Position numbers and translations under genes: made by a program. Below the pieces are notes generated by a model. The model was not told the origin of the DNA. It saw nothing but the letters and a program-made list of their open reading frames with translations, and did no database searches. A DNA stretch of 64,000 bases. Origin: Halomonas ventosae (GTDB lineage: Bacteria > Pseudomonadota > Gammaproteobacteria > Pseudomonadales > Halomonadaceae). Positions 1-64,000 of this stretch are shown here, one piece after another (the stretch's first letter is position 1; each line of letters opens with the position of its first letter). Where the stretch lies: the NCBI RefSeq assembly GCF_004361885.1, contig NZ_SNWH01000007.1, forward strand, positions 1 to 64,000. Direction: 5' to 3'.

Positions 1-450
1 GGCGTCCATGGTATTGCTGAGTCGCCAGCTCAGCACCTTGCGGCTGTACCAGTCGATAATGGCGACCAGGTAGACGAACCCGCGTGGCAGACGGATGTAG
101 GTCACATCCGTGCTCCACACCTGGTTCGGTCGCGTGATCGACACACCACGCAGCAGGTACGGATAGACCTTGTGATCGGGGTGCGGCCGGCTGGTCATCG
201 GCCCAGGCGCCATGCCGGCGAGCCCCATGCCGCGCATCAGCCGCTGCACGCGCTTTCGGTTGATCTGATAACCACGGTAGCCCAGCTCGACCACCATTCG
301 TCGACTGCCATAGAACGGACGGCGCGTGTAGATCTCGTCGAGCGCATGGCATAGCTCGAGGTCCAGGGAGGCCGGTGGCTTGGGTTTCTGCCGAGCATAC
401 ACCGTTGATCTGACAACACCTGCCAGCAGGCACTGCCGGGCCAGTGGCAC
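1..450 (-). pseudogene. IS3 orfB fragment (DDE transposase), N-terminus deleted and C-terminus outside the window
   Basis: The minus-strand frame beginning at about 450 reads VPLARQCLLAGVVRSTVYAR, the usual beginning of the IS3 OrfB HTH segment. It then continues through the RRPFYGSRRM and NRKRVQRLMR regions to VWSTDVTYI, which carries the first catalytic Asp, and VAIIDWYSRKVLSW at the window edge. I saw no stop in the part present, so decay is confined to the missing junction with orfA. Later DDE residues are outside the window. Confidence 0.75.
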
Positions 451-454
451 CTCG

Positions 455-655
455 TCCGAAGGATCGATCCAACTGTTTGTCGAACAGCGTCGAGGAATCC
501 TCGAGCAGGGCCTTCTTCCACTGACTGACCTGCACCGGATGAACGCCGTAGTCCCGCCCGATCTCGTTGGCCGTCTTCAGCCCTCGGACCGCCTCCAGGG
601 CCACCTTGGCCTTGAGCTCCGGGGAGTGGGTGTTGCGTTTCTGATTGGACATCAT
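455..655 (-). pseudogene. IS3 orfA fragment (HTH DNA-binding subunit), 3' end deleted
   Basis: Starts at one of two adjacent ATGs (655 or 652) and reads MMSNQKRNTHSPELKAKVAL, followed by a helix-turn-helix typical of IS3 OrfA (the NEIGRDYGVHPVQVSQWKK region). Homology ends after about 67 residues (LDRSFG), where a full OrfA would continue for a further 40 or so residues through a leucine-zipper segment to the frameshift window. The missing part and the start of orfB appear to have been removed by one deletion. Inferred non-functional. Confidence 0.75.
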
Positions 656-714
656 CGATCCCTTCGAAATCGGCCAGGCGATAGCTTAAACCAGTGTCTG
701 GATTTCAGGGTCCA

Positions 715-952
715 CTATAGCCCCGCGTGGGAATCCGCCTGGGGGACCTCTGCGACAAGGGCAGTCAGCTGCGCCCCGACGTGGTGTGGTTCGGCGAGGC
801 CGTGCCACATTTTGCGGATGCCTGCGAGATCGCCGCCGAGGCGGACCTGCTGCTGGTGGTCGGTACGTCGCTTGCCGTCATGCCGGCCGCCTCCTTGCTC
901 GACCATACCCCGCTGGACGCGCCCTGCGTGCTGGTCGACCCCGAGACCCATG
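715..952 (+). pseudogene. Sirtuin (NAD-dependent deacylase, CobB/Sir2 family) fragment
   Basis: Reads [31 protein letters not shown] and [20 protein letters not shown], which match the second half of Sir2-family proteins (the QLRP-VWFGE and GTSL NAD-binding motifs). The N-terminal Rossmann half with the GAGxS motif and catalytic His is absent because the IS3 element ends immediately upstream. After PCVLVDPE the homology also stops, without the usual last segment of the protein, and the frame runs by chance into the next gene. The gene is therefore broken at both ends. Sirtuins remove acyl groups from protein lysines; this copy cannot. Confidence 0.75.
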
Positions 953-953
953 C

Positions 954-959
954 TAGAAT
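954..959 (+). promoter_or_regulatory. Probable -10 element (TAGAAT) for tapT
   Basis: TAGAAT lies about 30 bases upstream of the tapT ATG, inside the end of the sirtuin fragment. No convincing -35 hexamer is seen at the right distance, so this is a tentative call. Confidence 0.35.
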
Positions 960-988
960 GCCGCCCCTCCGGCCGGGAGCAAGCCAGC

Positions 989-1819
989 ATGCAGGACGAC
1001 ACCTTCCACGACGCCGTCACCGAACGCAATCCCGTGACCGCTCCTTCCAGTGACCCCGCGACCGCTCTCTCCAGTGACCCCGCCACCGGTCTTTCCAGTG
1101 ACCCCGCCACCGGTCATCCGCGGCCACCGCGCCGCGAGTTCAAGGCGCGGGGCAGTTTCGTCACCCGCTGCGGGGGTTGCCATCTGCCGCAGCTCAACTG
1201 CCTCTGCCCCTACCGGGTCAGCGCCACGAGCGAGGCCAGGGTGTGGCTGCTGACCCACCCCGTGGAACACTTTAAGCCTACCAATACCGGACGGCTGATC
1301 AGTGACGTCTTGCCCGACACCGAGGTCTTCACCTGGTATCGCACGGTACCGGACGAGCGGCTGTTGGCGCTGCTTGAGGATTCGCGCTACGCGCCCTTCG
1401 TGATCTTTCCCGACGACCAGCCGGACTATGCCGATCGGGTGGTCGGCATGGAGAGCGTGACCGAGCGTCAGCAAGGTGGCCGGATACCGGTCTTCATCAT
1501 CCTCGACGGCACCTGGCGGCAGGCGCGTCGAATATTTCGCAAGAGCCCCTACCTCGACCGGCTGCCGGTGCTGCCGCTGGCCACCCAGCGACTGACCCGC
1601 TATCGGCTGCGCAAGCCGGCCTCCGCCGCTCATCTGTGTACTGCCGAGGTGGCCATCGAACTGCTGCGCCAGGCTGGAGACGCGACCGCGGCCGAGGTGC
1701 TCGATGACTATTTCGATGCCTTCAATGACAGCTACGCCGCCAGCCGGCGCCACCACAGGCTCGAGGCACCGACGGCGGCGATGCGGCGGCTACTGGTGCG
1801 CCGCAACCCTGACGCCTGA
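989..1819 (+). CDS. tapT: tRNA-uridine aminocarboxypropyltransferase, DTW-domain family
   Basis: Makes 3-(3-amino-3-carboxypropyl)uridine (acp3U) in tRNA by transferring the aminocarboxypropyl group of SAM; E. coli TapT (YfiP) does this at position 47. The 276-residue product has the family's cysteine cluster (Cys61, Cys64, Cys71, Cys73), the DGTW signature at residues 173-176, and the [11 protein letters not shown] and CTAEVA regions shared with YfiP. The ATG at 989 was chosen although the frame is open far upstream into the IS and sirtuin remnant, because homology begins near residue 50. Residues 17-43 hold three 8-residue repeats (SSDPAT-type) not expected in the family. The stop directly abuts the convergent TraB-family gene. 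Confidence 0.88.
1037..1117 (+). repeat. 24-bp tandem repeat, three full copies, within tapT
   Basis: Three units start at 1037, 1061 and 1085, each carrying TCCAGTGACCCCGC, followed by the first 9 bases of a fourth. The unit length is a multiple of three, so the protein gains an SSDPAT(A/G)L-type repeat in a low-complexity N-terminal extension. Confidence 0.9.
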
Positions 1820-3097
1820 TCAACCGCCGAACAGTGCTCCGGCGATGCGAAAGCCGGCAATCCAGGTACCGGCGGCGGAGCCGAGGGTAGCGGTGAGGAA
1901 GACGAGCAGGATGCGCGAGACCCGGTTGCGCCACCAGCCCTTGAGCTCGGTCACGTCATGGCGCAGGGTCGAGAAGTCCCGCACCTTGGGCTTGCGCAGC
2001 CACAGCTCCACCCCGGCGGCGACGAAGCCGGCACCGATGGTGGGGTTGAGCGAGGTCAGCGGGGCGGCGAAGAAGGTGGCTACTACCGTGAGCGGGTGGG
2101 CAAGGGCCGCCAGAGTGGCGGCCGCGGAGAGTACGCCGTTGATCAGGAACCACTCCGCCACCAGCTGCCAGCCCAGTTCGGTGTTGCGCGAGAAGCCGAT
2201 GGCGAAGCCGGTTAGTACCAGCGCGGTGATCGCCCAGGGCAGGGCTTTCCATACCTTCGACGGCGGCGGGGTGGCCTCGAGGCGCCGGCGCTCCGGGGTG
2301 GGGTCGGCGGGCAGCGGCTGCTCCAGTTGCTCGGCCATGCCCTTCATGTGGCCGGCGCCGATCACCACCAGCACGTGGCGATAACGGCCGGGACCGGCGT
2401 CTTCCGCCAGGCGCAGCACCATGTAGCGGTCCCGCTCGCTGATCAATGGTACGAACAGGGATTGTGACTCGGCGGCGAACTCGCTGAAGGTGGACTCCAG
2501 AACGTCGCCCTCCTTGAGCCGTTCGATCTCCTCGGCGGTGACCTGCTGGCGCGACAGTACGCTGCCAAGCAGCCCCGAAAACAGCGAGAAGCGCTGCCAC
2601 CAGGGCACGTTGTGGTAGATGCGCTTGAGGGTGATGCCCACGTCGCGGTCTATCAGCAGCAGCGGCAATCCGGCGTTGCGGCTCTCCTCCAGGGCGGCAC
2701 GCATCTCGGCACCGGGCTCGATGCCCGACTGCTCGGCGACGCGCTGCTGGAAGGCCCCCAGCGCCAAGCTGGCGGCCACCATCCCTGCCTTGCCCTGACG
2801 GAAGATCTGAAACAGGTCCTGTTCACCCAGGGCGTCGGGATGGGTGAGGCTATGGTGGCGCGAGTCGCACAGCTCGATCGCCACGGCGTCGAACTCGCCG
2901 GAACGGATCAGCGCACGCACGTCGGCGGCGCTCTCGGCGGAGACATGGGCGGTGCCCAGCAGCGTATAGCGGGTCTCGCCAATTTGAACGACCCGGCGCG
3001 GGCCGCCAACCATGTCGTTGTTCGGGGGGGATGAGGTATCGGGGGCCTGAATATCGGTCATGTCGGCTCGGGTCGAAGGGAGGGGAGTATCATTCAT
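1820..3097 (-). CDS. TraB/GumN-family membrane protein
   Basis: A 425-residue TraB/PrgY-type protein. The N-terminal half carries the family's GTAHVS motif (residues 48-53) and conserved acidic and basic residues of the TIKI/TraB fold. The C-terminal third has several hydrophobic segments (from about residue 285: ALPWAITALVLTGFAIGF, then the NGVLSAAATLAALAHPLTVV and GSAAGTWIAGF regions). In Enterococcus, TraB/PrgY lowers exported sex-pheromone activity; the bacterial homologues are thought to be membrane-associated peptidases, and no substrate is known here. A second in-frame start at 3061 is possible. It is last in the trkA-trkH direction, 21 bases after trkH, so co-transcription is likely. 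Confidence 0.8.
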   Translation of the reverse strand: MNDTPLPSTRADMTDIQAPDTSSPPNNDMVGGPRRVVQIGETRYTLLGTAHVSAESAADVRALIRSGEFDAVAIELCDSRHHSLTHPDALGEQDLFQIFRQGKAGMVAASLALGAFQQRVAEQSGIEPGAEMRAALEESRNAGLPLLLIDRDVGITLKRIYHNVPWWQRFSLFSGLLGSVLSRQQVTAEEIERLKEGDVLESTFSEFAAESQSLFVPLISERDRYMVLRLAEDAGPGRYRHVLVVIGAGHMKGMAEQLEQPLPADPTPERRRLEATPPPSKVWKALPWAITALVLTGFAIGFSRNTELGWQLVAEWFLINGVLSAAATLAALAHPLTVVATFFAAPLTSLNPTIGAGFVAAGVELWLRKPKVRDFSTLRHDVTELKGWWRNRVSRILLVFLTATLGSAAGTWIAGFRIAGALFGG

Positions 3098-3118
3098 TGC
3101 GGTGGTGTGCCGCCGCCA

Positions 3119-4603
3119 TCATTTGCGCCAGAACATCGGCGTGAACAGCACCAGCACCGTGAGGATTTCCAGGCGCCCCATCAGCATGGCAAGGCTCAAC
3201 AGCCACTTGGCAGCATCCGGCAGACTGGAGAAATTGCCGGCGGGGCCGATGGTGTCCCCCAGGCCGGGGCCGACATTGGCGACGGCGGTGGCGGCACCGG
3301 AGAGCGCCGTAACAATGTCCAGGCCCATCAGCGAGAGGCCCAGCGCGACACCCGCGATGGTCAGGAAGAAGAAGAAGGAAAAGGCCACCACACCGCGCGT
3401 GACGTCATCGGTCAGCGGTTGACCGTTGTAGCGAGAGGCAAAGACCCCATTGGCATGCACCAGGAAGCGCAACTGGTTGCGCAGCATGATGGCCGCGACC
3501 TGGAAGCGGAAGACCTTCATGCCTCCACTGGTTGAGCCGGAGCAACCGCCGACGAAGGTCAGGTAGAAAAACGCCACGATCGCCACGCTGCCCCAGCTGG
3601 TGTAGTCGTCCGAGGCGTAGCCGGTGGTGGTGACCACGGAAATGACGTTGAAAGTCACCTGGGTCAGTGCCTCGAAGGCGGGCGTGCCCTGCCAGATCCG
3701 CCACAGGGTGAGCCCGAGAATCACCACCAGCAACATCAGCAACAATCCCTGGACTTGCTGGTCTCGCCAGAGGGCCCCGTGAACGCCCCGCAAGACCCGG
3801 ATGTAGAGCACGAACGGCAGGGCGCCCATGAGCATGAACAGGGAGGCGAACCACAGTAGATGAAGCGTGTCGGCGTAGGCGCCGAAGGACGCATCGGTGT
3901 TGGCGAACCCACCAGTGGCAAGCGAGGTCATGCCATGCACGACCGCATCCAGGGGCGCCATGCCGCCCAGCCAGTAGCTGACCATGGCGATCAGGGTGAA
4001 GCTGCAGTAGATGCTCAGGGTCGCCTTGGCGATGCCCCCGGTGCGCGGCATCACCTTGTCGGACCAGTCCGACGACTCGGTATGGAACAGGCGCATCCCG
4101 CCCACCTTGAGAAACGGCAGGATGGCGATGCCCATGACGATGATGCCGATGCCGCCCAGCCACTGCATGATGCCACGCCATAGCTTCAAGCCATCGGAGA
4201 GGTTTTCGATGCCGATGAGGATGGTCGACCCGGTCGTGGTGATGGCGGAGACTGACTCGAAGACGGCATTGGTCACCGACAGTTGAGGCGCACCCAGGGC
4301 CAAGGGGAGGCTGGCGAAGCCGCAGATGGTGACCCAGCTCAGGGTGGTGATGACAAACATCTGCCAGGGTTTCAGGGCGATCTCCGCCTGTTGGGTGGTT
4401 AGCCAGGTGAAGGCTGCCGCGCCCAGCAAGATAAGGATCGAAAGGCCAAAGGCCCTGGCATCGGGGTCTTTCTCGATGAGCAGGATGAGCCAGGGCACGG
4501 CCATGAAAACGGCCAGTACCAGCCACAGCAACGACAATACCTTGAAGATCGGCGCCCAGGGGCGCACGCGCGCACTGATCGTCCTGTTGACCATGCCGGT
4601 CAT
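3119..4603 (-). CDS. trkH: TrkH-type potassium uptake channel subunit
   Basis: The 494-residue inner-membrane K+ channel of the Trk system, which works with the cytoplasmic NAD-binding regulator TrkA encoded just upstream. It has the multi-spanning architecture of the TrkH/KtrB family with selectivity-filter-like loops around TTTGST, ATGGFAN, VTTTGYAS and ANVGPGLG, which provide the four pore glycine regions. Length and ends agree with TrkH/TrkI proteins. In halophiles Trk uptake supports the first phase of osmotic adaptation. TrkH and TrkI cannot be told apart without alignment. Confidence 0.9.
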   Translation of the reverse strand: MTGMVNRTISARVRPWAPIFKVLSLLWLVLAVFMAVPWLILLIEKDPDARAFGLSILILLGAAAFTWLTTQQAEIALKPWQMFVITTLSWVTICGFASLPLALGAPQLSVTNAVFESVSAITTTGSTILIGIENLSDGLKLWRGIMQWLGGIGIIVMGIAILPFLKVGGMRLFHTESSDWSDKVMPRTGGIAKATLSIYCSFTLIAMVSYWLGGMAPLDAVVHGMTSLATGGFANTDASFGAYADTLHLLWFASLFMLMGALPFVLYIRVLRGVHGALWRDQQVQGLLLMLLVVILGLTLWRIWQGTPAFEALTQVTFNVISVVTTTGYASDDYTSWGSVAIVAFFYLTFVGGCSGSTSGGMKVFRFQVAAIMLRNQLRFLVHANGVFASRYNGQPLTDDVTRGVVAFSFFFFLTIAGVALGLSLMGLDIVTALSGAATAVANVGPGLGDTIGPAGNFSSLPDAAKWLLSLAMLMGRLEILTVLVLFTPMFWRK

Positions 4604-4759
4604 GGATGCCGCCTGCGCTGGCCTTGGGTCGGACGTCGTGTCATCGATAAACGCATGACGATCCCCGCTAGGTTCACTGTGAGTCCCTTGACCCGCAGAC
4701 GTCTCGCGGGCGGCGTGGCGATGGTTACCTTGCCACCGGAGACGCTGGGGTTGCGACGG

Positions 4760-6133
4760 TCAGAAAAAGGTTAAACCCACCTGGAACAGCCGCTCCACGT
4801 CACGCAGGCGGCGCTTGTCGATCACAAACAGGATGACATGGTCGCCCGACCTTACTACCACGTCGTCATGGGCGATCAGCACCTCCTTGCCGCGCACCAC
4901 CGCGCCGATGGTGGTGCCCTGGGGCAGGTCGATCTTGCCGATGGCGCGACCCACCACCTTGGACGACTGGGTGTCGCCGTGGGCGATGGCCTCGATGGCC
5001 TCGGCCGCGCCGCGGCGCAGCGAGTGGACATTGACGATATCGCCGCGCCGCACGTGGGTCAGCAGGCTGCCGATGGTGGCCTGCTGGGGCGAGATGGCGA
5101 TATCGATCTCGCCGCCCTGCACCAGGTCGACGTAGGCGGCGTTGTTGATCAGCGTCAGCACCTTCTTGGCGCCCATGCGCTTGGCCAGCAGTGACGACAT
5201 GATGTTGACCTCGTCATCGTTGGTCAGCGAGCAGAAGATGTCGCACTCCTCGATGTTTTCCTCCTCCAGCAGCCGCTTGTCGGTGGCGCTGCCGTTCAGC
5301 ACCACGGTACGGTCGAGGCGTTCGGAGAGCTGGCTGCAACGCTCGATGCTGTGCTCGATGATCTTGACCTGGTGGCTGTGTTCCAGGTGCTCGGCCAGGC
5401 GCTCGCCGATGTTGCCGCCGCCGGCGATCATCACCCGGCGAAAGTCACGCTCGAGGCGGCGCAGCTCACTCATCACCGCGCGGATGTCGCGGCGGGCGGC
5501 GATGAAGAAGACCTCGTCGTCAGCCTCGATGACGGTGTTGCCATGGGGAATGATCGGCCGATTCTTGCGGTAGATCGCCGCCACCCGGGTGTCCACGCTG
5601 GGCATGTGGCGGCGCAGGAAGGCCAGCTCCTGACCGACCAGCGGGCCGCCGTAGAAGGCCTTCACGGCCACCAGCTGCACCAGGCCACCGGCGAACTCCA
5701 GCACCTGCAGGGCGCCGGGGTGCTCGATCAGCCGGCGGATGTGGTCGGTGACCACCTGCTCAGGGCTAATCAGCACATCGACGGGTACCGCATCGTGGGC
5801 GAACAGCCCCTTGCGCGTCAGGTAGGCGGTGGAGCGTACGCGGGCGATCTTGGTCGGGGTGCGAAACAGGGTATGGGCCACCTGGCAGGCGATCATGTTG
5901 ACCTCATCGGAATTGGTCACCGCGATCAACATATCAGCGTCCTCGCAGCCGGCCTGGCGCAGCACCATGGGATAGGAGGCGGCCCCTGACACCGTGCGGA
6001 TGTCCAGGCGCGTATGCAGTTCGCGCAGGCGCCCGTTGTCGGTGTCCACCACCGTGATGTCGTTCTCCTCCCGGGCCAGGTGCTCGGCCAGGGTGCCGCC
6101 GACCTGGCCGGCGCCGAGGATGATGATCTTCAT
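4760..6133 (-). CDS. trkA: Trk system potassium uptake regulator TrkA
   Basis: A 457-residue cytoplasmic protein built of two RCK_N/RCK_C halves. The first Rossmann motif is GAGQVG at residues 7-12 and the second GGGNIG near residue 240, each followed by a TrkA_C domain (the LQVLEFAGG and [13 protein letters not shown] regions). It binds NAD(H) or ATP and gates TrkH. It is upstream of trkH with a 156-base gap holding a GC-rich stretch, so the two may be an operon with internal regulation. The product ends in LFQVGLTFF, close to family length. Confidence 0.93.
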
Positions 6134-6175
6134 GGTCGTCGCTGTCCGCTCCGGTCAGAACGCCGGGGATAGAGA

Positions 6176-6197
6176 GCGGCGCACTGCTGTGCGCCGC
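6176..6197. terminator. Perfect 9-bp hairpin between trkA and dodecin genes
   Basis: GCGGCGCAC, loop tgct, GTGCGCCGC. Read on the minus strand it follows the dodecin gene and is trailed by TCTCT rather than a long T-run, so it is a weak terminator candidate. Confidence 0.45.
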
Positions 6198-6252
6198 AAC
6201 ATAAGAGCTAGCCTAAACCAGCCGTCATGAGAAGAACAGGTCGCGCCCAGGA

Positions 6253-6459
6253 TCAGTCTAGGGTGAAGCCAACCTTGATGGTGACCTGCCAGTGGGCGAC
6301 CTGCCCGTTGTCAATATGGCCGCGGGTATCCACGACCTCGAACCAGCGCATGCCATGCAGGCTCTCGGCGGCCTTGGTCAGGGCGCTCTGAACGGCGTCC
6401 TCGATGCTTTTCTCCGAGGAACCCGTCAACTCGATGTGCTTGTAGGTGTGGTGGCTCAC
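6253..6459 (-). CDS. Dodecin family flavin-binding protein
   Basis: A 68-residue protein of dodecin size and pattern: [20 protein letters not shown], then a helix with the [13 protein letters not shown] segment, then WFEV and WQVTIKVGF strands. Dodecins form hollow dodecamers that store or buffer flavins such as riboflavin or FMN in the cytoplasm. The start is GTG at 6459, preceded by a GGGAGG ribosome-binding site. It lies alone between rsmB and trkA. Confidence 0.88.
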
Positions 6460-6495
6460 GTAACCTCCCGTGTTGGTGCAATGGAGCGTCCGCTC

Positions 6496-7848
6496 TCAGG
6501 CGGGGTGCTTTTCCAGTCTGGCATAGAAGAAGCCATCATGGCTTTCGGGTTCCGGCAGCAATTGCCGTCCGGCACCTGAGGGGCGTCCCCAGGCCATGTC
6601 GGCCAGCGACGTGGCCACTGCCCCCGGGGTGTGCGCGAGGAAACGCGCGATCTGCTCGGCATTCTCCTCGGGCAGTACCGAGCAGGTGGCGTAGAGCAGG
6701 GTGCCACCGGGGCGCAGCAGCGGCCAGAGGTTGTCGAGCAGTCGTGCCTGCAGCTCGGCGAGGCGGGGGATGTCAGAGGGGCGGCGTAGCCGCTTGATAT
6801 CGGGATGGCGACGGATCACGCCGCTGCCGGAGCAAGGGGCATCGAGCAGGATGGCATCGAATGGCGTGCCATCCCACCATTCACGAGTGGTGGCGTCGCC
6901 CTCAGCCAGGGTCGCGATGAGCCCCAGGCGCGCCAGGGTATCCTCGACCCGAGCCAGGCGCGCGGCATCGCTGTCGACGGCCTGAAGATCGATATCGAAC
7001 AACTCCAGGAGATGGGCGGTCTTGCCGCCTGGGGCACAGCAGGCGTCCAGCACGCGGGCGCCGGGACGCGGGGCGATCACCGGACCTAGCAGCACGGCGG
7101 CAAGCTGGGCCGACTCGTCCTGGACGCTGACATGGCCCTCGGCGAAGCCGGGCAGTGTCTCGACGTCGCGAGGTGCCTCGAGGGTCACGCCGTCCGGGGC
7201 GTGCGTGCATAACCGGGCCGGGATGCCCGCGGCGGCGAGGCGGTCCAGGTACATCTCGCGGTCGCCATGGCGGCGGTTGATCCGCAGTGTCATGGGGCCC
7301 GGTATGTTGTTGGCCGCGCAGATGGCGCGCCAGTCGTCGGGCCAGGCCTGACGCAGAGCCGTGAGCCACCAGCGAGGGTGCAGCAGCGCCACGGCCGGGT
7401 CGCGGTCGACCTCGGCCTGGAGCTCGGTGTTCTCGCGCTGCAGGCGGCGCAGGCAGCCGTTGAGCACCCGGGTGGCCCACTCCTTGCCGAGCAGGCGGGC
7501 GGCACCGGCGGTCTCGCCCACCGTGGCGTGGGCCGGGATGCGCAGGTAGAGCAGCTGGTGGATGCCGAGCAGCAATAGCGCCTGGACGTCGGCGTCGCGG
7601 GCTTTGAACGGCTTGTCCAGCAGCTTGCCGGCCAAGGCCTCGAGGCGTGGCAGGGTGCGGCAGGTGCCGTAGCAGAGCGCCTTGAACAGGGCGCGGTCCC
7701 GGGCCACGACCTGATGGTCGTCGAGGCCGGTGAGCGAGCCCTTGCCGAGAATCACCGGCGCCAGGGCGCGGGCGGCGGCGGCCCGCACGGCCTGGCCGTT
7801 GTCGCGACGGCCTTGGCGAGAAGGGGGAGCGTTGCGCGCCTGATTCAT
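6496..7848 (-). CDS. rsmB: 16S rRNA (cytosine(967)-C(5))-methyltransferase
   Basis: The 450-residue RsmB (Sun/Fmu) enzyme methylates C967 of 16S rRNA with SAM. An N-terminal NusB-like RNA-binding domain (about residues 15-160) precedes a Rossmann methyltransferase domain with the [13 protein letters not shown]-binding motif (about 247) and the catalytic DAPCSGSG motif (about 317), followed by [12 protein letters not shown]. Its start overlaps the fmt stop by four bases, giving translational coupling in def-fmt-rsmB order, as in many proteobacteria. Confidence 0.95.
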
Positions 7849-8834
7849 GGGGTGGCCTCCTCATCGGTGCGTCCCAGCCGGGTGCCGGGTGCGAGGCGCT
7901 CGGCGCGGGCCTTGAGCAGCTCGCTCACCGCCAGGGGCTTGCCGCCGGGCAGCTGGGCGCGGGTTACCTCAAGCACCTGGTCGCCGGTCGGGCCGCAGGC
8001 GATGCGCAGCGCCTGGGGACCATGGGCGAGCAGGCTGCCGGGGGAGCACGAGGCCTCGTCCGCGGTGGGCGAGGCGGCCCGCGCCATCAGCAGGCGCAGG
8101 CGGTCATCCCCCAGCGCACACCAGGCCACCGGCCAGGGATTGAAGGCGCGCACCCGGGCGGCGAGTTCCACGGCGGGGCGGCGGAAGTCGAGCTCCGCCT
8201 CGGCCTTGGAGAGCTTGGCGGCATAGGTAACTCCTGCCTCGGGCTGGGGAGTGGCGTCGAGCCCTTCGCCGGCCAGCGCATCCAGCGCCTCGACGATGGC
8301 CTCGCCGCCCAGGCTCGCCAGGCGGTCGTGGAGCTCGCCACCGGTGGTGGTGGGGGTGATCGGCGTGCGCTTGACCAGCAGCATGTCGCCGGTGTCCAGC
8401 CCCGCATCCATCTGCATGATGGTCACGCCGCTTTCCGCGTCGCCGGCCTCGATGGCCCGCTGGATAGGGGCCGCCCCGCGCCAGCGTGGCAGCAGCGAGG
8501 CATGCACATTGAGACAGCCCAGCGGGGGGATCTCGAGCACGGCACGCGGCAGGATCAATCCGTAGGCCACCACTACCATGATGTCGGCGCCATGGCGTGC
8601 CAGCTCTGCCTGAGCCTCGGGTGCTTTCAGGCTGGCCGGCTGGAAGACCGCCAGGCCGTGTTCGAGGGCGAGGGTTTTCACCGGACTGGGGGTCAGTGTG
8701 CGGCCGCGACCGGCCGGGCGGTCAGGCTGGGTATAGACGGCAACGACGTCATGGTGGCTCGCCAGCAGCGCCGTCAGGCTTTTGGCGGCGAAGTCGGGGG
8801 TGCCGGCGAAGATCACACGCAGGGGTCGGGACAT
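7845..8834 (-). CDS. fmt: Methionyl-tRNA formyltransferase
   Basis: Formylates Met-tRNAfMet with 10-formyl-THF before initiation. The 329-residue protein begins [11 protein letters not shown], contains the formyltransferase signature [20 protein letters not shown] around residues 110-130, and ends in an OB-fold-like tRNA-binding C-terminal domain. It lies downstream of def, with a 108-base gap containing a hairpin, and overlaps rsmB. Confidence 0.96.
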
Positions 8835-8893
8835 GGTCAGGGCCTTGCCAGTGGGCGATGCCCCTCATGATAACGGAGGTGGCCGGAAACGAC

Positions 8894-8921
8894 GAAGGCC
8901 GACGCCTTGGCGTCGACCTTC
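8894..8921. terminator. Hairpin between def and fmt
   Basis: GAAGG-C-CGACGCC, loop tt, GGCGTCG-A-CCTTC forms a strong stem with one internal mismatch. There is no T-run on either side, so it may attenuate or process the def-fmt transcript rather than stop it. Confidence 0.45.
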
Positions 8922-8942
8922 CCCGGGTAACAGGGCCGGCGG

Positions 8943-9455
8943 TCAGGCGGGCTGCATCTGCCGGTGGCGCTTATTCATCTTCTTCAACACCCGGTCGCGC
9001 TTGAGCGCGGAGAGGTGGTCGACGAACAGCACCCCCTCCAGGTGATCGTGCTCGTGCTGGATGCAGTGGGCGAGCAGGCCCTCGGCCTCCATCTCGTAGG
9101 GCTGCCCGTCACGGTCGAGTGCCTTGAGATGCACCTTCAGGGCGCGGGGAACCTCGGCGTAATAGTCGGGGATCGACAGGCAGCCCTCCTGCATTGGCTC
9201 CCGTTCGTCGCCGATGGGCGTGACGGTCGGGTTGATCAGCACCAGCGGGTGCGCGTGGTCGTCGCTGACGTCCATGACGATGACCCGGCGGTGGACATCC
9301 ACCTGGGTAGCGGCCAGTCCGATGCCGCGTGCGTCGTACATGGTCTCGAGCATGTCCTCGACCAGCCGGCGCACCTCGTCGTCTACCGTCTCAACCGGCG
9401 TGGCGATGGTGCGCAGCCGCTCGTCGGGAAATTCGAGGATGGGTAATTTGGCCAT
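8943..9455 (-). CDS. def: Peptide deformylase
   Basis: Removes the formyl group from nascent N-formyl-Met proteins, paired with fmt next door. All three metal-site motifs are present in the 170-residue protein: GIGLAATQ at residues 44-51, EGCLS with Cys92, and HEHDH at 134-138. It is divergent from the LysM gene, with about 170 bases between the starts. Confidence 0.96.
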
Positions 9456-9627
9456 GGCGTTGCAATCACCGTTATGCTGTCATTTACAAGATGACACTAT
9501 TCTAGAAGTCCACGCTTGGTGGGAGTACCGCCAAGTGTGCATTGCATCGATAGCATCTGACTATACCATGTCGTCGCCGTTCCATGGCGTCATCAGGCTT
9601 GAGGCTAGCAACGCGGGGAGAGCAGGG

Positions 9628-10734
9628 ATGAGACACACAGGAGGTGCAGCGGAGGGGCGCCGATGGCTGAGAAGGGGATTGGGTAGGCTGCTGGTGGGCG
9701 GAGTGCTTGGCCTCGTCACCCTCTTGACCCAGGCTCAGGGCCTTTCCTGGGAGAATGGCCTGAGAGGCGATGCGCCGGATCGCTATACGGTGGTCAGAGG
9801 TGACACCCTGTGGGACATCTCCGGGCGTTTCCTGCGCCATCCCTGGCAGTGGCCCGACGTGTGGCAGGTCAATGCGCAGATCGACAATCCACACCTGATC
9901 TATCCCGGCGACGTCGTCTACCTCGATGAGTGCAACGGGCGCCCCTGTCTCGGCCTTGAGCGTGGCCAGGGCATCGTGCGGCTCTCGCCGGAGATGCGGA
10001 GCATACCCCGCCGCGAGGCCATCGAGCCGATACCGCTGGATGGCGCACGCCAATTCCTGCGCGACCACCGCGTCGTCGACGATGCCGAGACACTCGACGA
10101 GCTGGCCTATGTGGTGGCCGGTGATGACGGCCGCCTGATCAGTGGCAGCGGCGATCGCTTCTATGCCCGCGGGCGGGTCGAAGGCGATGGCCGCTTCGGC
10201 CTCTATCGGGTGGGGGAGCGCTATGTCGACAGCGCCAGCGGCGAAGCGCTGGCGCTCGAACTGGAGAGCGTCGGCCAGGCACGCCGCCTGCGCCAGGAGG
10301 ATGACATCGCGGTGATGGAGGTGACCTCCTCTCGCCAGGAAGTGCGCAACGACGACATCGTGCTACCCCTCGAGGAGCGCCAGCTGGTCACCGAGTTCCT
10401 GCCCCGCGCTCCCGAGCGGGAAATCGACGGGCGAATCCTGGCGGTGCCTGGGGGGGTGCGCTTTATCGGCCGCCTGCAGGTGGTGGCGCTGGACCGTGGT
10501 CGGCGCGATGGCCTCGAGGCGGGCCATGTGCTGATGGTCGAGCAGCGTGGCGAGCGGGTCAGTGACCCGCGCACCAGCGAGGCGTTGCGCCTGCCTGGCG
10601 AGGAGGCCGGCCTGGTGATGGTCTTCCGCCCCTACGCGAAGGTGAGCTACGCCCTGGTGATGGAGGCTAGCCGCATGCTCTCGGTGGGCGATCGCATCCA
10701 CAGCCCGCAACGCCTGCTGGATACGGCACTGTGA
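9628..10734 (+). CDS. Exported LysM-domain protein
   Basis: A 368-residue protein with an N-terminal signal (Arg-rich, then LLVGGVLGLVTLL, ending near TQAQG) and one LysM domain (about 48-98) containing RYTVVRGDTLWDIS and IYPGDVVYL, which would bind peptidoglycan. The rest is a large conserved region of unknown function, as in the Pseudomonas PA0020 type found beside dprA. ATG 9628 was chosen because it directly precedes the signal peptide and follows a purine-rich GGGGAG; the frame is open further upstream but only as antisense of def. Its stop overlaps the dprA start. Confidence 0.82.
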   Translation: MRHTGGAAEGRRWLRRGLGRLLVGGVLGLVTLLTQAQGLSWENGLRGDAPDRYTVVRGDTLWDISGRFLRHPWQWPDVWQVNAQIDNPHLIYPGDVVYLDECNGRPCLGLERGQGIVRLSPEMRSIPRREAIEPIPLDGARQFLRDHRVVDDAETLDELAYVVAGDDGRLISGSGDRFYARGRVEGDGRFGLYRVGERYVDSASGEALALELESVGQARRLRQEDDIAVMEVTSSRQEVRNDDIVLPLEERQLVTEFLPRAPEREIDGRILAVPGGVRFIGRLQVVALDRGRRDGLEAGHVLMVEQRGERVSDPRTSEALRLPGEEAGLVMVFRPYAKVSYALVMEASRMLSVGDRIHSPQRLLDTAL

Positions 10735-11849
10735 TAGCCGGCGTTAACATGCAGACGCGGGAATGGCTGGCACTGGCCCGATTGCCCGGTATGGGCGCTG
10801 CGCGTCTGGCCAAATGGGTGGCGGAGCGGCCGGACTGGCCTGACGGCTGGCTGGCCGTGCTGCCGCGCGAGGCGGCCATGGCCCTGCGGCTGTGGCTCGA
10901 CCATCCCGACCGCAGCCCCCTCAGCGCCGAGCTGGACGCCGACGAGGCCTGGCTCGCCGCCGAGCCCGGCCGTCACCTGATCCATCCCGACCATCCCGCT
11001 TGGCCGAGGCTGCTCGGGCAGATAGCCGATCCTCCGCCGGTGCTCTGGGCACTCGGCGATCTCGAGGCCCTCGGTCCGCCCCGGCTGGCGATGGTCGGCT
11101 CTCGGCGGCCGACCCGCGAGGGGCTCACCAATGCCGCCGGCTTCGCCCGGGAGCTGGCTGCGCGCGGCTGGTGCGTGGTCAGCGGCATGGCTCTGGGCAT
11201 TGATGCCGCCGCCCAGCAGGCGGCACTCGATGCCGGTGGGACGAGCGTGGCAGTACTCGGCTGCGGGGTGGATGTCATCTATCCGCCGCGTCATCACCGC
11301 CTTTATCGGCGCCTGCAGGAGAGCGGCGGATTGCTGCTCTCCGAACATCCCCCGGGCACTCGGGCCCGGGCCGGCTTCTTTCCGCGCCGCAATCGCATCG
11401 TCACCGGCCTCTCGTTGGGCGTGCTAGTGGTGGAAGCCGCCGAGAAGAGCGGTTCGCTGGTCAGCGCCCGGCTGGCCCTCGAGCAGAACCGCGAGGTCTT
11501 CGCCCTGCCCGGCTCGATCCACAACCCCATGGCGCGAGGCTGCCTGCAGCTGATTCGTGACGGCGCGGTGCTGGTTCGCGAGCTGGACGACATCCTCGCC
11601 GAGCTCAGCCAGTGGGCGGTGGTCAGCGCCCCCGCTGCGGTTTCTTCAGCGCCCGAGCCGACCGAGGCCGCGGAGAATTCGCTGCTGCGCTGGCTGAGCG
11701 ACACGCCCACGCCGGTGGATGCCCTGGTGACGCTCACCGGCCGCGGCGTTGCCGACTGCCAGCGCGGCCTGCTCGAACTGGAGCTGGAGGGGGCGGTGAC
11801 CCAAGCCGCTGGGGGCTGGGTGCGCCTGCCGACTCGATCAGGGGCGTGA
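10731..11849 (+). CDS. dprA: DNA-processing protein DprA
   Basis: Loads RecA on incoming single-stranded DNA during natural transformation. The 372-residue protein has an N-terminal SAM-like segment, the Rossmann-type core with MVGSRRPT, GMALGIDAAAQQAAL and the FPRRNRIVTGLS motif, and a C-terminal winged helix. The GTG at 10731 overlaps the upstream TGA (GTGA), suggesting coupling; ATG 10749 is the alternative and fits the E. coli N-terminus equally well. It sits in the dprA-tsaC-hemF-aroE cluster. Confidence 0.92.
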   Translation: MIAGVNMQTREWLALARLPGMGAARLAKWVAERPDWPDGWLAVLPREAAMALRLWLDHPDRSPLSAELDADEAWLAAEPGRHLIHPDHPAWPRLLGQIADPPPVLWALGDLEALGPPRLAMVGSRRPTREGLTNAAGFARELAARGWCVVSGMALGIDAAAQQAALDAGGTSVAVLGCGVDVIYPPRHHRLYRRLQESGGLLLSEHPPGTRARAGFFPRRNRIVTGLSLGVLVVEAAEKSGSLVSARLALEQNREVFALPGSIHNPMARGCLQLIRDGAVLVRELDDILAELSQWAVVSAPAAVSSAPEPTEAAENSLLRWLSDTPTPVDALVTLTGRGVADCQRGLLELELEGAVTQAAGGWVRLPTRSGA

Positions 11850-11905
11850 TAGGATATGCCCTCTGATGTCGCCATCCGGCCAGTCGACACCCGGCAAGGA
11901 GACCC

Positions 11906-14266
<2,361 letters not shown>

Positions 14267-14280
14267 CTTTGGCGTCGCTG

Positions 14281-14352
14281 TCAGCATCTCTTGACGTAGA
14301 GCCCTTAGCGGCGTTTCACATAGAGCCCTCAGCGTCTCTTGACGTAAAGCCC
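14281..14352 (-). repeat. Three in-frame 24-bp copies encoding GLYVKRR-stop
   Basis: On the minus strand three consecutive 24-base units each read Gly-Leu-Tyr-Val-Lys-Arg-(Arg/Cys)-stop. The first (14352-14329) ends the small membrane protein gene; the second (14328-14305) and third (14304-14281) follow directly in the same frame. Unit 2 differs from unit 1 at eight bases, all synonymous; unit 3 differs from unit 1 at two bases, one of them Arg to Cys. Confidence 0.93.
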
Positions 14353-14601
14353 CACCATGCATAGCGCCACGCCGGCCAGCGAGGTCAGCATGCCGCCGTT
14401 GACCATCCAGGGATGGCGTTCGCTCCAGGGCACGAACGGCTGAACGGTGTCGCGGCAGATGCCGGCCCGGTAGTCCCAGTGCCCCTCCTGGACGAGCAAG
14501 CAGTCGCGCACGTCACCCAGTTCCATGAAGTAGGCTCCCATCAGCACTAGGATGGGGGCAACCAGCAGCAGCAATCCGATCTTCAGCATGGCGTCGAGCA
14601 T
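14329..14601 (-). CDS. Small two-helix membrane protein of unknown function
   Basis: A 90-residue protein starting MLDAMLKIGLLLLVAPILVL, with one hydrophobic helix at about 5-27, a soluble loop with two cysteines (VRDCLLV and GICRDT) that could form a periplasmic disulfide, and a second helix at about 66-85 ending GLYVKRR. I recognise no family. It starts 4 bases after the M48 protease gene and so is probably co-expressed with it. Its last eight codons are repeated twice more after the stop. Confidence 0.65.
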   Translation of the reverse strand: MLDAMLKIGLLLLVAPILVLMGAYFMELGDVRDCLLVQEGHWDYRAGICRDTVQPFVPWSERHPWMVNGGMLTSLAGVALCMVGLYVKRR

Positions 14602-14605
14602 TCCT

Positions 14606-15406
14606 TCAGGGGCGCGGGCAGTGGGGGGTGCGTCCAGCGCGGTGGGCCCGCTCATAGCGAGCCATGGCCTCGTCCATGGCCGCTTCCAGGCCGTCGATGC
14701 GCTGGCCGTGGCTGGGGTGGGTGGACATCCAGACGGGGGGCTGGGCGCCGCCGGCGGCACTCATGTTGTTCCACAGCGCGATGCTGGCGCGCGGGTCGAA
14801 GCCGGCGTCGGCCATCAGGTTCAGGCCCAGGATGTCGGCCTCGCTTTCGTGGCTGCGCGAGAAAGGCAACAGGATGCCATACTGGGCCCCCATGCCCAGC
14901 GCCGCCATCATGGTATCGCCCGCAGGGCCCTGCATGCCGGCAGCCGACGAGATCGCCGACAGGCCGAACTCGGTGGCGGTCTGGGTGGAGGCGCGCTCGT
15001 TGGCATGGCGGGCCAGCACATGGGCGATCTCGTGGCCGATCACCGCGGCGAGCTGGTCCTGGTTCTGCGCCACCCTGAGCAGGCCGGTGTTGATGCCCAC
15101 GTAGCCGCCGGGCAGGGCGAAGGCGTTGGCCTGCTCGGAGGCGAACACCTCGACCTGCCAGTTCTGGTTGCGCTCCCGCTCGGGCAGGACGCGAACCACG
15201 GCCTGGGTCACGCACTGCACGTAGCGCAGCGGGGCGCCACCCACAGTGGGCAGCTCCTGCTGGTACTGGGCGAAAGCCTGGGCACCCATCTGGTCGAGCT
15301 GGGCGTCGGACATCAACATGAGTTGCGGGCGCCCGGTAGGCGAGGTGGAGCAGGCGGCGAGGCTGACGCTTAGGGCGCCAGCGGCAAGGTAACGGGTCAA
15401 ACGCAT
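14606..15406 (-). CDS. M48-family metalloprotease lipoprotein
   Basis: A 266-residue outer-membrane-type lipoprotein with lipobox LAAC (Cys19) after a short signal and the zinc-protease motif HEIAH in VIGHEIAHVLARHANER, with the third ligand in the ESEAD segment. It resembles the LoiP/YcaL/BepA group of periplasmic quality-control proteases, but the short C-terminus lacks the BepA TPR domain. Its substrate is unknown. It is followed closely by the 90-residue membrane protein gene. Confidence 0.86.
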   Translation of the reverse strand: MRLTRYLAAGALSVSLAACSTSPTGRPQLMLMSDAQLDQMGAQAFAQYQQELPTVGGAPLRYVQCVTQAVVRVLPERERNQNWQVEVFASEQANAFALPGGYVGINTGLLRVAQNQDQLAAVIGHEIAHVLARHANERASTQTATEFGLSAISSAAGMQGPAGDTMMAALGMGAQYGILLPFSRSHESEADILGLNLMADAGFDPRASIALWNNMSAAGGAQPPVWMSTHPSHGQRIDGLEAAMDEAMARYERAHRAGRTPHCPRP

Positions 15407-15525
15407 GGTGAGCTCCTATCGATGCCAGATCAGCGAGACTCTGGACGGGGCGTCGAGGTTCGCCACAAGATACCCCGAACGTCGGTGAGGTCAACCGGCA
15501 AACCTGCACACAGGGAGGAAACCCC

Positions 15526-16392
15526 ATGGACGCCGAGCTATCGCGTCGTTTGCTCACGTTGCTGGATCACCTCGAGCACTGGCTGCCGCCACCCTCGGTG
15601 GAGGTGGATTGGTCGCGGGATGTGGCCGCCCTCTGGCAGCGCCATGCCCTGGGGGGGCGGCTGCTGCCAGTGCCGCCCCGTGACGCCCTGGCACTCGATG
15701 ACCTGCTGGGCATCGAACGCCAGAAGCTGGCGCTGGTCGACAACACCCGCGCCTTCCTGCAGGGCCATCCCGCCAACCATGCCCTGCTGTGGGGCTCGCG
15801 GGGCAGCGGCAAGTCGTCGCTGATTCGTGCTTTGCTCAACAGCCTGTCCGCCGAGGGCCTGCGCCTGGTGCAGGTGGACCGCCACGATCTTGCAGCGCTG
15901 CCGATGCTGGTAGAGCAGTTGCGCCACCAGCCGCAGCGTTTCGTGGTCTACTGCGACGATCTCTCCTTCGAGGGCCATGATGATGCCTATAAGGCGCTGA
16001 AGAGCGTGCTGGATGGCGCCCTGACCGGTCCGCCGCCCAACGTGCTGCTCTACGCCACCTCCAACCGCCGCCATCTGTTGCCCGAGTCGATGAACGACAA
16101 CGAGGGCTCGCGGCTGGTGGGCGATGAGCTTCACCACGGCGATGCCGTGGAAGAGAAGATCTCGCTCTCCGATCGCTTCGGCCTGTGGCTGGGCTTTCAC
16201 CCCTTCAGCCAGGACGTTTACCTAGAGGCCTGCTGCCACTGGGTCACCCAGCTGGGCCGTCGCGAAGACTGGAACGCCGAGGCGCGGGCCGAGGCGATCC
16301 GTTTCGCCACCCTGCGCGGTGGGCGCAGCGGCCGCGGTGCCTGGCAGTTCGCTACCCAGTGGGTCGGCAAGCGCCGCCTACAGGGGAAGTAG
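15526..16392 (+). CDS. DUF815-type AAA+ ATPase
   Basis: A 288-residue protein with Walker A GSRGSGKSS (about residues 88-96), a Walker B-like FVVYCDDLSFE, and the sensor-1 region LLYATSNRRHL. It matches the DUF815 family of AAA+ ATPases, whose role is not established. The ATG follows GGGAGG at good spacing. It stands alone between divergent and convergent neighbours. Confidence 0.82.
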   Translation: MDAELSRRLLTLLDHLEHWLPPPSVEVDWSRDVAALWQRHALGGRLLPVPPRDALALDDLLGIERQKLALVDNTRAFLQGHPANHALLWGSRGSGKSSLIRALLNSLSAEGLRLVQVDRHDLAALPMLVEQLRHQPQRFVVYCDDLSFEGHDDAYKALKSVLDGALTGPPPNVLLYATSNRRHLLPESMNDNEGSRLVGDELHHGDAVEEKISLSDRFGLWLGFHPFSQDVYLEACCHWVTQLGRREDWNAEARAEAIRFATLRGGRSGRGAWQFATQWVGKRRLQGK

Positions 16393-16441
16393 GCAAAAGC
16401 CTGTCGTCGGGATAGCCCCAAGGGTTGATCAAGTCAGTCGC

Positions 16442-17845
16442 CTAGCGGCGGCTCTTGCGTGCCTCCTTGGTGCGTCCCAGTTCCCGCTTCTTGGCCTTCT
16501 CCCTGTCGCTGGCATCGGCCATGTTGTCGTAGGGGTTCTTGCCCGAGCGGAATTCGAAGCGCATGGGCGTTCCGCGCACCTTGAGCACCTTGCGGAAGGT
16601 ATTGGTCAGATAGCGCTTGTAGGCCTCCGGCAGCGCGTCGGTCTGGTTGCCATGGACGACGATGATCGGCGGGTTGCTGCCGCCCTGGTGGGCCATGCGC
16701 AGCTTGATGCGTCGTCCGTGTACCAGCGGTGGCTGGTGGGCTTCCACGGCATCCTGAAGAATGCTGGTCAGGCGGTGGGTGGACCAGTGGGCATTGGCCG
16801 AGGCGAAGGCGCGCTCCAGCGAGGGATAGAGATCCCCCACCCCGGTGCCATGCAGCGCTGAGATAAAGTGCAGGTCCGCATAGTCGGCAAAGCCCAGGCG
16901 TCGCCTGATCTCGGCGCGCATGCTCTCCTTGGCCTCGTGTTCCAGGCCGTCCCACTTGTTGACCGCCAGCACCAGGGCGCGGCCGCTGGTCAGCACATAG
17001 TCGAGCAGGTGCAGATCCTGTTCCACCAGGCCGCTGCGGGCGTCGAGCACCACGATGGCCACGTGGCACTCCTTGATCGCCTCCAGGGTCTTGATGATCG
17101 AGAACTTCTCGGCGATCTCGCTGACATTCTTGCGCCGCCTGACCCCGGCGGTATCCACCAGCACATAGGGTTTGCCGCGCCGCTCGAAGGGGATCTCGAT
17201 GGCGTCGCGGGTGGTGCCGGCTTCGTCGAAGACCACCACCCGCTGCTCGCCGAGCATGCGGTTGACCAGGGTCGACTTGCCCACGTTGGGGCGGCCGATC
17301 ACGCCGATACGGATGCCCCTGGTGCCGGTGTCCGCGGGGATGCTCTCGTCGCGTGCGGCAAACGGCTCGAGCACCGCTTCGATCAAGGTGGTGACGTTGC
17401 GCCCATGGGCCGCGGCGATGGGATGCGGGTCGCCAAGCCCCAGCTGCCAGAATTCGGCCATGGCGCTGTGCTCCTCCAGGCCATCGACCTTGTTGACCAC
17501 AAGCCAGGTCTTTTTCTGGTTGACCCGCAGGTGGTTGGCGATGGCCTCGTCGGCGACGTTGAGGCCGGCGCGGGCGTCGACCAGGAACAGCACGATGTCG
17601 GCCTCGTCGATGGCCACCAGTGACTGCTCGGCCATGGCGGCGTCGATGCCCTCCTCGTCACCGCTGATGCCACCGGTATCGATCACCGTATAGGCCTTGT
17701 CGCCGAGCATGCCGTTGCCGTACTTGCGGTCGCGGGTCAGCCCGGGGAAGTCGGCCACCAGAGCGTCCCGTGAGCGGGTTAGCCGATTGAAGAGCGTCGA
17801 CTTGCCGACGTTGGGGCGGCCGACCAGGGCGATCACCGGCGTCAT
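16442..17845 (-). CDS. der: Ribosome-assembly GTPase Der (EngA)
   Basis: A 467-residue tandem GTPase needed for 50S maturation. Two G domains each begin GRPNVGKST (residues 8-16 and about 187-195); the switch regions [11 protein letters not shown] and [11 protein letters not shown], the NKVDG and NKWDG G4 motifs, and the C-terminal KH-like domain are present. It overlaps bamB by four bases, in the conserved hisS-yfgM-bamB-der order. Confidence 0.96.
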
Positions 17846-18993
17846 GGACGCAGCTCCAGGGCTTCCAGGGTGCCATCGTTAGCCAGCGCATAGATGCGCC
17901 GGCGGTCGGTGAGCGGGCGCACGCCGATCCCCGAGCCGTCGACGTGGGTGCGTCCGACAACATTACCCTCACGGGCGTCGATCAGGTGCAGATAGCCCTC
18001 GGCGTCGCCCACCACCAGATGGTCGGTGGCGTAGGCCGGCGCGGTGAGCGAGCGGCCCTCCAGCGTCTCGTTGCGCCAGAGCTCGTTGCCGGACCCGGCA
18101 TCCACGGCGATGACGTGGCTGGCCTCGTCGACCACGAACAGGACATTTCCCACCAGGATCGGGGTATGGTAGCTGGAGAGCTCGCGGGCCCACTGTATTT
18201 CGCCGGAGGGCGCGTCGAGGGCGGCCAGGCGGCCGTTGTAGCTGGTCACAAAGAGCCGGCCGTCCTGGGTAAGCACCGGCTGGCCGGCCAGGTCGACCAG
18301 GCGGTCGATCTCGCTGCGCCCCTGGGGAATGGCGATGCGGCGCTCCCAGAGCGGCTGGCCGCTGCGGTTGTCCAGCGTCACCAGCCGGCCGTTGGCGAAA
18401 CCGGCGAAGGTGACCGGGTCGATCACCGTGGGCGTGCCGGTGCCGCGTAGGGTCAGCGAGGGGCGCGGACCGCTGTAGACCCAACGCTCGTCGCCGCTTT
18501 GGCGATCCAGGGCGGTGATGCGTCCATCCACGGCCTGGACGACCAGCAGCTGCTGGTTGGCCTGGGGCGCCGCCAGCACCTCGCTGGTAACCTGTGTGCG
18601 CCACTGGATCTCGCCATCGGTCTGGTCCAGGGACAGCACCTCGCCGTTGCGGGTAGCCAGGTAGAGGCTGCCAGCAACGGCGGTCAGGCCGCTGGAGACC
18701 GGCGTGTCGAGCTCGACCGCCCAGCGGGTTTCGCCGCTGTCCGCATCCAGCGCTTCCACCAGGCCGCGGCCGTCGGCGGCGAATAGGGTGTCGCCATCCT
18801 GGGCCGGTTCCACGGGGTAGCCGGCCTCGCCCAGCCCCTTGCCGATGCGCTCGCGCCACAGAGTCTTAAGCTCGGTGGTGGCATTCAGGGATTGCAGTTC
18901 CCGCGGGGCGTATTCGGGCTGGGGCTTGCTGGCGCAGCCGGCCAGCAGAGCCAGCGCGGTAGTAGTGGCGGCAATCAGCAGGGTGGGTCTCAT
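17842..18993 (-). CDS. bamB: Outer-membrane assembly lipoprotein BamB
   Basis: The 383-residue beta-propeller partner of BamA in outer-membrane protein insertion. The signal ends in the lipobox LAGC (Cys20). PQQ-like repeats of the type GxxxW-xxxL/V are visible ([40 protein letters not shown]). It overlaps yfgM by four bases and der by four. Confidence 0.93.
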
Positions 18994-19646
18994 AGCATGG
19001 CCTCCTCGGTGCCCAGATCGTCCAGCTTGAGCTGGACGCCGTACAATGGCTGGTCACGTTGCTCGGCAAGCGTCAACGCGTGGTGCCACGCCTCGCGCGC
19101 CAGCTCAACGTGCCCCAGGGCATGCTGGGCATCGCCGCGGACGTCGGCGCGCAGAACCGCTAGGCTCTCGGGCACGCCCTCCAGGGTGGCCAGGGCCGTC
19201 TCGGCATTGCCGGCAGCGAGCTGCAGGCGGGCCAGCCGCAGGCGCGCCAGCCCTTTGAGATAGCCACGCTTGCTCTCCTCCACCACCGTCTCGAGGGCGG
19301 CCCGCGCCCGCTCACGGTCGCCTGCGTCGATGGCCAGGCGGGCGTCGAGCAGGCGTGCCAGATCGGCGTAGAGGGTCTTGGCGTGTTCGTCGGTGATCTC
19401 GCCGACCAGTTCGTTGGCCCGCTGTCGGGCCGGCTCATCCAGGCCATTCCGGCCGGCGAGGTCGAGCAGCTGCTGGTAGCGCAGGGAGGCGGCCTCGGCC
19501 TTGCTCGCCTGGTAGTCCTGCCAGGTGTTCCAGCCGAACACGCCGGCCGCGGCGATGACTACGCCGGCGATCAGCGAGGTGCCGTTCTGCTTCCACCAGC
19601 GCTTGATGGCCTCAAGCTGTTCTTCCTCGGTTCTCAGCTCCGCCAC
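18990..19646 (-). CDS. yfgM: YfgM-type ancillary SecYEG translocon subunit
   Basis: A 218-residue membrane-anchored TPR protein: cytoplasmic start ELRTEEEQLEAIKRWWKQNG, one helix at about 23-41, then periplasmic TPR-like helices (tetratricopeptide_9/21 type). In E. coli YfgM works with PpiD at the SecYEG exit and passes proteins to periplasmic chaperones. The start is GTG at 19646 after a GGAG-rich site. It lies in the hisS-bamB-der series. Confidence 0.88.
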   Translation of the reverse strand: MAELRTEEEQLEAIKRWWKQNGTSLIAGVVIAAAGVFGWNTWQDYQASKAEAASLRYQQLLDLAGRNGLDEPARQRANELVGEITDEHAKTLYADLARLLDARLAIDAGDRERARAALETVVEESKRGYLKGLARLRLARLQLAAGNAETALATLEGVPESLAVLRADVRGDAQHALGHVELAREAWHHALTLAEQRDQPLYGVQLKLDDLGTEEAML

Positions 19647-19674
19647 GGGCGGTCTCCTCTGATGCAGGTGTCCG

Positions 19675-21003
19675 TCAGGCGAAGGGTTCGCCTTTCAGCA
19701 GGGGGGTCAGGTGCTCGACGAGCCCGGCCTGGGGGAGGCGCTGCTGCTCGCGCGCCTCGCGCAGGAACTTCAGGGTCACGTTGCCCTCTGCGAGCTCGTC
19801 CTCGCCGAGCAGCAGAGCCAGACGGGCGCCGCTGCGATCGGCCTTCTTGATGCGGCTCTTGAAGCTGCCACCGCCGCAGTGCAACTGCACGCGTAGCGCC
19901 GGCAGTGCCTCGCGCAGGCGCTCGCCGAGCAGCAGGGCGGGGGTGGTGGCCGATTCGTCCATGGGCAGCAGGTAGACGTCCAGCTCGTCACGGGCGCTGT
20001 CGGGCACCAGCGCCAGGGTCTCGAGCAGCAGCACCAGCCGCTCGAGACCCAGCGCGAAGCCCACTGCCGGGGTCGGCTTGCCGCCGAGCTGCTCCACCAG
20101 GCCATCGTAGCGGCCGCCGGCGCACACCGTGCCCTGGCTGCCGAGTGCCGTGGTGGTCCACTCGAAGACGGTACGCCCGTAGTAGTCCAGGCCGCGCACC
20201 AGCCGCGGATTGATCACGTAGTCGATGCCGGCAGCGTCGAGCAGCGCGCAGAGCTGCTCGAAGTGGGTGCGGGAGGCGTCATCCAGGTGGTCCATCAGCC
20301 GCGGCGCGGCGTCGAGTATCTCCGACATGGCGGGATTCTTGGAGTCGAGGATGCGCATCGGATTGCTGGTCAGGCGCCGACGGGAGTCTTCGTCGAGCGT
20401 TTCGTAGTGGGCCTCGAAGTAGGCCACTAGGGTGTCGCGGTAGGCGGCACGGGCCTCGGCGGAGCCCAGCGAGTTGAGCTCCAGGGAGACGTGCTGGTAC
20501 AGGCCCAGCGCCTTCCACAGGCGGGCCGAGAGCAGGATCGTCTCGGCGTCGATGTCTGGCCCCGCGAGGCCGAAAGCCTCCACGCCGACCTGATGGAACT
20601 GGCGGTAACGGCCCTTCTGGGGGCGCTCGTGGCGAAACATCGGTCCCTGGTACCAGAGGCGTTGGGTCTGGTTGTGCAGCAGGCCGTGCTCCATGGCGGC
20701 GCGCACGCAGCTGGCCGTGCCTTCCGGGCGCAGGGTCAGGCTGTCGCCGTTGCGGTCATCGAAGGTATACATCTCCTTTTCGACGATATCGGTGACCTCG
20801 CCGATGGAGCGCTTGAACAGCGCTGTCTGCTCGATGATGGGCGTGCGGATCTCGGCGTAGCCATAGCGGCGCATCAATGCCTGGACCTGGCCCTCAACGT
20901 ACTGCCACAGCGCCGACTGGTTCGGTAGCAGGTCGTTCATGCCGCGGATGGCCTGGATCTTCTTCTTGCTTGGCTCTTTCTGACTCGCTTGGGACGTGCT
21001 CAA
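19675..21003 (-). CDS. hisS: Histidyl-tRNA synthetase
   Basis: A 442-residue class II synthetase. It shows [12 protein letters not shown] at the N-terminus, motif 2 with [12 protein letters not shown], the histidine signatures [15 protein letters not shown] and GGRYDGL, motif 3 [10 protein letters not shown], and a C-terminal anticodon domain. TTG at 21003 is the likely start: it follows AAGGAG at 7 bases. This gives a 20-residue Lys/Ser-rich leader before the conserved IQAIRG. Confidence 0.96.
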
Positions 21004-21053
21004 TGCTGGCTCCTTGTCTGCTCGCCGGTCTATTCGCCGGACGCCACCCGGGG

Positions 21054-22169
21054 TCAGGCGCCCCGGGCGATGACATCCTGTTCGGCCTGCTGCTTCTGGC
21101 GCACCTTGCCGCGGATCAGTCGTTCCAGATCATCCACCAGGTGGTCGTTGCGCAGCTTGCTTGCCGGTTTGCCGTCGATGTAGACGAGGTTGGCAGGGCT
21201 GCCGCCGGTGAGGCCGATATCGCTCTCCTTTGCTTCGCCCGGGCCGTTGACCACGCAGCCGATAACCGAGACATCCAGCGGCGTCATGACGTCCTCCAGG
21301 CGCTCCTCGAGCGCGTTCATGGTGGCGATGACGTCGAAGTTCTGGCGCGAGCAGCTCGGGCAGGCAATGAAATTGATGCCCTTGCTGCGCAGGCGCAGGC
21401 TCTTGAGCATGTCGTAGCCGACCTTGATCTCCTCGACCGGGTCGGCGGCCAGGGACACGCGGATGGTGTCGCCGATGCCGTCCATCAGCAGCATGCCCAA
21501 CCCGATGGAGGACTTGACGGTCCCCGAGCGCAGCCCGCCGGCCTCGGTGATGCCCAGGTGCAATGGCTGCTCGATGCGCGTGGCCAGGTCGCGGTAGGCA
21601 GCCACGGCCATGAACACATCGGAGGCCTTGACGCTGACCTTGAAGTCGGGGAAGTCGAGGCGGTCGAGGTGATCGATGTGGCGCATCGCCGACTCGACCA
21701 GGGCCGCGGGAGTCGGCTCGCCGTACTTCTTTTGCAGGTCCTTCTCCAGGGAGCCGGCGTTGACGCCGATGCGGATCGGGATGCCGTTGTCGCGGGCGGC
21801 TGAGACCACGGCGCGCACGCGATCTTCCTTGCCGATGTTGCCGGGATTGATGCGCAGGCAGTCGACGCCCAGTTCGGCGACGCGCAGGGCAATCTTGTAG
21901 TCGAAGTGAATATCGGCCACCAGCGCGACCTCGACCTCGCGCTTGATGCGTCCGAACGCCTCCGCGGCGTCCATGTCGGGCACCGAAACGCGCACGATGT
22001 CGGCGCCGGCGGCCTCGAGCTGGCGGATCTGTGCCACGGTGGCGGTTACGTCCAGGGTGTCGGTATTGGTCATACTCTGCACGGAGATGGGAGCATCGCC
22101 CCCGACCGGTACGTTGCCGACATGGATCTGGCGTGACGTGCGACGAATGATGGGGGATTGTGCGTGCAT
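21054..22169 (-). CDS. ispG: 4-hydroxy-3-methylbut-2-en-1-yl diphosphate synthase (IspG/GcpE)
   Basis: The seventh-step enzyme of the MEP isoprenoid pathway, holding a [4Fe-4S] cluster. The 371-residue protein has VQSMTNTDT, the TIM-barrel motif LRINPGNIG, and the cluster cysteines in the ACPSCSR and GCVVNGPGE regions. It depends on Fe-S assembly, of interest given the reduced isc locus upstream in the same series. Confidence 0.96.
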
Positions 22170-22179
22170 GGCGACGGAC

Positions 22180-23202
22180 TCATTCTCCCAGAGTGAAGCG
22201 GGCGACGTTATTGGCCCCGGCGCGGGCTTGCAGGTCTACCGGCTTGCCGCCCCACACCAGCTCGACGCCGGTGGCATTGCCCACGGTCAGGCGGAACGGC
22301 GGTTCGCCCTCGACACGCGCCGTGGTGCCGGGCTCCTGAAGGCCGACGAAGACCCGCTGGTTGCTGGCATCGAAGATCTCGGTCCAGGACTGTTCGTTGA
22401 AGGTCAGCTCCAGCACTCGCCTATCGGCAGCCGTAGCCTCGGCTGCGGGCTCGGCTGTCGTTTCGGGCTCGGCCTCCCCGGCTGCTCCGCCATTGTTGGC
22501 ATTGTTGGCGATGCCATTGTTGTCGGCGACGCTATCGTCGGGTGCCGGCGCCTCTGCCGACGAAGCCGCCGCGTCGGTCGACATCGCCGGCTCGGCAGCA
22601 CCCGGTGCCCCGGCAGGGGCATCGCTGGGCGAAGTGTTTTCGACCAGGCCAAGGTCGCTGTCTGGCTCGGGCAGCGGCGGCAGGTCGGTCTCGCCGCGGG
22701 TGTCCTCGGTGACGGCGGTGCTGCCATCCAGGCTATCCACCGACACCGGCCCGGTGTCGCCGGGAGCGGGCGGCTGGCTGCCGCCGCGGCTCTGCCACCA
22801 CATCAGCGTCAGCCCGATCAGACCGGCGATCACCAGCAGGGTGACCAGGCGGAACAGCCAGGCGCCCAGGCGCGAGGGTGGGCGGGTGATCTGCACCGGG
22901 GTGATGCGGTGTTCGCTCTCCTGGCTGGCGAAGCGCGCCTTGTAGGATTCCAGCACGGGGCGCTCGTCGATGCCCAGCAGGTGGGCGTAGCTGCGCAGGT
23001 AACCACGGCGATAGGCCGCCACGGGCACTTCTTCGTAGCTGTCGGCCTCCAGCCCCTCAATCACCGCCACGCGCAGGTTGAGGGCGGCGGCAACCTCTTC
23101 GCGGTCGAGGCCCTGGGCCTCGCGTTCGCGACGTAGCATCTCGCCAGGAGACGCCTGGCGAGATACGCTCTCGACGGCATCATCGGTGTGAGTGTCGCTC
23201 AT
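22180..23202 (-). CDS. rodZ: Cytoskeleton protein RodZ
   Basis: A 340-residue bitopic protein that links MreB to the cell-elongation machinery. The N-terminal HTH_25 domain (about 17-80, with [19 protein letters not shown]), a basic juxtamembrane stretch, one helix at about 110-131 ([20 protein letters not shown]), a long Ala/Asp/Glu-rich linker and a C-terminal DUF4115 domain (the [14 protein letters not shown] segment) follow the usual order. Confidence 0.92.
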
Positions 23203-23250
23203 GGCTGAGCATCCTTCATCAGTAAACGGTGGTCAGGGCCTGGCACGGCA

Positions 23251-23979
23251 TCACTCCAGCAGGTCGGCATAGAAGCTGGCGCTGGCGGCATCACCGCGGC
23301 GTTGGGCAATGTCGCGGGCCAGGCGCAGGGCCTCGGCTCGTGGACCGGCCAGGCGCATGTAGGTTTCGAGCTGCTGTTCGGCGCGCACCAGGTTGCCTTG
23401 GGTGTACTCGAGCTGGGCCAGCAGCAGGTAACTGCGCGGGCGCCGCGGATCGATAGCTTGAGCGCGGGCCAGGCTCTTGCGAGCGGCCTTGACATTGCCC
23501 ATCTCGAGCCGGCACTGGCCGAGATTGGCGAACAGCTGGGCTCGGCTGTCGTACTGGGTATCGCGGGAGGCCTGCTCGAGCTGTTCGCAGGCCTCTTCTA
23601 GGCGGCCTTGATCATACAGGAACGCGGCATAGTTGTTGCGTGCCCGGGTGAGCGAGGGGTCGGCCTCGATGGCACGACGGAAAGTCGCGTCGGCAAGCCT
23701 GGCCCCCCCCTGGCGCTGATGGACCATGGCCATGGCCTGCAGCGCCTGGGCATCACGCGGGTTCATTTCCAGGGCGCGGCCCAGGGCATTCATGGCGCGC
23801 GATAGGTTGTCGCGCTCGAGATAGGCGATGCCGAGTCGGGTATAAGCCTCGGCGGCCTCCTTGTCACTTCCCCCGGAGAGGCTGGTCTGGGTGGCGCAAC
23901 CGGACAGCCACAGCGAGCCCAACAGCATGGTGGCGGCAGGTATCAGCCTCATGCCGGTCATGCGTGGGCGACGGGTCAT
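23251..23979 (-). CDS. pilW: Type IV pilus assembly lipoprotein PilW (PilF-like)
   Basis: A 242-residue TPR lipoprotein with lipobox LSGC and about five TPRs (the AYTRLGIAYLERDNLSRAMN and ARNNYAAFLYDQGRLEEACE segments). It acts as pilotin for the outer-membrane secretin PilQ in type IV pilus assembly. Position between rlmN and rodZ is conserved. The start at 23979 has a GGAGAGG site, but starts at 23961 or 23952 would give a more compact signal peptide. Confidence 0.9.
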   Translation of the reverse strand: MTRRPRMTGMRLIPAATMLLGSLWLSGCATQTSLSGGSDKEAAEAYTRLGIAYLERDNLSRAMNALGRALEMNPRDAQALQAMAMVHQRQGGARLADATFRRAIEADPSLTRARNNYAAFLYDQGRLEEACEQLEQASRDTQYDSRAQLFANLGQCRLEMGNVKAARKSLARAQAIDPRRPRSYLLLAQLEYTQGNLVRAEQQLETYMRLAGPRAEALRLARDIAQRRGDAASASFYADLLE

Positions 23980-24100
23980 GGCATCCTCTCCAAGGGGACA
24001 AGGAACCGCTGGCCGCGGGTGGCTTTCACCACGCGGCCGACGGTAAAAAAGGCCTGTCCATCAAAGCGCCGAGCCCGCTTGAAGTCAAGGTAACCCCGGC

Positions 24101-25228
24101 TCAGTCGGCGTCGATCTGGATGGACTGGATATAGCGCTCGTGGCGCTTGGTGCGGTCCTTGACCCGGCCCACCAGTTGGCCGCAGGCGGCATCGATGTCA
24201 TCGCCACGGGTGGTGCGGATTGGTGCTGTGTAGCCCAGCTCATAGAGCCACTGCTGGAAGCGCACCACCTGATTGCGCGAGGGCTTCTCGTAACCCGAGT
24301 GCGGGAAGGGATTGAATGGGATCAGGTTGATCTTGCACGGCAGCTCCTCGAGCAGGACGGCGAGTTGCTCGGCATGCTCCTGCTGGTCGTTGATGTCCTT
24401 GATCACCGTGTACTCGATGGTCACCATCCGCGTGTCCTGGCACTTGGCCAGGTAGCGGTGGCAGGCATCGAGCAGGCTACGGATGTTGTACTTGCGGTTG
24501 AGCGGTACCAGCTCGTTGCGCAGTGCATCGTTGGCGGCATGCAGCGAGATGGCCAGGCTCACGTCGAGCTCGTCGCCAAGCCGGTCGATCATCGGCACCA
24601 CACCGGAGGTGGAGAGCGTGACACGACGCTTGGAGAGGCCATAGCCGTCATCGTCGAGCATCAGCTTCATCGCTGGGACGACGTTGTCATAGTTGAGTAG
24701 CGGCTCGCCCATGCCCATCATCACCACGTTGGTGACGGGGCGATGGGCGGTGTCGCGGCGCGGGCCCACGCTGCGCTGGGCCACCCACACCTGGCCGATG
24801 ATCTCGGCGGCGGTGAGATTGCGCTGAAAGCCCTGCTTGCCGGTGGAGCAGAAGCTGCAATCCAGCGAGCAACCGACCTGGGAGGAGACGCACAGGGTAC
24901 GACGCCTGCCGTTGTCGGCGGGGATCAACACCGTCTCGACATAGCTGCCATCCTCCACCTCGAGCACCCACTTGCGGGTGCCGTCGCTGGAGGTGCCCTC
25001 GTAGACCACGCCCGGGCCGCGGATTTCGGCAACCTCGGCCAGGCGCGAGCGCAGCGCCTTGGAGAGGTTGGTCATGGCGGCGAAGTCATCGCAGCCCTCG
25101 ATGTGGATCCACTTCATCACCTGGGCGGCGCGAAACTTCTTCTCGCCGATGGAGAGGAAGAAGGCTTCCATCTCCTCGCGCTTCATGCCGAGCAGGTTGG
25201 TGAGACGGGGAGCAGTGGTGGCGGTCAT
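24101..25228 (-). CDS. rlmN: Dual-specificity 23S rRNA A2503 / tRNA A37 C2-methyltransferase RlmN
   Basis: A 375-residue radical SAM enzyme. The cluster motif C-x3-C-x2-C appears in [15 protein letters not shown]; the catalytic C-terminal Cys lies in DIDAACGQL, and the substrate cysteine regions are intact. It makes m2A in rRNA and in some tRNAs. It lies 5 bases after ndk. Confidence 0.96.
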
Positions 25229-25233
25229 GGCGG

Positions 25234-25659
<426 letters not shown>

Positions 25660-25724
25660 GAGGGCGTGTCTCCGCTTGGTTGGTCAATGATGTGGTGATG
25701 GATGGATGCAGTGGCGATGGATAG

Positions 25725-25768
25725 CGCCGCGTCGCCTCTGGCTCCGCAGGGGAGAGGGCGGCGCGGCG
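25725..25768. terminator. GC-rich stem between iscA and ndk
   Basis: CGCCGCG-T-CGCCTCT pairs with AGAGGGCGGCGCGGCG with one bulge, in the 214-base gap where hscB and further isc genes would normally lie. No T-run is present. It may end or process the isc transcript before ndk. Confidence 0.4.
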
Positions 25769-25852
25769 GATCGGATGATATGGCCGGCGGTCTTGCAGCG
25801 AGCGCCGTCGGGGCGAGGAGTATAACGCTGCGTGCTGGCGTTGAACAATCGT

Positions 25853-25889
25853 TCAGACGCTGAAGCTCATTCGTCAGACGCTGAAGCTC
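25853..25889 (-). repeat. Tandem duplication of the iscA 3' end with its stop codon
   Basis: The 16-base sequence GAGCTTCAGCGTCTGA ends iscA (Ser-Phe-Ser-Val-stop) and recurs 21 bases downstream in the same frame, again ending in TGA. Confidence 0.9.
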
Positions 25890-26200
25890 TCGCCGCAACC
25901 GCACTGGTCCTTGACGTTGGGGTTGTTGAAGCGGAAGAAGCGGTTGAGGCCTTCCGAGACATAGTCGACCTCGCTGCCATCGAGCATCTCCAGGGCCTCG
26001 GGGGCGACGTAGACCGTGACGCCGTGCTCCTCGAAGGTCACGTCGTCGTTGGCCGCCTCGTCGGCGAAGTTAAGCACGTAGCTGTAGCCGGAACAGCCGC
26101 TGGGCTTGACTGAGACGCGCAGGCCAAGCCCGTGGCCCCGCTCGTCGAGCACCCGGTGGATCTGCTCGGCGGCGGCAGTGGTGATCGAAAGGTGTGCCAT
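25874..26200 (-). CDS. iscA: A-type Fe-S carrier protein IscA
   Basis: A 108-residue A-type carrier with the three conserved cysteines Cys36, Cys100 and Cys102 in PSGCSG and QCGCGES. The ending NPNVKDQCGCGESFSV resembles E. coli IscA closely. It carries iron or an Fe-S cluster to apo-proteins. It is 24 bases after iscS; the usual intervening iscU is absent, as are hscB, hscA and fdx downstream. ErpA or SufA naming cannot be excluded without alignment. Confidence 0.88.
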   Translation of the reverse strand: MAHLSITTAAAEQIHRVLDERGHGLGLRVSVKPSGCSGYSYVLNFADEAANDDVTFEEHGVTVYVAPEALEMLDGSEVDYVSEGLNRFFRFNNPNVKDQCGCGESFSV

Positions 26201-26224
26201 GGTCTCTCTCCTAACGTGGTGGGA

Positions 26225-27382
26225 TTAGACCGCCCGGCGAGGCAGCCCGTTGAGGGCGTGTCGCAGGCTATCCAGTGTGCGGTTGATGTCATCCTGGGTG
26301 GTGAAGCGGCCGAAGCTGAAGCGCAGCGAGGCCAGGGCCAGCGAGCGTGACAGGCCGATGCCCTTCAGCACATAGGAGGGCTCGACGCTTGCCGAGTTGC
26401 AGGCCGAGCCGGTGGAGAGCGCGATATCGCGCAGCGCCATCAGCAGCGATTCGCCCTCCACGCCTGCGAAGGCCAGGTTGAGGATGTTGGGCACCGCCAC
26501 CTCGACCGCGGTGTTGCGGTGAATGCCGTGGATATCGGCAATGCCCTCGAGCAGGCGGTCGCGCAGCGCGGTGATGCGCGCCTGATCGGCTTCGCCCTCG
26601 GCAGCGGCGATGGTGAAGGCCTGGCCCATGCCGGCGATCTGGTGGGTGGCCAGGGTGCCCGAGCGCATGCCGCGCTCATGGCCGCCGCCGTGGATCAGCG
26701 CCTGCAGGCGGATGTCGGGGCTGCGCCGCACGTAGAGAGCGCCGATGCCCTTGGGGCCATACACCTTGTGACCGGAGAGCGACATCAGGTCGATGCCCAG
26801 CCGGCCGACGTCCAGCGGGATACGCCCCACCGCCTGGGCGGCATCCACGTGGAAGACCGCTCCACCGGCATGGGTGACCTCTGCCAGCGCCGCTAGGTCG
26901 TGGATGACCCCAAGCTCGTTATGCACGGCCATCAGCGACACCAGCACGGTGTCCTCGCGCATCGCCTCACGCAGCTGTGCCGGGCTGATCCGCCCGTCGC
27001 GGTCCGGCGTCAGCCAGGTCACCTCGAAGCCCTCGTCCTCGAGTGCCGCGGCGGTGTCGACCACCGCCTTGTGCTCGATGATGGAGGTTACCAGATGGCG
27101 CCCACGTGCCCGGTTGGCGCGCATGAAGCCAGTCAGCGCCAGGTTGTCGGCCTCGGTGGCGCCGCTGGTCCAGACGATCTCACGGGGGTCTGCGGCGATC
27201 AGGTCGGCGACTTGGCGGCGGGCGCTCTCCACGACCTGTTCTGCCTGCCAGCCGAGCATGTGGCTGCGCGAGGCGGGGTTGGCAAAGATGCCGTCGAGGG
27301 TCAGGTGGTGGCTCATGACCTCCGCCACCCGCGGGTCGACGGGGGTGGTGGCGGCGTAATCGAGGTAGACGGGTGCGCTCAT
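26225..27382 (-). CDS. iscS: Cysteine desulfurase IscS, shortened C-terminus
   Basis: A PLP enzyme that takes sulfur from Cys for Fe-S clusters and tRNA thiolation. The 385-residue product starts SAPVYLDYAATTPVDPRVAE, has the PLP Lys in SGHKVYGPKG and the persulfide Cys328 in GSACNSAS, the same number as in E. coli. It ends 57 residues after that Cys (GLPRRAV), whereas E. coli IscS continues for 76; the missing tail (LSPLWEMYKQ... in E. coli) is the part required for IscU binding. ATG 27382 was chosen over the open frame upstream that runs through iscR. It follows iscR by 59 bases. Confidence 0.92.
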   Translation of the reverse strand: MSAPVYLDYAATTPVDPRVAEVMSHHLTLDGIFANPASRSHMLGWQAEQVVESARRQVADLIAADPREIVWTSGATEADNLALTGFMRANRARGRHLVTSIIEHKAVVDTAAALEDEGFEVTWLTPDRDGRISPAQLREAMREDTVLVSLMAVHNELGVIHDLAALAEVTHAGGAVFHVDAAQAVGRIPLDVGRLGIDLMSLSGHKVYGPKGIGALYVRRSPDIRLQALIHGGGHERGMRSGTLATHQIAGMGQAFTIAAAEGEADQARITALRDRLLEGIADIHGIHRNTAVEVAVPNILNLAFAGVEGESLLMALRDIALSTGSACNSASVEPSYVLKGIGLSRSLALASLRFSFGRFTTQDDINRTLDSLRHALNGLPRRAV

Positions 27383-27441
27383 GGGTTCGCTGTTCTGATC
27401 GTCAAATCGGGATGGTGGGCTCAGGTATCGGAGCCGCCGGC

Positions 27442-27909
27442 TCAGCTGGTGGAAGCCAGGATGCCCTCGTTCCAGCGGCCGCGCTGGCGGCTGGCGATGG
27501 CCTGGATCTCCCCGCGCTCGGCCAGCTGGGCCAGGGTGACCTCCTTGAGGAAGCCGTGGATGTGCTCTGAGAGCTCGCACCACAAATGGTGGGTCAGGCA
27601 GGTGTCGCCTTGCTGGCAGTCCGAGAGTCCGCCGCAGCGGGTGGTGTCCACGGACTCGTTCACCGCCTCGATGACCTGAGCCACGGTGATGCCCTCCGCT
27701 GCTTGGGCCAGCAGGTAGCCGCCGCCCGGGCCACGCACGCTGTCCACCAGGCGGGCACGGCGTAGCCGCGCGAACAGCTGCTCCAGATAGGAGAGCGAAA
27801 TCTCCTGGCGTTTGGAAATGTCGGCGAGGCAGATGGGGCCGGTGTCGGCATTCATGGCCAGGTCGAGCATGGCGGTGACGGCGTAGCGTCCCTTGGTGGT
27901 CAGGCGCAT
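27442..27909 (-). CDS. iscR: Fe-S cluster-sensing regulator IscR
   Basis: A 155-residue Rrf2-family repressor. The winged helix is at the N-terminus ([43 protein letters not shown]). The three [2Fe-2S] ligands Cys92, Cys98 and Cys104 keep the E. coli spacing, with the likely His ligand in THHLW. Holo-IscR represses its own operon through type-1 sites. ATG 27909 gives the exact family start; the longer upstream frame is rejected. A matching operator overlaps its promoter. Confidence 0.95.
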
Positions 27910-27965
27910 GACGAATTCACCTCGGCACCGACCCATGGGTCGGCGGTCTATGAACGTGATCCGGC

Positions 27966-27999
27966 ATTATGGTAAAGACCGAGTATCCTGGTCAACCAT
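27966..27999 (-). promoter_or_regulatory. iscR promoter with overlapping IscR type-1 operator
   Basis: On the minus strand TTGACC (27995-27990), an 18-base spacer and CATAAT (27971-27966). The TTGACC AGGATACTCGGT region matches what I recall of IscR type-1 sites (TTGACC-x4-TACTCGG). The TGA within the -35 hexamer is also the stop codon of cysE. Confidence 0.7.
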
Positions 28000-28870
28000 T
28001 GCGCCGTCGTGGGGCGGCATCGACCGCCCGCTGGCCCTGTGCCGCGTCCTCGCTGTGCTGCTCTTCCGGGGGCGGGGGGCAACAGCTATCGACGTCGGCG
28101 AGGATGTTGGCGAAGTCCTCATCGCGCAGTTTCGGCAGGCGGCCGTCGCGGTAGCTGGCGTCGACCTTGCGCAGGGTCATGCACATGCGCTCGATGCGCT
28201 CGTCCACGGCGTGCATATGGTCGAGCATGGCCTGGATGGAGCGGGCCACCGGATCGGGCATGTCCTGGCTGACACCGTAGGCGTCGAAACCGAACTTGCG
28301 GCGCATCGCCTCGCGGCGCGCGGGGTCCACTTCCGGCTCCTCGGCCTGGTCGGGCTCGGCACGCTTCACGACCTTACCGGGGATGCCGACCACCGTGGCC
28401 CCGGCGGGCACCGCCTTGGTGATCACGGCGTTGGAGCCGATCTTGGCCCCAGCGCCGACCGTGAACGGACCGAGGATCTTGGCGCCGGCGCCGACGATCA
28501 CGCCGTCTTCCAGGGTTGGATGGCGCTTGCCCTTGTTCCAGCTGGTGCCGCCCAGTGTCACGCCTTGATAGAGGGTGACGTCGTCGCCGACCTCGGCGGT
28601 CTCGCCGATCACCACGCCCATGCCATGGTCAATGAAAAAACGCCGGCCGATTTGCGCGCCGGGATGGATCTCGATGCCGGTCAGCCAGCGCGAGAAGGTG
28701 GACAGGGTGCGCGCCAGCCACTTGAGGTTATGGCGCCATAGCCAGCTACCCAGGCGATGGGCGAGTAGCGCATGCAATCCGGGGTAGTTGGTCAGCACTT
28801 CCAGGAAGTTGCGTGCCGCCGGATCGCGGGCGAATACGCTGTTGATGTCCTCGCGCAGACGTTCAAGCAT
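27992..28870 (-). CDS. cysE: Serine O-acetyltransferase
   Basis: Acetylates serine with acetyl-CoA, the first committed step of cysteine synthesis and so the source of IscS substrate. The 292-residue protein has an N-terminal helical domain ([20 protein letters not shown]) and a left-handed hexapeptide-repeat C-terminal half ([53 protein letters not shown]). A long Pro/Glu-rich tail follows. The start at 28870 was chosen by homology. Its stop lies in the iscR promoter. Confidence 0.93.
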
Positions 28871-28953
28871 GCAGCGGTCCTTAGGTGACGGGGCGGTGGG
28901 CGGTGGCTTCATAGTGAGGGCGCGATGGTCCGGCTTCAAGCGACAGGCCTCCA

Positions 28954-29700
28954 TTACTCATGGTGCTCGACCTGCTGCTCGGTGGCGGTGAGGATGCCGC
29001 GCAGGATATTGAGCTCCATCCGCTCGGGGCGTGCGCGTAGGGTGAAGCGGCGCAGTCGAGCCATCAGCTGTCGCGGCGTGGCTGGGTCGTGGAAACCGAT
29101 GGCGACCAGGGTGCGCTCCAGGTGCGCGAAATAGTGCTCAAGTTCCTCATGGCTGGCCAGCGGCTGGGACGGTGGCGCCTCGACCTGGGCCGCCGTTTCC
29201 TGCTGGCCCAGCCAGGCCTGGCGGCATTCGTAGGCCAGCACCTGCACCGCGGCGGCCAGGTTTAGGGAGCTGAAGTCGGGGTTGGCGGGGATATGCACAT
29301 GGGCGTGGCAGCGCTGCAGTTCGCTGTTGGTCAGTCCGCTGTCCTCGCGGCCCAAGACCAGGGCGACGCGCGCCTCGGGGCTGGCCAGCTCTTCTGGCAG
29401 CCGCTCGCCGAGCGCGCGGGGCGTGATCATCGGCCAGGGCAGAGTGCGCGAGCGGGCGCTGGCCCCGACGACCAGGGTGGCGTCGCCCACCGCCTGCTCC
29501 AGTCTCTCCACCCGGCGGGCGCTATGCACGATGTGGTCGGCCCCTGAGGCGCGGGAGACGGTCTCGGCGGTGAGCGGCGCGCAGCGCGGCGCCACCAGGG
29601 CCAGATCGGACAGGCCCATGTTGTGCATGGCGCGGGCGGTGGCGCCGATGTTGCCGGGGTGGCTGGTGCCAATCAGGACGATGCGGATGCGCTCGAGCAT
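28954..29700 (-). CDS. trmJ: tRNA (cytidine/uridine-2'-O-)-methyltransferase TrmJ
   Basis: A 248-residue SPOUT-class enzyme that 2'-O-methylates nucleotide 32 of several tRNAs. The trefoil-knot SAM region is visible: [20 protein letters not shown] at the N-terminus, [16 protein letters not shown], and [18 protein letters not shown]. The dimerising helical tail ([20 protein letters not shown]) is present. Start ATG 29700 is by homology. trmJ before iscR is common in gammaproteobacteria; cysE is inserted between them here, as in Pseudomonas-type arrangements. Confidence 0.94.
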
Positions 29701-29837
29701 GGAGGGCCTGTGGATGCGGGGGGAGGCGGGCGATTCTATCACGTCGCTCCGGGGCGTCGAATGGCACGCCCCGCGCGCTTCTGCTAGGATGCGCGCCGAC
29801 CCGTTCTTTAACACCCCTGACTCCCCAAGGCCCGATC

Positions 29838-30632
29838 ATGCATCCGATGGTCCAATTCGCGCTGCGTGCGGCGCGCAGCGCCGGCGAACAGTTCCTGCGC
29901 ATCCGTGAGCGCATCGAGAACTCCCACCAGGAGCACAACCTCGACCGCCTGCTCGAGGATGCCGCCCGCAATGCTGAAACGCTGATCGTGCGTCAGCTGG
30001 CCCGCGGCTATCCCCAGCATGGCGTCCAGGGGCGCTTCACGCCTCACCGTGCCGGCGAAGGCGAAGGGGTCGACACCCTCTGGCGTATTGAACCTTTCCA
30101 CGGCTACTCCAACCTCTGCGTCGCCTCGCCCGGTTTTGCGCTGTCGGTGGTCTGTCTCGTCAAGGGCCGCCCGGAGCATGCGGTGATGATCTGTCCCTTC
30201 AGCGATGACGAATACCTGGTCAGCCGCGGCCGTGGTGCCCAGCTCAACGGCAAGCGCCTGCGCGTGACGAAGAATACCGCCGTGGCCGGCACCCGTATCG
30301 CCATGAGCCTGCCCGAGACCTGGTTGCGCTCGCGCTTTCTGCCCAGCTACCTGACGCTGATGCAGCAACTTGGCCCGCAGATCGAACTGCAGCGCGCCTC
30401 GGGCAGTGGCCTGCTCGACATTGCCGAGCTGGCGGCGGGGCGAGTGGATGCGGCCTTCGTGCTGGGCCTGGAGGAGCAGGACCTGCACGTCGGCTCGCTG
30501 CTGCTCAAGGAGAGTGGCGCCTTGATGGGCACTCCCGATGGCCAGCCCGGCGTGGTGCCCGAGGGCCAGCTGATGGCCGCCGGACCGCGCCTCTACAAGG
30601 CCCTGGTGCAGCAGCTCAAGCCGCACTTTTAA
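29838..30632 (+). CDS. suhB: SuhB homologue with degenerate inositol monophosphatase site
   Basis: A 264-residue protein with the SuhB N-terminus (MHPMVQFALRAARSAGEQFL) and overall IMPase fold. The metal-binding motifs are mostly lost: the EESG motif region reads GRFTPHRAGEGEG, DPLDGTTN has become EPFHGYSN (residues 85-92), and WD before the last helix is QD. Of the usual metal ligands only the last Asp is clear. In E. coli SuhB also acts in rRNA transcription antitermination with Nus factors and does not need catalysis for that, so this copy is plausibly a dedicated antitermination/ribosome-assembly factor (inference). It is divergent from trmJ. Confidence 0.86.
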   Translation: MHPMVQFALRAARSAGEQFLRIRERIENSHQEHNLDRLLEDAARNAETLIVRQLARGYPQHGVQGRFTPHRAGEGEGVDTLWRIEPFHGYSNLCVASPGFALSVVCLVKGRPEHAVMICPFSDDEYLVSRGRGAQLNGKRLRVTKNTAVAGTRIAMSLPETWLRSRFLPSYLTLMQQLGPQIELQRASGSGLLDIAELAAGRVDAAFVLGLEEQDLHVGSLLLKESGALMGTPDGQPGVVPEGQLMAAGPRLYKALVQQLKPHF

Positions 30633-30640
30633 ACTGAAGA

Positions 30641-30676
30641 ACAACACCCCCGCGACCAGGGCCGCGGGGGTGTTGT
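30641..30676. terminator. Bidirectional terminator between suhB and secF
   Basis: A perfect 14-bp stem, ACAACACCCCCGCG with CGCGGGGGTGTTGT, loop of eight bases, in the gap between two convergent genes. Short T-rich and A-rich flanks on each side fit use in both directions. Confidence 0.85.
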
Positions 30677-30708
30677 GTTTCTGGAGGGAGGAGAAGCATC
30701 AGGCTGCC

Positions 30709-30727
30709 TCCCAGCTTCCAGCTGTCA
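30709..30727 (+). repeat. AGCTTCC heptad pair at the secF stop codon
   Basis: AGCTTCC AGCTGTC, one of three places in the window where AGCTTNN heptads touch a stop codon (here the secF TGA, reverse strand). Confidence 0.6.
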
Positions 30728-31648
30728 GGGGAGCTCCTCGACCTCGGGATCTTCCTTCTTCGGCGGGATCAGGTCTTCGCGATCGAGCTTGAGCGGCAGC
30801 AGCAAGGCGGAGGCCACGTAGATCGACGAGAAGGTACCGACCACCACGCCCAGGATCAGCGCCAGGGCGAAGTAGTGGATCATGTCGCCGCCGAGCAGGA
30901 ATAGCGCCAGCAATACCAGCAGAGTGGTGCCGGAGGTCGCCAGGGTGCGCGACAGGGTCTGATTGATCGCTTCGTTGAAGATGGTCGGCATGTCGTCGAT
31001 GCGTGACTTGCGGATGGTCTCGCGGATGCGGTCGTAGACCACGATGGTGTCATTCAGCGAGTAGCCGATCACCGCTAGCAGGGCGGCCAGCACCGTGAGG
31101 TCGAACGCGAACTGGAACAGCGAGAAGAGGCCGACGACGATGATCACGTCGTGCAGCAGGGCCAGTAGGGCGCCGATGGCAAACTTGTACTGGAAGCGTG
31201 CCGCGACATATAGCATCACGATACCCAGCGCCACCAGCAGGCCCATGCCGCTCTGGTCGCGCAACTGGCCGCCGACCTGAGCGCCGACGAACTCAGCGCG
31301 CACCAGGGAGACATCGTTGCCGGCCTGCTGCAGCAAGGCTACCACCTGATCACCGACCCCAGCCTCGAAGGCCTGTTGCAGGCGGATCAGCACCTCGTTG
31401 GAGGCGCCAAAGGTCTGCACCGCGACATCCTGGAAGCCGGCCGTCTCTAGCGCCTGTCGCACCGAGGCGAGGACAGGCGCGGTGGCGAAACGGACCTCCA
31501 CCAGGGTGCCGCCGGTGAAGTCCAGCCCCAGGTTGAGCCCCAGCAGCAGCAGCGCGACCACAGAGACTAGCAGCATCGCCGCTGAAATCGCGAAGGCGAC
31601 CCGGCGGTGGCCCATGAAGTCGAACTGTCTTTGTTTCAGGGATTTCAT
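30725..31648 (-). CDS. secF: Protein translocase subunit SecF
   Basis: A 307-residue RND-type membrane protein that, with SecD, uses proton flow to help pull proteins through SecYEG. It shows LNLGLDFTGGTLVEVRF in the first periplasmic region, the GYSLNDTIVVYDRIRE segment in TM4, and six hydrophobic helices. ATG 31648 is preferred, with AAGAGG six bases upstream; a GTG two codons earlier is the alternative. It is 9 bases from secD. Confidence 0.95.
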   Translation of the reverse strand: MKSLKQRQFDFMGHRRVAFAISAAMLLVSVVALLLLGLNLGLDFTGGTLVEVRFATAPVLASVRQALETAGFQDVAVQTFGASNEVLIRLQQAFEAGVGDQVVALLQQAGNDVSLVRAEFVGAQVGGQLRDQSGMGLLVALGIVMLYVAARFQYKFAIGALLALLHDVIIVVGLFSLFQFAFDLTVLAALLAVIGYSLNDTIVVYDRIRETIRKSRIDDMPTIFNEAINQTLSRTLATSGTTLLVLLALFLLGGDMIHYFALALILGVVVGTFSSIYVASALLLPLKLDREDLIPPKKEDPEVEELP

Positions 31649-31657
31649 AGGCACCTC

Positions 31658-33508
31658 TTATATCCAGAGCTTCTTGATGGGCTTGCCGCCATAGCACAGG
31701 TTGACCATGGCGCGGGTCACCATCAGAGCGGTGAACAACGAGGTCAGGATGCCCAGTGACAGCGTCACCGCGAAGCCCTTGACCGGCCCGGTACCGATGG
31801 AGAACAGGATCAGCGCCACCAGCAGCGTGGTGATGTTGGCATCGATGATCGAGGTGAAGGCGCGCTCGTAGCCCGCATGGAGGGCCTGTTGTACCGAGAG
31901 CCCGGTGCGCAGTTCCTCGCGGATGCGCTCGAAGATCAGCACGTTGGCATCTACCGCCATGCCCAGCGTCAGCACGATACCGGCGATGCCGGGCAGCGTT
32001 AGAGTGGCGCCGAGCAGCGACATGGCCGCCACCAGCAGGGTCAGATTGAGCGCCAGGGCGACGTTGGCGAAGATGCCGAACACCTTGTAGCGCAGCAGCA
32101 TGAACAGCACCACCAGCAACAGACCGACCTGTACCGACATGATGCCGCGCTGGATGTTCTCGGCGCCGAGGCTTGGCCCGATGGTGCGTTCTTGGGCGAA
32201 GTAGATCGGCGCGGCCAGCGCGCCGGAACGCAGCAGCAAGGCGAGCTCCGCCGCTTCGGTGGGCGAGTCGAGCCCGGTAATGCGAAAGCTGTTGCCCAGG
32301 GCGCTCTGGATGGTCGCCAGGCTGATGATGCCGCGCTCCGTGTAGGGTTCGCGCTCGATAACGGCTTCGCCATCCACCATCCGTGTGACTTCGCGTGTCT
32401 TGTGCTCGATGTAGAGCACCGCCATGTTGCGGCCGATGTTGGTGCGGGTGGCCCGGTTCATCAGGGTGCCGCCGGTGCCATCCAGATTAATGTTGACCTG
32501 GGGGCGGCCGTTCTGGTCGAAGCTGTGGTTGGCATTCGCGACGCTGTCGCCGGTGATGATCACATCGCGCATCAGCTCGGCGCTACGCGAAGGATTGTTG
32601 CGAAACGGGAAGGTTTCGGTCTCGTTCTCCGGGGTGTCGGGACGTGCCTCGAGGCGAAACTCGAGGTTGGCGGTGGCCCCGACGATGCGCTTAGCGGCCG
32701 CGGTGTCCTGGACGCCGGGCAGTTCCACCACGATGCGATCCGGCCCCTGGCGCTGTACCAGCGGCTCGGCCACGCCCAACTCGTTGACCCGGTTGCGCAG
32801 GGTGGTCAGGTTCTGGTTGATGGCGTAGTCCTGTAGCTCGTTCACCGCCTGGTCGGTGATGGTCATCACTAGCCGAGCGCCACGCGCAGCGTCCTCGCTG
32901 GCGTAGTTGAAGTCAGGGAACTCGCGGGCGATCAGGCGGCGCGCCTGGTCGCGGTCTTCGGCATTGGCGAAGGTCAAGGAGATGGTGTGCCCTTCGATCT
33001 GGGTATCGCGGTAGCGGATCCGTTCGTCGCGCAGCAACTCGCGCATGGCGCTGGCGTTGACCTCGAGACGCTGCTGCAGAGCGGCGTCCATGTCGACTTC
33101 CAGCAGGAAATGTACGCCGCCACGTAGGTCGAGCCCCAGGGTCATGGGCGAGGCGGAGAGCGACTGCAGCCAGGCCGGCGTGGACTCCGCCAAGTTTAGC
33201 GCTACCACGTAGTCGCCGCCCAGCATCTCGCTGATGCGATCGCGAGCCCTGATCTGGTCGTCGGTGTCGGAGAGGCGAATCAGTACGCTGTTGGGTTGGC
33301 TCTCCACGGCCTTGATGTCGATGCCGGCCTCGCTCAGAGAGGTACGGATGCGCTCTAGCTGGCGCTCATCGATGGTGAAATCGCCGCGGTCGCTGCTGAT
33401 CTGCACCGCCGGGTCCGGGGGGAAGAGATTGGGGAGGGAATAGACTAGGCCGGCGAGGAGCACGACGAGTATCAGCAGATACTTCCACAGGGGGTAACGG
33501 TTGAGCAT
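31658..33508 (-). CDS. secD: Protein translocase subunit SecD
   Basis: A 616-residue partner of SecF. An N-terminal helix (WKYLLILVVLLAGLVYSLPN), the large periplasmic P1 region with LGLDLRGGVHFLLEVDM, and the C-terminal RND membrane part with GIVLTLGMAVDANVLIFERI are all present. Operon order queA-tgt-yajC-secD-secF is the standard one. Confidence 0.96.
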   Translation of the reverse strand: MLNRYPLWKYLLILVVLLAGLVYSLPNLFPPDPAVQISSDRGDFTIDERQLERIRTSLSEAGIDIKAVESQPNSVLIRLSDTDDQIRARDRISEMLGGDYVVALNLAESTPAWLQSLSASPMTLGLDLRGGVHFLLEVDMDAALQQRLEVNASAMRELLRDERIRYRDTQIEGHTISLTFANAEDRDQARRLIAREFPDFNYASEDAARGARLVMTITDQAVNELQDYAINQNLTTLRNRVNELGVAEPLVQRQGPDRIVVELPGVQDTAAAKRIVGATANLEFRLEARPDTPENETETFPFRNNPSRSAELMRDVIITGDSVANANHSFDQNGRPQVNINLDGTGGTLMNRATRTNIGRNMAVLYIEHKTREVTRMVDGEAVIEREPYTERGIISLATIQSALGNSFRITGLDSPTEAAELALLLRSGALAAPIYFAQERTIGPSLGAENIQRGIMSVQVGLLLVVLFMLLRYKVFGIFANVALALNLTLLVAAMSLLGATLTLPGIAGIVLTLGMAVDANVLIFERIREELRTGLSVQQALHAGYERAFTSIIDANITTLLVALILFSIGTGPVKGFAVTLSLGILTSLFTALMVTRAMVNLCYGGKPIKKLWI

Positions 33509-33658
33509 GGGGCCCTGCCCTCAGGTTGCGGACGTTGGAGGCTGACGTGGCGACCGGTGAGGGCGGGAGCCGGTCGCGCGGCTCCTGCCGCACCGGCCGC
33601 AGGACGGCCCCCCGCCGCGCCTCTCGGGAGGTTGCGGCGGGGCGGGAAGCGGCCCGGG

Positions 33659-33994
33659 TCAGATGGACTTGAGCGTGCCCTTGGGCAGCACGGCGGCCAC
33701 GGCACTCTTCTGCACGTTGACCTCGGTGCCTTCGGCAATCTCCATGCTCAAGAACTCGCTGTCGTCGCTGACCTTGGTGATGCGGCCCAGCATGCCTCCG
33801 CCAATGACGATCTCGTCACCCTTGGAGAGGTTGCTGATCAGCTGCTTGTGCTGCTTGGCACGCTTAGCCTGGGGGCGCCACAGCAGGAAGTAGAAGATGG
33901 CGACAAAGCCGACCAGCATGACGATCTGGGCGATGCCGCCACCGGCAGCGCCGGCATCCTGGGCCATGGCCGGGGAAATGAAGAAGTCCAGCAT
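33659..33994 (-). CDS. yajC: Sec translocon accessory protein YajC
   Basis: A 111-residue single-spanning membrane protein of the SecDF-YajC complex. Short N-terminus, one helix (IAQIVMLVGFVAIFYFLLWR) and a basic then beta-rich cytoplasmic tail with GDEIVIGGGMLGRITKV. ATG 33994 chosen by homology (MLDFFISPAMAQ). A 150-base GC-rich gap with hairpins separates it from secD. Confidence 0.95.
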   Translation of the reverse strand: MLDFFISPAMAQDAGAAGGGIAQIVMLVGFVAIFYFLLWRPQAKRAKQHKQLISNLSKGDEIVIGGGMLGRITKVSDDSEFLSMEIAEGTEVNVQKSAVAAVLPKGTLKSI

Positions 33995-34060
33995 GTATGA
34001 CGATCTCCTGGGTAATGAAAGCGGGATATTCATCGGCCGGCCTGTCGGGCCGGCCGTGGG

Positions 34061-35240
<1,180 letters not shown>

Positions 35241-35268
35241 CGGGGAATCGGGTGACAGGGATAATGAG

Positions 35269-36300
35269 TCAGGGCTTGCGCGTCAGGAACATGGCATCGC
35301 CATAGCTGAAGAAGGCGTAGCGCTCGGCCACCGCCGCTCGATAGGCCGCCAGGGTCGTCTCGAACCCGGCAAAGGAGGTCGCCAGCATCAGTAGGGTTGA
35401 CTCCGGCAGGTGGAAGTTGGTAATTAGGGCATCCACGCAGCGCCACGCGTAGCCCGGATAGATGAAGATATCGGTTTCGCCGCTGTAGGGGGCGATATGG
35501 CCGTCCTCGTCGGTGGCGCTTTCCAGGCAGCGCACGCTGGTGGTGCCCACGGCCACCACCCGGTTGCCTCGAGCCTGGGCTGCGCGCACCTGCTCGCAGG
35601 CGGTCTCGTCCACCTCGATCCACTCGCTGTGCATGTGGTGCTCGCGGATGTCGTCGGCGCGCACCGACTGGAAGGTACCGGCGCCCACATGCAGAGTGAC
35701 GTAGGCGCTCTCCACGCCCTTGGCAGCCAGTGCCTCGAACAGCGGCGCGTCGAAGTGCAGCCCGGCGGTGGGGGCGGCCACGGCCCCGTCGCGCCGCGCA
35801 TAGATGGTCTGGTAGCGCTCGCGGTCGGCCAGCTCGTCCTCGCGGGTGATATAGGGCGGCAGCGGCATGTGGCCGTGCTGCTCCAGCAGGGTGATCAGCG
35901 GCGTCTCGCCCAGGAAGCGCAGCTCGAACAGCGCCTCGCGGCGCCCCTCCACCACGACACGGATGCCCCCCTCGAAGACCAGCTCGGTGCCGGGTCTGGG
36001 CGACTTGCTAGAGCGCAGGTGGGCGAGGCCACGATGGGCGTCCAGGGGGCGCTCCAGCAGCATCTCCACCTTGCCGCCGCTGGCCTTGTGACCGTGCAGG
36101 CGGGCGGGAGTCACCCGTGTGTCGTTGAACACCAGCAGGTCCCCGGGGGCGAGTAGCTCGACCAGGTCGGGGAAGCGGCGGTGGGCAAGCTGGCCGTTTG
36201 CGCCATCGACGCACAGCAGACGGCAGTCGCTGCGCTGCTCGGAGGGATAACGGGCAATCAGCTCCTCGGGGAGCTCATAGTGAAAGTCGGCGCGCTGCAT
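35269..36300 (-). CDS. queA: S-adenosylmethionine:tRNA ribosyltransferase-isomerase
   Basis: A 343-residue enzyme that converts preQ1-tRNA to epoxyqueuosine-tRNA using the ribosyl group of SAM. It begins [20 protein letters not shown] and carries [23 protein letters not shown]-type sequence ([17 protein letters not shown]), [20 protein letters not shown] and [19 protein letters not shown]. It is first in the queA-tgt-yajC-secDF direction. Confidence 0.96.
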
Positions 36301-36399
36301 GGGGCGTTTCGGTCCGGCTTAAGGGCGTATCGGGCGGCTAGGCGAGCCGCGCAAAGCGCGACAGGATACCGTCTCGCGGCAGGGAAGTCAGCTGGTCGA

Positions 36400-36427
36400 T
36401 TGACCTGCTCCGGCGCCCACGTATAAT
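36400..36427 (+). promoter_or_regulatory. Promoter of tRNA-Leu
   Basis: TTGACC (36400-36405), a 16-base spacer and a consensus TATAAT (36422-36427), followed by a GC-rich discriminator (gcatgcgcg). The transcript should start about five bases before the mature tRNA. Confidence 0.85.
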
Positions 36428-36438
36428 GCATGCGCGTT

Positions 36439-36525
36439 GCCGGCGTGGCGGAATTGGTAGACGCAGCGGATTCAAAATCCGCCGGGTGCAAGCCCTTGTC
36501 GGTTCGAGTCCGACCGCCGGTACCA
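36439..36525 (+). tRNA. tRNA-Leu(CAA)
   Basis: An 87-base cloverleaf with encoded CCA. The acceptor GCCGGCG pairs with CGCCGGT (one G-U), the anticodon stem gcgga/tccgc closes loop ttcaaaa with anticodon CAA, there is a long variable arm as expected for leucine, and a T-loop GGTTCGAGTCC. A truncated integrase gene lies just downstream, so its 3' end is a likely attachment site. Confidence 0.95.
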
Positions 36526-36531
36526 TCAATA

Positions 36532-36557
36532 AAACAGTCGCTTACGGGCGGCTGTTT
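36532..36557 (+). terminator. Terminator downstream of tRNA-Leu
   Basis: AAACAGTCGC, loop of six bases, GCGGCTGTTT: the stem ends in a T-run on the plus strand and A-run on the minus strand, so it may serve both the tRNA and the converging integrase fragment. Confidence 0.7.
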
Positions 36558-36578
36558 GCGTTTCGTCCCTCCCTGTTT

Positions 36579-37262
36579 TTAGTGTTTGGTCGCAGTTTGG
36601 TCGCAGAAGGCCGAACTCAAGCTCGGCAGACGTGAGCCAATATCGTCCAGGCCCGCATCGAACATGTGCGAGTAGCGGCTGGTGACGATCAGGCTGGAAT
36701 ACCCCAGCAGGTCGCGCACCGTGGTCATGCTCTCGCCAGCCTGGGCCAGCGTGCTGGCATAGCTGTGGCGCAGGTCGTGGAAGCGCAGGTCGGGCCGCCC
36801 TACAACCTGGCGGGCATGCTCCCACACCGTTCGGAGGCGAGAGTAGGTCGTAGCAAACGGAAGATCCTCCAACCATGCCCGAGCGTCCTTCGGTACCGGC
36901 ACCACTCGGGCCTTGCCGCTCTTCGTCTGTCGTCTGGTCTGGTCTCAACAGGATGCGACCACCGTGGACGTTCTGCGGATCCAGAGCCAGCAGCTCGCCC
37001 TGGCGCAGCCCGGTGAGCGCTGCCAGAGCGATCACCCGTTTCTCGACAATCGAGTGATCGGGGATGGCTTGTAGCAGTTGACTCATCTGCTCGATGGTCA
37101 GGTACACATGCCGCTCGTTCTTCGGCATCTTCTTGCGGATCTTGTCGCCCAGGGGGCGGTCCAGCCACTCCCATTCCCGATAGGCGAGGTTCAGAACCGA
37201 ATGGCACTTGCTTAAGCTTTTTCGGGTGTCCTTGTTGGTGAATTTCTTCACGCGCTTGATGT
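36579..37262 (-). pseudogene. Phage-type tyrosine integrase, truncated and frameshifted
   Basis: Reads TDIKRVKKFTNKDTRKSLSK, then WLDRPLGDKIRKK and ALTGLRQGELLALDPQNV. It shifts frame near 36935-36955, in a run of AGACC/AGACG repeats, before KSGKARVVPVPKDARAWLED, the catalytic RFHDLRHSYAS box and the SRYSHM nucleophile region. The N-terminal arm-binding domain is absent: an IS4-type transposase fragment begins at about 37262. The gene points towards tRNA-Leu as island integrases do. Inferred non-functional remnant of an integrated element. Confidence 0.85.
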
Positions 37263-38632
37263 CGGTGCATTTTCAGTAATCGGTGGGGTCGTGGCCGTCG
37301 TTGGATGGCTCGCGGCCCCAGCCGATCTGGCCGCTGCCCCACCCGGATCGTTGTTATTTGCCCCATGAGGCTCTGGCGTTCTTCTTCCGTCAGCGGTGAA
37401 CGTGCGGTGACCTGCCGGAAAACCTGAACGCTATGTTTAAAACTGACCTGCTGGGGCAGGCAGTCCGTCCACTCGCTGGAATGCACCATCACCTGGCGAA
37501 TCAAGTTGTAGGTCAGCAGATACACCCAGGCCTCCTTTTCCACCATGGCGGGCGTCTTGCAGCGTAGCACTTCCATGCCCAAGGTTGTCTTGATATCCCG
37601 AAAGCTCAGCTCTATCTGCCAGCGCGCCTTGTAGAGCGCCTGGATCTGCTGGCGTGGCGCCTGCTTGGAGGAGCACAGGGTCGTGACGATGATCAGGTTC
37701 CCTGCGGCCAGCTCCCGCACCGGCAAGGTGTCGAAGGCTTCCTGGCTCATCCACTCGTGCTGTTTCTTGGGTTTCTGCCAGGTGGCAATGTGGTCCTTAC
37801 CACCCAGCCGCTTCCCGATCTGAAAGTCGGTCTGGCGGGCGAAGTGTTGGCGCATTACCACATCGACACCGCGGGCCTTCAAGTCGGCGATGAGCGCATA
37901 AGAAGGGTAGTAGCGATCGGCGATGACGATGTCGCCCGATTCAAAGGTGTCGAGCATCTCTCGCAGCAAGGCATGTTCTCCCGTGCCCTTGCCTTTCACG
38001 GGCCCCATCGCCGCATTGAGAATCGCCCCGCTGCTCAAGTCCATGATGGCGACCAGCCGAGCGATCGGGAACCCGAGACCGGGTTTCTGGCTGGTTTGCT
38101 GAGGAAAGCGCTGCTGGTTCTCGGGCGTGTCCGGCATCGACACCGTGGTACCGTCGATCAGCTTGATCGGCCGGCCCTGCCAGTTCCAGGCAGGCGGCAC
38201 CTCCTCCGCCAGGGTGCGGCCAAGATAGCGCGCCAGGTCGGCCACCATGGTCCCCGGCAGTCGCTGGCGAGCGCGACAATAGGCGCCGGTGCGGATACTC
38301 CCCGAAGACTGCTGGTGAAGCTCCCGGTTCAGCATGAGGCGATTGACGGCTTATTGACAGGAGGCGTCGGCATCCAGAGCTTGCGCGATAAACGTCTCCA
38401 GGGTGGCAACAGGAGGAAAGAGCCGGTGGCGACAAGCCGGCAGCGTCTCATCAAGATCGGAAGCGGTGAAGGCCGCATGGAGTTGAGCGCACAGCTCGGT
38501 ATGGTGCGGACGGCTGGCATGATGCGCGACACGGCTCTGTTGGCACTGATGAAGTGGGGCAGTAGGATATGTCATGAGAGCGGACGTTGGATCGGTGGCT
38601 TGTGTGTGGTTTAGCGACTTACACAATACCAC
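37262..38632 (-). pseudogene. IS4-family transposase interrupted by an in-frame stop
   Basis: The N-terminal part (starting at 38632 or, more likely, 38575 with MTYPTAPLHQCQQ) ends at TAA 38351-38353 in DADASCQ-stop. The same frame then continues AVNRLMLNRELHQQSSGSIR through the DDE domain. Seen are LIDGTTVSMPDTPENQQRFP (first Asp), DIVIADRYYPSYALI (second Asp) and the IS4 signature YKARWQIELSFRDIK, spaced Y-(2)-R-(3)-E-(6)-K. The C-terminus RRPRPHRLLKMH fuses to integrase sequence at about 37262, so the element's end there is unclear. A single TAA to sense change would restore the frame. Confidence 0.85.
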
Positions 38633-38687
38633 AATCCATCGTCCGTTTTAATTAATATCAAAGACTTACATCATCCCTAGGCCTTAA

Positions 38688-38827
38688 CCTGGATCCGTGA
38701 GCCCTTTCGTAAAAACCATTTATAATCAGCAAGATAGGCTATTTTTTGCTTCACCCAAAATGCCTCCCATTTTGCAGGTAAGCTATTGATAATAGGAGAT
38801 TTCCTATGAGAGGCTCACGGATTCAGG
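38688..38827. mobile_element. 140-bp MITE-like element with 16-bp terminal repeats
   Basis: Terminal inverted repeats CCTGGATCCGTGAGCC (38688-38703) and GGCTCACGGATTCAGG (38812-38827) match at 15 of 16 positions. CTTAA flanks both ends (38683-38687 and 38828-38832) as a target duplication. The interior is AT-rich, unlike its surroundings, and encodes nothing. TTAA-containing target duplications are known for IS1380-type elements; that parentage is only a suggestion. It inserted about 45 bases upstream of nudF. Confidence 0.85.
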
Positions 38828-38872
38828 CTTAAGTAAGTGCCATTCGGGCCTTTGCGCAATTTGGAGACCGGC

Positions 38873-39523
38873 ATGAGCGAGACCCGCCCGCCCGAAGACG
38901 ATGAGGACCTGACCCGCTCGGTGCCTTTCACGGCCGCCGACGTGGAGCTGGCCGAGCGTCGCTGCCTCCACCAGGGCTTCTTCCGCCTGGAGGAGCTGCA
39001 CCTGCGCCACCGTCTCTTCGAGGGCGGCTGGAGTGACAGGATGGTGCGCGAGGTCCATCGTCGCCACGACGCCGTGGGAGTGCTGCTCTATGATCCCGAG
39101 CGTGACTGCGTGGTGCTGGTCGAGCAGTTCCGCCCCGGTGCCCTCGACGATCCCCGGTCGCCCTGGAAGATCGAGGTGGTGGCCGGGTTGGTGGAGCGTG
39201 GCGAGAGCGCCGACGAGGTGGCCCGCCGCGAGACCATGGAGGAGGCCGGCTGCGAGGTGGACGAGCTGATCGAGTTGCACACCTACTACCCGAGCCCGGG
39301 GGCCTGCGACGAGCGGGTTACGCTGTTCTGCGGGCTGGTCGACAGCCGTGGCCTCGGTGGGGTGCATGGCCTTGACGAGGAGCACGAGGACATCCGCGTG
39401 CATGTGCTGCCGTTTACCCGCGCCTGGGAACTCCTGCAGGCGGGGCGACTCGACAATGCGATGTGCTTGATCACCTTCCACTGGCTGGCCGGCGAACGCG
39501 CATCGTTGCGAGCAAGGAGGTAG
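38873..39523 (+). CDS. nudF: ADP-ribose diphosphatase (Nudix hydrolase)
   Basis: A 216-residue Nudix enzyme hydrolysing ADP-ribose to AMP and ribose-5-phosphate. The complete Nudix box GLVERGESADEVARRETMEE-AG is near residue 104. The family helix QFRPGALDDPRSPWKIEVVAG precedes it. ATG 38873 follows TTGGAGACC; the GTG at 38837 is rejected. It leads nudF-yqiB-cpdA, the E. coli order. The MITE just upstream may separate it from an older promoter. Confidence 0.92.
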   Translation: MSETRPPEDDEDLTRSVPFTAADVELAERRCLHQGFFRLEELHLRHRLFEGGWSDRMVREVHRRHDAVGVLLYDPERDCVVLVEQFRPGALDDPRSPWKIEVVAGLVERGESADEVARRETMEEAGCEVDELIELHTYYPSPGACDERVTLFCGLVDSRGLGGVHGLDEEHEDIRVHVLPFTRAWELLQAGRLDNAMCLITFHWLAGERASLRARR

Positions 39524-39524
39524 C

Positions 39525-39959
39525 GTGCCGAGAAACGCCTATATCACCGACCTGAAAACCCTGCAGGGCGAGTGTACCGCCAACTTCATTCGGCTGACCC
39601 GGCTGCTCGGCGACCTGGAAGTTGGCGAGACCCGCGAGGTCGAACTGGTCAACCATGGCCGCCGGCTGGGGGTTCTGTGCCTCAAGCTGCAGGAGCGTGC
39701 GCCCTACACCAGCATCGTGCGTGTCTCCCAGCGCGGAGTGCTCGATACGGTGATCGACACCCCACGCATGCGTGTTCACCTCTACCACGACGTGCGCATG
39801 GCCGAGGTCACCGACTTCCAGCGCCAGCGTCACTTCGATGGCCGCTACCGCTATCCCAACTCGCGCATGCACCAGCCCGACGAGAAGCTGCAGCTCAATC
39901 GCTTCCTGGGCGAGTGGCTGGATCATGGCCACTCCCTCGACCTGCCCCAGCTGCCCTGA
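39525..39959 (+). CDS. yqiB: YqiB-type DUF1249 protein
   Basis: A 144-residue protein of the DUF1249 family (PRNAYITDLKTLQGECTANF; RMRVHLYHDVRMAEVTDFQR; PNSRMHQPDEKLQLNRFLGE). The function is not established. GTG 39525 follows AAGGAGG and starts 1 base after the nudF stop; cpdA follows in 16 bases. The conserved company suggests it is made together with the cAMP phosphodiesterase. Confidence 0.87.
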   Translation: MPRNAYITDLKTLQGECTANFIRLTRLLGDLEVGETREVELVNHGRRLGVLCLKLQERAPYTSIVRVSQRGVLDTVIDTPRMRVHLYHDVRMAEVTDFQRQRHFDGRYRYPNSRMHQPDEKLQLNRFLGEWLDHGHSLDLPQLP

Positions 39960-39975
39960 GGAGGATGCGGTACTG

Positions 39976-40710
39976 ATGCGACTGGTCCAGCTCACCGACT
40001 GTCACCTGCAGGCCGACCCCGCGGCCCGCGCCCGGACAGGCACCCCACTGCGCCAGCTGGAGGCCGTGATCGCGGCGGTGAACCGCGAGCGACCGGCGCT
40101 GGTGCTGGTTACCGGTGATGTCAGCGATGACGAGACGGCGGCCTCCTACCGGCTGGCGGAACAGGCGCTGTCACGGCTCGAGGCGCCCTGGTACTGGCTC
40201 CCCGGCAACCACGACCAGCCGACACTGATGGCCGAGTGTCGCGCGCTGCATAAGGAGCTGGACTTGGGCCACTGGCGGGCGCTGCTGCTGGATACCCATG
40301 TCAGCGGCCGGCTCGGCGGCGCGCTGGGCGAAGCGGCCCTGAGCGCCCTGGACGAGCGTCTCGCGGCCGACAGGCGGCCGACGCTGCTGGCGATGCATCA
40401 TCCGCCGCTGCCCGTCGGCTCGGCCTGGCTCGACGCGATCGGCCTGGCCGACGGCGAGGCCTTCTGGCGGGTCGTCGCCCCCCATCGCCAGGTGCGTGCG
40501 GTGTTGTTCGGCCATGTCCACCAGGCCTTTCATGGCGCCCATGCCTTGGGCGACGGCGAGGTGCCGGCGTATGGCTGCCCCGCCACCAGCGATCAGTTCC
40601 TGCCCGGCGCCTCGAGCTTCGCCCTCGACGAGGCCTCGTGTCCGGGCTATCGCCTCATCGAGCTTCGCGATGGTGCGTTCAAGACCTGGGTGGAACGCAT
40701 CGAGGCGTGA
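39976..40710 (+). CDS. cpdA: 3',5'-cyclic-AMP phosphodiesterase CpdA
   Basis: A 244-residue class III phosphodiesterase of the metallophosphoesterase fold. Metal ligands are in TDCHL, GDVSDDE, GNHDQP, HHPP and GHVHQAFHG. It hydrolyses cAMP and so sets CRP activity. ATG 39976 gives the normal start (MRLVQLTDCHL) and the neighbouring nudF-yqiB supports the call. Confidence 0.9.
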   Translation: MRLVQLTDCHLQADPAARARTGTPLRQLEAVIAAVNRERPALVLVTGDVSDDETAASYRLAEQALSRLEAPWYWLPGNHDQPTLMAECRALHKELDLGHWRALLLDTHVSGRLGGALGEAALSALDERLAADRRPTLLAMHHPPLPVGSAWLDAIGLADGEAFWRVVAPHRQVRAVLFGHVHQAFHGAHALGDGEVPAYGCPATSDQFLPGASSFALDEASCPGYRLIELRDGAFKTWVERIEA

Positions 40711-40850
40711 GGGGCAAATAGCCATAGTGACTATGAAAAGAGAAGCGGCTATAAAAAGATAGTTATTAATTCTTTTGGGTTATTATTAGCCCGGCGTTAC
40801 CCTGTCCCGCATGATCTCACCCGCCCAACGTCATGCGAGGTAGCCGGGCC
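40711..40850 (+). promoter_or_regulatory. AT-rich cysDN upstream region
   Basis: The 140 bases before cysD are unusually AT-rich at 40741-40790 (tataaaaagatagttatta, then ttcttttgggttattatt), as expected for a CysB-dependent promoter. No CysB site can be assigned by eye because the consensus is loose. Confidence 0.35.
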
Positions 40851-41816
40851 ATGAGCAGTCTTCATGCACCATCACGCGAGAGCGCCGTCGATGCCGCCGG
40901 CCTGGCCCCATCGCGCCAGCGCCAGACCCACCTTCAGCAGCTCGAGGCCGAGTCGATCCACATCATCCGCGAGGTGGTGGCGGAATTCGCCAACCCGGTG
41001 ATGATGTACTCTATCGGCAAGGACTCCTCGGTGATGCTGCACCTGGCGCGCAAGGCCTTCTATCCCGGCCCACCGCCCTTTCCGCTGTTGCACGTCAACA
41101 CCACATGGAAGTTCCGCGAGATGATCGAGTTCCGCGATCGCATGGCCGCGGACTCCGGTATGGAGCTGATCGAGCACATCAATGAGGAGGGACGTGCCGC
41201 CGGCATCAATCCCTTCGACCATGGCTCTAGCGTCTATACCGACGTGATGAAGACCGCTGCCCTGAAGCAGGCGCTGGATAAGTACGGCTTCGATGCCGCC
41301 TTCGGCGGAGCGCGTCGCGACGAGGAGGCTAGCCGCGCCAAGGAGCGGGTTTTCTCCTTCCGTGACCGGCACCACCGCTGGGACCCCAAGAACCAGCGCC
41401 CGGAGCTGTGGAACCTCTACAACACCCGGGTCAATAAGGGCGAGTCGATTCGCGCCTTTCCGCTATCCAATTGGACCGAGCTGGACATCTGGCAGTACAT
41501 CTATCTCGAGGCTATTCCCATTGTGCCGCTCTACTACGCCGCGCCACGGCCGGTGGTGGAGCGCGACGGCATGCTGATCATGGTCGACGACGAGCGTATG
41601 CCCCTCAAGCCAGGCGAGGTGCCCGAGATGAAGTGGGTACGCTTCCGCACCCTGGGCTGCTACCCGCTGACCGGCGCCGTGGAGTCGAAGGCCACCACCC
41701 TGCCCGAGATCATCCAGGAGATGCTGCTGACCCGCACCAGCGAGCGCAGCGGCCGCGCCATCGACCACGACCAGGCCGGCTCCATGGAGAAGAAGAAGCG
41801 CGAGGGCTATTTCTGA
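40851..41816 (+). CDS. cysD: Sulfate adenylyltransferase subunit 2
   Basis: The adenylylating subunit (321 residues) of ATP sulfurylase, making APS from sulfate and ATP. PP-loop-type motif [38 protein letters not shown], and the C-terminal [12 protein letters not shown] are present. ATG 40851 with GAGG ten bases upstream is preferred to ATG 40833. Its stop overlaps the cysN ATG by one base. Confidence 0.95.
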
Positions 41817-43255
41817 TGTCACACCAATCGACCCTGATTGCCGACAACATCGAGCAGTACCTGCACGAGCACGAGAACAAGGATCTGCTGCGCTTCATCA
41901 CCTGCGGCAGTGTTGACGACGGCAAGTCGACGCTGATCGGCCGGCTGCTGCACGACTCCAAGATGATCTTCGACGACCAGCTCGCGGCGATCACCCAGGC
42001 CTCGAAGAAGAGTGGCACCACCGGCGAGGCGGTGGACCTGGCGCTGCTGGTCGATGGCCTGCAGTCCGAACGTGAGCAGGGCATCACCATCGATGTGGCC
42101 TACCGCTTCTTCTCCACCGACAAGCGTAAGTTCATCATCGCCGACACCCCGGGCCACGAGCAGTACACCCGCAACATGGCCACCGGCGCCTCCACGGCGA
42201 GCCTGGCGATCATCCTGATCGATGCCCGCTACGGCGTGCAGACCCAGACTCGGCGGCACAGCTTCATCGCCGACCTGCTGGGCATCCAGCACCTGGTAGT
42301 GGCGGTCAACAAGATGGACCTGGTGGGCTTCGACCAGGCGCGCTTCGAGGAGATCGTCGCCGACTATCGCGACTTCGCCGGCCAGTTGTCCGCGCCGGAC
42401 ATCCACTTCGTGCCGCTCTCCGCGCTCGAGGGCGACAACGTGGTCAATCGCAGTGAGCGCATGCCCTGGTACTCCGTCGGTGGCCAACCAGGCCCGGCGC
42501 TGCTGGAGCTGCTGGAGAGCATCGAGGTCAGCCGCGATCGCAATCTCACCGACCTGCGCTTTCCGGTGCAATACGTTAATCGTCCGAATCGGGACTTCCG
42601 CGGCTATGCCGGCACCCTGGAGGCGGGCATCCTGCGGCCGGGCCAGGCGATCAAGGTGCTGCCCTCCGGGCGGGTCTCGAGGGTCGAGCGTATCGTCACC
42701 TTCGATGGCGACCTGGAAGCCGCCTGGCCAGGACAGGCAATCACCGTGACCCTGGGTGATGAGATCGATATCTCGCGGGGCGACTGGATCGTCGCCGCGG
42801 ACGCCGAGGTGGCCATCGCCGATGCCTTCGAGGCCGACATCGTCTGGATGCATGACGAGCCGCTCCTCCCTGGCCGCCAGGTCGACATCCGCCTGGCCGG
42901 GCGCTCCGTCCCGGGGCAGGTCGGCGAGATACTCTACCAGGTGGACGTCAACAGCCTGGAACGCCACCCGGCAGAGCGCCTGGAGCTCAACGCCATCGCC
43001 CGCTGCCGGGTCGAGCTGACCGTCGCGGTGCCGCTCGACGATTACGGCACGAGCCCTGGCACCGGCAGTTTCATCGTCATCGACCGGCTCACCAACGTCA
43101 CGGTGGGCGCGGGGATGATCCGCGGAGTTGCGCAGTCAGCCGCTCACTCGTCGGGTGAGGTGGACTGGGCCGGCTTCGAGCTGGAGCTCAACGCCCTGGT
43201 GCGCAAGTACTTCCCCCACTGGGAGGCGAAGGATATCCGCGAGCTGCTGCAATAA
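41816..43255 (+). CDS. cysN: Sulfate adenylyltransferase subunit 1 (GTPase)
   Basis: A 479-residue EF-Tu-like GTPase driving the CysD reaction. G motifs are [21 protein letters not shown] and NKMDL, followed by translation-factor beta-barrel domains ([20 protein letters not shown]). Unlike many CysNC proteins it has no APS-kinase extension, so a separate CysC would be needed elsewhere. Confidence 0.95.
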
Positions 43256-43465
43256 TGTCTGAACATCGCCTTTTTGCGTGAAGGTGGCGAAGTACCCCTT
43301 GTGGGAGCGCAATTTATTGCCGGTTCGACGCTTCGACGAATGGCGCCGACAGGCGCCCTTGTGCTGAGCACTTGTCCCCGGGTAAGCCCCATCTGACTCG
43401 GTCCCGAAAGAACCTGCTCTGGTAGGCTGTGTCCAAATCGACACTGTCCCCGGAGCCCGCCCCCG
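43256..43465. repeat. Intergenic stretch with dispersed-repeat character
   Basis: The 210 bases after cysN contain GTGGGAGCGCAATTTATTGC near 43302, a sequence type scattered in many gammaproteobacterial genomes, and a GGCGCC-GACA-GGCGCC palindrome at about 43344-43359. No coding sequence is apparent; TAGGCT at 43423 may be a -10 for the protease gene. Confidence 0.45.
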
Positions 43466-44140
43466 ATGATCGTCCTGGCAATCGCCCTGCTGCTGGCCCT
43501 CTTGCTGCTGCCCAACCTCTGGGCCAAGTGGGTGCTGGCGCGCCACGCCCGGGGTCGCGAAGAGTATCCCGGGACCGGCGGCGAACTGGCGAACCACCTG
43601 ATCCGGCGCCTCGGGCTCGAGGGGGTCAGGGTCGAGATGACCGACCAGGGCGACCACTACGACCCCGAGGCGCGACGCGTGCGTCTCTCCCGGGAGCACT
43701 ACGAGGGCCGCTCGCTCACCGCGGTGACGGTGGCGGCCCATGAGGTGGGCCATGCCATCCAGCACCAGCAGGGCTATGCGCCGCTGCTGGCGCGTTCCCG
43801 GCTGGTGGCGGTGGCTCAGAAGGCCGAGAAGATCGGCGTGTTGCTGATGATGGCCGCCCCCTTCCTGTTCGTGTTGACCCGCCTGCCGGGCGGCCTGGCC
43901 ATCGTGGTGGCCGCCGCGGTGATCAGCTTCGGCACCGCCGCCCTGGTGCACCTGGTCACCCTGCCGGTGGAGTTCGACGCCAGCTTCCAGCGCGCTCTGC
44001 CGCTGCTCAAGGAGTACATCCCTGCCCATGACATGGCCGGCACCCGCCATGTGCTCACCGCCTGCGCCTTCACCTATGTGGCGGCGTCGCTTTCCAGCAT
44101 CCTTAATCTGGGGCGCTGGCTGGTGATCCTGCGGCGTTGA
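43466..44140 (+). CDS. YugP-type neutral zinc metallopeptidase (membrane)
   Basis: A 224-residue protein with an N-terminal helix (MIVLAIALLLALLLLPNLWA), the zinc motif HEVGHAIQH near residue 91, and two to three further hydrophobic helices after about residue 118. It fits the zinc metallopeptidase family of Bacillus YugP; substrates are unknown. A remnant of a second copy lies after the neighbouring toxin-antitoxin genes. Confidence 0.85.
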   Translation: MIVLAIALLLALLLLPNLWAKWVLARHARGREEYPGTGGELANHLIRRLGLEGVRVEMTDQGDHYDPEARRVRLSREHYEGRSLTAVTVAAHEVGHAIQHQQGYAPLLARSRLVAVAQKAEKIGVLLMMAAPFLFVLTRLPGGLAIVVAAAVISFGTAALVHLVTLPVEFDASFQRALPLLKEYIPAHDMAGTRHVLTACAFTYVAASLSSILNLGRWLVILRR

Positions 44141-44156
44141 CATCCTGGCAGGCTGG

Positions 44157-44179
44157 GAGTAATAACTAAGTTATTACTC
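44157..44179 (+). promoter_or_regulatory. Palindromic operator upstream of mazE-like gene
   Basis: GAGTAATAACT-A-AGTTATTACTC, perfect 11-bp arms, 25 bases before the antitoxin ATG. Antitoxins of the AbrB/MazE fold usually repress their own promoter through such a palindrome; absence of a T-run argues against a terminator. Confidence 0.65.
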
Positions 44180-44203
44180 CTGCTGCGCTACTGGAGGCGT
44201 GAA

Positions 44204-44449
44204 ATGCGGACACATCTCAGAAAGATCGGGAATTCGAAAGGCGTGCTGATTCCGGCGGCTATGCTGGCTGAGTTGGGTATCCGTGATGAGGTTGACATTC
44301 ATCTGGAGGGGCAGCGGCTGGTGGTGGAGCCCGTCAAGAAGCCACGCAGTCACTGGTTCGATGGTTATGACGCCAGTTACGACGAGGCGGCCTGGGAGGA
44401 TATGGTCGACGTCGAGGTGGATGAGGATGAGGATGAGTGGCAGTGGTAG
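44204..44449 (+). CDS. mazE: MazE-type antitoxin (AbrB fold)
   Basis: An 81-residue antitoxin. The N-terminal swapped-hairpin domain (RTHLRKIGNSKGVLIPAAML) would bind the upstream palindrome; an acidic C-terminal tail (DMVDVEVDEDEDEWQW) would wrap and block the toxin. GGAGG precedes the ATG. Its 3' end overlaps the toxin gene by 13 bases. Confidence 0.88.
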   Translation: MRTHLRKIGNSKGVLIPAAMLAELGIRDEVDIHLEGQRLVVEPVKKPRSHWFDGYDASYDEAAWEDMVDVEVDEDEDEWQW

Positions 44450-44763
44450 GTCGTGATATCCGCCGCGGTGAGGTCTATTGGGTCAATCTCGATCCGACGG
44501 TGGGCACAGAGATACGCAAGACCCGCCCCGCGCTGATCCTCTCACCCGACGATATGAACGCTGCACTCCCCAGAATCATCGTGGCACCGGTCACCAGCAA
44601 GGGGCAGCCACTCGGCTGCCGACCCACCCTGAGCTTTCAGGGCAAGCCGGTACGAATACTGCTTGATCAGCTTCGCTCCATCGACAAGCGTCGGGTTCTG
44701 GACAAGATGGGAGACATTTCGCCTTCAATCTGGCACGCCACCCTGCTGGAGATGTTCCAATAG
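44437..44763 (+). CDS. mazF: MazF/PemK-type endoribonuclease toxin
   Basis: A 108-residue toxin of the MazF fold: RRGEVYWVNLDPTVGTEIRK, TRPALILSP, APVTSKG and DQLRSIDKRRVLDKMG. Members cut mRNA at short sequences; specificity cannot be read from the sequence. GTG 44437 is used as start; GTG 44443 is possible. The reading overlaps mazE, so translation is coupled. Confidence 0.9.
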   Translation: MAVVGRDIRRGEVYWVNLDPTVGTEIRKTRPALILSPDDMNAALPRIIVAPVTSKGQPLGCRPTLSFQGKPVRILLDQLRSIDKRRVLDKMGDISPSIWHATLLEMFQ

Positions 44764-44765
44764 CT

Positions 44766-44838
44766 GAGCCTGCCCCCCGATGATCGTCCTGGTAATCGCC
44801 CTGCTGCTGACCCGCTCGCGGCTGGTGGCGGTGGCTCG
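44766..44838 (+). pseudogene. Vestigial second copy of the YugP-type protease gene start
   Basis: Sequence from 44766 repeats the region around the protease start at 43453 (CCCCGATGATCGTCCTGG and ATCGCCCTGCTGCTG), then jumps to a segment equal to about 43793-43820 (CGGCTGGTGGCGGTGGCTC), losing about 300 bases between. It encodes MIVLVIALLLTRSRLVAVAR and no functional protein. Confidence 0.8.
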
Positions 44839-44953
44839 TGTCAATGAGCACAGCAGGTGCGGCTGCGCTGGCTCGGGGTTAGGCTGGGAGGCAGCGATAT
44901 TCTACGGAGCCTGCGACCATGAACGGCACGTCTCGATATGATCCCTGGCCAGG

Positions 44954-46084
44954 GTGGCAGGAGTGATGCCCGCGCTGCGACGCGCCACCCTGTTCGTGAA
45001 GCGACTGGTGGGGATCGCAGCCAGGCCGATGAAGCGTGACAATGGCCATGGCGGCCTGACGGTCACTCCTTACCGCGGCTATGGCTCACCGCAAGAGGCC
45101 TTCCTCACGGGTCGCGTGTTTCGCCAGGCGCCGCTGAGCAAGCGAGTGCCACGGCAAGGCTTCCTGCGCGACCTGGTCGATGTGGTGCGGCGCATTGCCC
45201 GGCATGGCGTGGCCGATGCCTGTGTCGATATCCGGCTGGGCGACAACCACGTCTGCGTGGCCACCGACCGCGATGGCTATTTCGATGCCCAGTTGCCGCT
45301 GGTCTCGCCATTGCCGGGTGACAGCGCCTGGCACCGCGCCGAACTGTGGGTGACGGCGGGCGAGGAGGGACCGATGCGTGCCAGCGTGGAGGTCTTCATC
45401 GCGTCCGCCGAGACCGACCTGCTGGTGATCAGCGACATCGACGATACGGTGATGTACACCGGCGTGGCCGACAAGCTGCGGATGCTCTATCGGCTGTTCA
45501 TGGAGCGCCCGGATCAGCGCAAGGCCTTCCCCGGGGTAGCGGCGCTCTACCAGGCCTTGCATCGCGGTGCCGACGACCGGGGCAAGCGCCCGATCCTCTA
45601 TGTATCACGCGGGCCCTGGGCGATCTACGAGATGCTGGAGACCTTCTTCCAGCTCAACCGCATTCCGGTGGGGCCGATCCTGTTCCTGCGCGAGTGGGGT
45701 ATTTCCCTGCGGCATCCCTGGCCGCGTCGCGCCGAGGACCACAAGCAGCAGCTGATCGACCGCATGCTGGCGATGTTCGAGGGCGTGCCCTGCATCCTGA
45801 TCGGCGACAGCGGGCAGCATGATCCCGAGGTCTACACCCGCATCGTCAAGGCCCATCCCGATCGTGTCGAGGCCATCTATATCCGTCGCGTGGACCGGCG
45901 GGTGGACCGTCAGCGCGCCATCCAGGTGCTATGCGACCAGATACGCCACACCCGCTGCGATCTGGTGCTGGCCGCCGACAGCGTGCTGATGGCCGAGCAT
46001 GCTCACGCCCAGGGCTACATTTCTCGCCATGGCCTGGACGCCGTTCGCCGTGACGCGATGGCGCCCCACGGGGAGTCGCCCTGA
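44954..46084 (+). CDS. App1-type phosphatidate phosphatase (DUF2183)
   Basis: A 376-residue protein. The C-terminal catalytic part has the HAD-like motif DIDDTVMYTGV (about 159-169), SRGPWAIYEMLETFF, and GDSGQHDPEVYTRI, which are hallmarks of the App1/DUF2183 family of Mg2+-dependent lipid phosphatases. The N-terminal part (about 20-150) is a beta-rich family domain. The start is uncertain: GTG 44954 gives the longest form; ATG 44966 is close. Confidence 0.8.
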   Translation: MAGVMPALRRATLFVKRLVGIAARPMKRDNGHGGLTVTPYRGYGSPQEAFLTGRVFRQAPLSKRVPRQGFLRDLVDVVRRIARHGVADACVDIRLGDNHVCVATDRDGYFDAQLPLVSPLPGDSAWHRAELWVTAGEEGPMRASVEVFIASAETDLLVISDIDDTVMYTGVADKLRMLYRLFMERPDQRKAFPGVAALYQALHRGADDRGKRPILYVSRGPWAIYEMLETFFQLNRIPVGPILFLREWGISLRHPWPRRAEDHKQQLIDRMLAMFEGVPCILIGDSGQHDPEVYTRIVKAHPDRVEAIYIRRVDRRVDRQRAIQVLCDQIRHTRCDLVLAADSVLMAEHAHAQGYISRHGLDAVRRDAMAPHGESP

Positions 46085-46167
46085 TCCGTTGCTGCAATGT
46101 CGGGCCGCAGTACCGGCGACTCGAGCCGTTTATGCAGGCTGTCGCACCCTGGATGTCGATGCTCGTC

Positions 46168-47160
46168 TCATCTGGGCCGGTTGGCGATGACCACCGCGCG
46201 GCGCGGGGCGGGGTAGCCCTCGCGGGTGCGGCTCGGGTCGTCGGGGTCGAGGAAGTCGGCCAGCGACTGGAAGGTCATCCAGTCGGTGGCGCGCTGCTCG
46301 TCCACGGTGGTCACCGCTTCGTCCACCACCCGCACGTTGGTGAGCCCGCCGCGTTCGAGCCACCGGCAGAGCGCGGCGGAGGAGGGCAGGAAGTAGACGT
46401 TGGGCATGGCGGCATAGCGCTCGCCCGGCAGCAGCACCGTGGTTTCATCACCCTCGACCACCAGGGTCTCCAGCACCAGCTCGCCGCCGGGGCGCAGGGC
46501 CTCCTTGAGCTGTTGGATATGCTCCAGGGGTGAGGGGCGGTGATAGAGCACGCCCATTGAGAACACCGTGTCGAAGAAGGCAAGCCCTCCGGGCACCTCC
46601 TCGATGCCCACCGGCAGGAAGTGGGTGCGCCCGCCGTCGGCGTCGCCGACGAAGTGGCGCACCGCCCGGAACTGCCAGAAGAAGCGCGGCGAGGGGTCGA
46701 TCACCAGCACGAATTCCGCCCCGGCACCGGCCATGCGCCAGGCGTGATAGCCGTTACCGCCGCCCACATCCAGCACGCGCCGCCCGGCCAGCGGCGCCAG
46801 GTGCGGGGCGAGGCGCTGCCACTTCCAGTCCGAGCGCCATTCGCTGTCGATGAAGGTGCCGCCGAGCCGGTAGGGGCCCTTGCGCCAGGGCGCGAGCTTG
46901 CCCAGCAGGTTCTCGCACTGGCGTCGCTGGCCATCGGTGAGGTCGACCTCGACGCTGACGGTGTCGGCGTCCAGGCGCACCCACCTCTCGTCGGGCAGGG
47001 GGGGCAGCTTGGCCACCGCCTTCTCCCAGGCCGGCAGGTCGCCGAAGCGCTGGCGGTCCAGGCCGCGGGCGAGCTGGTCGGGCAGGCGGGCTAGCCAGGT
47101 CTCGAGCCCCTGGTCGAGAAAGGCCTGGTAGAGGGCGCGGTGTGCTGGTGCGATCGGCAC
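46168..47160 (-). CDS. cmoB: tRNA U34 carboxymethyltransferase CmoB
   Basis: Transfers the carboxymethyl group of carboxy-SAM, made by CmoA, to ho5U34 giving cmo5U. The 330-residue protein has a helical N-terminus and a Rossmann core with VLDVGGGNGYHAWRM, PLEHIQQLKEALRPGGELVL and VGIEEVPG. GTG 47160 follows a GGAG site within the cmoA end; adjacent stop and start confirm a pair. Confidence 0.94.
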   Translation of the reverse strand: MPIAPAHRALYQAFLDQGLETWLARLPDQLARGLDRQRFGDLPAWEKAVAKLPPLPDERWVRLDADTVSVEVDLTDGQRRQCENLLGKLAPWRKGPYRLGGTFIDSEWRSDWKWQRLAPHLAPLAGRRVLDVGGGNGYHAWRMAGAGAEFVLVIDPSPRFFWQFRAVRHFVGDADGGRTHFLPVGIEEVPGGLAFFDTVFSMGVLYHRPSPLEHIQQLKEALRPGGELVLETLVVEGDETTVLLPGERYAAMPNVYFLPSSAALCRWLERGGLTNVRVVDEAVTTVDEQRATDWMTFQSLADFLDPDDPSRTREGYPAPRRAVVIANRPR

Positions 47161-47161
47161 C

Positions 47162-47929
47162 TTACTCCTCCCGGGACGTCGCGGCGCTGGCGTCCTTGAA
47201 GGCGATCAGCGAGGCGAAGTTGAGAAACTGGAACCAGGCGTGGGCGCGGGAAAAACCGGCCCCGGCCAGGCGCGCGTGGTGCCCCGCCAGGGTATCCGGC
47301 ACCAGCACGTTTTCAAGTGCGGTGCGCTTCTGGCTGATCTCCATCTCGCTGTAGCCGTTGGCGCGCTTGAAGTCGTGGTAGCGCTCCACCAGCCAGGCGT
47401 TCTCCTGCTCGTCGGCGGCACGAATCTTCTCGGAGAGCAGCAGCACGCCGCCGGGTTCCAGCGCCTGGTAGAGCCGCCCGATCAACGCATCGCGGTCCTC
47501 GGGGGCCAGGAACTGCAGGGTGAAGTTGAGCACGATCATGCCGGCGGGGGCATACTCCAGATGGCGGATGTCGCCCTCGAGCACCGTCATGGCGTGGTTG
47601 GGGCACTCCGCGGCGAGGGTCTCCCGGGCGCGGGCCACCATGGCCGGGGAAAGATCCACCCCGGTGTAGCGGAAGGCCTCCGTCGGTAGCGTGCCGGCCA
47701 GGGCCAGGCCGGCAGCCCCCAGCGAGCAGCCCAGGTCGTAGACGTGAGCGCCGTGGCGCAGGTGGCGGGCGGCGATCAGCCCCAGCATGCCCAGTATCTG
47801 GCCATAGCCAGGTACCGAGCGGCGGATCATGTCGGGAAAGCAGGCGACCACCTTCTCGTCGAACGAGAAGCGTGCCACCCGGTCCAGGGGTGTCGAAAAG
47901 ATCGCGTCACGGTAAGATGCGTCACTCAT
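47162..47929 (-). CDS. cmoA: Carboxy-SAM synthase CmoA
   Basis: Makes carboxy-S-adenosylmethionine from SAM and prephenate. The 255-residue protein begins SDASYRDAIFSTPLDRVARF and has VYDLGCSLGAAGLA and VLEGDIRH. It precedes cmoB by 1 base. The substrate prephenate links it to the aro pathway. Confidence 0.94.
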   Translation of the reverse strand: MSDASYRDAIFSTPLDRVARFSFDEKVVACFPDMIRRSVPGYGQILGMLGLIAARHLRHGAHVYDLGCSLGAAGLALAGTLPTEAFRYTGVDLSPAMVARARETLAAECPNHAMTVLEGDIRHLEYAPAGMIVLNFTLQFLAPEDRDALIGRLYQALEPGGVLLLSEKIRAADEQENAWLVERYHDFKRANGYSEMEISQKRTALENVLVPDTLAGHHARLAGAGFSRAHAWFQFLNFASLIAFKDASAATSREE

Positions 47930-48014
47930 GGAACTGACCGGATGTCGTGAGAAAGGGGCGTCATTCTACGTCCCGCTCGCGCCGGCTGCACGACAGGAGG
48001 TCAAGGAGCAAGCC

Positions 48015-49694
48015 ATGCCCCACCCCATGATCGACCAGCAGGATGCCTGGCAGGCCCTGGCCGCCCACGCCCGCAAGATGCGCACCACGCACCTGGGGGA
48101 GCTGTTCAGCAACGCCCCGGGGCGCCACGCGGCCTTCACCCGCCGCGCGGCGGGGTTGACGCTGGATCTCTCCAAGCAGCGCTGGCGCGACGAGACCCTC
48201 GAGCGGCTGCTCGCCCTGGCCCGGGAGGCCGAGGTGCCCGAGGCGATCCGCGCGCTGCTGGCCGGGGAGCGGGTCAACCGCAGCGAGGACCGCCCGGCCC
48301 TGCACACTGCACTACGGCTGCCGCCGGAGGAAAGCCTGGTGGTGGAGGGCGAGGACCTGGTGCCTGCGGTGCATGCCACGCTGGCGCGCATGGCGACCAT
48401 GGTCGAGCGCTTCCACGCCGGCCAGTGGCGGGGCGCCACCGGCCGGGCGATCCGCGACGTGGTCAACCTCGGCGTCGGCGGCTCCGATCTGGGCCCGCTG
48501 ATGGTCACCCATGCCCTGGCCGACTATCGCCCGGAGGGCGTGCATACCATCGGCGTACACTTCGCCTCGACCATGGACGGCTCCCAGCTGGCCGACTATC
48601 TCTCCCGGCTCAATCCCGAGACCACGCTGTTCGTGCTCTCGTCGAAGTCCTTCACCACCATCGACACCCTCTCCAACGCCCGCACCGCGCGGGATTGGTT
48701 GATGGCCCGGCTGATGGGCGAGAACCGCGAGGAGGGCGTCGACGCCGAGCTGGTGATGCGCCAGCACTTCATCGGCCTCTCGGCGAGCCCCGAGAAGATG
48801 CACGAGTGGGGCATCGCCGATGAGCACCAGCTGGCGTTCTGGGAGTGGGTCGGCGGGCGCTACTCGCTGTGGGGCGCCATCGGCCTGCCCATCGCCCTGG
48901 TGGTGGGCATGGATCACTTCCGCGCGCTGCTCGCCGGGGCCCATGCCATGGATCGCCACTTCAGCGAGGCGCCGCTTTCCGACAACCTGCCGGTGCTGCT
49001 GGCCCTGGCGGGGATCTGGAACGTCAATTTCCTCGACATCCGGGCCCACTCGATCCTGCCCTACGACGGCCGCCTGGAGTACTTCGCCGCCTACCTCGAG
49101 CAGCTGGAGATGGAGTCCAACGGCAAGTCGGTGACCCATGACGGTCGCGAGGTCGGCTACTCCACCTGCCCGGTGCTGTGGGGCCAGCTGGGGCCCAATG
49201 CCCAGCATGCCTTCTACCAGCTGCTGCATCAGGGTACCCAGTCCGTGGAGTGCGACTTCATTGCCCCCAAGGTGCGCTACGATGATGTGGCAGACCCCGC
49301 CACCCGCGATCACCTGATGGGCCAGCACCGCCTGACGCTGGCCAACTGCTTCGCCCAGTCGCGGGTGCTGATGCTCGGCGACAAGGCCATCAAGGAGGAC
49401 GGCCCGCGTCCGGTGTACAAGCATTACCGCGGCAACCAGCCCTCCAGCACCCTGCTGCTCGACCGGTTGACGCCGGCGACCCTGGGGTCGCTGATTGCCC
49501 TCTACGAGCACAAGGTATTCGTCCAGGCGACCATCTGGGACATCAACCCCTTCGACCAATGGGGCGTGGAGCTAGGCAAGCAGATCGCCGGCGAGACCCA
49601 GCGCATCCTCGAGCACCAGGCGGATATCGCCGACATGGACGATTCTACCCGCGGCCTGATCGAGGCCGTCTGGTCGGCGGAGCGCGGCTCGTGA
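48015..49694 (+). CDS. pgi: Glucose-6-phosphate isomerase
   Basis: A 559-residue enzyme interconverting G6P and F6P. It has LGVGGSDLGPLMVTHAL, LSSKSFTTIDT, GGRYSLWGAIGLPIALVVG and the C-terminal FDQWGVELGKQIA signature. ATG 48015 follows AAGGAG at 7 bases; the longer frame upstream is antisense to cmoA's promoter. Confidence 0.96.
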   Translation: MPHPMIDQQDAWQALAAHARKMRTTHLGELFSNAPGRHAAFTRRAAGLTLDLSKQRWRDETLERLLALAREAEVPEAIRALLAGERVNRSEDRPALHTALRLPPEESLVVEGEDLVPAVHATLARMATMVERFHAGQWRGATGRAIRDVVNLGVGGSDLGPLMVTHALADYRPEGVHTIGVHFASTMDGSQLADYLSRLNPETTLFVLSSKSFTTIDTLSNARTARDWLMARLMGENREEGVDAELVMRQHFIGLSASPEKMHEWGIADEHQLAFWEWVGGRYSLWGAIGLPIALVVGMDHFRALLAGAHAMDRHFSEAPLSDNLPVLLALAGIWNVNFLDIRAHSILPYDGRLEYFAAYLEQLEMESNGKSVTHDGREVGYSTCPVLWGQLGPNAQHAFYQLLHQGTQSVECDFIAPKVRYDDVADPATRDHLMGQHRLTLANCFAQSRVLMLGDKAIKEDGPRPVYKHYRGNQPSSTLLLDRLTPATLGSLIALYEHKVFVQATIWDINPFDQWGVELGKQIAGETQRILEHQADIADMDDSTRGLIEAVWSAERGS

Positions 49695-49725
49695 TGATAC
49701 TGGCTGCATGTACAGGAGATGCGGT

Positions 49726-50364
49726 ATGCTGAGTGCCGCCTGGCACCCGCCGGCCGCCAGCGGAGTCCTCTATCTGCATGGGTTCAACAGCGGCAGCGCC
49801 TCGCCCAAGGCGGCGCTGGTGCGTGAGGCCTGCGCCTGGCTCGGCCTGCCCTGCGCGACGCCGCAGCTGCCCCACCGTCCGGCGGCGGCGTTGGTGCTGG
49901 CCGAGTCGTGGCTGGCCAGGCTGGGGCCGCGCCCGCTAGTGGTGGGCAGCTCCATGGGCGGCTTCCTGGCGACCCTGCTCGCCGAGCGCCACGACCTCGC
50001 AGGGGGGCTGATCAACCCGGCGGTGGCGCCGGCGAACCTGGTGGCCAAGTGGATCGGCGAGCGTTTCGACAATCCCTATACCGGCGAGCGCTTCGCCATC
50101 GAGGCGGCGCATCGCGAGGAGCTCGAGGCGCTGACGCCGGCGCGAGTCACCGCCGAGCGCTACCTGCTGTTGCTGGGCACCGCCGACGAGACGCTGGACC
50201 CGGGGGATGCCTTCGCGCTGTATCGTGGCGCCAGAACCATCCTGCATCCGCAGGGCGATCATGGTCTCGCGGCAGTAGTGGCCGACTACCTGCCGGCGAT
50301 TTTCGCCCACGGCGGCCTCCATCTGCCGCCAGGCTGGTCGGGCAGCACGGCCCCCGAGACATGA
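49726..50364 (+). CDS. yqiA: YqiA-like alpha/beta-hydrolase esterase
   Basis: A 212-residue single-domain hydrolase with GVLYLHGFNSG (oxyanion part), the nucleophile elbow VGSSMGGFLATL, and Asp/His in GTADETLDPG and GDHGL. E. coli YqiA has esterase activity on short acyl chains. ATG 49726 with AGGAG eight bases upstream is preferred to the ATG at 49708. It lies directly before parE, as in E. coli. Confidence 0.88.
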   Translation: MLSAAWHPPAASGVLYLHGFNSGSASPKAALVREACAWLGLPCATPQLPHRPAAALVLAESWLARLGPRPLVVGSSMGGFLATLLAERHDLAGGLINPAVAPANLVAKWIGERFDNPYTGERFAIEAAHREELEALTPARVTAERYLLLLGTADETLDPGDAFALYRGARTILHPQGDHGLAAVVADYLPAIFAHGGLHLPPGWSGSTAPET

Positions 50365-50416
50365 GGGCGCCGGCCTCCCGGGTGATACGAACGATCGCAA
50401 CCACTTTGGGTGATGC

Positions 50417-52297
50417 ATGACGCAATACAGTGCCAGCTCCATCGAGGTTCTCTCCGGTCTCGAGCCGGTGCGCAAGCGCCCCGGCATGTATACCGACACC
50501 TCGCGGCCCAACCACCTGGTCCAGGAGGTCATCGACAACAGCGTGGACGAGGCACTGGCCGGGCATGCCGGCGAGATCAGCGTGCGGCTGTTCGAGGATG
50601 GCGGTGTCGAGGTCGCCGACGATGGCCGCGGCATGCCCATCGACATCCATCCCGAGCACGGCGTCTCCGGGGTCGAGCTGATCATGACCCGGCTGCACGC
50701 CGGGGGTAAGTTCTCCCAGTCGAGCTACCGCTTCTCCGGCGGTCTGCACGGGGTGGGGGTGTCGGTGGTCAACGCCCTCTCCAAGCGCCTGGAGATCGAG
50801 GTGCTGCGCGACGGCAGCCGCCACGGCATGGCCTTCGAGCACGGCGACAAGGCCTCCCCCCTGCAGGTGATCGGCAGCGCCCCCAAGCGCGCCCGCGGCA
50901 CCGTGGTGCGTTTCTGGCCCGAGGAGAGTTACTTCGATAGCCCCGGGCTCTCGCTGCCGCGACTCAAGCACCTGATGCGCGCCAAGGCGGTGCTCTGCCC
51001 GGGCCTCAAGGTCAGCCTGGTCGAGCCCGACGGCAACCAGAGCGTCTGGCAGTACGCGGATGGCCTGCGCGACTACCTGGCCCAGGCCACCGACGGCTAT
51101 GAGGTGCTGCCGGCCTCGCCCTTCATCGGCCACTTCGCCGATGATGAGCACGGCGTGGACTGGGCGATCCAGTGGCTCCCCGAAGGCGGCGAGCCGCTGC
51201 TCGAGAGCTACGTCAACCTGATTCCCACCCCCCAGGGCGGCACCCACGTCAACGGCTTTCGCACCGGCCTGCTCGACGCCCTGCGCGAGTTCTGCGAGTA
51301 CCGCAGCCTGTTGCCCCGGGGCGTCAAGCTCACCGCCGAGGATCTCTGGGAGCGGGTCTCCTACGTGCTCTCGGTGAAGATGCTCGACCCGCAGTTCGCC
51401 GGCCAGACCAAGGAGCGGCTCTCCTCGCGCACCGTGGCGGGCTTCGTCTCCGGGGTGGTCAAGGACGCCTTCTCGCTGTGGCTCAACCACCACGTCGACC
51501 AGGCCGAGGCCCTGGCCGAGCTGGTGATCAATGCCGCCCAGCGTCGCCAGAAGAGCTCCAGGAAGGTGGCGCGCAAGAAGGTCACCTCGGGCCCCGCGCT
51601 GCCCGGCAAGCTCGCCGACTGCTCGGGCCAGGACCCGGCCGGCAGCGAGCTGTTCCTGGTGGAGGGCGACAGCGCCGGCGGCAGCGCCAAGCAGGCACGC
51701 AACCGCGAGACCCAGGCGATCCTGCCGCTGCGTGGCAAGATATTGAATACCTGGGAGGTGGAGTCCCATGACATCTATGACTCCCAGGAGGTCCACGACA
51801 TCGCCGTGGCCGTGGGCATGGACCCGGGCAGCGATGATCTCTCCAAGCTGCGCTACCACAAGATCTGCATCCTCGCCGATGCCGACTCCGACGGCCTGCA
51901 TATCGCCACCCTGCTGTGCGCGCTGTTCGTGCGCCATTTCCCGGCGCTGGTGGATGCCGGCCACGTCTTCGTGGCCATGCCGCCGCTCTACCGCATCGAC
52001 CTGGGCAAGGAGGTGCATTATGCCCTGGACGAGAGCGAGAAGGCGGCCATCCTGCGCAAGCTGGAAGGCAAGCGCGGCACCGTGAACGTGCAACGCTTCA
52101 AGGGCCTGGGCGAGATGAGCCCGCTGCAGCTGCGCGAAACCACCATGGCGGTGGAGACCCGACGCCTGGTGCAGCTCACCCGCGAGGTCGACGACGGCAC
52201 CATGGAGATGATGGACATGCTGCTGGCCAAGAAGCGCGCCGGCGACCGCAAGAACTGGCTGGAGGACTACGGCAACCTGGCGGATATAGAGGTATAA
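50417..52297 (+). CDS. parE: DNA topoisomerase IV subunit B
   Basis: A 626-residue GHKL ATPase subunit that unlinks daughter chromosomes with ParC. It shows EVLSGLEPVRKRPGMYTD, the ATP-site VIDNSVDEALAGH, GLHGVGVSVVNALS, the TOPRIM EGDSAGGSAKQARNRETQA and DADSDGLHIATLL. Followed at 6 bases by parC. Confidence 0.97.
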   Translation: MTQYSASSIEVLSGLEPVRKRPGMYTDTSRPNHLVQEVIDNSVDEALAGHAGEISVRLFEDGGVEVADDGRGMPIDIHPEHGVSGVELIMTRLHAGGKFSQSSYRFSGGLHGVGVSVVNALSKRLEIEVLRDGSRHGMAFEHGDKASPLQVIGSAPKRARGTVVRFWPEESYFDSPGLSLPRLKHLMRAKAVLCPGLKVSLVEPDGNQSVWQYADGLRDYLAQATDGYEVLPASPFIGHFADDEHGVDWAIQWLPEGGEPLLESYVNLIPTPQGGTHVNGFRTGLLDALREFCEYRSLLPRGVKLTAEDLWERVSYVLSVKMLDPQFAGQTKERLSSRTVAGFVSGVVKDAFSLWLNHHVDQAEALAELVINAAQRRQKSSRKVARKKVTSGPALPGKLADCSGQDPAGSELFLVEGDSAGGSAKQARNRETQAILPLRGKILNTWEVESHDIYDSQEVHDIAVAVGMDPGSDDLSKLRYHKICILADADSDGLHIATLLCALFVRHFPALVDAGHVFVAMPPLYRIDLGKEVHYALDESEKAAILRKLEGKRGTVNVQRFKGLGEMSPLQLRETTMAVETRRLVQLTREVDDGTMEMMDMLLAKKRAGDRKNWLEDYGNLADIEV

Positions 52298-52303
52298 CCC
52301 CCA

Positions 52304-54565
52304 ATGACCATGGATATCCAGGTGGCGGAGGGCGACGTCGAGCGCCTCTCGCTGCGCGAGTACACCGAGAAGGCGTACCTTGACTACTCGATGTACGTCA
52401 TCCTCGACCGGGCGCTGCCGCATATCGGCGATGGCATGAAGCCGGTGCAGCGGCGCATCGTCTACGCCATGCGCGAGCTGGCGCTGGGTGCCAACGCCAA
52501 GTACAAGAAGTCGGCGCGCACCGTCGGCGACGTGCTGGGCAAGTTCCACCCCCACGGCGACAGCGCCTGCTACGAGGCGATGGTGCTGATGGCTCAGCCC
52601 TTCAGCTACCGCTACCCGCTGGTCGACGGCCAGGGCAACTGGGGCAGCCCCGACGATCCCAAGTCCTTCGCCGCCATGCGCTACACCGAGGCGCGGCTGT
52701 CGAAGTTCGCCGAGGTGCTGCTCGCCGAGCTCGGCCAGGGCACCGTGGACTGGACCCCCAACTTCGACGGCACCATGAACGAGCCGGTGGTATTGCCGGC
52801 GCGCCTGCCCCATGTGCTGCTCAATGGCGGCACCGGCATCGCCGTGGGCATGGCCACCGACATCCCGCCCCACAACGTGGGCGAGGTGGTCGAGGCCACC
52901 TGCCACCTGCTGCGCCACCCCGAGGCCACCACGCTGGACTTGCTCGCGCACCTGCCGGCGCCGGACTTCCCCACCGCGGCGGAGATCATCACCCCGCGCA
53001 GTGAGCTGCGAAAGCTCTACGAGAGCGGGCGCGGCTCGGTGAAGTTGCGTGGCTGCTACGTGCGCGAGGAGGACAAGGTAGTGGTCACCGCGCTGCCCTA
53101 CCAGGTGAGCGGAGCCAAGGTGCTCGAGCAGATTGCCGCCCAGATGCAGGCCAAGAAGCTGCCGATGGTCGCCGACCTGCGCGACGAGTCGACCCACGAG
53201 GAGCCGACGCGGCTGGTGATCGAGCCGCGCTCCAATCGTGTCGACATCGAGGCGCTGATGGCGCACTTGTTCGCCACCACCGACCTCGAAAAGAACATCC
53301 GCGTCAACATCAACGTGATCGGCCTGGACGGCCGCCCGCGGGTCATGGCGCTGCCCGATCTGCTCGGCGAGTGGCTGCGCTTTCGCCGCGCCACGGTGCG
53401 TCGGCGCCTGGAGCATCGCCTGGGCAAGGTCGAGGACCGCCTGCACCTGCTCGAGGGTCTGCTGGTCGCCTACCTCAACATCGACGAGGTGATCCGCATC
53501 ATCCGCGAGGAGGACGAGCCCAAGCCCGCGTTGATGGCGGCCTTCGGGCTCTCCGACCGCCAGGCCGAGGCGATCCTCGAGCTGCGCCTGCGCCACCTCG
53601 CCAGGCTCGAGGAGATGAAGATCCGCGGCGAACAGGACGAGCTCGAGGCCGAGCGCAAGCGCCTGCAGGAACTGCTGGGCAGCGAGGCGGCGCTCACCGA
53701 CCTGATCGAGGCGGAGCTGCGCGAGGCCGGCGAGGCGCACGGCGATGCCCGCCGCTCGCCCATCGTCGAGCGCGAGGAGGCCCGGGCGCTCTCCGAGGTG
53801 GAGCTGGTCGGCGCTGACCCGGTTACCGTCGTGCTCTCCGAGAAGGGCTGGATCCGCGCGGCCCGCGGCCACGAGATCGACCCCGCTGGCCTCTCCTACA
53901 AGGCTGGTGACCGCTTCCACCTCGCCGCCCGAGGCAAGACCAACCAGCCGCTGGTGCTGCTGGACGACACCGGGCGGGCCTACACCCTGTCGGCCCATAA
54001 CCTGCCCAGCGCCCGCGGCCAGGGCGAGCCGGTTACCGGGCGAGTCAATGTGACGGCCGGGGCCCACATGGCCGGCCTGATGCTGGCGCCGCCGGACAGG
54101 CGCTTCCTGTTGGCTTCCGATGGCGGCTACGGTTTCATCGCGCCCCTCGAGGCACTGATCGGCAAGAACAAGTCGGGCAAGGCGATCTTGAGCGTGCCCA
54201 AGGGCTGCAACGTGCTGCCGCCGCTGGCGCTACCGACCGAGGAGGGGGCCAGCCTGGCGGTGGTCTCCAACGAGGGGCGGCTGCTGGTCTTCCCGCTGGA
54301 ACAGCTGCCTGAGATGGCCAAGGGCAAGGGCAACAAGATGATCGAGATTCCCGGCAACCGGGCGGCACGGCGCGAGGAGTTCGTGCGCGACCTGGTGGTG
54401 TTGCCTGCCGGCGCCGCCTTGGTGGTGCATGCCGGCAAGCGCCACCTGACCCTCAAGGCCGGCGATCTCGACTACTATCGTGGTGAGCGCGGCCGGCGCG
54501 GCAGCAAGCTGCCCCGCGGCCTGCAGAAGGTCGACCGGTTGGAAACACTGCCCGCCAACGCCTGA
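52304..54565 (+). CDS. parC: DNA topoisomerase IV subunit A
   Basis: The 753-residue DNA-cleaving subunit. The catalytic Tyr lies in [11 protein letters not shown]; the quinolone-determining region [12 protein letters not shown] keeps the sensitive-type Ser and Glu. The C-terminal beta-pinwheel has the usual degenerate repeats. The ATG at 52304 ([10 protein letters not shown]) or two codons later starts it. Confidence 0.97.
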
Positions 54566-54580
54566 TAAGGCGATATTGCG

Positions 54581-54657
54581 GCGCCAGGGACAGGCCGAAG
54601 AGGCGGTCCTACGCCAGGAATGGCGTCGGTAACGCCCAGGGAGGGGTTCACAGCGCC
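54581..54657. repeat. Dispersed intergenic repeat, copy 1
   Basis: About 77 bases match, in opposite orientation, 61071-61147. Shared are CTCTTCGGCCTGTCC, a GCGCTGTGAACCC block and a central hairpin, here ACGCCA-GGAA-TGGCGT (54611-54626). Confidence 0.88.
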
Positions 54658-54715
54658 TTTTCCTAGTGCCTGTCGCCGGGTAAGCCGCGGAAACAACTGA
54701 GTTCCAGAGGCAACC

Positions 54716-55930
54716 ATGACGCGACGAATCCTGATCCGCGCTACCGGGGTGGCACGCCCCGGTCAGCTGGCCGGCCTGGGCAAGGCGCTGGCGACCAGCG
54801 GCGCCCGGCTGCTGGACATCAACCAGAGCGTGACCTTTGGCATCCTCTCCCTGGAGGCCCTGGTGGGGCTCGCCCAGGAGAGCGACCTGGAAGGCGCCCT
54901 GGCGGCAACAGGGGAGACGCTGGGCCTGGATATCCAAGCGATCCAGGTGAGCGCCGAGGACTACCAGCGCTGGAGCGTGCAGGCGAGCCAGCCACGGCTG
55001 ATCCTGACCCTGCTGGCCCCCCATCTGCCGGCTGGCATCCTCGCCGAGGTGGGGGCGCTGACCGCCGAGCACGGCCTGACCGTGGAACTGATCCACCGCC
55101 TCTCCGGTCGCGAGCCGCTGGATGGCGGCGTGCCCGAGCACGGTGCCTGCGTGGAGTGCTGGCTACGCGGCGAGGAGGTCGACCTCGACGCCCTGCGCGA
55201 GAAGGCCCTGGCGCTGGGCGCCATGCACGGCGTGGACATTGCCCTGCAGGAGGATTCCATCTGGCGCCGCCACCGCCGCCTGGTCTGCTTCGACATGGAT
55301 TCCACCCTGATCCAGGCCGAGGTGATCGACGAGCTAGCGCGCCGCCACGGCGTGGGGGACGAGGTGGCGGCGGTCACCGAGCGGTCCATGCGCGGCGAGC
55401 TCGACTTCCGGCAGAGCTTCCGCGAGCGCATGGCCAGGCTCAAGGGGCTGGACGAGTCGGTGCTCGCCGAGATCGCCGCGTCACTGCCGCTGATGGATGG
55501 CCTCGAGCGGCTGATGTACCACCTCAAGCGACTGGGCTATCGCACGGCGATCCTCTCCGGCGGCTTCACCTACTTCGCTCGTCACCTGCAGGAGCGGCTC
55601 GGCTTCGACGAGGTGCATGCCAACGAGCTGATCATCGAGAATGGCAAGCTCACCGGCGAGGTGCGCGAGCCGATCCTCGACGCCGAGCGCAAGGCCGAGC
55701 TGCTGCGCGAGATCGCCGCCCGCGAAGGCCTGGCCATGGAGCAGACCATCGCCGTGGGCGACGGCGCCAACGACCTCAAGATGCTCGCCGCCGCCGGGCT
55801 GGGCATCGCCTTTCGCGCCAAGCCGCTGGTGCGGGCCCAGGCGCGCCAGTCGATCTCCACCCTGGGGCTCGATGCGGTGCTCTACCTGATCGGCTACCGG
55901 CAGAGCGACCTGGAGGAACCGGGGCAGTGA
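54716..55930 (+). CDS. serB: Phosphoserine phosphatase
   Basis: A 404-residue enzyme removing phosphate from phosphoserine, the last step of serine synthesis. Two ACT-like segments fill the N-terminal half, then a HAD domain with DMDSTLIQAEVIDELA, SGGFTYFARHL and VGDGANDLKML. Its length fits the ACT-containing form found in Pseudomonas and Halomonas. Confidence 0.94.
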   Translation: MTRRILIRATGVARPGQLAGLGKALATSGARLLDINQSVTFGILSLEALVGLAQESDLEGALAATGETLGLDIQAIQVSAEDYQRWSVQASQPRLILTLLAPHLPAGILAEVGALTAEHGLTVELIHRLSGREPLDGGVPEHGACVECWLRGEEVDLDALREKALALGAMHGVDIALQEDSIWRRHRRLVCFDMDSTLIQAEVIDELARRHGVGDEVAAVTERSMRGELDFRQSFRERMARLKGLDESVLAEIAASLPLMDGLERLMYHLKRLGYRTAILSGGFTYFARHLQERLGFDEVHANELIIENGKLTGEVREPILDAERKAELLREIAAREGLAMEQTIAVGDGANDLKMLAAAGLGIAFRAKPLVRAQARQSISTLGLDAVLYLIGYRQSDLEEPGQ

Positions 55931-56040
55931 GCACGACCTTCGCGGCCTGAGCGAGCGCTTCGAGCGGCCGGGCGTCCACCCGCCGTTCCAGACCGCGGCA
56001 TCGTCACCAGCGTCGTCGCGGCGTTGCTCGAGCGCCGGAG

Positions 56041-56070
56041 TTGACAAGGCCTGCCAATGCTGATTCTCTA
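56041..56070 (+). promoter_or_regulatory. Probable leu promoter (-35 TTGACA)
   Basis: TTGACA lies 30 bases before the leader peptide ATG. The -10 is weak (tgattct or tctcta region), consistent with a regulated promoter but not certain. Confidence 0.45.
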
Positions 56071-56075
56071 GTGTC

Positions 56076-56126
56076 ATGAACATGACGGCATACGACCTCG
56101 ACCTACGACTACTAGCCCGCTGCTGA
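56076..56126 (+). CDS. Leucine leader peptide (LeuL-like)
   Basis: A 16-codon frame reading MNMTAYDLDLRLLARC. Four Leu codons out of 16, three of them CTA, a rare codon in this GC-rich genome, including CTA-CTA. E. coli leuL likewise uses consecutive CTA codons. The peptide is immediately followed by competing stems and, 249 bases later, by leuA, so it looks like the sensor of a transcription attenuator. A second start, ATG 56082, is in frame. Confidence 0.75.
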   Translation: MNMTAYDLDLRLLARC

Positions 56127-56183
56127 GCGTGCGGGCGATGCATGCTGCATCGCCAGAAGGTCCCAGTCGAAACGAGGTCGTAT
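56090..56183 (+). promoter_or_regulatory. Leader RNA with mutually exclusive stems
   Basis: GCCCGC/GCGGGC (56115-56136) and GGCGATGCA/TGCATCGCC (56134-56154) share bases and cannot form together. ATACGACCTCG (56090-56100, within the Leu codons) is the exact complement of CGAGGTCGTAT (56173-56183), a third alternative. This is the arrangement expected for ribosome-controlled switching; the terminator itself is not obvious, the best being 56284-56315. Confidence 0.6.
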
Positions 56184-56283
56184 CATGTCAATCACCACCC
56201 GTAGATCCCCTCTCGAACGCCATGCCGTCGCGAACGTCACACCGTTCGTGTGGCCGGTGTGCGCGTGTTCGATACCTCGTGTG

Positions 56284-56315
56284 ACGCCCCGACTGGCCGC
56301 CGGCCTGCGGGGCGT
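56284..56315 (+). terminator. GC-rich stem, possible attenuator terminator
   Basis: ACGCCCCG pairs with CGGGGCGT around an inner GGCCG-CCGGCC stem, 60 bases before leuA. It has no clear T-run (tgccgtgtct follows), so termination efficiency is doubtful. Confidence 0.4.
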
Positions 56316-56374
56316 TGCCGTGTCTGAATCCTGTGCAAGATTGCCGCATCGCCAGTCCCAGGGAGAATGCCATC

Positions 56375-58081
56375 ATGATGCTCGATAACCCCGCTACCAA
56401 GTACCGCCCCTTCGTGGGCGTCGACCTGCCCGATCGCCAGTGGCCCAATCGCCGCATCGAGCAGCCGCCCATCTGGGCCAGCGTCGACCTGCGCGACGGC
56501 AACCAGTCGCTGATCGACCCCATGGACCAGGAGCGCAAGCAGCGCCTCTTCGACCTGCTGGTCAAGATCGGCTTCAAGCAGATCGAGGTGGGCTTCCCTT
56601 CCGCCTCCCAGACCGACTATGACTTCGTGCGTTCGCTGATTGAGGGAGGTCGCATACCGGATGACGTCACCATCCAGGTGCTCACCCAGGCCCGCGACCC
56701 TCTGATCGATCGCACCTTCGAGGCGCTGAAGGGAGCGACGAACGCTATCGTCCACGTCTACAACGCCACCGATCCGATGTTCCGCCGCGTGGTGTTCGGG
56801 GTCGACAAGCCCGAGTGCATCCAGATCGCCGTGGACGCCACCACCCGCATTCGCCAGCGCATGGCCGAGGCGCCCGAGACGAACTGGACCTTCCAGTACT
56901 CGCCGGAGCTGTTCACCACCACCGAGATGGACTTCGCCAAGGAGATCGTCGAGGCGGTGATGACCGCCTTCGGCGCCAGGGCCGACAACCGGATGATCGT
57001 CAACCTGCCGGCCACGGTGGAGGTCGCCACCCCCAACAACTATGCCGACCAGATCGAGTGGTTCTGCCGCCACATCAAGGATCGCGACGCGCTGATCGTC
57101 AGCGTTCACCCCCACAACGATCGTGGTACCGGCGTGGCTGCCGCCGAGATGACCCTGATGGCCGGTGCCGACCGTGTCGAAGGCACCCTGTTCGGCAACG
57201 GCGAGCGCACCGGCAACGTCGACATCGTGACGCTGGCCATGAATATGTACACCCAGGGTGTGCATCCAGGGCTCGACTTTTCCAACATCACGCCGATCAT
57301 GCGTGAGGTGGAGCACTGCAACCAGCTGCCGGTGCATCCCCGGCATCCCTATGTCGGTGACCTGGTGTTCACGGCCTTCTCGGGTTCCCACCAGGACGCT
57401 ATCAAGAAGGGCATGGCCGAGCGCCGTGATCACCCCGAAGCCGTCTGGGCGGTCCCCTATCTGCCCATTGACCCGCTGGATGTCGGACGCAGCTACGAGG
57501 CGGTGATCCGCGTCAACAGCCAGTCCGGCAAGGGTGGTGTCTCCTACTTGCTCGAGCAGGAGCACGGCATCGAGCTGCCGCGCCGGCTCTCCATAGAGTT
57601 CAGCCAGGTGGTGCAGGAAGTGGCCGACCGACTGGGACACGAGATTACCTCGCAGATGATCTACCAAGCCTTCGTCGACGAGTACCTGGCCAAGGACTCG
57701 CCCTTCAAGCTGGTCGGCCACCGCCTCTCATCCGAACCCGACAGCCCCCGAGTGAGCCTGGAGGCGACCATCGAGGAAAATGGCGACCATCGCACCATCC
57801 AGGGGGAAGGCAACGGTCCGCTGGCCGCCTTCATCAAGGCGTTGGCTGCGGCCGGGCATGACGTGGAGATCATCGATTACCATGAGCACTCCCGCGGCCA
57901 GGGGGCCGACGCCGAGGCGATCGCCTATGTGGAAGTGCGTGTGGGCGACGAGGCGGTGTTCGGAGTCGGCACCGACGAGAGCATCACTAGTGCCTCCATG
58001 AAGGCGGTAATAAGCGCCCTCAACCGCCATTTCTCCACCCGTGCCCCGGCGCCCAATGTCACCGCCGACACTTTAGCTTGA
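56375..58081 (+). CDS. leuA: 2-isopropylmalate synthase
   Basis: A 568-residue enzyme condensing acetyl-CoA with 2-oxoisovalerate, the first step of leucine synthesis and normally feedback-inhibited by Leu. It has [29 protein letters not shown] and [10 protein letters not shown] of the HMGL domain and a C-terminal LeuA dimer/regulatory domain. The product is the longer LeuA type 2 form. Its last codons and TGA stop lie in a heptad repeat. Confidence 0.95.
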
Positions 58082-58103
58082 AGCTTCCGGCTTACAGCTT
58101 ATA
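58074..58103 (+). repeat. AGCTTNN heptad array at the leuA stop codon
   Basis: AGCTTGA AGCTTCC GGCTTAC AGCTTAT, four 7-base units in a row; the first contains the leuA TGA. Confidence 0.75.
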
Positions 58104-59136
58104 AGGGTGTCTTGCTCCCCTCGCCGGGGATCTCCCGCACCAGCCGCGGTATCAGAAAGCCCGGTAATACCTCCCGCAGGCCCGCGACCAGTTCGCGGGC
58201 CTCGGCGTCGGCCACGTCGAAGTGCGCCGCCCCGGCCACCGGATCAAGCACGTGGAGGTAGTAGGGCAGAATGCCGGCCTCGAACAGGCGCTCGGAGAGC
58301 GCGGCCAGGGCCGTCACCGAGTCGTTCACCCCCCGCAGCAGCACGCTCTGGTTGAGCAGGGTGACGCCGGCGGCGCTCAGCTTGCGGCATGCCGCGATGA
58401 CTGCGGCGTCGATCTCGTGGGCATGGTTGATGTGCAGCACCACCACCTTCTGCAGGCGGGTGGCGGTAAGCCAGCCGAGCAGGGCCTCGTCGATGCGCTC
58501 GGGGATCACCACCGGCAGGCGCGTGTGGATGCGCAGCCGCTTGAGGTGCGGGATCGCCTCGAGCCGCTCGACCAGCCAGGCCAGCTGGCGGTCGCTGGCG
58601 GCCAGCGGGTCGCCACCGGACAGGATGGCCTCATGGAGCGTGGCATCGCGGCGAACGTGCTCGAGGCTTTCGTCCCACTGAGCCCGCGAGGGGGCATTCT
58701 CCGCATAGGGGAAGTGGCGGCGAAAACAGTAGCGGCAGTTCACCGCGCAGGCGGGGCTCGCGATCAGCAGCACCCGGCCGGCGTACTTGTGGATCAGCCC
58801 CGGCGCCGGTGCATGCTCGGCCTCGGCCAGCGGGTCGGCCACATAGCCGGCCGTCGACACGGCCTCCTCGCCCAGCGGCAACACCTGGCGCAGCAGGGGG
58901 TCGGACGGGTCGCCGGGGCGGATGCGCGACAGGTAGGTCTCGGGCACGCGTACCTCGAACAGCGCATGGCCACGCTCGGCACCGGGCCAGAAGGCCTCGT
59001 CGAGCCCCAGTCGGCGGCACAGCTCGCGCGGATCGCGGATCGCCCGGGCCAGCTGCGTCTGCCAGCGAGCCTGCACGGGCAAGGGCTTGGTCTCCGGGTC
59101 GGGGCGCTGCAAAAGGGCGTTGCTTCGGGTTATCAT
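58099..59136 (-). CDS. epmB: EF-P--(R)-beta-lysylation lysine 2,3-aminomutase EpmB
   Basis: A radical SAM, PLP enzyme (345 residues) that turns alpha-lysine into (R)-beta-lysine for EF-P. Cluster motif C-x3-C-x2-C in [28 protein letters not shown]; the PLP region near the C-terminus. It is divergent from efp, whose Lys34 its product modifies. ATG 59136 (MITRSNALL) is preferred; a GTG three codons earlier is the alternative. Confidence 0.92.
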
Positions 59137-59241
59137 GCGCCACACCAGTCAAGGCGAACGGGAGCGAGTTCCCGTCGAATTTCATCTGCTTGCGCGCGCC
59201 CCGGCAGTGCCGGTGGCGCGCTCGAATATGGGTTAGAGATC

Positions 59242-59808
59242 ATGGCCAACTATTCTACCAATGAATTCAAGGGCGGTCTGAAGGTGATGCTGGACGGCGA
59301 TCCGTGCAGCATCGTCGAGAACGAGCTGGTCAAGCCCGGCAAGGGGCAGGCCTTCAACCGCGTCAAGCTGCGCAACCTGATGACTGGCCGGGTACTGGAG
59401 CACACCTTCAAGTCGGGGGACTCCCTGGAAGCCGCCGATGTGGTCGAACTCGAGATGGAGTATCTCTACACCGACGGCGACATGTGGTATTTCATGAAGA
59501 CCGATGGCTCCTTCGAGCAGTACGCCGTGGACAAGAAGGCCCTGGGCGACACCGAAAAGTGGCTCAAGGAGCAGGTGCCCTACACCGTGACCCTGTGGAA
59601 CGACAATGTCATCAATGTTACCCCGCCGAACTTCATCGAGCTGGAAGTGGTCGAGACCGACCCGGGGCTCAAGGGTGACACCGCCCAGGGGGGCACCAAG
59701 CCGGCGACCCTCTCCTCGGGCGCCGTGGTACGGGTGCCGCTGTTCATCAACGAGGGCGAGGTGCTGAAGGTGGATACGCGCAGCGGCGAGTACGTCTCCC
59801 GCGCCTGA
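59242..59808 (+). CDS. efp: Elongation factor P
   Basis: A 188-residue protein that rescues ribosomes stalled at polyproline. KOW domain [18 protein letters not shown] and the modification loop VKPGKGQAF with Lys34 at the tip, matching E. coli. EpmA and EpmB are encoded on both sides, so beta-lysylation is expected. Confidence 0.97.
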
Positions 59809-59829
59809 GGTGCGGCCCTTCCTGCGCTC

Positions 59830-59916
59830 GCTCATACGTCGTTGAATCCCGAGACGGCTTGCTCATTTAGCGCTGCTAAACTCCGCCGCCTTACTCGGGA
59901 TTCGCCTCGTCTGAGC
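59830..59916. repeat. Nested palindrome between efp and epmA
   Basis: GAATCCCGAG (59844-59853) with CTCGGGATTC (59894-59903), centred on TTTAGC-gct-GCTAAA (59866-59880), with outer arms GCTCA/TGAGC. It may end efp transcription or be a repetitive extragenic element. Confidence 0.65.
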
Positions 59917-60001
59917 ATCGCTCGGAGAGGGCGAAAACTGGGTTGATGAAGCTCTCAAGGCCACGCTTCGGCATGGCCTTGGCGGTTCTGGAGGCCGGAA
60001 C

Positions 60002-60988
60002 ATGACAGACGACTGGCGCCCCACGGCGACCCTCGAGACGCTGCGCGAGCGGGCGCGCCTGCTCGCCGGGGTGCGCGCCTTCTTCGCCGCGCGTGGCGTG
60101 CTGGAGGTGGAGACCCCGGTGCTCGGCCACGGCGGCAGCACCGAGGTGCATCTAGCCTCGCTCTCCGCTGAGGCCACTACCCCGGCCGGGCGCGAGCGGC
60201 TCTGGCTGCAGACCTCCCCGGAGTTCGCCATGAAGCGGCTGCTGGCCGCGGGCTCAGGGCCGATCTTCCAGCTGGCCAGAAGCTTTCGTGACGGCGAGGT
60301 AGGGCGGCGCCACAATCTTGAGTTCACCCTGCTGGAGTGGTATCGCCCCGGGCTGGGGCTCGAGGCGTTGATCGAGGAGAGCGCGGCGCTGGTGAGCAGC
60401 GTGCTGGGCCGAGAGCCGGGGGATGAGACGCGCCCGCTGCGCCGGCGCCGCTACCGCGAGCTGTTCCGCGAGCACCTGGCCATCGACCCCTTCAGCGCCC
60501 CGCTTGCCGAGTTGCGGCGCCTGGCCGGCGAGGTGGGCGGGCTGGGCATGGCCGACAGCGACCGCGACGACTGCCTCGACCTGCTGATGAGCCTCGCCAT
60601 CGAGCCCCGCCTCGGGCGCGACGGGCTCGAGGTGGTCGTGGACTATCCGGCCAGCCAGGCTGCCTTGGCCCGTCACCATCGCGACCCGGAGGACGGTGAA
60701 TGGGTCGCCTCGCGCTTCGAGCTTTATCTGGAAGGACTAGAGCTGGCCAACGGCTATGATGAGCTCACCGACGCCGCCGAGCAGGCGGCGCGCTTCGAGC
60801 AGGACAATACCGCTCGCCGGGCGATGGGCCTGCCCGAGGTGGACGTGGACGTGCGCCTGCTGGCTGCCCTCGAGCACGGCATGCCCGAGGGCAGCGGCGT
60901 GGCGCTGGGCCTCGACCGGCTGATCCAGCTGGCGCTGGGCAAGTCGAGCGTGGCGGAGGTCATGGCCTTCGCCACGCCGCACTGCTAG
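60002..60988 (+). CDS. epmA: EF-P--(R)-beta-lysine ligase EpmA
   Basis: A 328-residue class II LysRS-like enzyme (PoxA/GenX) without an anticodon domain; it attaches beta-lysine to EF-P Lys34. Motifs are VEVETPVLGHGGSTEVHL-like motif 1, RSFRDGEVGRRHNLEFTLLE motif 2 and GVALGLDRLIQLALG motif 3. GGAGG precedes the ATG. It is the partner of efp and epmB. Confidence 0.94.
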   Translation: MTDDWRPTATLETLRERARLLAGVRAFFAARGVLEVETPVLGHGGSTEVHLASLSAEATTPAGRERLWLQTSPEFAMKRLLAAGSGPIFQLARSFRDGEVGRRHNLEFTLLEWYRPGLGLEALIEESAALVSSVLGREPGDETRPLRRRRYRELFREHLAIDPFSAPLAELRRLAGEVGGLGMADSDRDDCLDLLMSLAIEPRLGRDGLEVVVDYPASQAALARHHRDPEDGEWVASRFELYLEGLELANGYDELTDAAEQAARFEQDNTARRAMGLPEVDVDVRLLAALEHGMPEGSGVALGLDRLIQLALGKSSVAEVMAFATPHC

Positions 60989-61070
60989 CAATTGTTCCAG
61001 GCGGTTGTGTGGCCTTCACCGCTCGGGGCTGATCCGTCGACAGGCCCCGGGGCGCCGGACCGACGAGGAG

Positions 61071-61147
61071 GCGCTGTGAACCCTTCCCTGGGCGCTACCG
61101 ATGCCATCCCTGGCATAGGACCTCCTCTTCGGCCTGTCCCCGGCGCT
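61071..61147. repeat. Dispersed intergenic repeat, copy 2
   Basis: Inverted match to 54581-54657. The central hairpin here is ATGCCA-TCCC-TGGCAT (61101-61116); compared with copy 1, the second base pair is T-A instead of C-G, a compensatory change. Confidence 0.88.
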
Positions 61148-61153
61148 CCCTCG

Positions 61154-61999
61154 CTATGAGTATTTAAGCGCTCCCAGCGACTGCCCCATGTGCATCTTGG
61201 CGCCGGGCTCAATCTCGTCGGTGAAGGTGACCGGCTCGCTGAACGCCATCACCACCGTGGAGCCGAGCTTGAAACGGCCCATCTCCTGGCCCTTCTCGAG
61301 GCGCACCAGGGCGTCGAAGCGCATGCGCTGCACGTCGCCGCGGGGCAGGGGCGTGATCTGGCCGGCCCAGACTGTCTCGATGGCGGCGACGATCATCGCC
61401 CCCACCAGCACCATCACCATGGGGCCCTGGTCGGTGTCGAAGTGGCACACCAGCCGCTCATTGCGGGCGAAGAGGTTGGGCACGTGGTTGGTGGTGGCGG
61501 CATTCACCGAGAACAGTCGCCCCGGCACGTAGACCATCTCGGTCAGGGTGCCGGCGAGGGGCATGTGTACGCGATGGTAGTCGCTTGGCGAGAGGTAGAT
61601 GTTGGCGTAGCTGCCGCCCCGGTAGCGCCTCGCCTGCTTCTCGTCTCCACCGAGCAGCTCCATCATCGAGAAGCGTCTCCCCTTGGCCTGCAGCAGGTGG
61701 TCGCGGTCGATCTGGCCGTACTGCGAGAGGGTGCCGTCGGCGGGGCACAGCAGGCCCTCGCCGAGGGGGCGGGCGTCGTTCGTCAGCGCCCGGGTGAAGA
61801 AGTCGTTGAAGGTGGCGTAGGCTCCGGGATCGGGCTCTGCCGCCTCTTTCATGTCAACGCCGAAGACGCGTATGAAGGTGCGGATGAGTGTGTTCTTCAG
61901 CCAAAGCGACCGGCAGTCGGCGAGATAACCCACCAGCCGCGAAAGCAGGTGGTGGGGAAGGGGATACTGGATGAGGGCGAAGAGCTTGGCGAGTGACAA
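61154..61999 (-). CDS. psd: Phosphatidylserine decarboxylase proenzyme
   Basis: Makes phosphatidylethanolamine at the inner membrane. The 281-residue precursor carries the self-cleavage motif LGST (in [12 protein letters not shown]), where the Ser becomes the pyruvoyl group, and the YHRVHMP motif. TTG 61999 is the only start that gives the normal N-terminus ([20 protein letters not shown]); the ribosome-binding site is weak. Confidence 0.93.
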
Positions 62000-62140
62000 G
62001 GCAAGAGGTCTCTGGGGTGAATCGGATGGACAGCACCGAGGCGGCCCCTTCTGGAGTCAGAGCCTGGCTGAGGGACGTGGGGCTATGGTCATGCCCGTTG
62101 CGGGAGCAAGCACCGCCGCTGAGGTCTGCCCCCTCAATGG

Positions 62141-62168
62141 ATAGCTTCCAGCTTCCAGCTTACGGCTT
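62141..62168 (+). repeat. AGCTTNN heptad array at the rhdA stop codon
   Basis: AGCTTCC AGCTTCC AGCTTAC GGCTTTT, overlapping the rhdA TAA (62162-62160, reverse strand). Confidence 0.75.
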
Positions 62169-63005
62169 TTCTACCGGCGTATCGTCGCGGTTGCCCCACT
62201 CCTTCCATGAGCCGGGATAGCCGCGCATCTTCTCGAAGCCCAGCGCCTTGCCCACCAGCCAGGTGAAGCCGCTGCGGTGGTGGCTCTGGCAGTGGGTCAC
62301 CACCTCCATGTCCGGGGTCAGGCCCAGCGCCTCGAGCTCGGTGATGAGCTCCGCATAGTCGCGGATTCGCAGTCCGCGCTCGCGGTCCATGGCGTCGGTC
62401 CACTCCATGTTCACCGCGCCGGGAATGTGACCCAGGCGGGCGTTGTCGCCCTTCCTGCCCTCGTATTCAGCGCGCGAGCGGGCATCCCAGATCGCAAAAT
62501 CCTTCTCGCCCAGGCGCTCCTGTATCTCGAGGCGGTCGATGGCGACCTCGGGGTGCAGGATCTGTGCTTGGTAGTCGCTGGGGCTGGGCGAGCGTGGCTC
62601 GGTGGAAACCGGCTGGCCGGCCTGCCGCCAGGCGTGGATGCCGCCGTTGAGATAGGAGTAGCGGGTGTGGCCGATCAGCGCCAGGGTCCACAACAGACGT
62701 CCGGCCCAGCCGCCACCCTCATCGTCGTAGGCAACCACATGAGTATCCCGGGTCAGACCGAGCGACGAGAACAGTCGGGACAACGCCTCCTCGGTGGGCA
62801 CGTCATTGGGCACGCTGTTGCCTGATGAGTCCTCGCCGCGCATCAGCAGGCGGTGATCCAGGAAGACGGCGCCGGGAACATGCCCCTCGCCGTAGCTCTC
62901 GGCCCGGAGCGGCACGTCGATGATCAGCAGCGAGGGTTCATCCAGGTGGTCGGCGAGCTGGTCTGGCTCGACGATCAGCGGTAGCAGGTTGTCTTCGGAA
63001 CTCAT
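62160..63005 (-). CDS. rhdA: Thiosulfate sulfurtransferase (rhodanese), RhdA type
   Basis: A 281-residue two-domain rhodanese. The active-site loop is CQSHHRS (Cys239), like the CQTHHRS loop of Azotobacter RhdA rather than the E. coli SseA loop. It ends GSWKEWGNRDDTPVEKP as RhdA does. Rhodaneses handle persulfide sulfur. ATG 63005 chosen by homology (SSEDNLLPLIVEPDQLADHL); it lies between psd and rsgA as in Pseudomonas. Confidence 0.9.
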   Translation of the reverse strand: MSSEDNLLPLIVEPDQLADHLDEPSLLIIDVPLRAESYGEGHVPGAVFLDHRLLMRGEDSSGNSVPNDVPTEEALSRLFSSLGLTRDTHVVAYDDEGGGWAGRLLWTLALIGHTRYSYLNGGIHAWRQAGQPVSTEPRSPSPSDYQAQILHPEVAIDRLEIQERLGEKDFAIWDARSRAEYEGRKGDNARLGHIPGAVNMEWTDAMDRERGLRIRDYAELITELEALGLTPDMEVVTHCQSHHRSGFTWLVGKALGFEKMRGYPGSWKEWGNRDDTPVEKP

Positions 63006-63043
63006 GGCGCTCTCCTTCATAGTCAGGTTCCTTGATGCAGGCG

Positions 63044-64000
63044 TCAGGCGTCGCCGAGGCTTTCGAGGATGCGTTGGTAGCTGGTGAAGCGTTGGGGGTG
63101 AATGTCGCCGCGCTCCACGGCGGCGAGCAGGGCGCATCCCGGCTCGTGGCGGTGGCGACAGTCGCGGAAGCGGCAGTGGCCGAGCCACTCGCGGAACTCG
63201 ATGAAGCCCGCGGTGACCTGCTGTTCATCCAGATGGCCCAGGCCGAACTCGCGGATTCCCGGCGAGTCGATCAGCTCGCCCTCGCCCGAGGCCAGCCCTG
63301 GCAGGACATAGAGGCGGGCGGTGGTGGTGGTATGGGTGCCCTTGCGCGTGTCCTTTGACAGCGCGCCGATGCGCAGTTCCTCGTCCGGCAGTAGGCGCTC
63401 GATCAGCGAGGACTTGCCCACGCCACTCTGGCCCACCAAGACCGAGGTGCGCCCGGCCAGCCGGGCGTGCAGGGCCGCCAGGCCGCCCTCGCGAGCGGTG
63501 GTGGTGGTGACCACCGGGTAGCCCAGGCCCTCGTAACGCCCCAGCAGGTCGCGCAGTTCACCACCGTGTTCCGGCAGCAGGTCGGTCTTGTTGAGCACCA
63601 GCACCGGCGCGATGCCGGTGGCCTCGGCGGCCACCAGGTAGCGGTCGATCAGGTTGGCATGGGGCGCCGGCTCCACCGCGAAGACGATCAGGAGCTGGTC
63701 GATGTTGGCGGCCACCGGCTTGAGCTGGCCGCGTGCGTCAGGGCGCTCCAGGACGTTGTCGCGCTCGACTCGGGCCACCACCACGCCGTCGTTGGCGTCA
63801 TGGGCGGCGCGCCAGATTACCCGGTCGCCGGTCACCAGCCCCTCGAGGTTGGCGCGCAGGTGGCAACGCACTGCGTCACCGCCCTGGTCGGCACGCACGT
63901 CCAGGGTGCGACCGAAGTGGGCGACCACTCGGCCGCCCTGCTCGGGCCCGTACTCCCCGGCGGTCAGCTTCTCGCCGTCGCGGGTGTCGCGCCGTTCGGC
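63044..64000 (-). CDS. rsgA: Ribosome small-subunit GTPase RsgA, 5' end outside the window
   Basis: A circularly permuted GTPase that checks late 30S maturation. An OB-fold (GQLKPVAAN-region and earlier) leads into NKTDLL (G4), GQSGVGKSSLI (G1) and DSPGIREFG (G3), then the zinc site CRFRDCRHRHEPGCAL. The frame is open through the window end (EYGPEQGGRVVAHFG precedes the GTG at 63928), matching the N-terminal region of RsgA, so the true start is beyond 64000. Confidence 0.94.
   Translation of the reverse strand, partial: AERRDTRDGEKLTAGEYGPEQGGRVVAHFGRTLDVRADQGGDAVRCHLRANLEGLVTGDRVIWRAAHDANDGVVVARVERDNVLERPDARGQLKPVAANIDQLLIVFAVEPAPHANLIDRYLVAAEATGIAPVLVLNKTDLLPEHGGELRDLLGRYEGLGYPVVTTTTAREGGLAALHARLAGRTSVLVGQSGVGKSSLIERLLPDEELRIGALSKDTRKGTHTTTTARLYVLPGLASGEGELIDSPGIREFGLGHLDEQQVTAGFIEFREWLGHCRFRDCRHRHEPGCALLAAVERGDIHPQRFTSYQRILESLGDA

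What the first reader, a model, noticed from the sequence alone, without database searches (positions are those of the whole stretch)
25660..27909. isc locus reduced to iscR-iscS-iscA, with an IscS that lacks its IscU-binding tail
Seen directly: iscS and iscA are 24 bases apart with no room for iscU; iscA is followed by 214 bases and then ndk, where hscB-hscA-fdx-iscX stand in Pseudomonas-type genomes. The surrounding order (trmJ-cysE-iscR ... ndk-rlmN-pilW-rodZ) is otherwise conserved. IscS keeps Cys328 but ends 19 residues earlier than the E. coli enzyme, and that tail is known to be needed for IscU binding. The two losses fit together: the scaffold is gone and so is its docking site. IscS would then serve tRNA thiolation or other acceptors, with clusters built elsewhere (probably SUF), while IscR keeps its three cluster Cys and still senses cluster supply.
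Basis: partly seen in the sequence, partly recalled or inferred. Interest (0 to 1): 0.7.

Follow-up and report, generated by a model that had tools for sequence, protein, structure and literature searches.

The report
IscS remnant stripped of scaffold docks
This salt-loving bacterium has lost the IscU-based iron-sulfur assembly line but keeps its sulfur-supplying enzyme, which has shed the surfaces that held the lost partners and now most likely feeds other jobs such as tRNA modification; the same pattern recurs across many related bacteria.

Summary
In a 99.99% complete genome, a Halomonas by its nearest named relatives, the isc locus is iscR-iscS-iscA; IscU, HscA and HscB were not found in the genome, and a SUF set is present (sufBCDS-sufT plus sufE). 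It is a family trait: none of 254 Halomonadaceae genomes showed an ordinary stand-alone IscU.

In 190 of 195 genomes of the order with readable IscS, intact tail and IscU coincide: 84 have both, 106 neither, none one alone. Eight families hold both states. CyaY (frataxin) is in 56 of 86 IscU genomes and 0 of 109 others; TusA is in all 109 others.

Beyond the tail, IscU-less IscS also lost the arginine patch that in E. coli binds CyaY, IscX and ferredoxin (R112 9%, R116 11%, R223 14% kept). TusA contacts W45, 52, R55, R220, R237 stay at 97-100%, but a control weakens this: they also stay in eight IscU genomes without TusA, where only E49 changes (6 of 8), and E49 is Q in Halomonadaceae.

Three IscU-less genomes carry decayed tails. 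Likely function: sulfur supply to TusA and ThiI. Whether tails decayed in place or iscS was swapped is settled for one lineage only.

The parts
27442..27909 (-). iscR, Rrf2-type Fe-S sensor regulator; cluster Cys/His motif kept
   Evidence: TIGR02010 209.5 bits, cut-off 207.55; motif
26225..27382 (-). iscS, cysteine desulfurase of 385 aa; Lys206 and Cys328 kept; residues 386-404 of the E. coli enzyme absent; CyaY/IscX/Fdx patch eroded (112 A, 116 D, 223 D, 340 K; 225 still R); TusA contacts W45, E52, R55, R220, R237, M239 kept, position 49 is Q
   Evidence: TIGR02006 532.5 bits, cut-off 643.2, matched to profile position 378 of 402; residues
26201..26224 (.). 24-base iscS-iscA gap where iscU stands in isc operons of relatives
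   Evidence: compare L187
25874..26200 (-). iscA, A-type Fe-S carrier, kept at the locus in Halomonadaceae
   Evidence: TIGR02011 137.9 bits (cut-off 150.6), TIGR00049 116.9 bits (cut-off 58.8); iscA between iscS and ndk in 6 of 60 IscU-less loci, 5 of them Halomonadaceae
25660..25873 (.). 214-base stretch where hscB-hscA-fdx-iscX stand in isc operons of relatives
25234..25659 (-). ndk, downstream neighbour conserved in place
   Evidence: NF001908 over cut-off
24101..25228 (-). rlmN, downstream neighbour conserved in place
   Evidence: TIGR00048 over cut-off
27992..28954 (-). cysE, upstream neighbour conserved in place
   Evidence: TIGR01172 over cut-off
28954..29814 (-). trmJ, upstream neighbour conserved in place
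   Evidence: TIGR00050 over cut-off

Best explanation
The locus is an isc operon reduced to regulator, desulfurase and A-type carrier in a bacterium that builds Fe-S clusters with SUF. The IscS looks like a working desulfurase (PLP lysine and Cys328 kept) that no longer docks IscU, ferredoxin, IscX or frataxin: those partners are absent (ferredoxin and IscX checked only at the locus) and their contact residues have eroded. It most likely hands persulfide to TusA, and so to the Tus relay and MnmA for 2-thiouridine in tRNA, and to ThiI where present; SUF does not replace IscS in that role in E. coli. Shown: gene content, co-occurrence, residue patterns. Inferred: TusA and ThiI as the clients, no IscU-type chemistry, IscR sensing SUF-made clusters, IscA acting as the SUF-side carrier.
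For: No IscU/SufU in G000 and none of ordinary stand-alone type in 254 family genomes (8 hits; 4 strong in frames of 333-438 aa beside NifS genes, one read and shown to be NifU; 4 weak, one classified as a divergent 130-aa protein beside an ABC permease). SUF locus with its own Rrf2-type regulator; SufBD and SufE in 121 of 121. Tail and IscU: 84 both, 106 neither, 0 mixed. CyaY in 56 of 86 IscU genomes and 0 of 109 others. TusA matches in 109 of 109 IscU-less genomes. Of 183 positions at or above 95% in 49 IscU-paired IscS, 18 fall below 40% in 90 IscU-less ones, among them R112, R116, R223, R225, E227, R340 (6 of 10 mapped CyaY/IscX positions; P 6e-5, not corrected for phylogeny), IscU contacts E309, S312, E347, and 0 of 6 TusA positions; much the same with one row per genus (32 and 63) or family (25 and 26). 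Decayed tails in IscU-less G122, G015, G043, G122 being sister of its IscU-bearing genus-mate G072. NifS beside NifU keeps LR-x-LSPYW in 11 of 11 found. In E. coli, suf on a plasmid in an iscS mutant restores s2C and ms2i6A but not s4U or s2U (PMC11784392, passages).
Against: Control against the TusA reading: in the eight readable IscS of IscU genomes without a TusA match, W45, E52, R55, R220, R237 and M239 are all kept (8 of 8), so their retention does not prove TusA docking; only position 49 follows TusA (A in 6 of 8, E in 2 of 8; E in 45 of 46 IscU rows with TusA). In IscU-less rows, position 49 is loose (E 52, Q 26, A 8, other 4 of 90; Q in 20 of 20 Halomonadaceae) although E49A abolishes TusA binding in E. 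coli. The E. coli deletion that loses IscU binding is larger (376-404) than the natural loss, and L386R and M389R still bound IscU. R225 is still R in 16 of 20 Halomonadaceae rows. The IscS tree groups by IscU state and rejects families f21 and f26 as clades (p 0.003, 0.001), so some short IscS may have been swapped in. ThiI over the cut-off is missing from 47 of 109 IscU-less genomes. No expression or binding data.
Confidence: 0.76

Rival explanations
1. The short IscS is an old, separate IscS lineage, and iscS travels with iscUA-hscBA-fdx as a block: tail and IscU coincide because the two operon types replace each other by horizontal exchange, not because tails erode after iscU is lost.
For: The IscS tree (139 rows) needs only 2 changes of IscU state, against 11 on the flank-gene tree (66 rows) and 22 on the IscR tree (126 rows, poorly resolved); the row sets differ. 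f21 and f26 are rejected as IscS clades, while IscR has f26 and f34 as clades (support 93 and 78, not starred), does not reject f21 (p 0.33) and rejects all IscU-bearing rows as one clade (p 4e-5).
Against: G122 is nested among IscU-bearing IscS beside genus-mate G072 (SH-aLRT 98 and 99) yet has a decayed tail; G015 and G043 keep remnants. IscU-less rows have long branches, so their grouping may be an artefact; f37 is not rejected (p 0.31). The rival concerns history, not present function.
Confidence: 0.4
2. The retained IscS is a second sulfur source for SUF rather than a tRNA-thiolation enzyme.
For: In 17 of 60 IscU-less loci the next searched gene after iscS is sufB on the same strand, and 26 of 60 have suf genes in the fetched stretch. 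The TusA-tracking residue E49 is not kept in Halomonadaceae.
Against: SufS is in the same stretches; in G000 iscS and suf are on different contigs (C7 and C11) and suf has SufS and SufE.
Confidence: 0.14
3. IscU-less IscS simply evolves faster everywhere; tail and patch losses are part of general relaxation.
For: Long branches of many IscU-less rows.
Against: Median retention of the 183 positions is 0.97; losses concentrate in mapped partner sites.
Confidence: 0.05
4. IscU is present but unrecognised, or lies in an assembly gap.
For: Weak, divergent NifU_N hits occur in 4 of 254 family genomes.
Against: None in G000; IscU-less genomes in one contig exist (G033, G064; G172); the profile rings in 12 of 14 control genomes.
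Confidence: 0.02

Closest known systems
ISC operon iscRSUA-hscBA-fdx-iscX of E. coli and relatives in this order
   Same: Same place between trmJ-cysE and ndk-rlmN as in L187; orthologous iscR, iscS, iscA; IscS gapless to E. coli IscS up to residue 378 with the catalytic residues
   Different: No iscU, hscB, hscA, fdx or iscX at the locus; IscS lacks 386-404 and most of the CyaY/IscX/Fdx patch
Solitary IscS of SUF-based Mycobacterium tuberculosis (PMC10848736, PMC8300815; passages read)
   Same: ISC reduced to iscS beside a complete SUF; a tRNA role is discussed through trmU
   Different: Far less similar IscS (4isy, 242 bits against 504 for E. coli) and not at an isc place; here iscR and iscA stay. 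Its C-terminal end was not compared
Single operon for Fe-S genes of Caulobacter and other Alphaproteobacteria (PMC11475020, listing and start of abstract only; gene order recalled)
   Same: Resembles the 17 IscU-less loci with sufB after iscS
   Different: Halomonas G000 has suf elsewhere with its own Rrf2-type regulator
NifS-NifU
   Same: Type I desulfurase with LR-x-LSPYW before its end, beside a U-type scaffold
   Different: Nif system; the end after LSPYW is unlike IscS

Membership tests
Functional ISC system | Scaffold IscU | tested here: not met
   0 matches in G000
Functional ISC system | HscA-HscB chaperone pair | tested here: not met
   HscA hits all below the cut-off, the best one next to a DnaJ-like hit; the one HscB hit is a J-domain match below the cut-off
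Functional ISC system | Ferredoxin Fdx | tested here: inconclusive
   Not at the locus: no room between iscA and ndk and no fdx hit in the 80 named relatives' loci; not searched genome-wide
Functional ISC system | IscS with the C-terminal IscU-binding segment | tested here: not met
   Match ends at 378 of 402; protein ends GLPRRAV
IscS subfamily (type I cysteine desulfurase) | PLP Lys206, Cys328 loop, IscS-type sequence | tested here: met
   Gapless to E. coli IscS 1-378; K206 and C328 in 90 of 90 IscU-less rows; IscS is the best-scoring kind, though below both curated IscS cut-offs (547.6 of 548; 532.5 of 643.2)
IscS subfamily (type I cysteine desulfurase) | TusA docking site | tested here: inconclusive
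   W45, E52, R55, R220, R237 kept but position 49 is Q; the kept ones stay even without TusA
SUF system | sufBCD scaffold with SufS and SufE | tested here: met
   L063 and G000:C3:47238-47591
IscR regulator | Three cluster Cys and His | tested here: met
   C-x5-C-x5-C-x2-H
Orphan IscS serving tRNA thiolation | Persulfide transfer to TusA or ThiI in vitro, or s2U/s4U dependence in vivo | not testable with these tools
   needs bench work; TusA and ThiI genes are present in G000

The most novel reading that the evidence does not exclude
IscS carries separable docks whose survival is set partner by partner. LR-x-LSPxW is an anchor for U-type scaffolds shared by IscS and NifS; the extreme end (393-404; 394-404 unmodelled in the E. 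coli IscS-IscU crystal, yet G393, D395, W401, H404 are invariant in 49 IscU-paired rows) is IscU-specific; the R112/R116/R223/R225 patch is held by ferredoxin or IscX rather than by frataxin or ThiI, since it stays in IscU genomes with or without CyaY and goes in IscU-less genomes with or without ThiI; and residue 49 follows TusA in IscU genomes. If general, the IscS sequence alone tells which Fe-S machine and which sulfur clients a bacterium has, and repeated iscU loss (or swapping at an iscR/iscS break) is a natural deletion series for the IscS interaction map.
Probability: 0.47. Interest if true: 0.65.

Novelty: new variant of a known kind. Interest (0 to 1): 0.52.

Why it matters
Why SUF-only bacteria keep an IscS is often left open. 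Here evolution has run the experiment several times: where IscU and its helpers are absent, IscS lacks the surfaces mapped to them in E. coli. That assigns the arginine patch to ISC partners other than frataxin and ThiI, gives a purpose to the C-terminal end that E. coli crystals do not show, supports a role for orphan IscS outside cluster assembly, and offers a one-gene marker for telling ISC from SUF genomes. The reverse case, TusA-less genomes that changed residue 49, suggests that the method also reads other clients.

Tried and rejected
Short IscS as an annotation or sequencing slip: rejected, 80 of 80 named relatives agree. IscU elsewhere: rejected for G000. ThiI as keeper of the arginine patch: disfavoured; among the 76 of 90 IscU-less rows that lie in the ThiI draw, retention is about equal with ThiI (46 rows) and without (30 rows), R225 apart (0.17 versus 0.53). 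CyaY as keeper: disfavoured; 14 CyaY-less IscU rows keep R112, R223, R225, R340 in 14 of 14 and R116 in 12 of 14. Rooting or dating tail loss on the IscS tree: not possible; it separates by IscU state with long branches. The f21, f37 and f26 clade tests were chosen after the first tree had been seen. In one search the careful tree did not finish and the quick one was used; the tail trait given there was set equal to IscU state, and the equality was checked afterwards by motif in all 139 IscS (49 both, 90 neither). No structure was predicted. The one-scan named search kept 80 of 140 loci.

Dropped rows: of 195 genomes, G103 and G180 (no IscS found), G104 (fragment), and IscU-bearing G109 (no IscS found) and G167 (match only to 318) are outside the 84/0/0/106 table. 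IscU was counted as 86 after setting aside 7 NifU-type and 7 weak PF01592 hits of the 100. NifS was found in 11 of the 12 stretches looked at; G074 gave none. Of four weak PF01592 hits in the family, L272 was classified, L274 only listed, L273 and L275 fetched and not read. One TusA-less genome (G109) had no IscS for the control.
Full report
WHAT IS THERE. The window carries, all on the minus strand, trmJ-cysE-iscR-iscS-iscA-ndk-rlmN. The gaps are as reported: 24 bases between iscS and iscA, 214 between iscA and ndk. IscS has 385 residues, is gapless to E. coli IscS residues 1-378, has its cysteine at 328 and stops 19 residues short. IscR has the cluster Cys/His motif. By its nearest named IscS (91-92% identity in five Halomonas records) the host is a Halomonas, and family f1 is taken to be Halomonadaceae, to which the named genera belong.

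THE GENOME. G000 is 3.24 Mb in 64 contigs, 99.99% complete. It has no PF01592 (IscU/SufU) match, no HscA or HscB over the cut-offs, and a SUF locus (Rrf2-type SUF regulator, sufB, sufC, sufD, sufS, sufT) with SufE on another contig. It has TusA and ThiI and no CyaY. Fdx was not searched genome-wide.

THE FAMILY. The 254 family genomes held at 90% completeness or better were searched for PF01592: 8 matched. Four are strong, in frames of 333-438 aa and beside NifS genes; the one read in full (G325) is NifU. Four are weak; the one classified is a divergent protein of 130 aa beside an ABC permease. SufBD and SufE are in 121 of 121. In 80 named relatives 79 loci read cysE-iscR-iscS-iscA-ndk-rlmN and one trmJ-iscR-iscS-iscA-ndk-rlmN; none has an iscU, hscA, hscB, fdx or iscX hit within the fetched stretch, and none has the tail motif.

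THE ORDER. The same draw of 195 genomes (43 family codes) was searched for IscU, IscS, CyaY, TusA and ThiI. Stand-alone IscU is in 86. IscS reaching profile position 402 is in 84, all with IscU; two IscU genomes have no complete IscS; of 109 without IscU, 106 have a readable IscS and none reaches 402. Eight families (f12, f14, f16, f21, f26, f34, f37, f41) hold both states. On a tree of flanking proteins (TrmJ, SuhB, RlmN, Ndk; 66 genomes; quick method) the state changes at least 11 times, 7 forced by starred branches, and in 7 of 7 independent pairs tail and IscU go together (sign test p 0.016). CyaY is in 56 genomes, all with IscU; that genomes with cyaY also have iscU is already published (PMC4440780, passages). 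TusA matches in 186 (182 over the cut-off); the nine without a match all have IscU, so it matches in 109 of 109 IscU-less genomes.

NEIGHBOURHOODS. Of 80 loci of 7 to 11.5 kb, all 20 IscU-bearing ones read iscR-iscS-iscU-iscA-hscB-hscA-fdx (iscX hit in 18), and none of the 60 IscU-less ones has a hit to iscU, hscB, hscA, fdx or iscX. The place near trmJ/cysE and ndk/rlmN is often the same. Among the genes searched for, the next after iscS is sufB in 17 of the 60, ndk in 31 and iscA in 6 (five Halomonadaceae, one f13).

WHICH SURFACES WENT. Residues were compared in 49 IscU-paired and 90 IscU-less IscS, with contact data from Shi et al. 2010 (PMC2854127; passages and section 9 part 1) and the ferredoxin study (PMC3750173, passages). 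The tail 383-404 is gone or unrelated. R112, R116, R223, R225 and R340, which are among the positions where mutation weakens or abolishes IscX, CyaY or (R112/R116, R220/R223/R225) Fdx binding in E. coli, are kept in 9, 11, 14, 38 and 23%, against a median of 97% for the 183 positions conserved in IscU-paired IscS. R220 and R237, used by TusA as well, are kept. In IscU genomes the patch stays with or without CyaY and with or without ThiI, and in IscU-less genomes it is lost with or without ThiI, which points to Fdx or IscX (inference). The end 394-404 is not modelled in the E. coli IscS-IscU crystal, but in the mitochondrial complex NFS1 Met436-Thr455 wraps around ISCU and Trp454 touches its Ala-loop (PMC5668364, passages); by the shared cysteine (Cys381 = Cys328) Trp454 would be W401, present in 49 of 49 IscU-paired rows (my inference).

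THE TusA SITE, WITH A CONTROL THAT CUTS BOTH WAYS. W45, 52, R55, R220 and R237 are kept in 97-100% of IscU-less rows. But IscS of eight IscU genomes with no TusA match (G021, G038, G057, G069, G085, G120, G142, G182; families f22 and f38) keep all of them too; only position 49 changes, to A in 6 of 8, the very change that abolishes TusA binding in E. coli (E49A). So retention of the other residues does not prove TusA docking. In IscU-less rows position 49 is E in 52, Q in 26, A in 8 and other in 4; in Halomonadaceae it is Q in 20 of 20. The TusA reading therefore rests on universal TusA and on E. coli genetics, less on this site.

FOSSILS AND AN INTERNAL CONTROL. Three IscU-less genomes keep decayed tails: G122 (LREFSPQWKQYQNTKDLVQERAAAQ), G015 (LRELSPQWRVFKEKQAAGH), G043 (LRSVSPQWKRAQKSL). 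All have Q at 386 and keep W387. G122 is sister to its IscU-bearing genus-mate G072, whose tail is intact. NifS beside NifU keeps LR-x-LSPYW in 11 of 11 found, followed by an unrelated end; ten of these genomes lack IscU and their IscS matches stop at or before profile position 384, the eleventh, G042, has IscU and a full IscS tail.

HISTORY IS NOT SETTLED. The IscS tree separates almost by IscU state alone (2 changes) and rejects f21 and f26 as clades (p 0.003 and 0.001) but not f37 (0.31). The adjacent IscR has f26 and f34 as clades with modest support, does not reject f21 (0.33), and rejects all IscU-bearing rows as one clade (4e-5). So either iscS changed convergently and fast where iscU is absent, or iscS was exchanged together with the genes downstream of iscR. 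Only G122, and more weakly G015 and G043, show decay in place.

MECHANISM. In E. coli, suf on a plasmid restores Fe-S-dependent tRNA thiolations in an iscS mutant but not s2U or s4U (PMC11784392, passages). A SUF-only cell may therefore still need IscS for TusA and ThiI, which G000 has. That makes sulfur supply for tRNA thiolation the best-supported role (inference). IscA may carry SUF-made clusters, since the suf locus read in G000 shows no sufA, and IscR would sense them (inference).

WHAT IS KNOWN. That most bacteria have one system, usually SUF, and that some Pseudomonadales are SUF-only is published (PMC11559095, passages), as is a solitary iscS in M. tuberculosis (PMC10848736, PMC8300815, passages). 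Ten full-text searches showed, among the rows listed (titles and starts of abstracts; lists were cut in several), no paper on the co-occurrence of IscS tail and IscU or on partner-by-partner erosion. The library lacks most subscription journals, so this is weak evidence of novelty.

Noticed in passing
L272:1741-2133 (-) in G091; weak hits also in G226, G351, G322: A divergent 130-aa NifU_N protein (PF01592, 34 bits, from profile position 35) directly after an ABC-transporter permease gene; weak hits in 4 of 254 Halomonadaceae genomes; not an IscU.
   Followed up: partly
iscR and iscS of the fetched loci (L033-L187): IscR trees tend to follow the organisms' families while IscS trees follow IscU presence, as if histories break between the two adjacent genes.
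   Followed up: partly
L108, L109, L113 (G122, G015, G043): Three decayed IscS tails in different families share Q at 386 with W387 kept; perhaps the exposed scaffold-contact leucine goes first while the tryptophan packs on IscS itself.
   Followed up: no
IscS of G021, G038, G057, G069, G085, G120, G142, G182 (families f22, f38): IscU genomes without a TusA match: tail and patch intact, but residue 49 is A in 6 of 8, the mirror image of the IscU-less case.
   Followed up: partly
G007, G047, G125 (L149, L145, L138), genus f8g12; G008 (L130): IscR of f8g12 departs from the cluster motif in three of three read (cysteines missing, His to Gln, or a wider spacing); in G008 iscS stands before iscR.
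   Followed up: no
G000:C20:32598-34292: A second Hsp70-like frame of 581 aa, 367 bits to HscA and far below its cut-off, besides the DnaK-like one.
   Followed up: no
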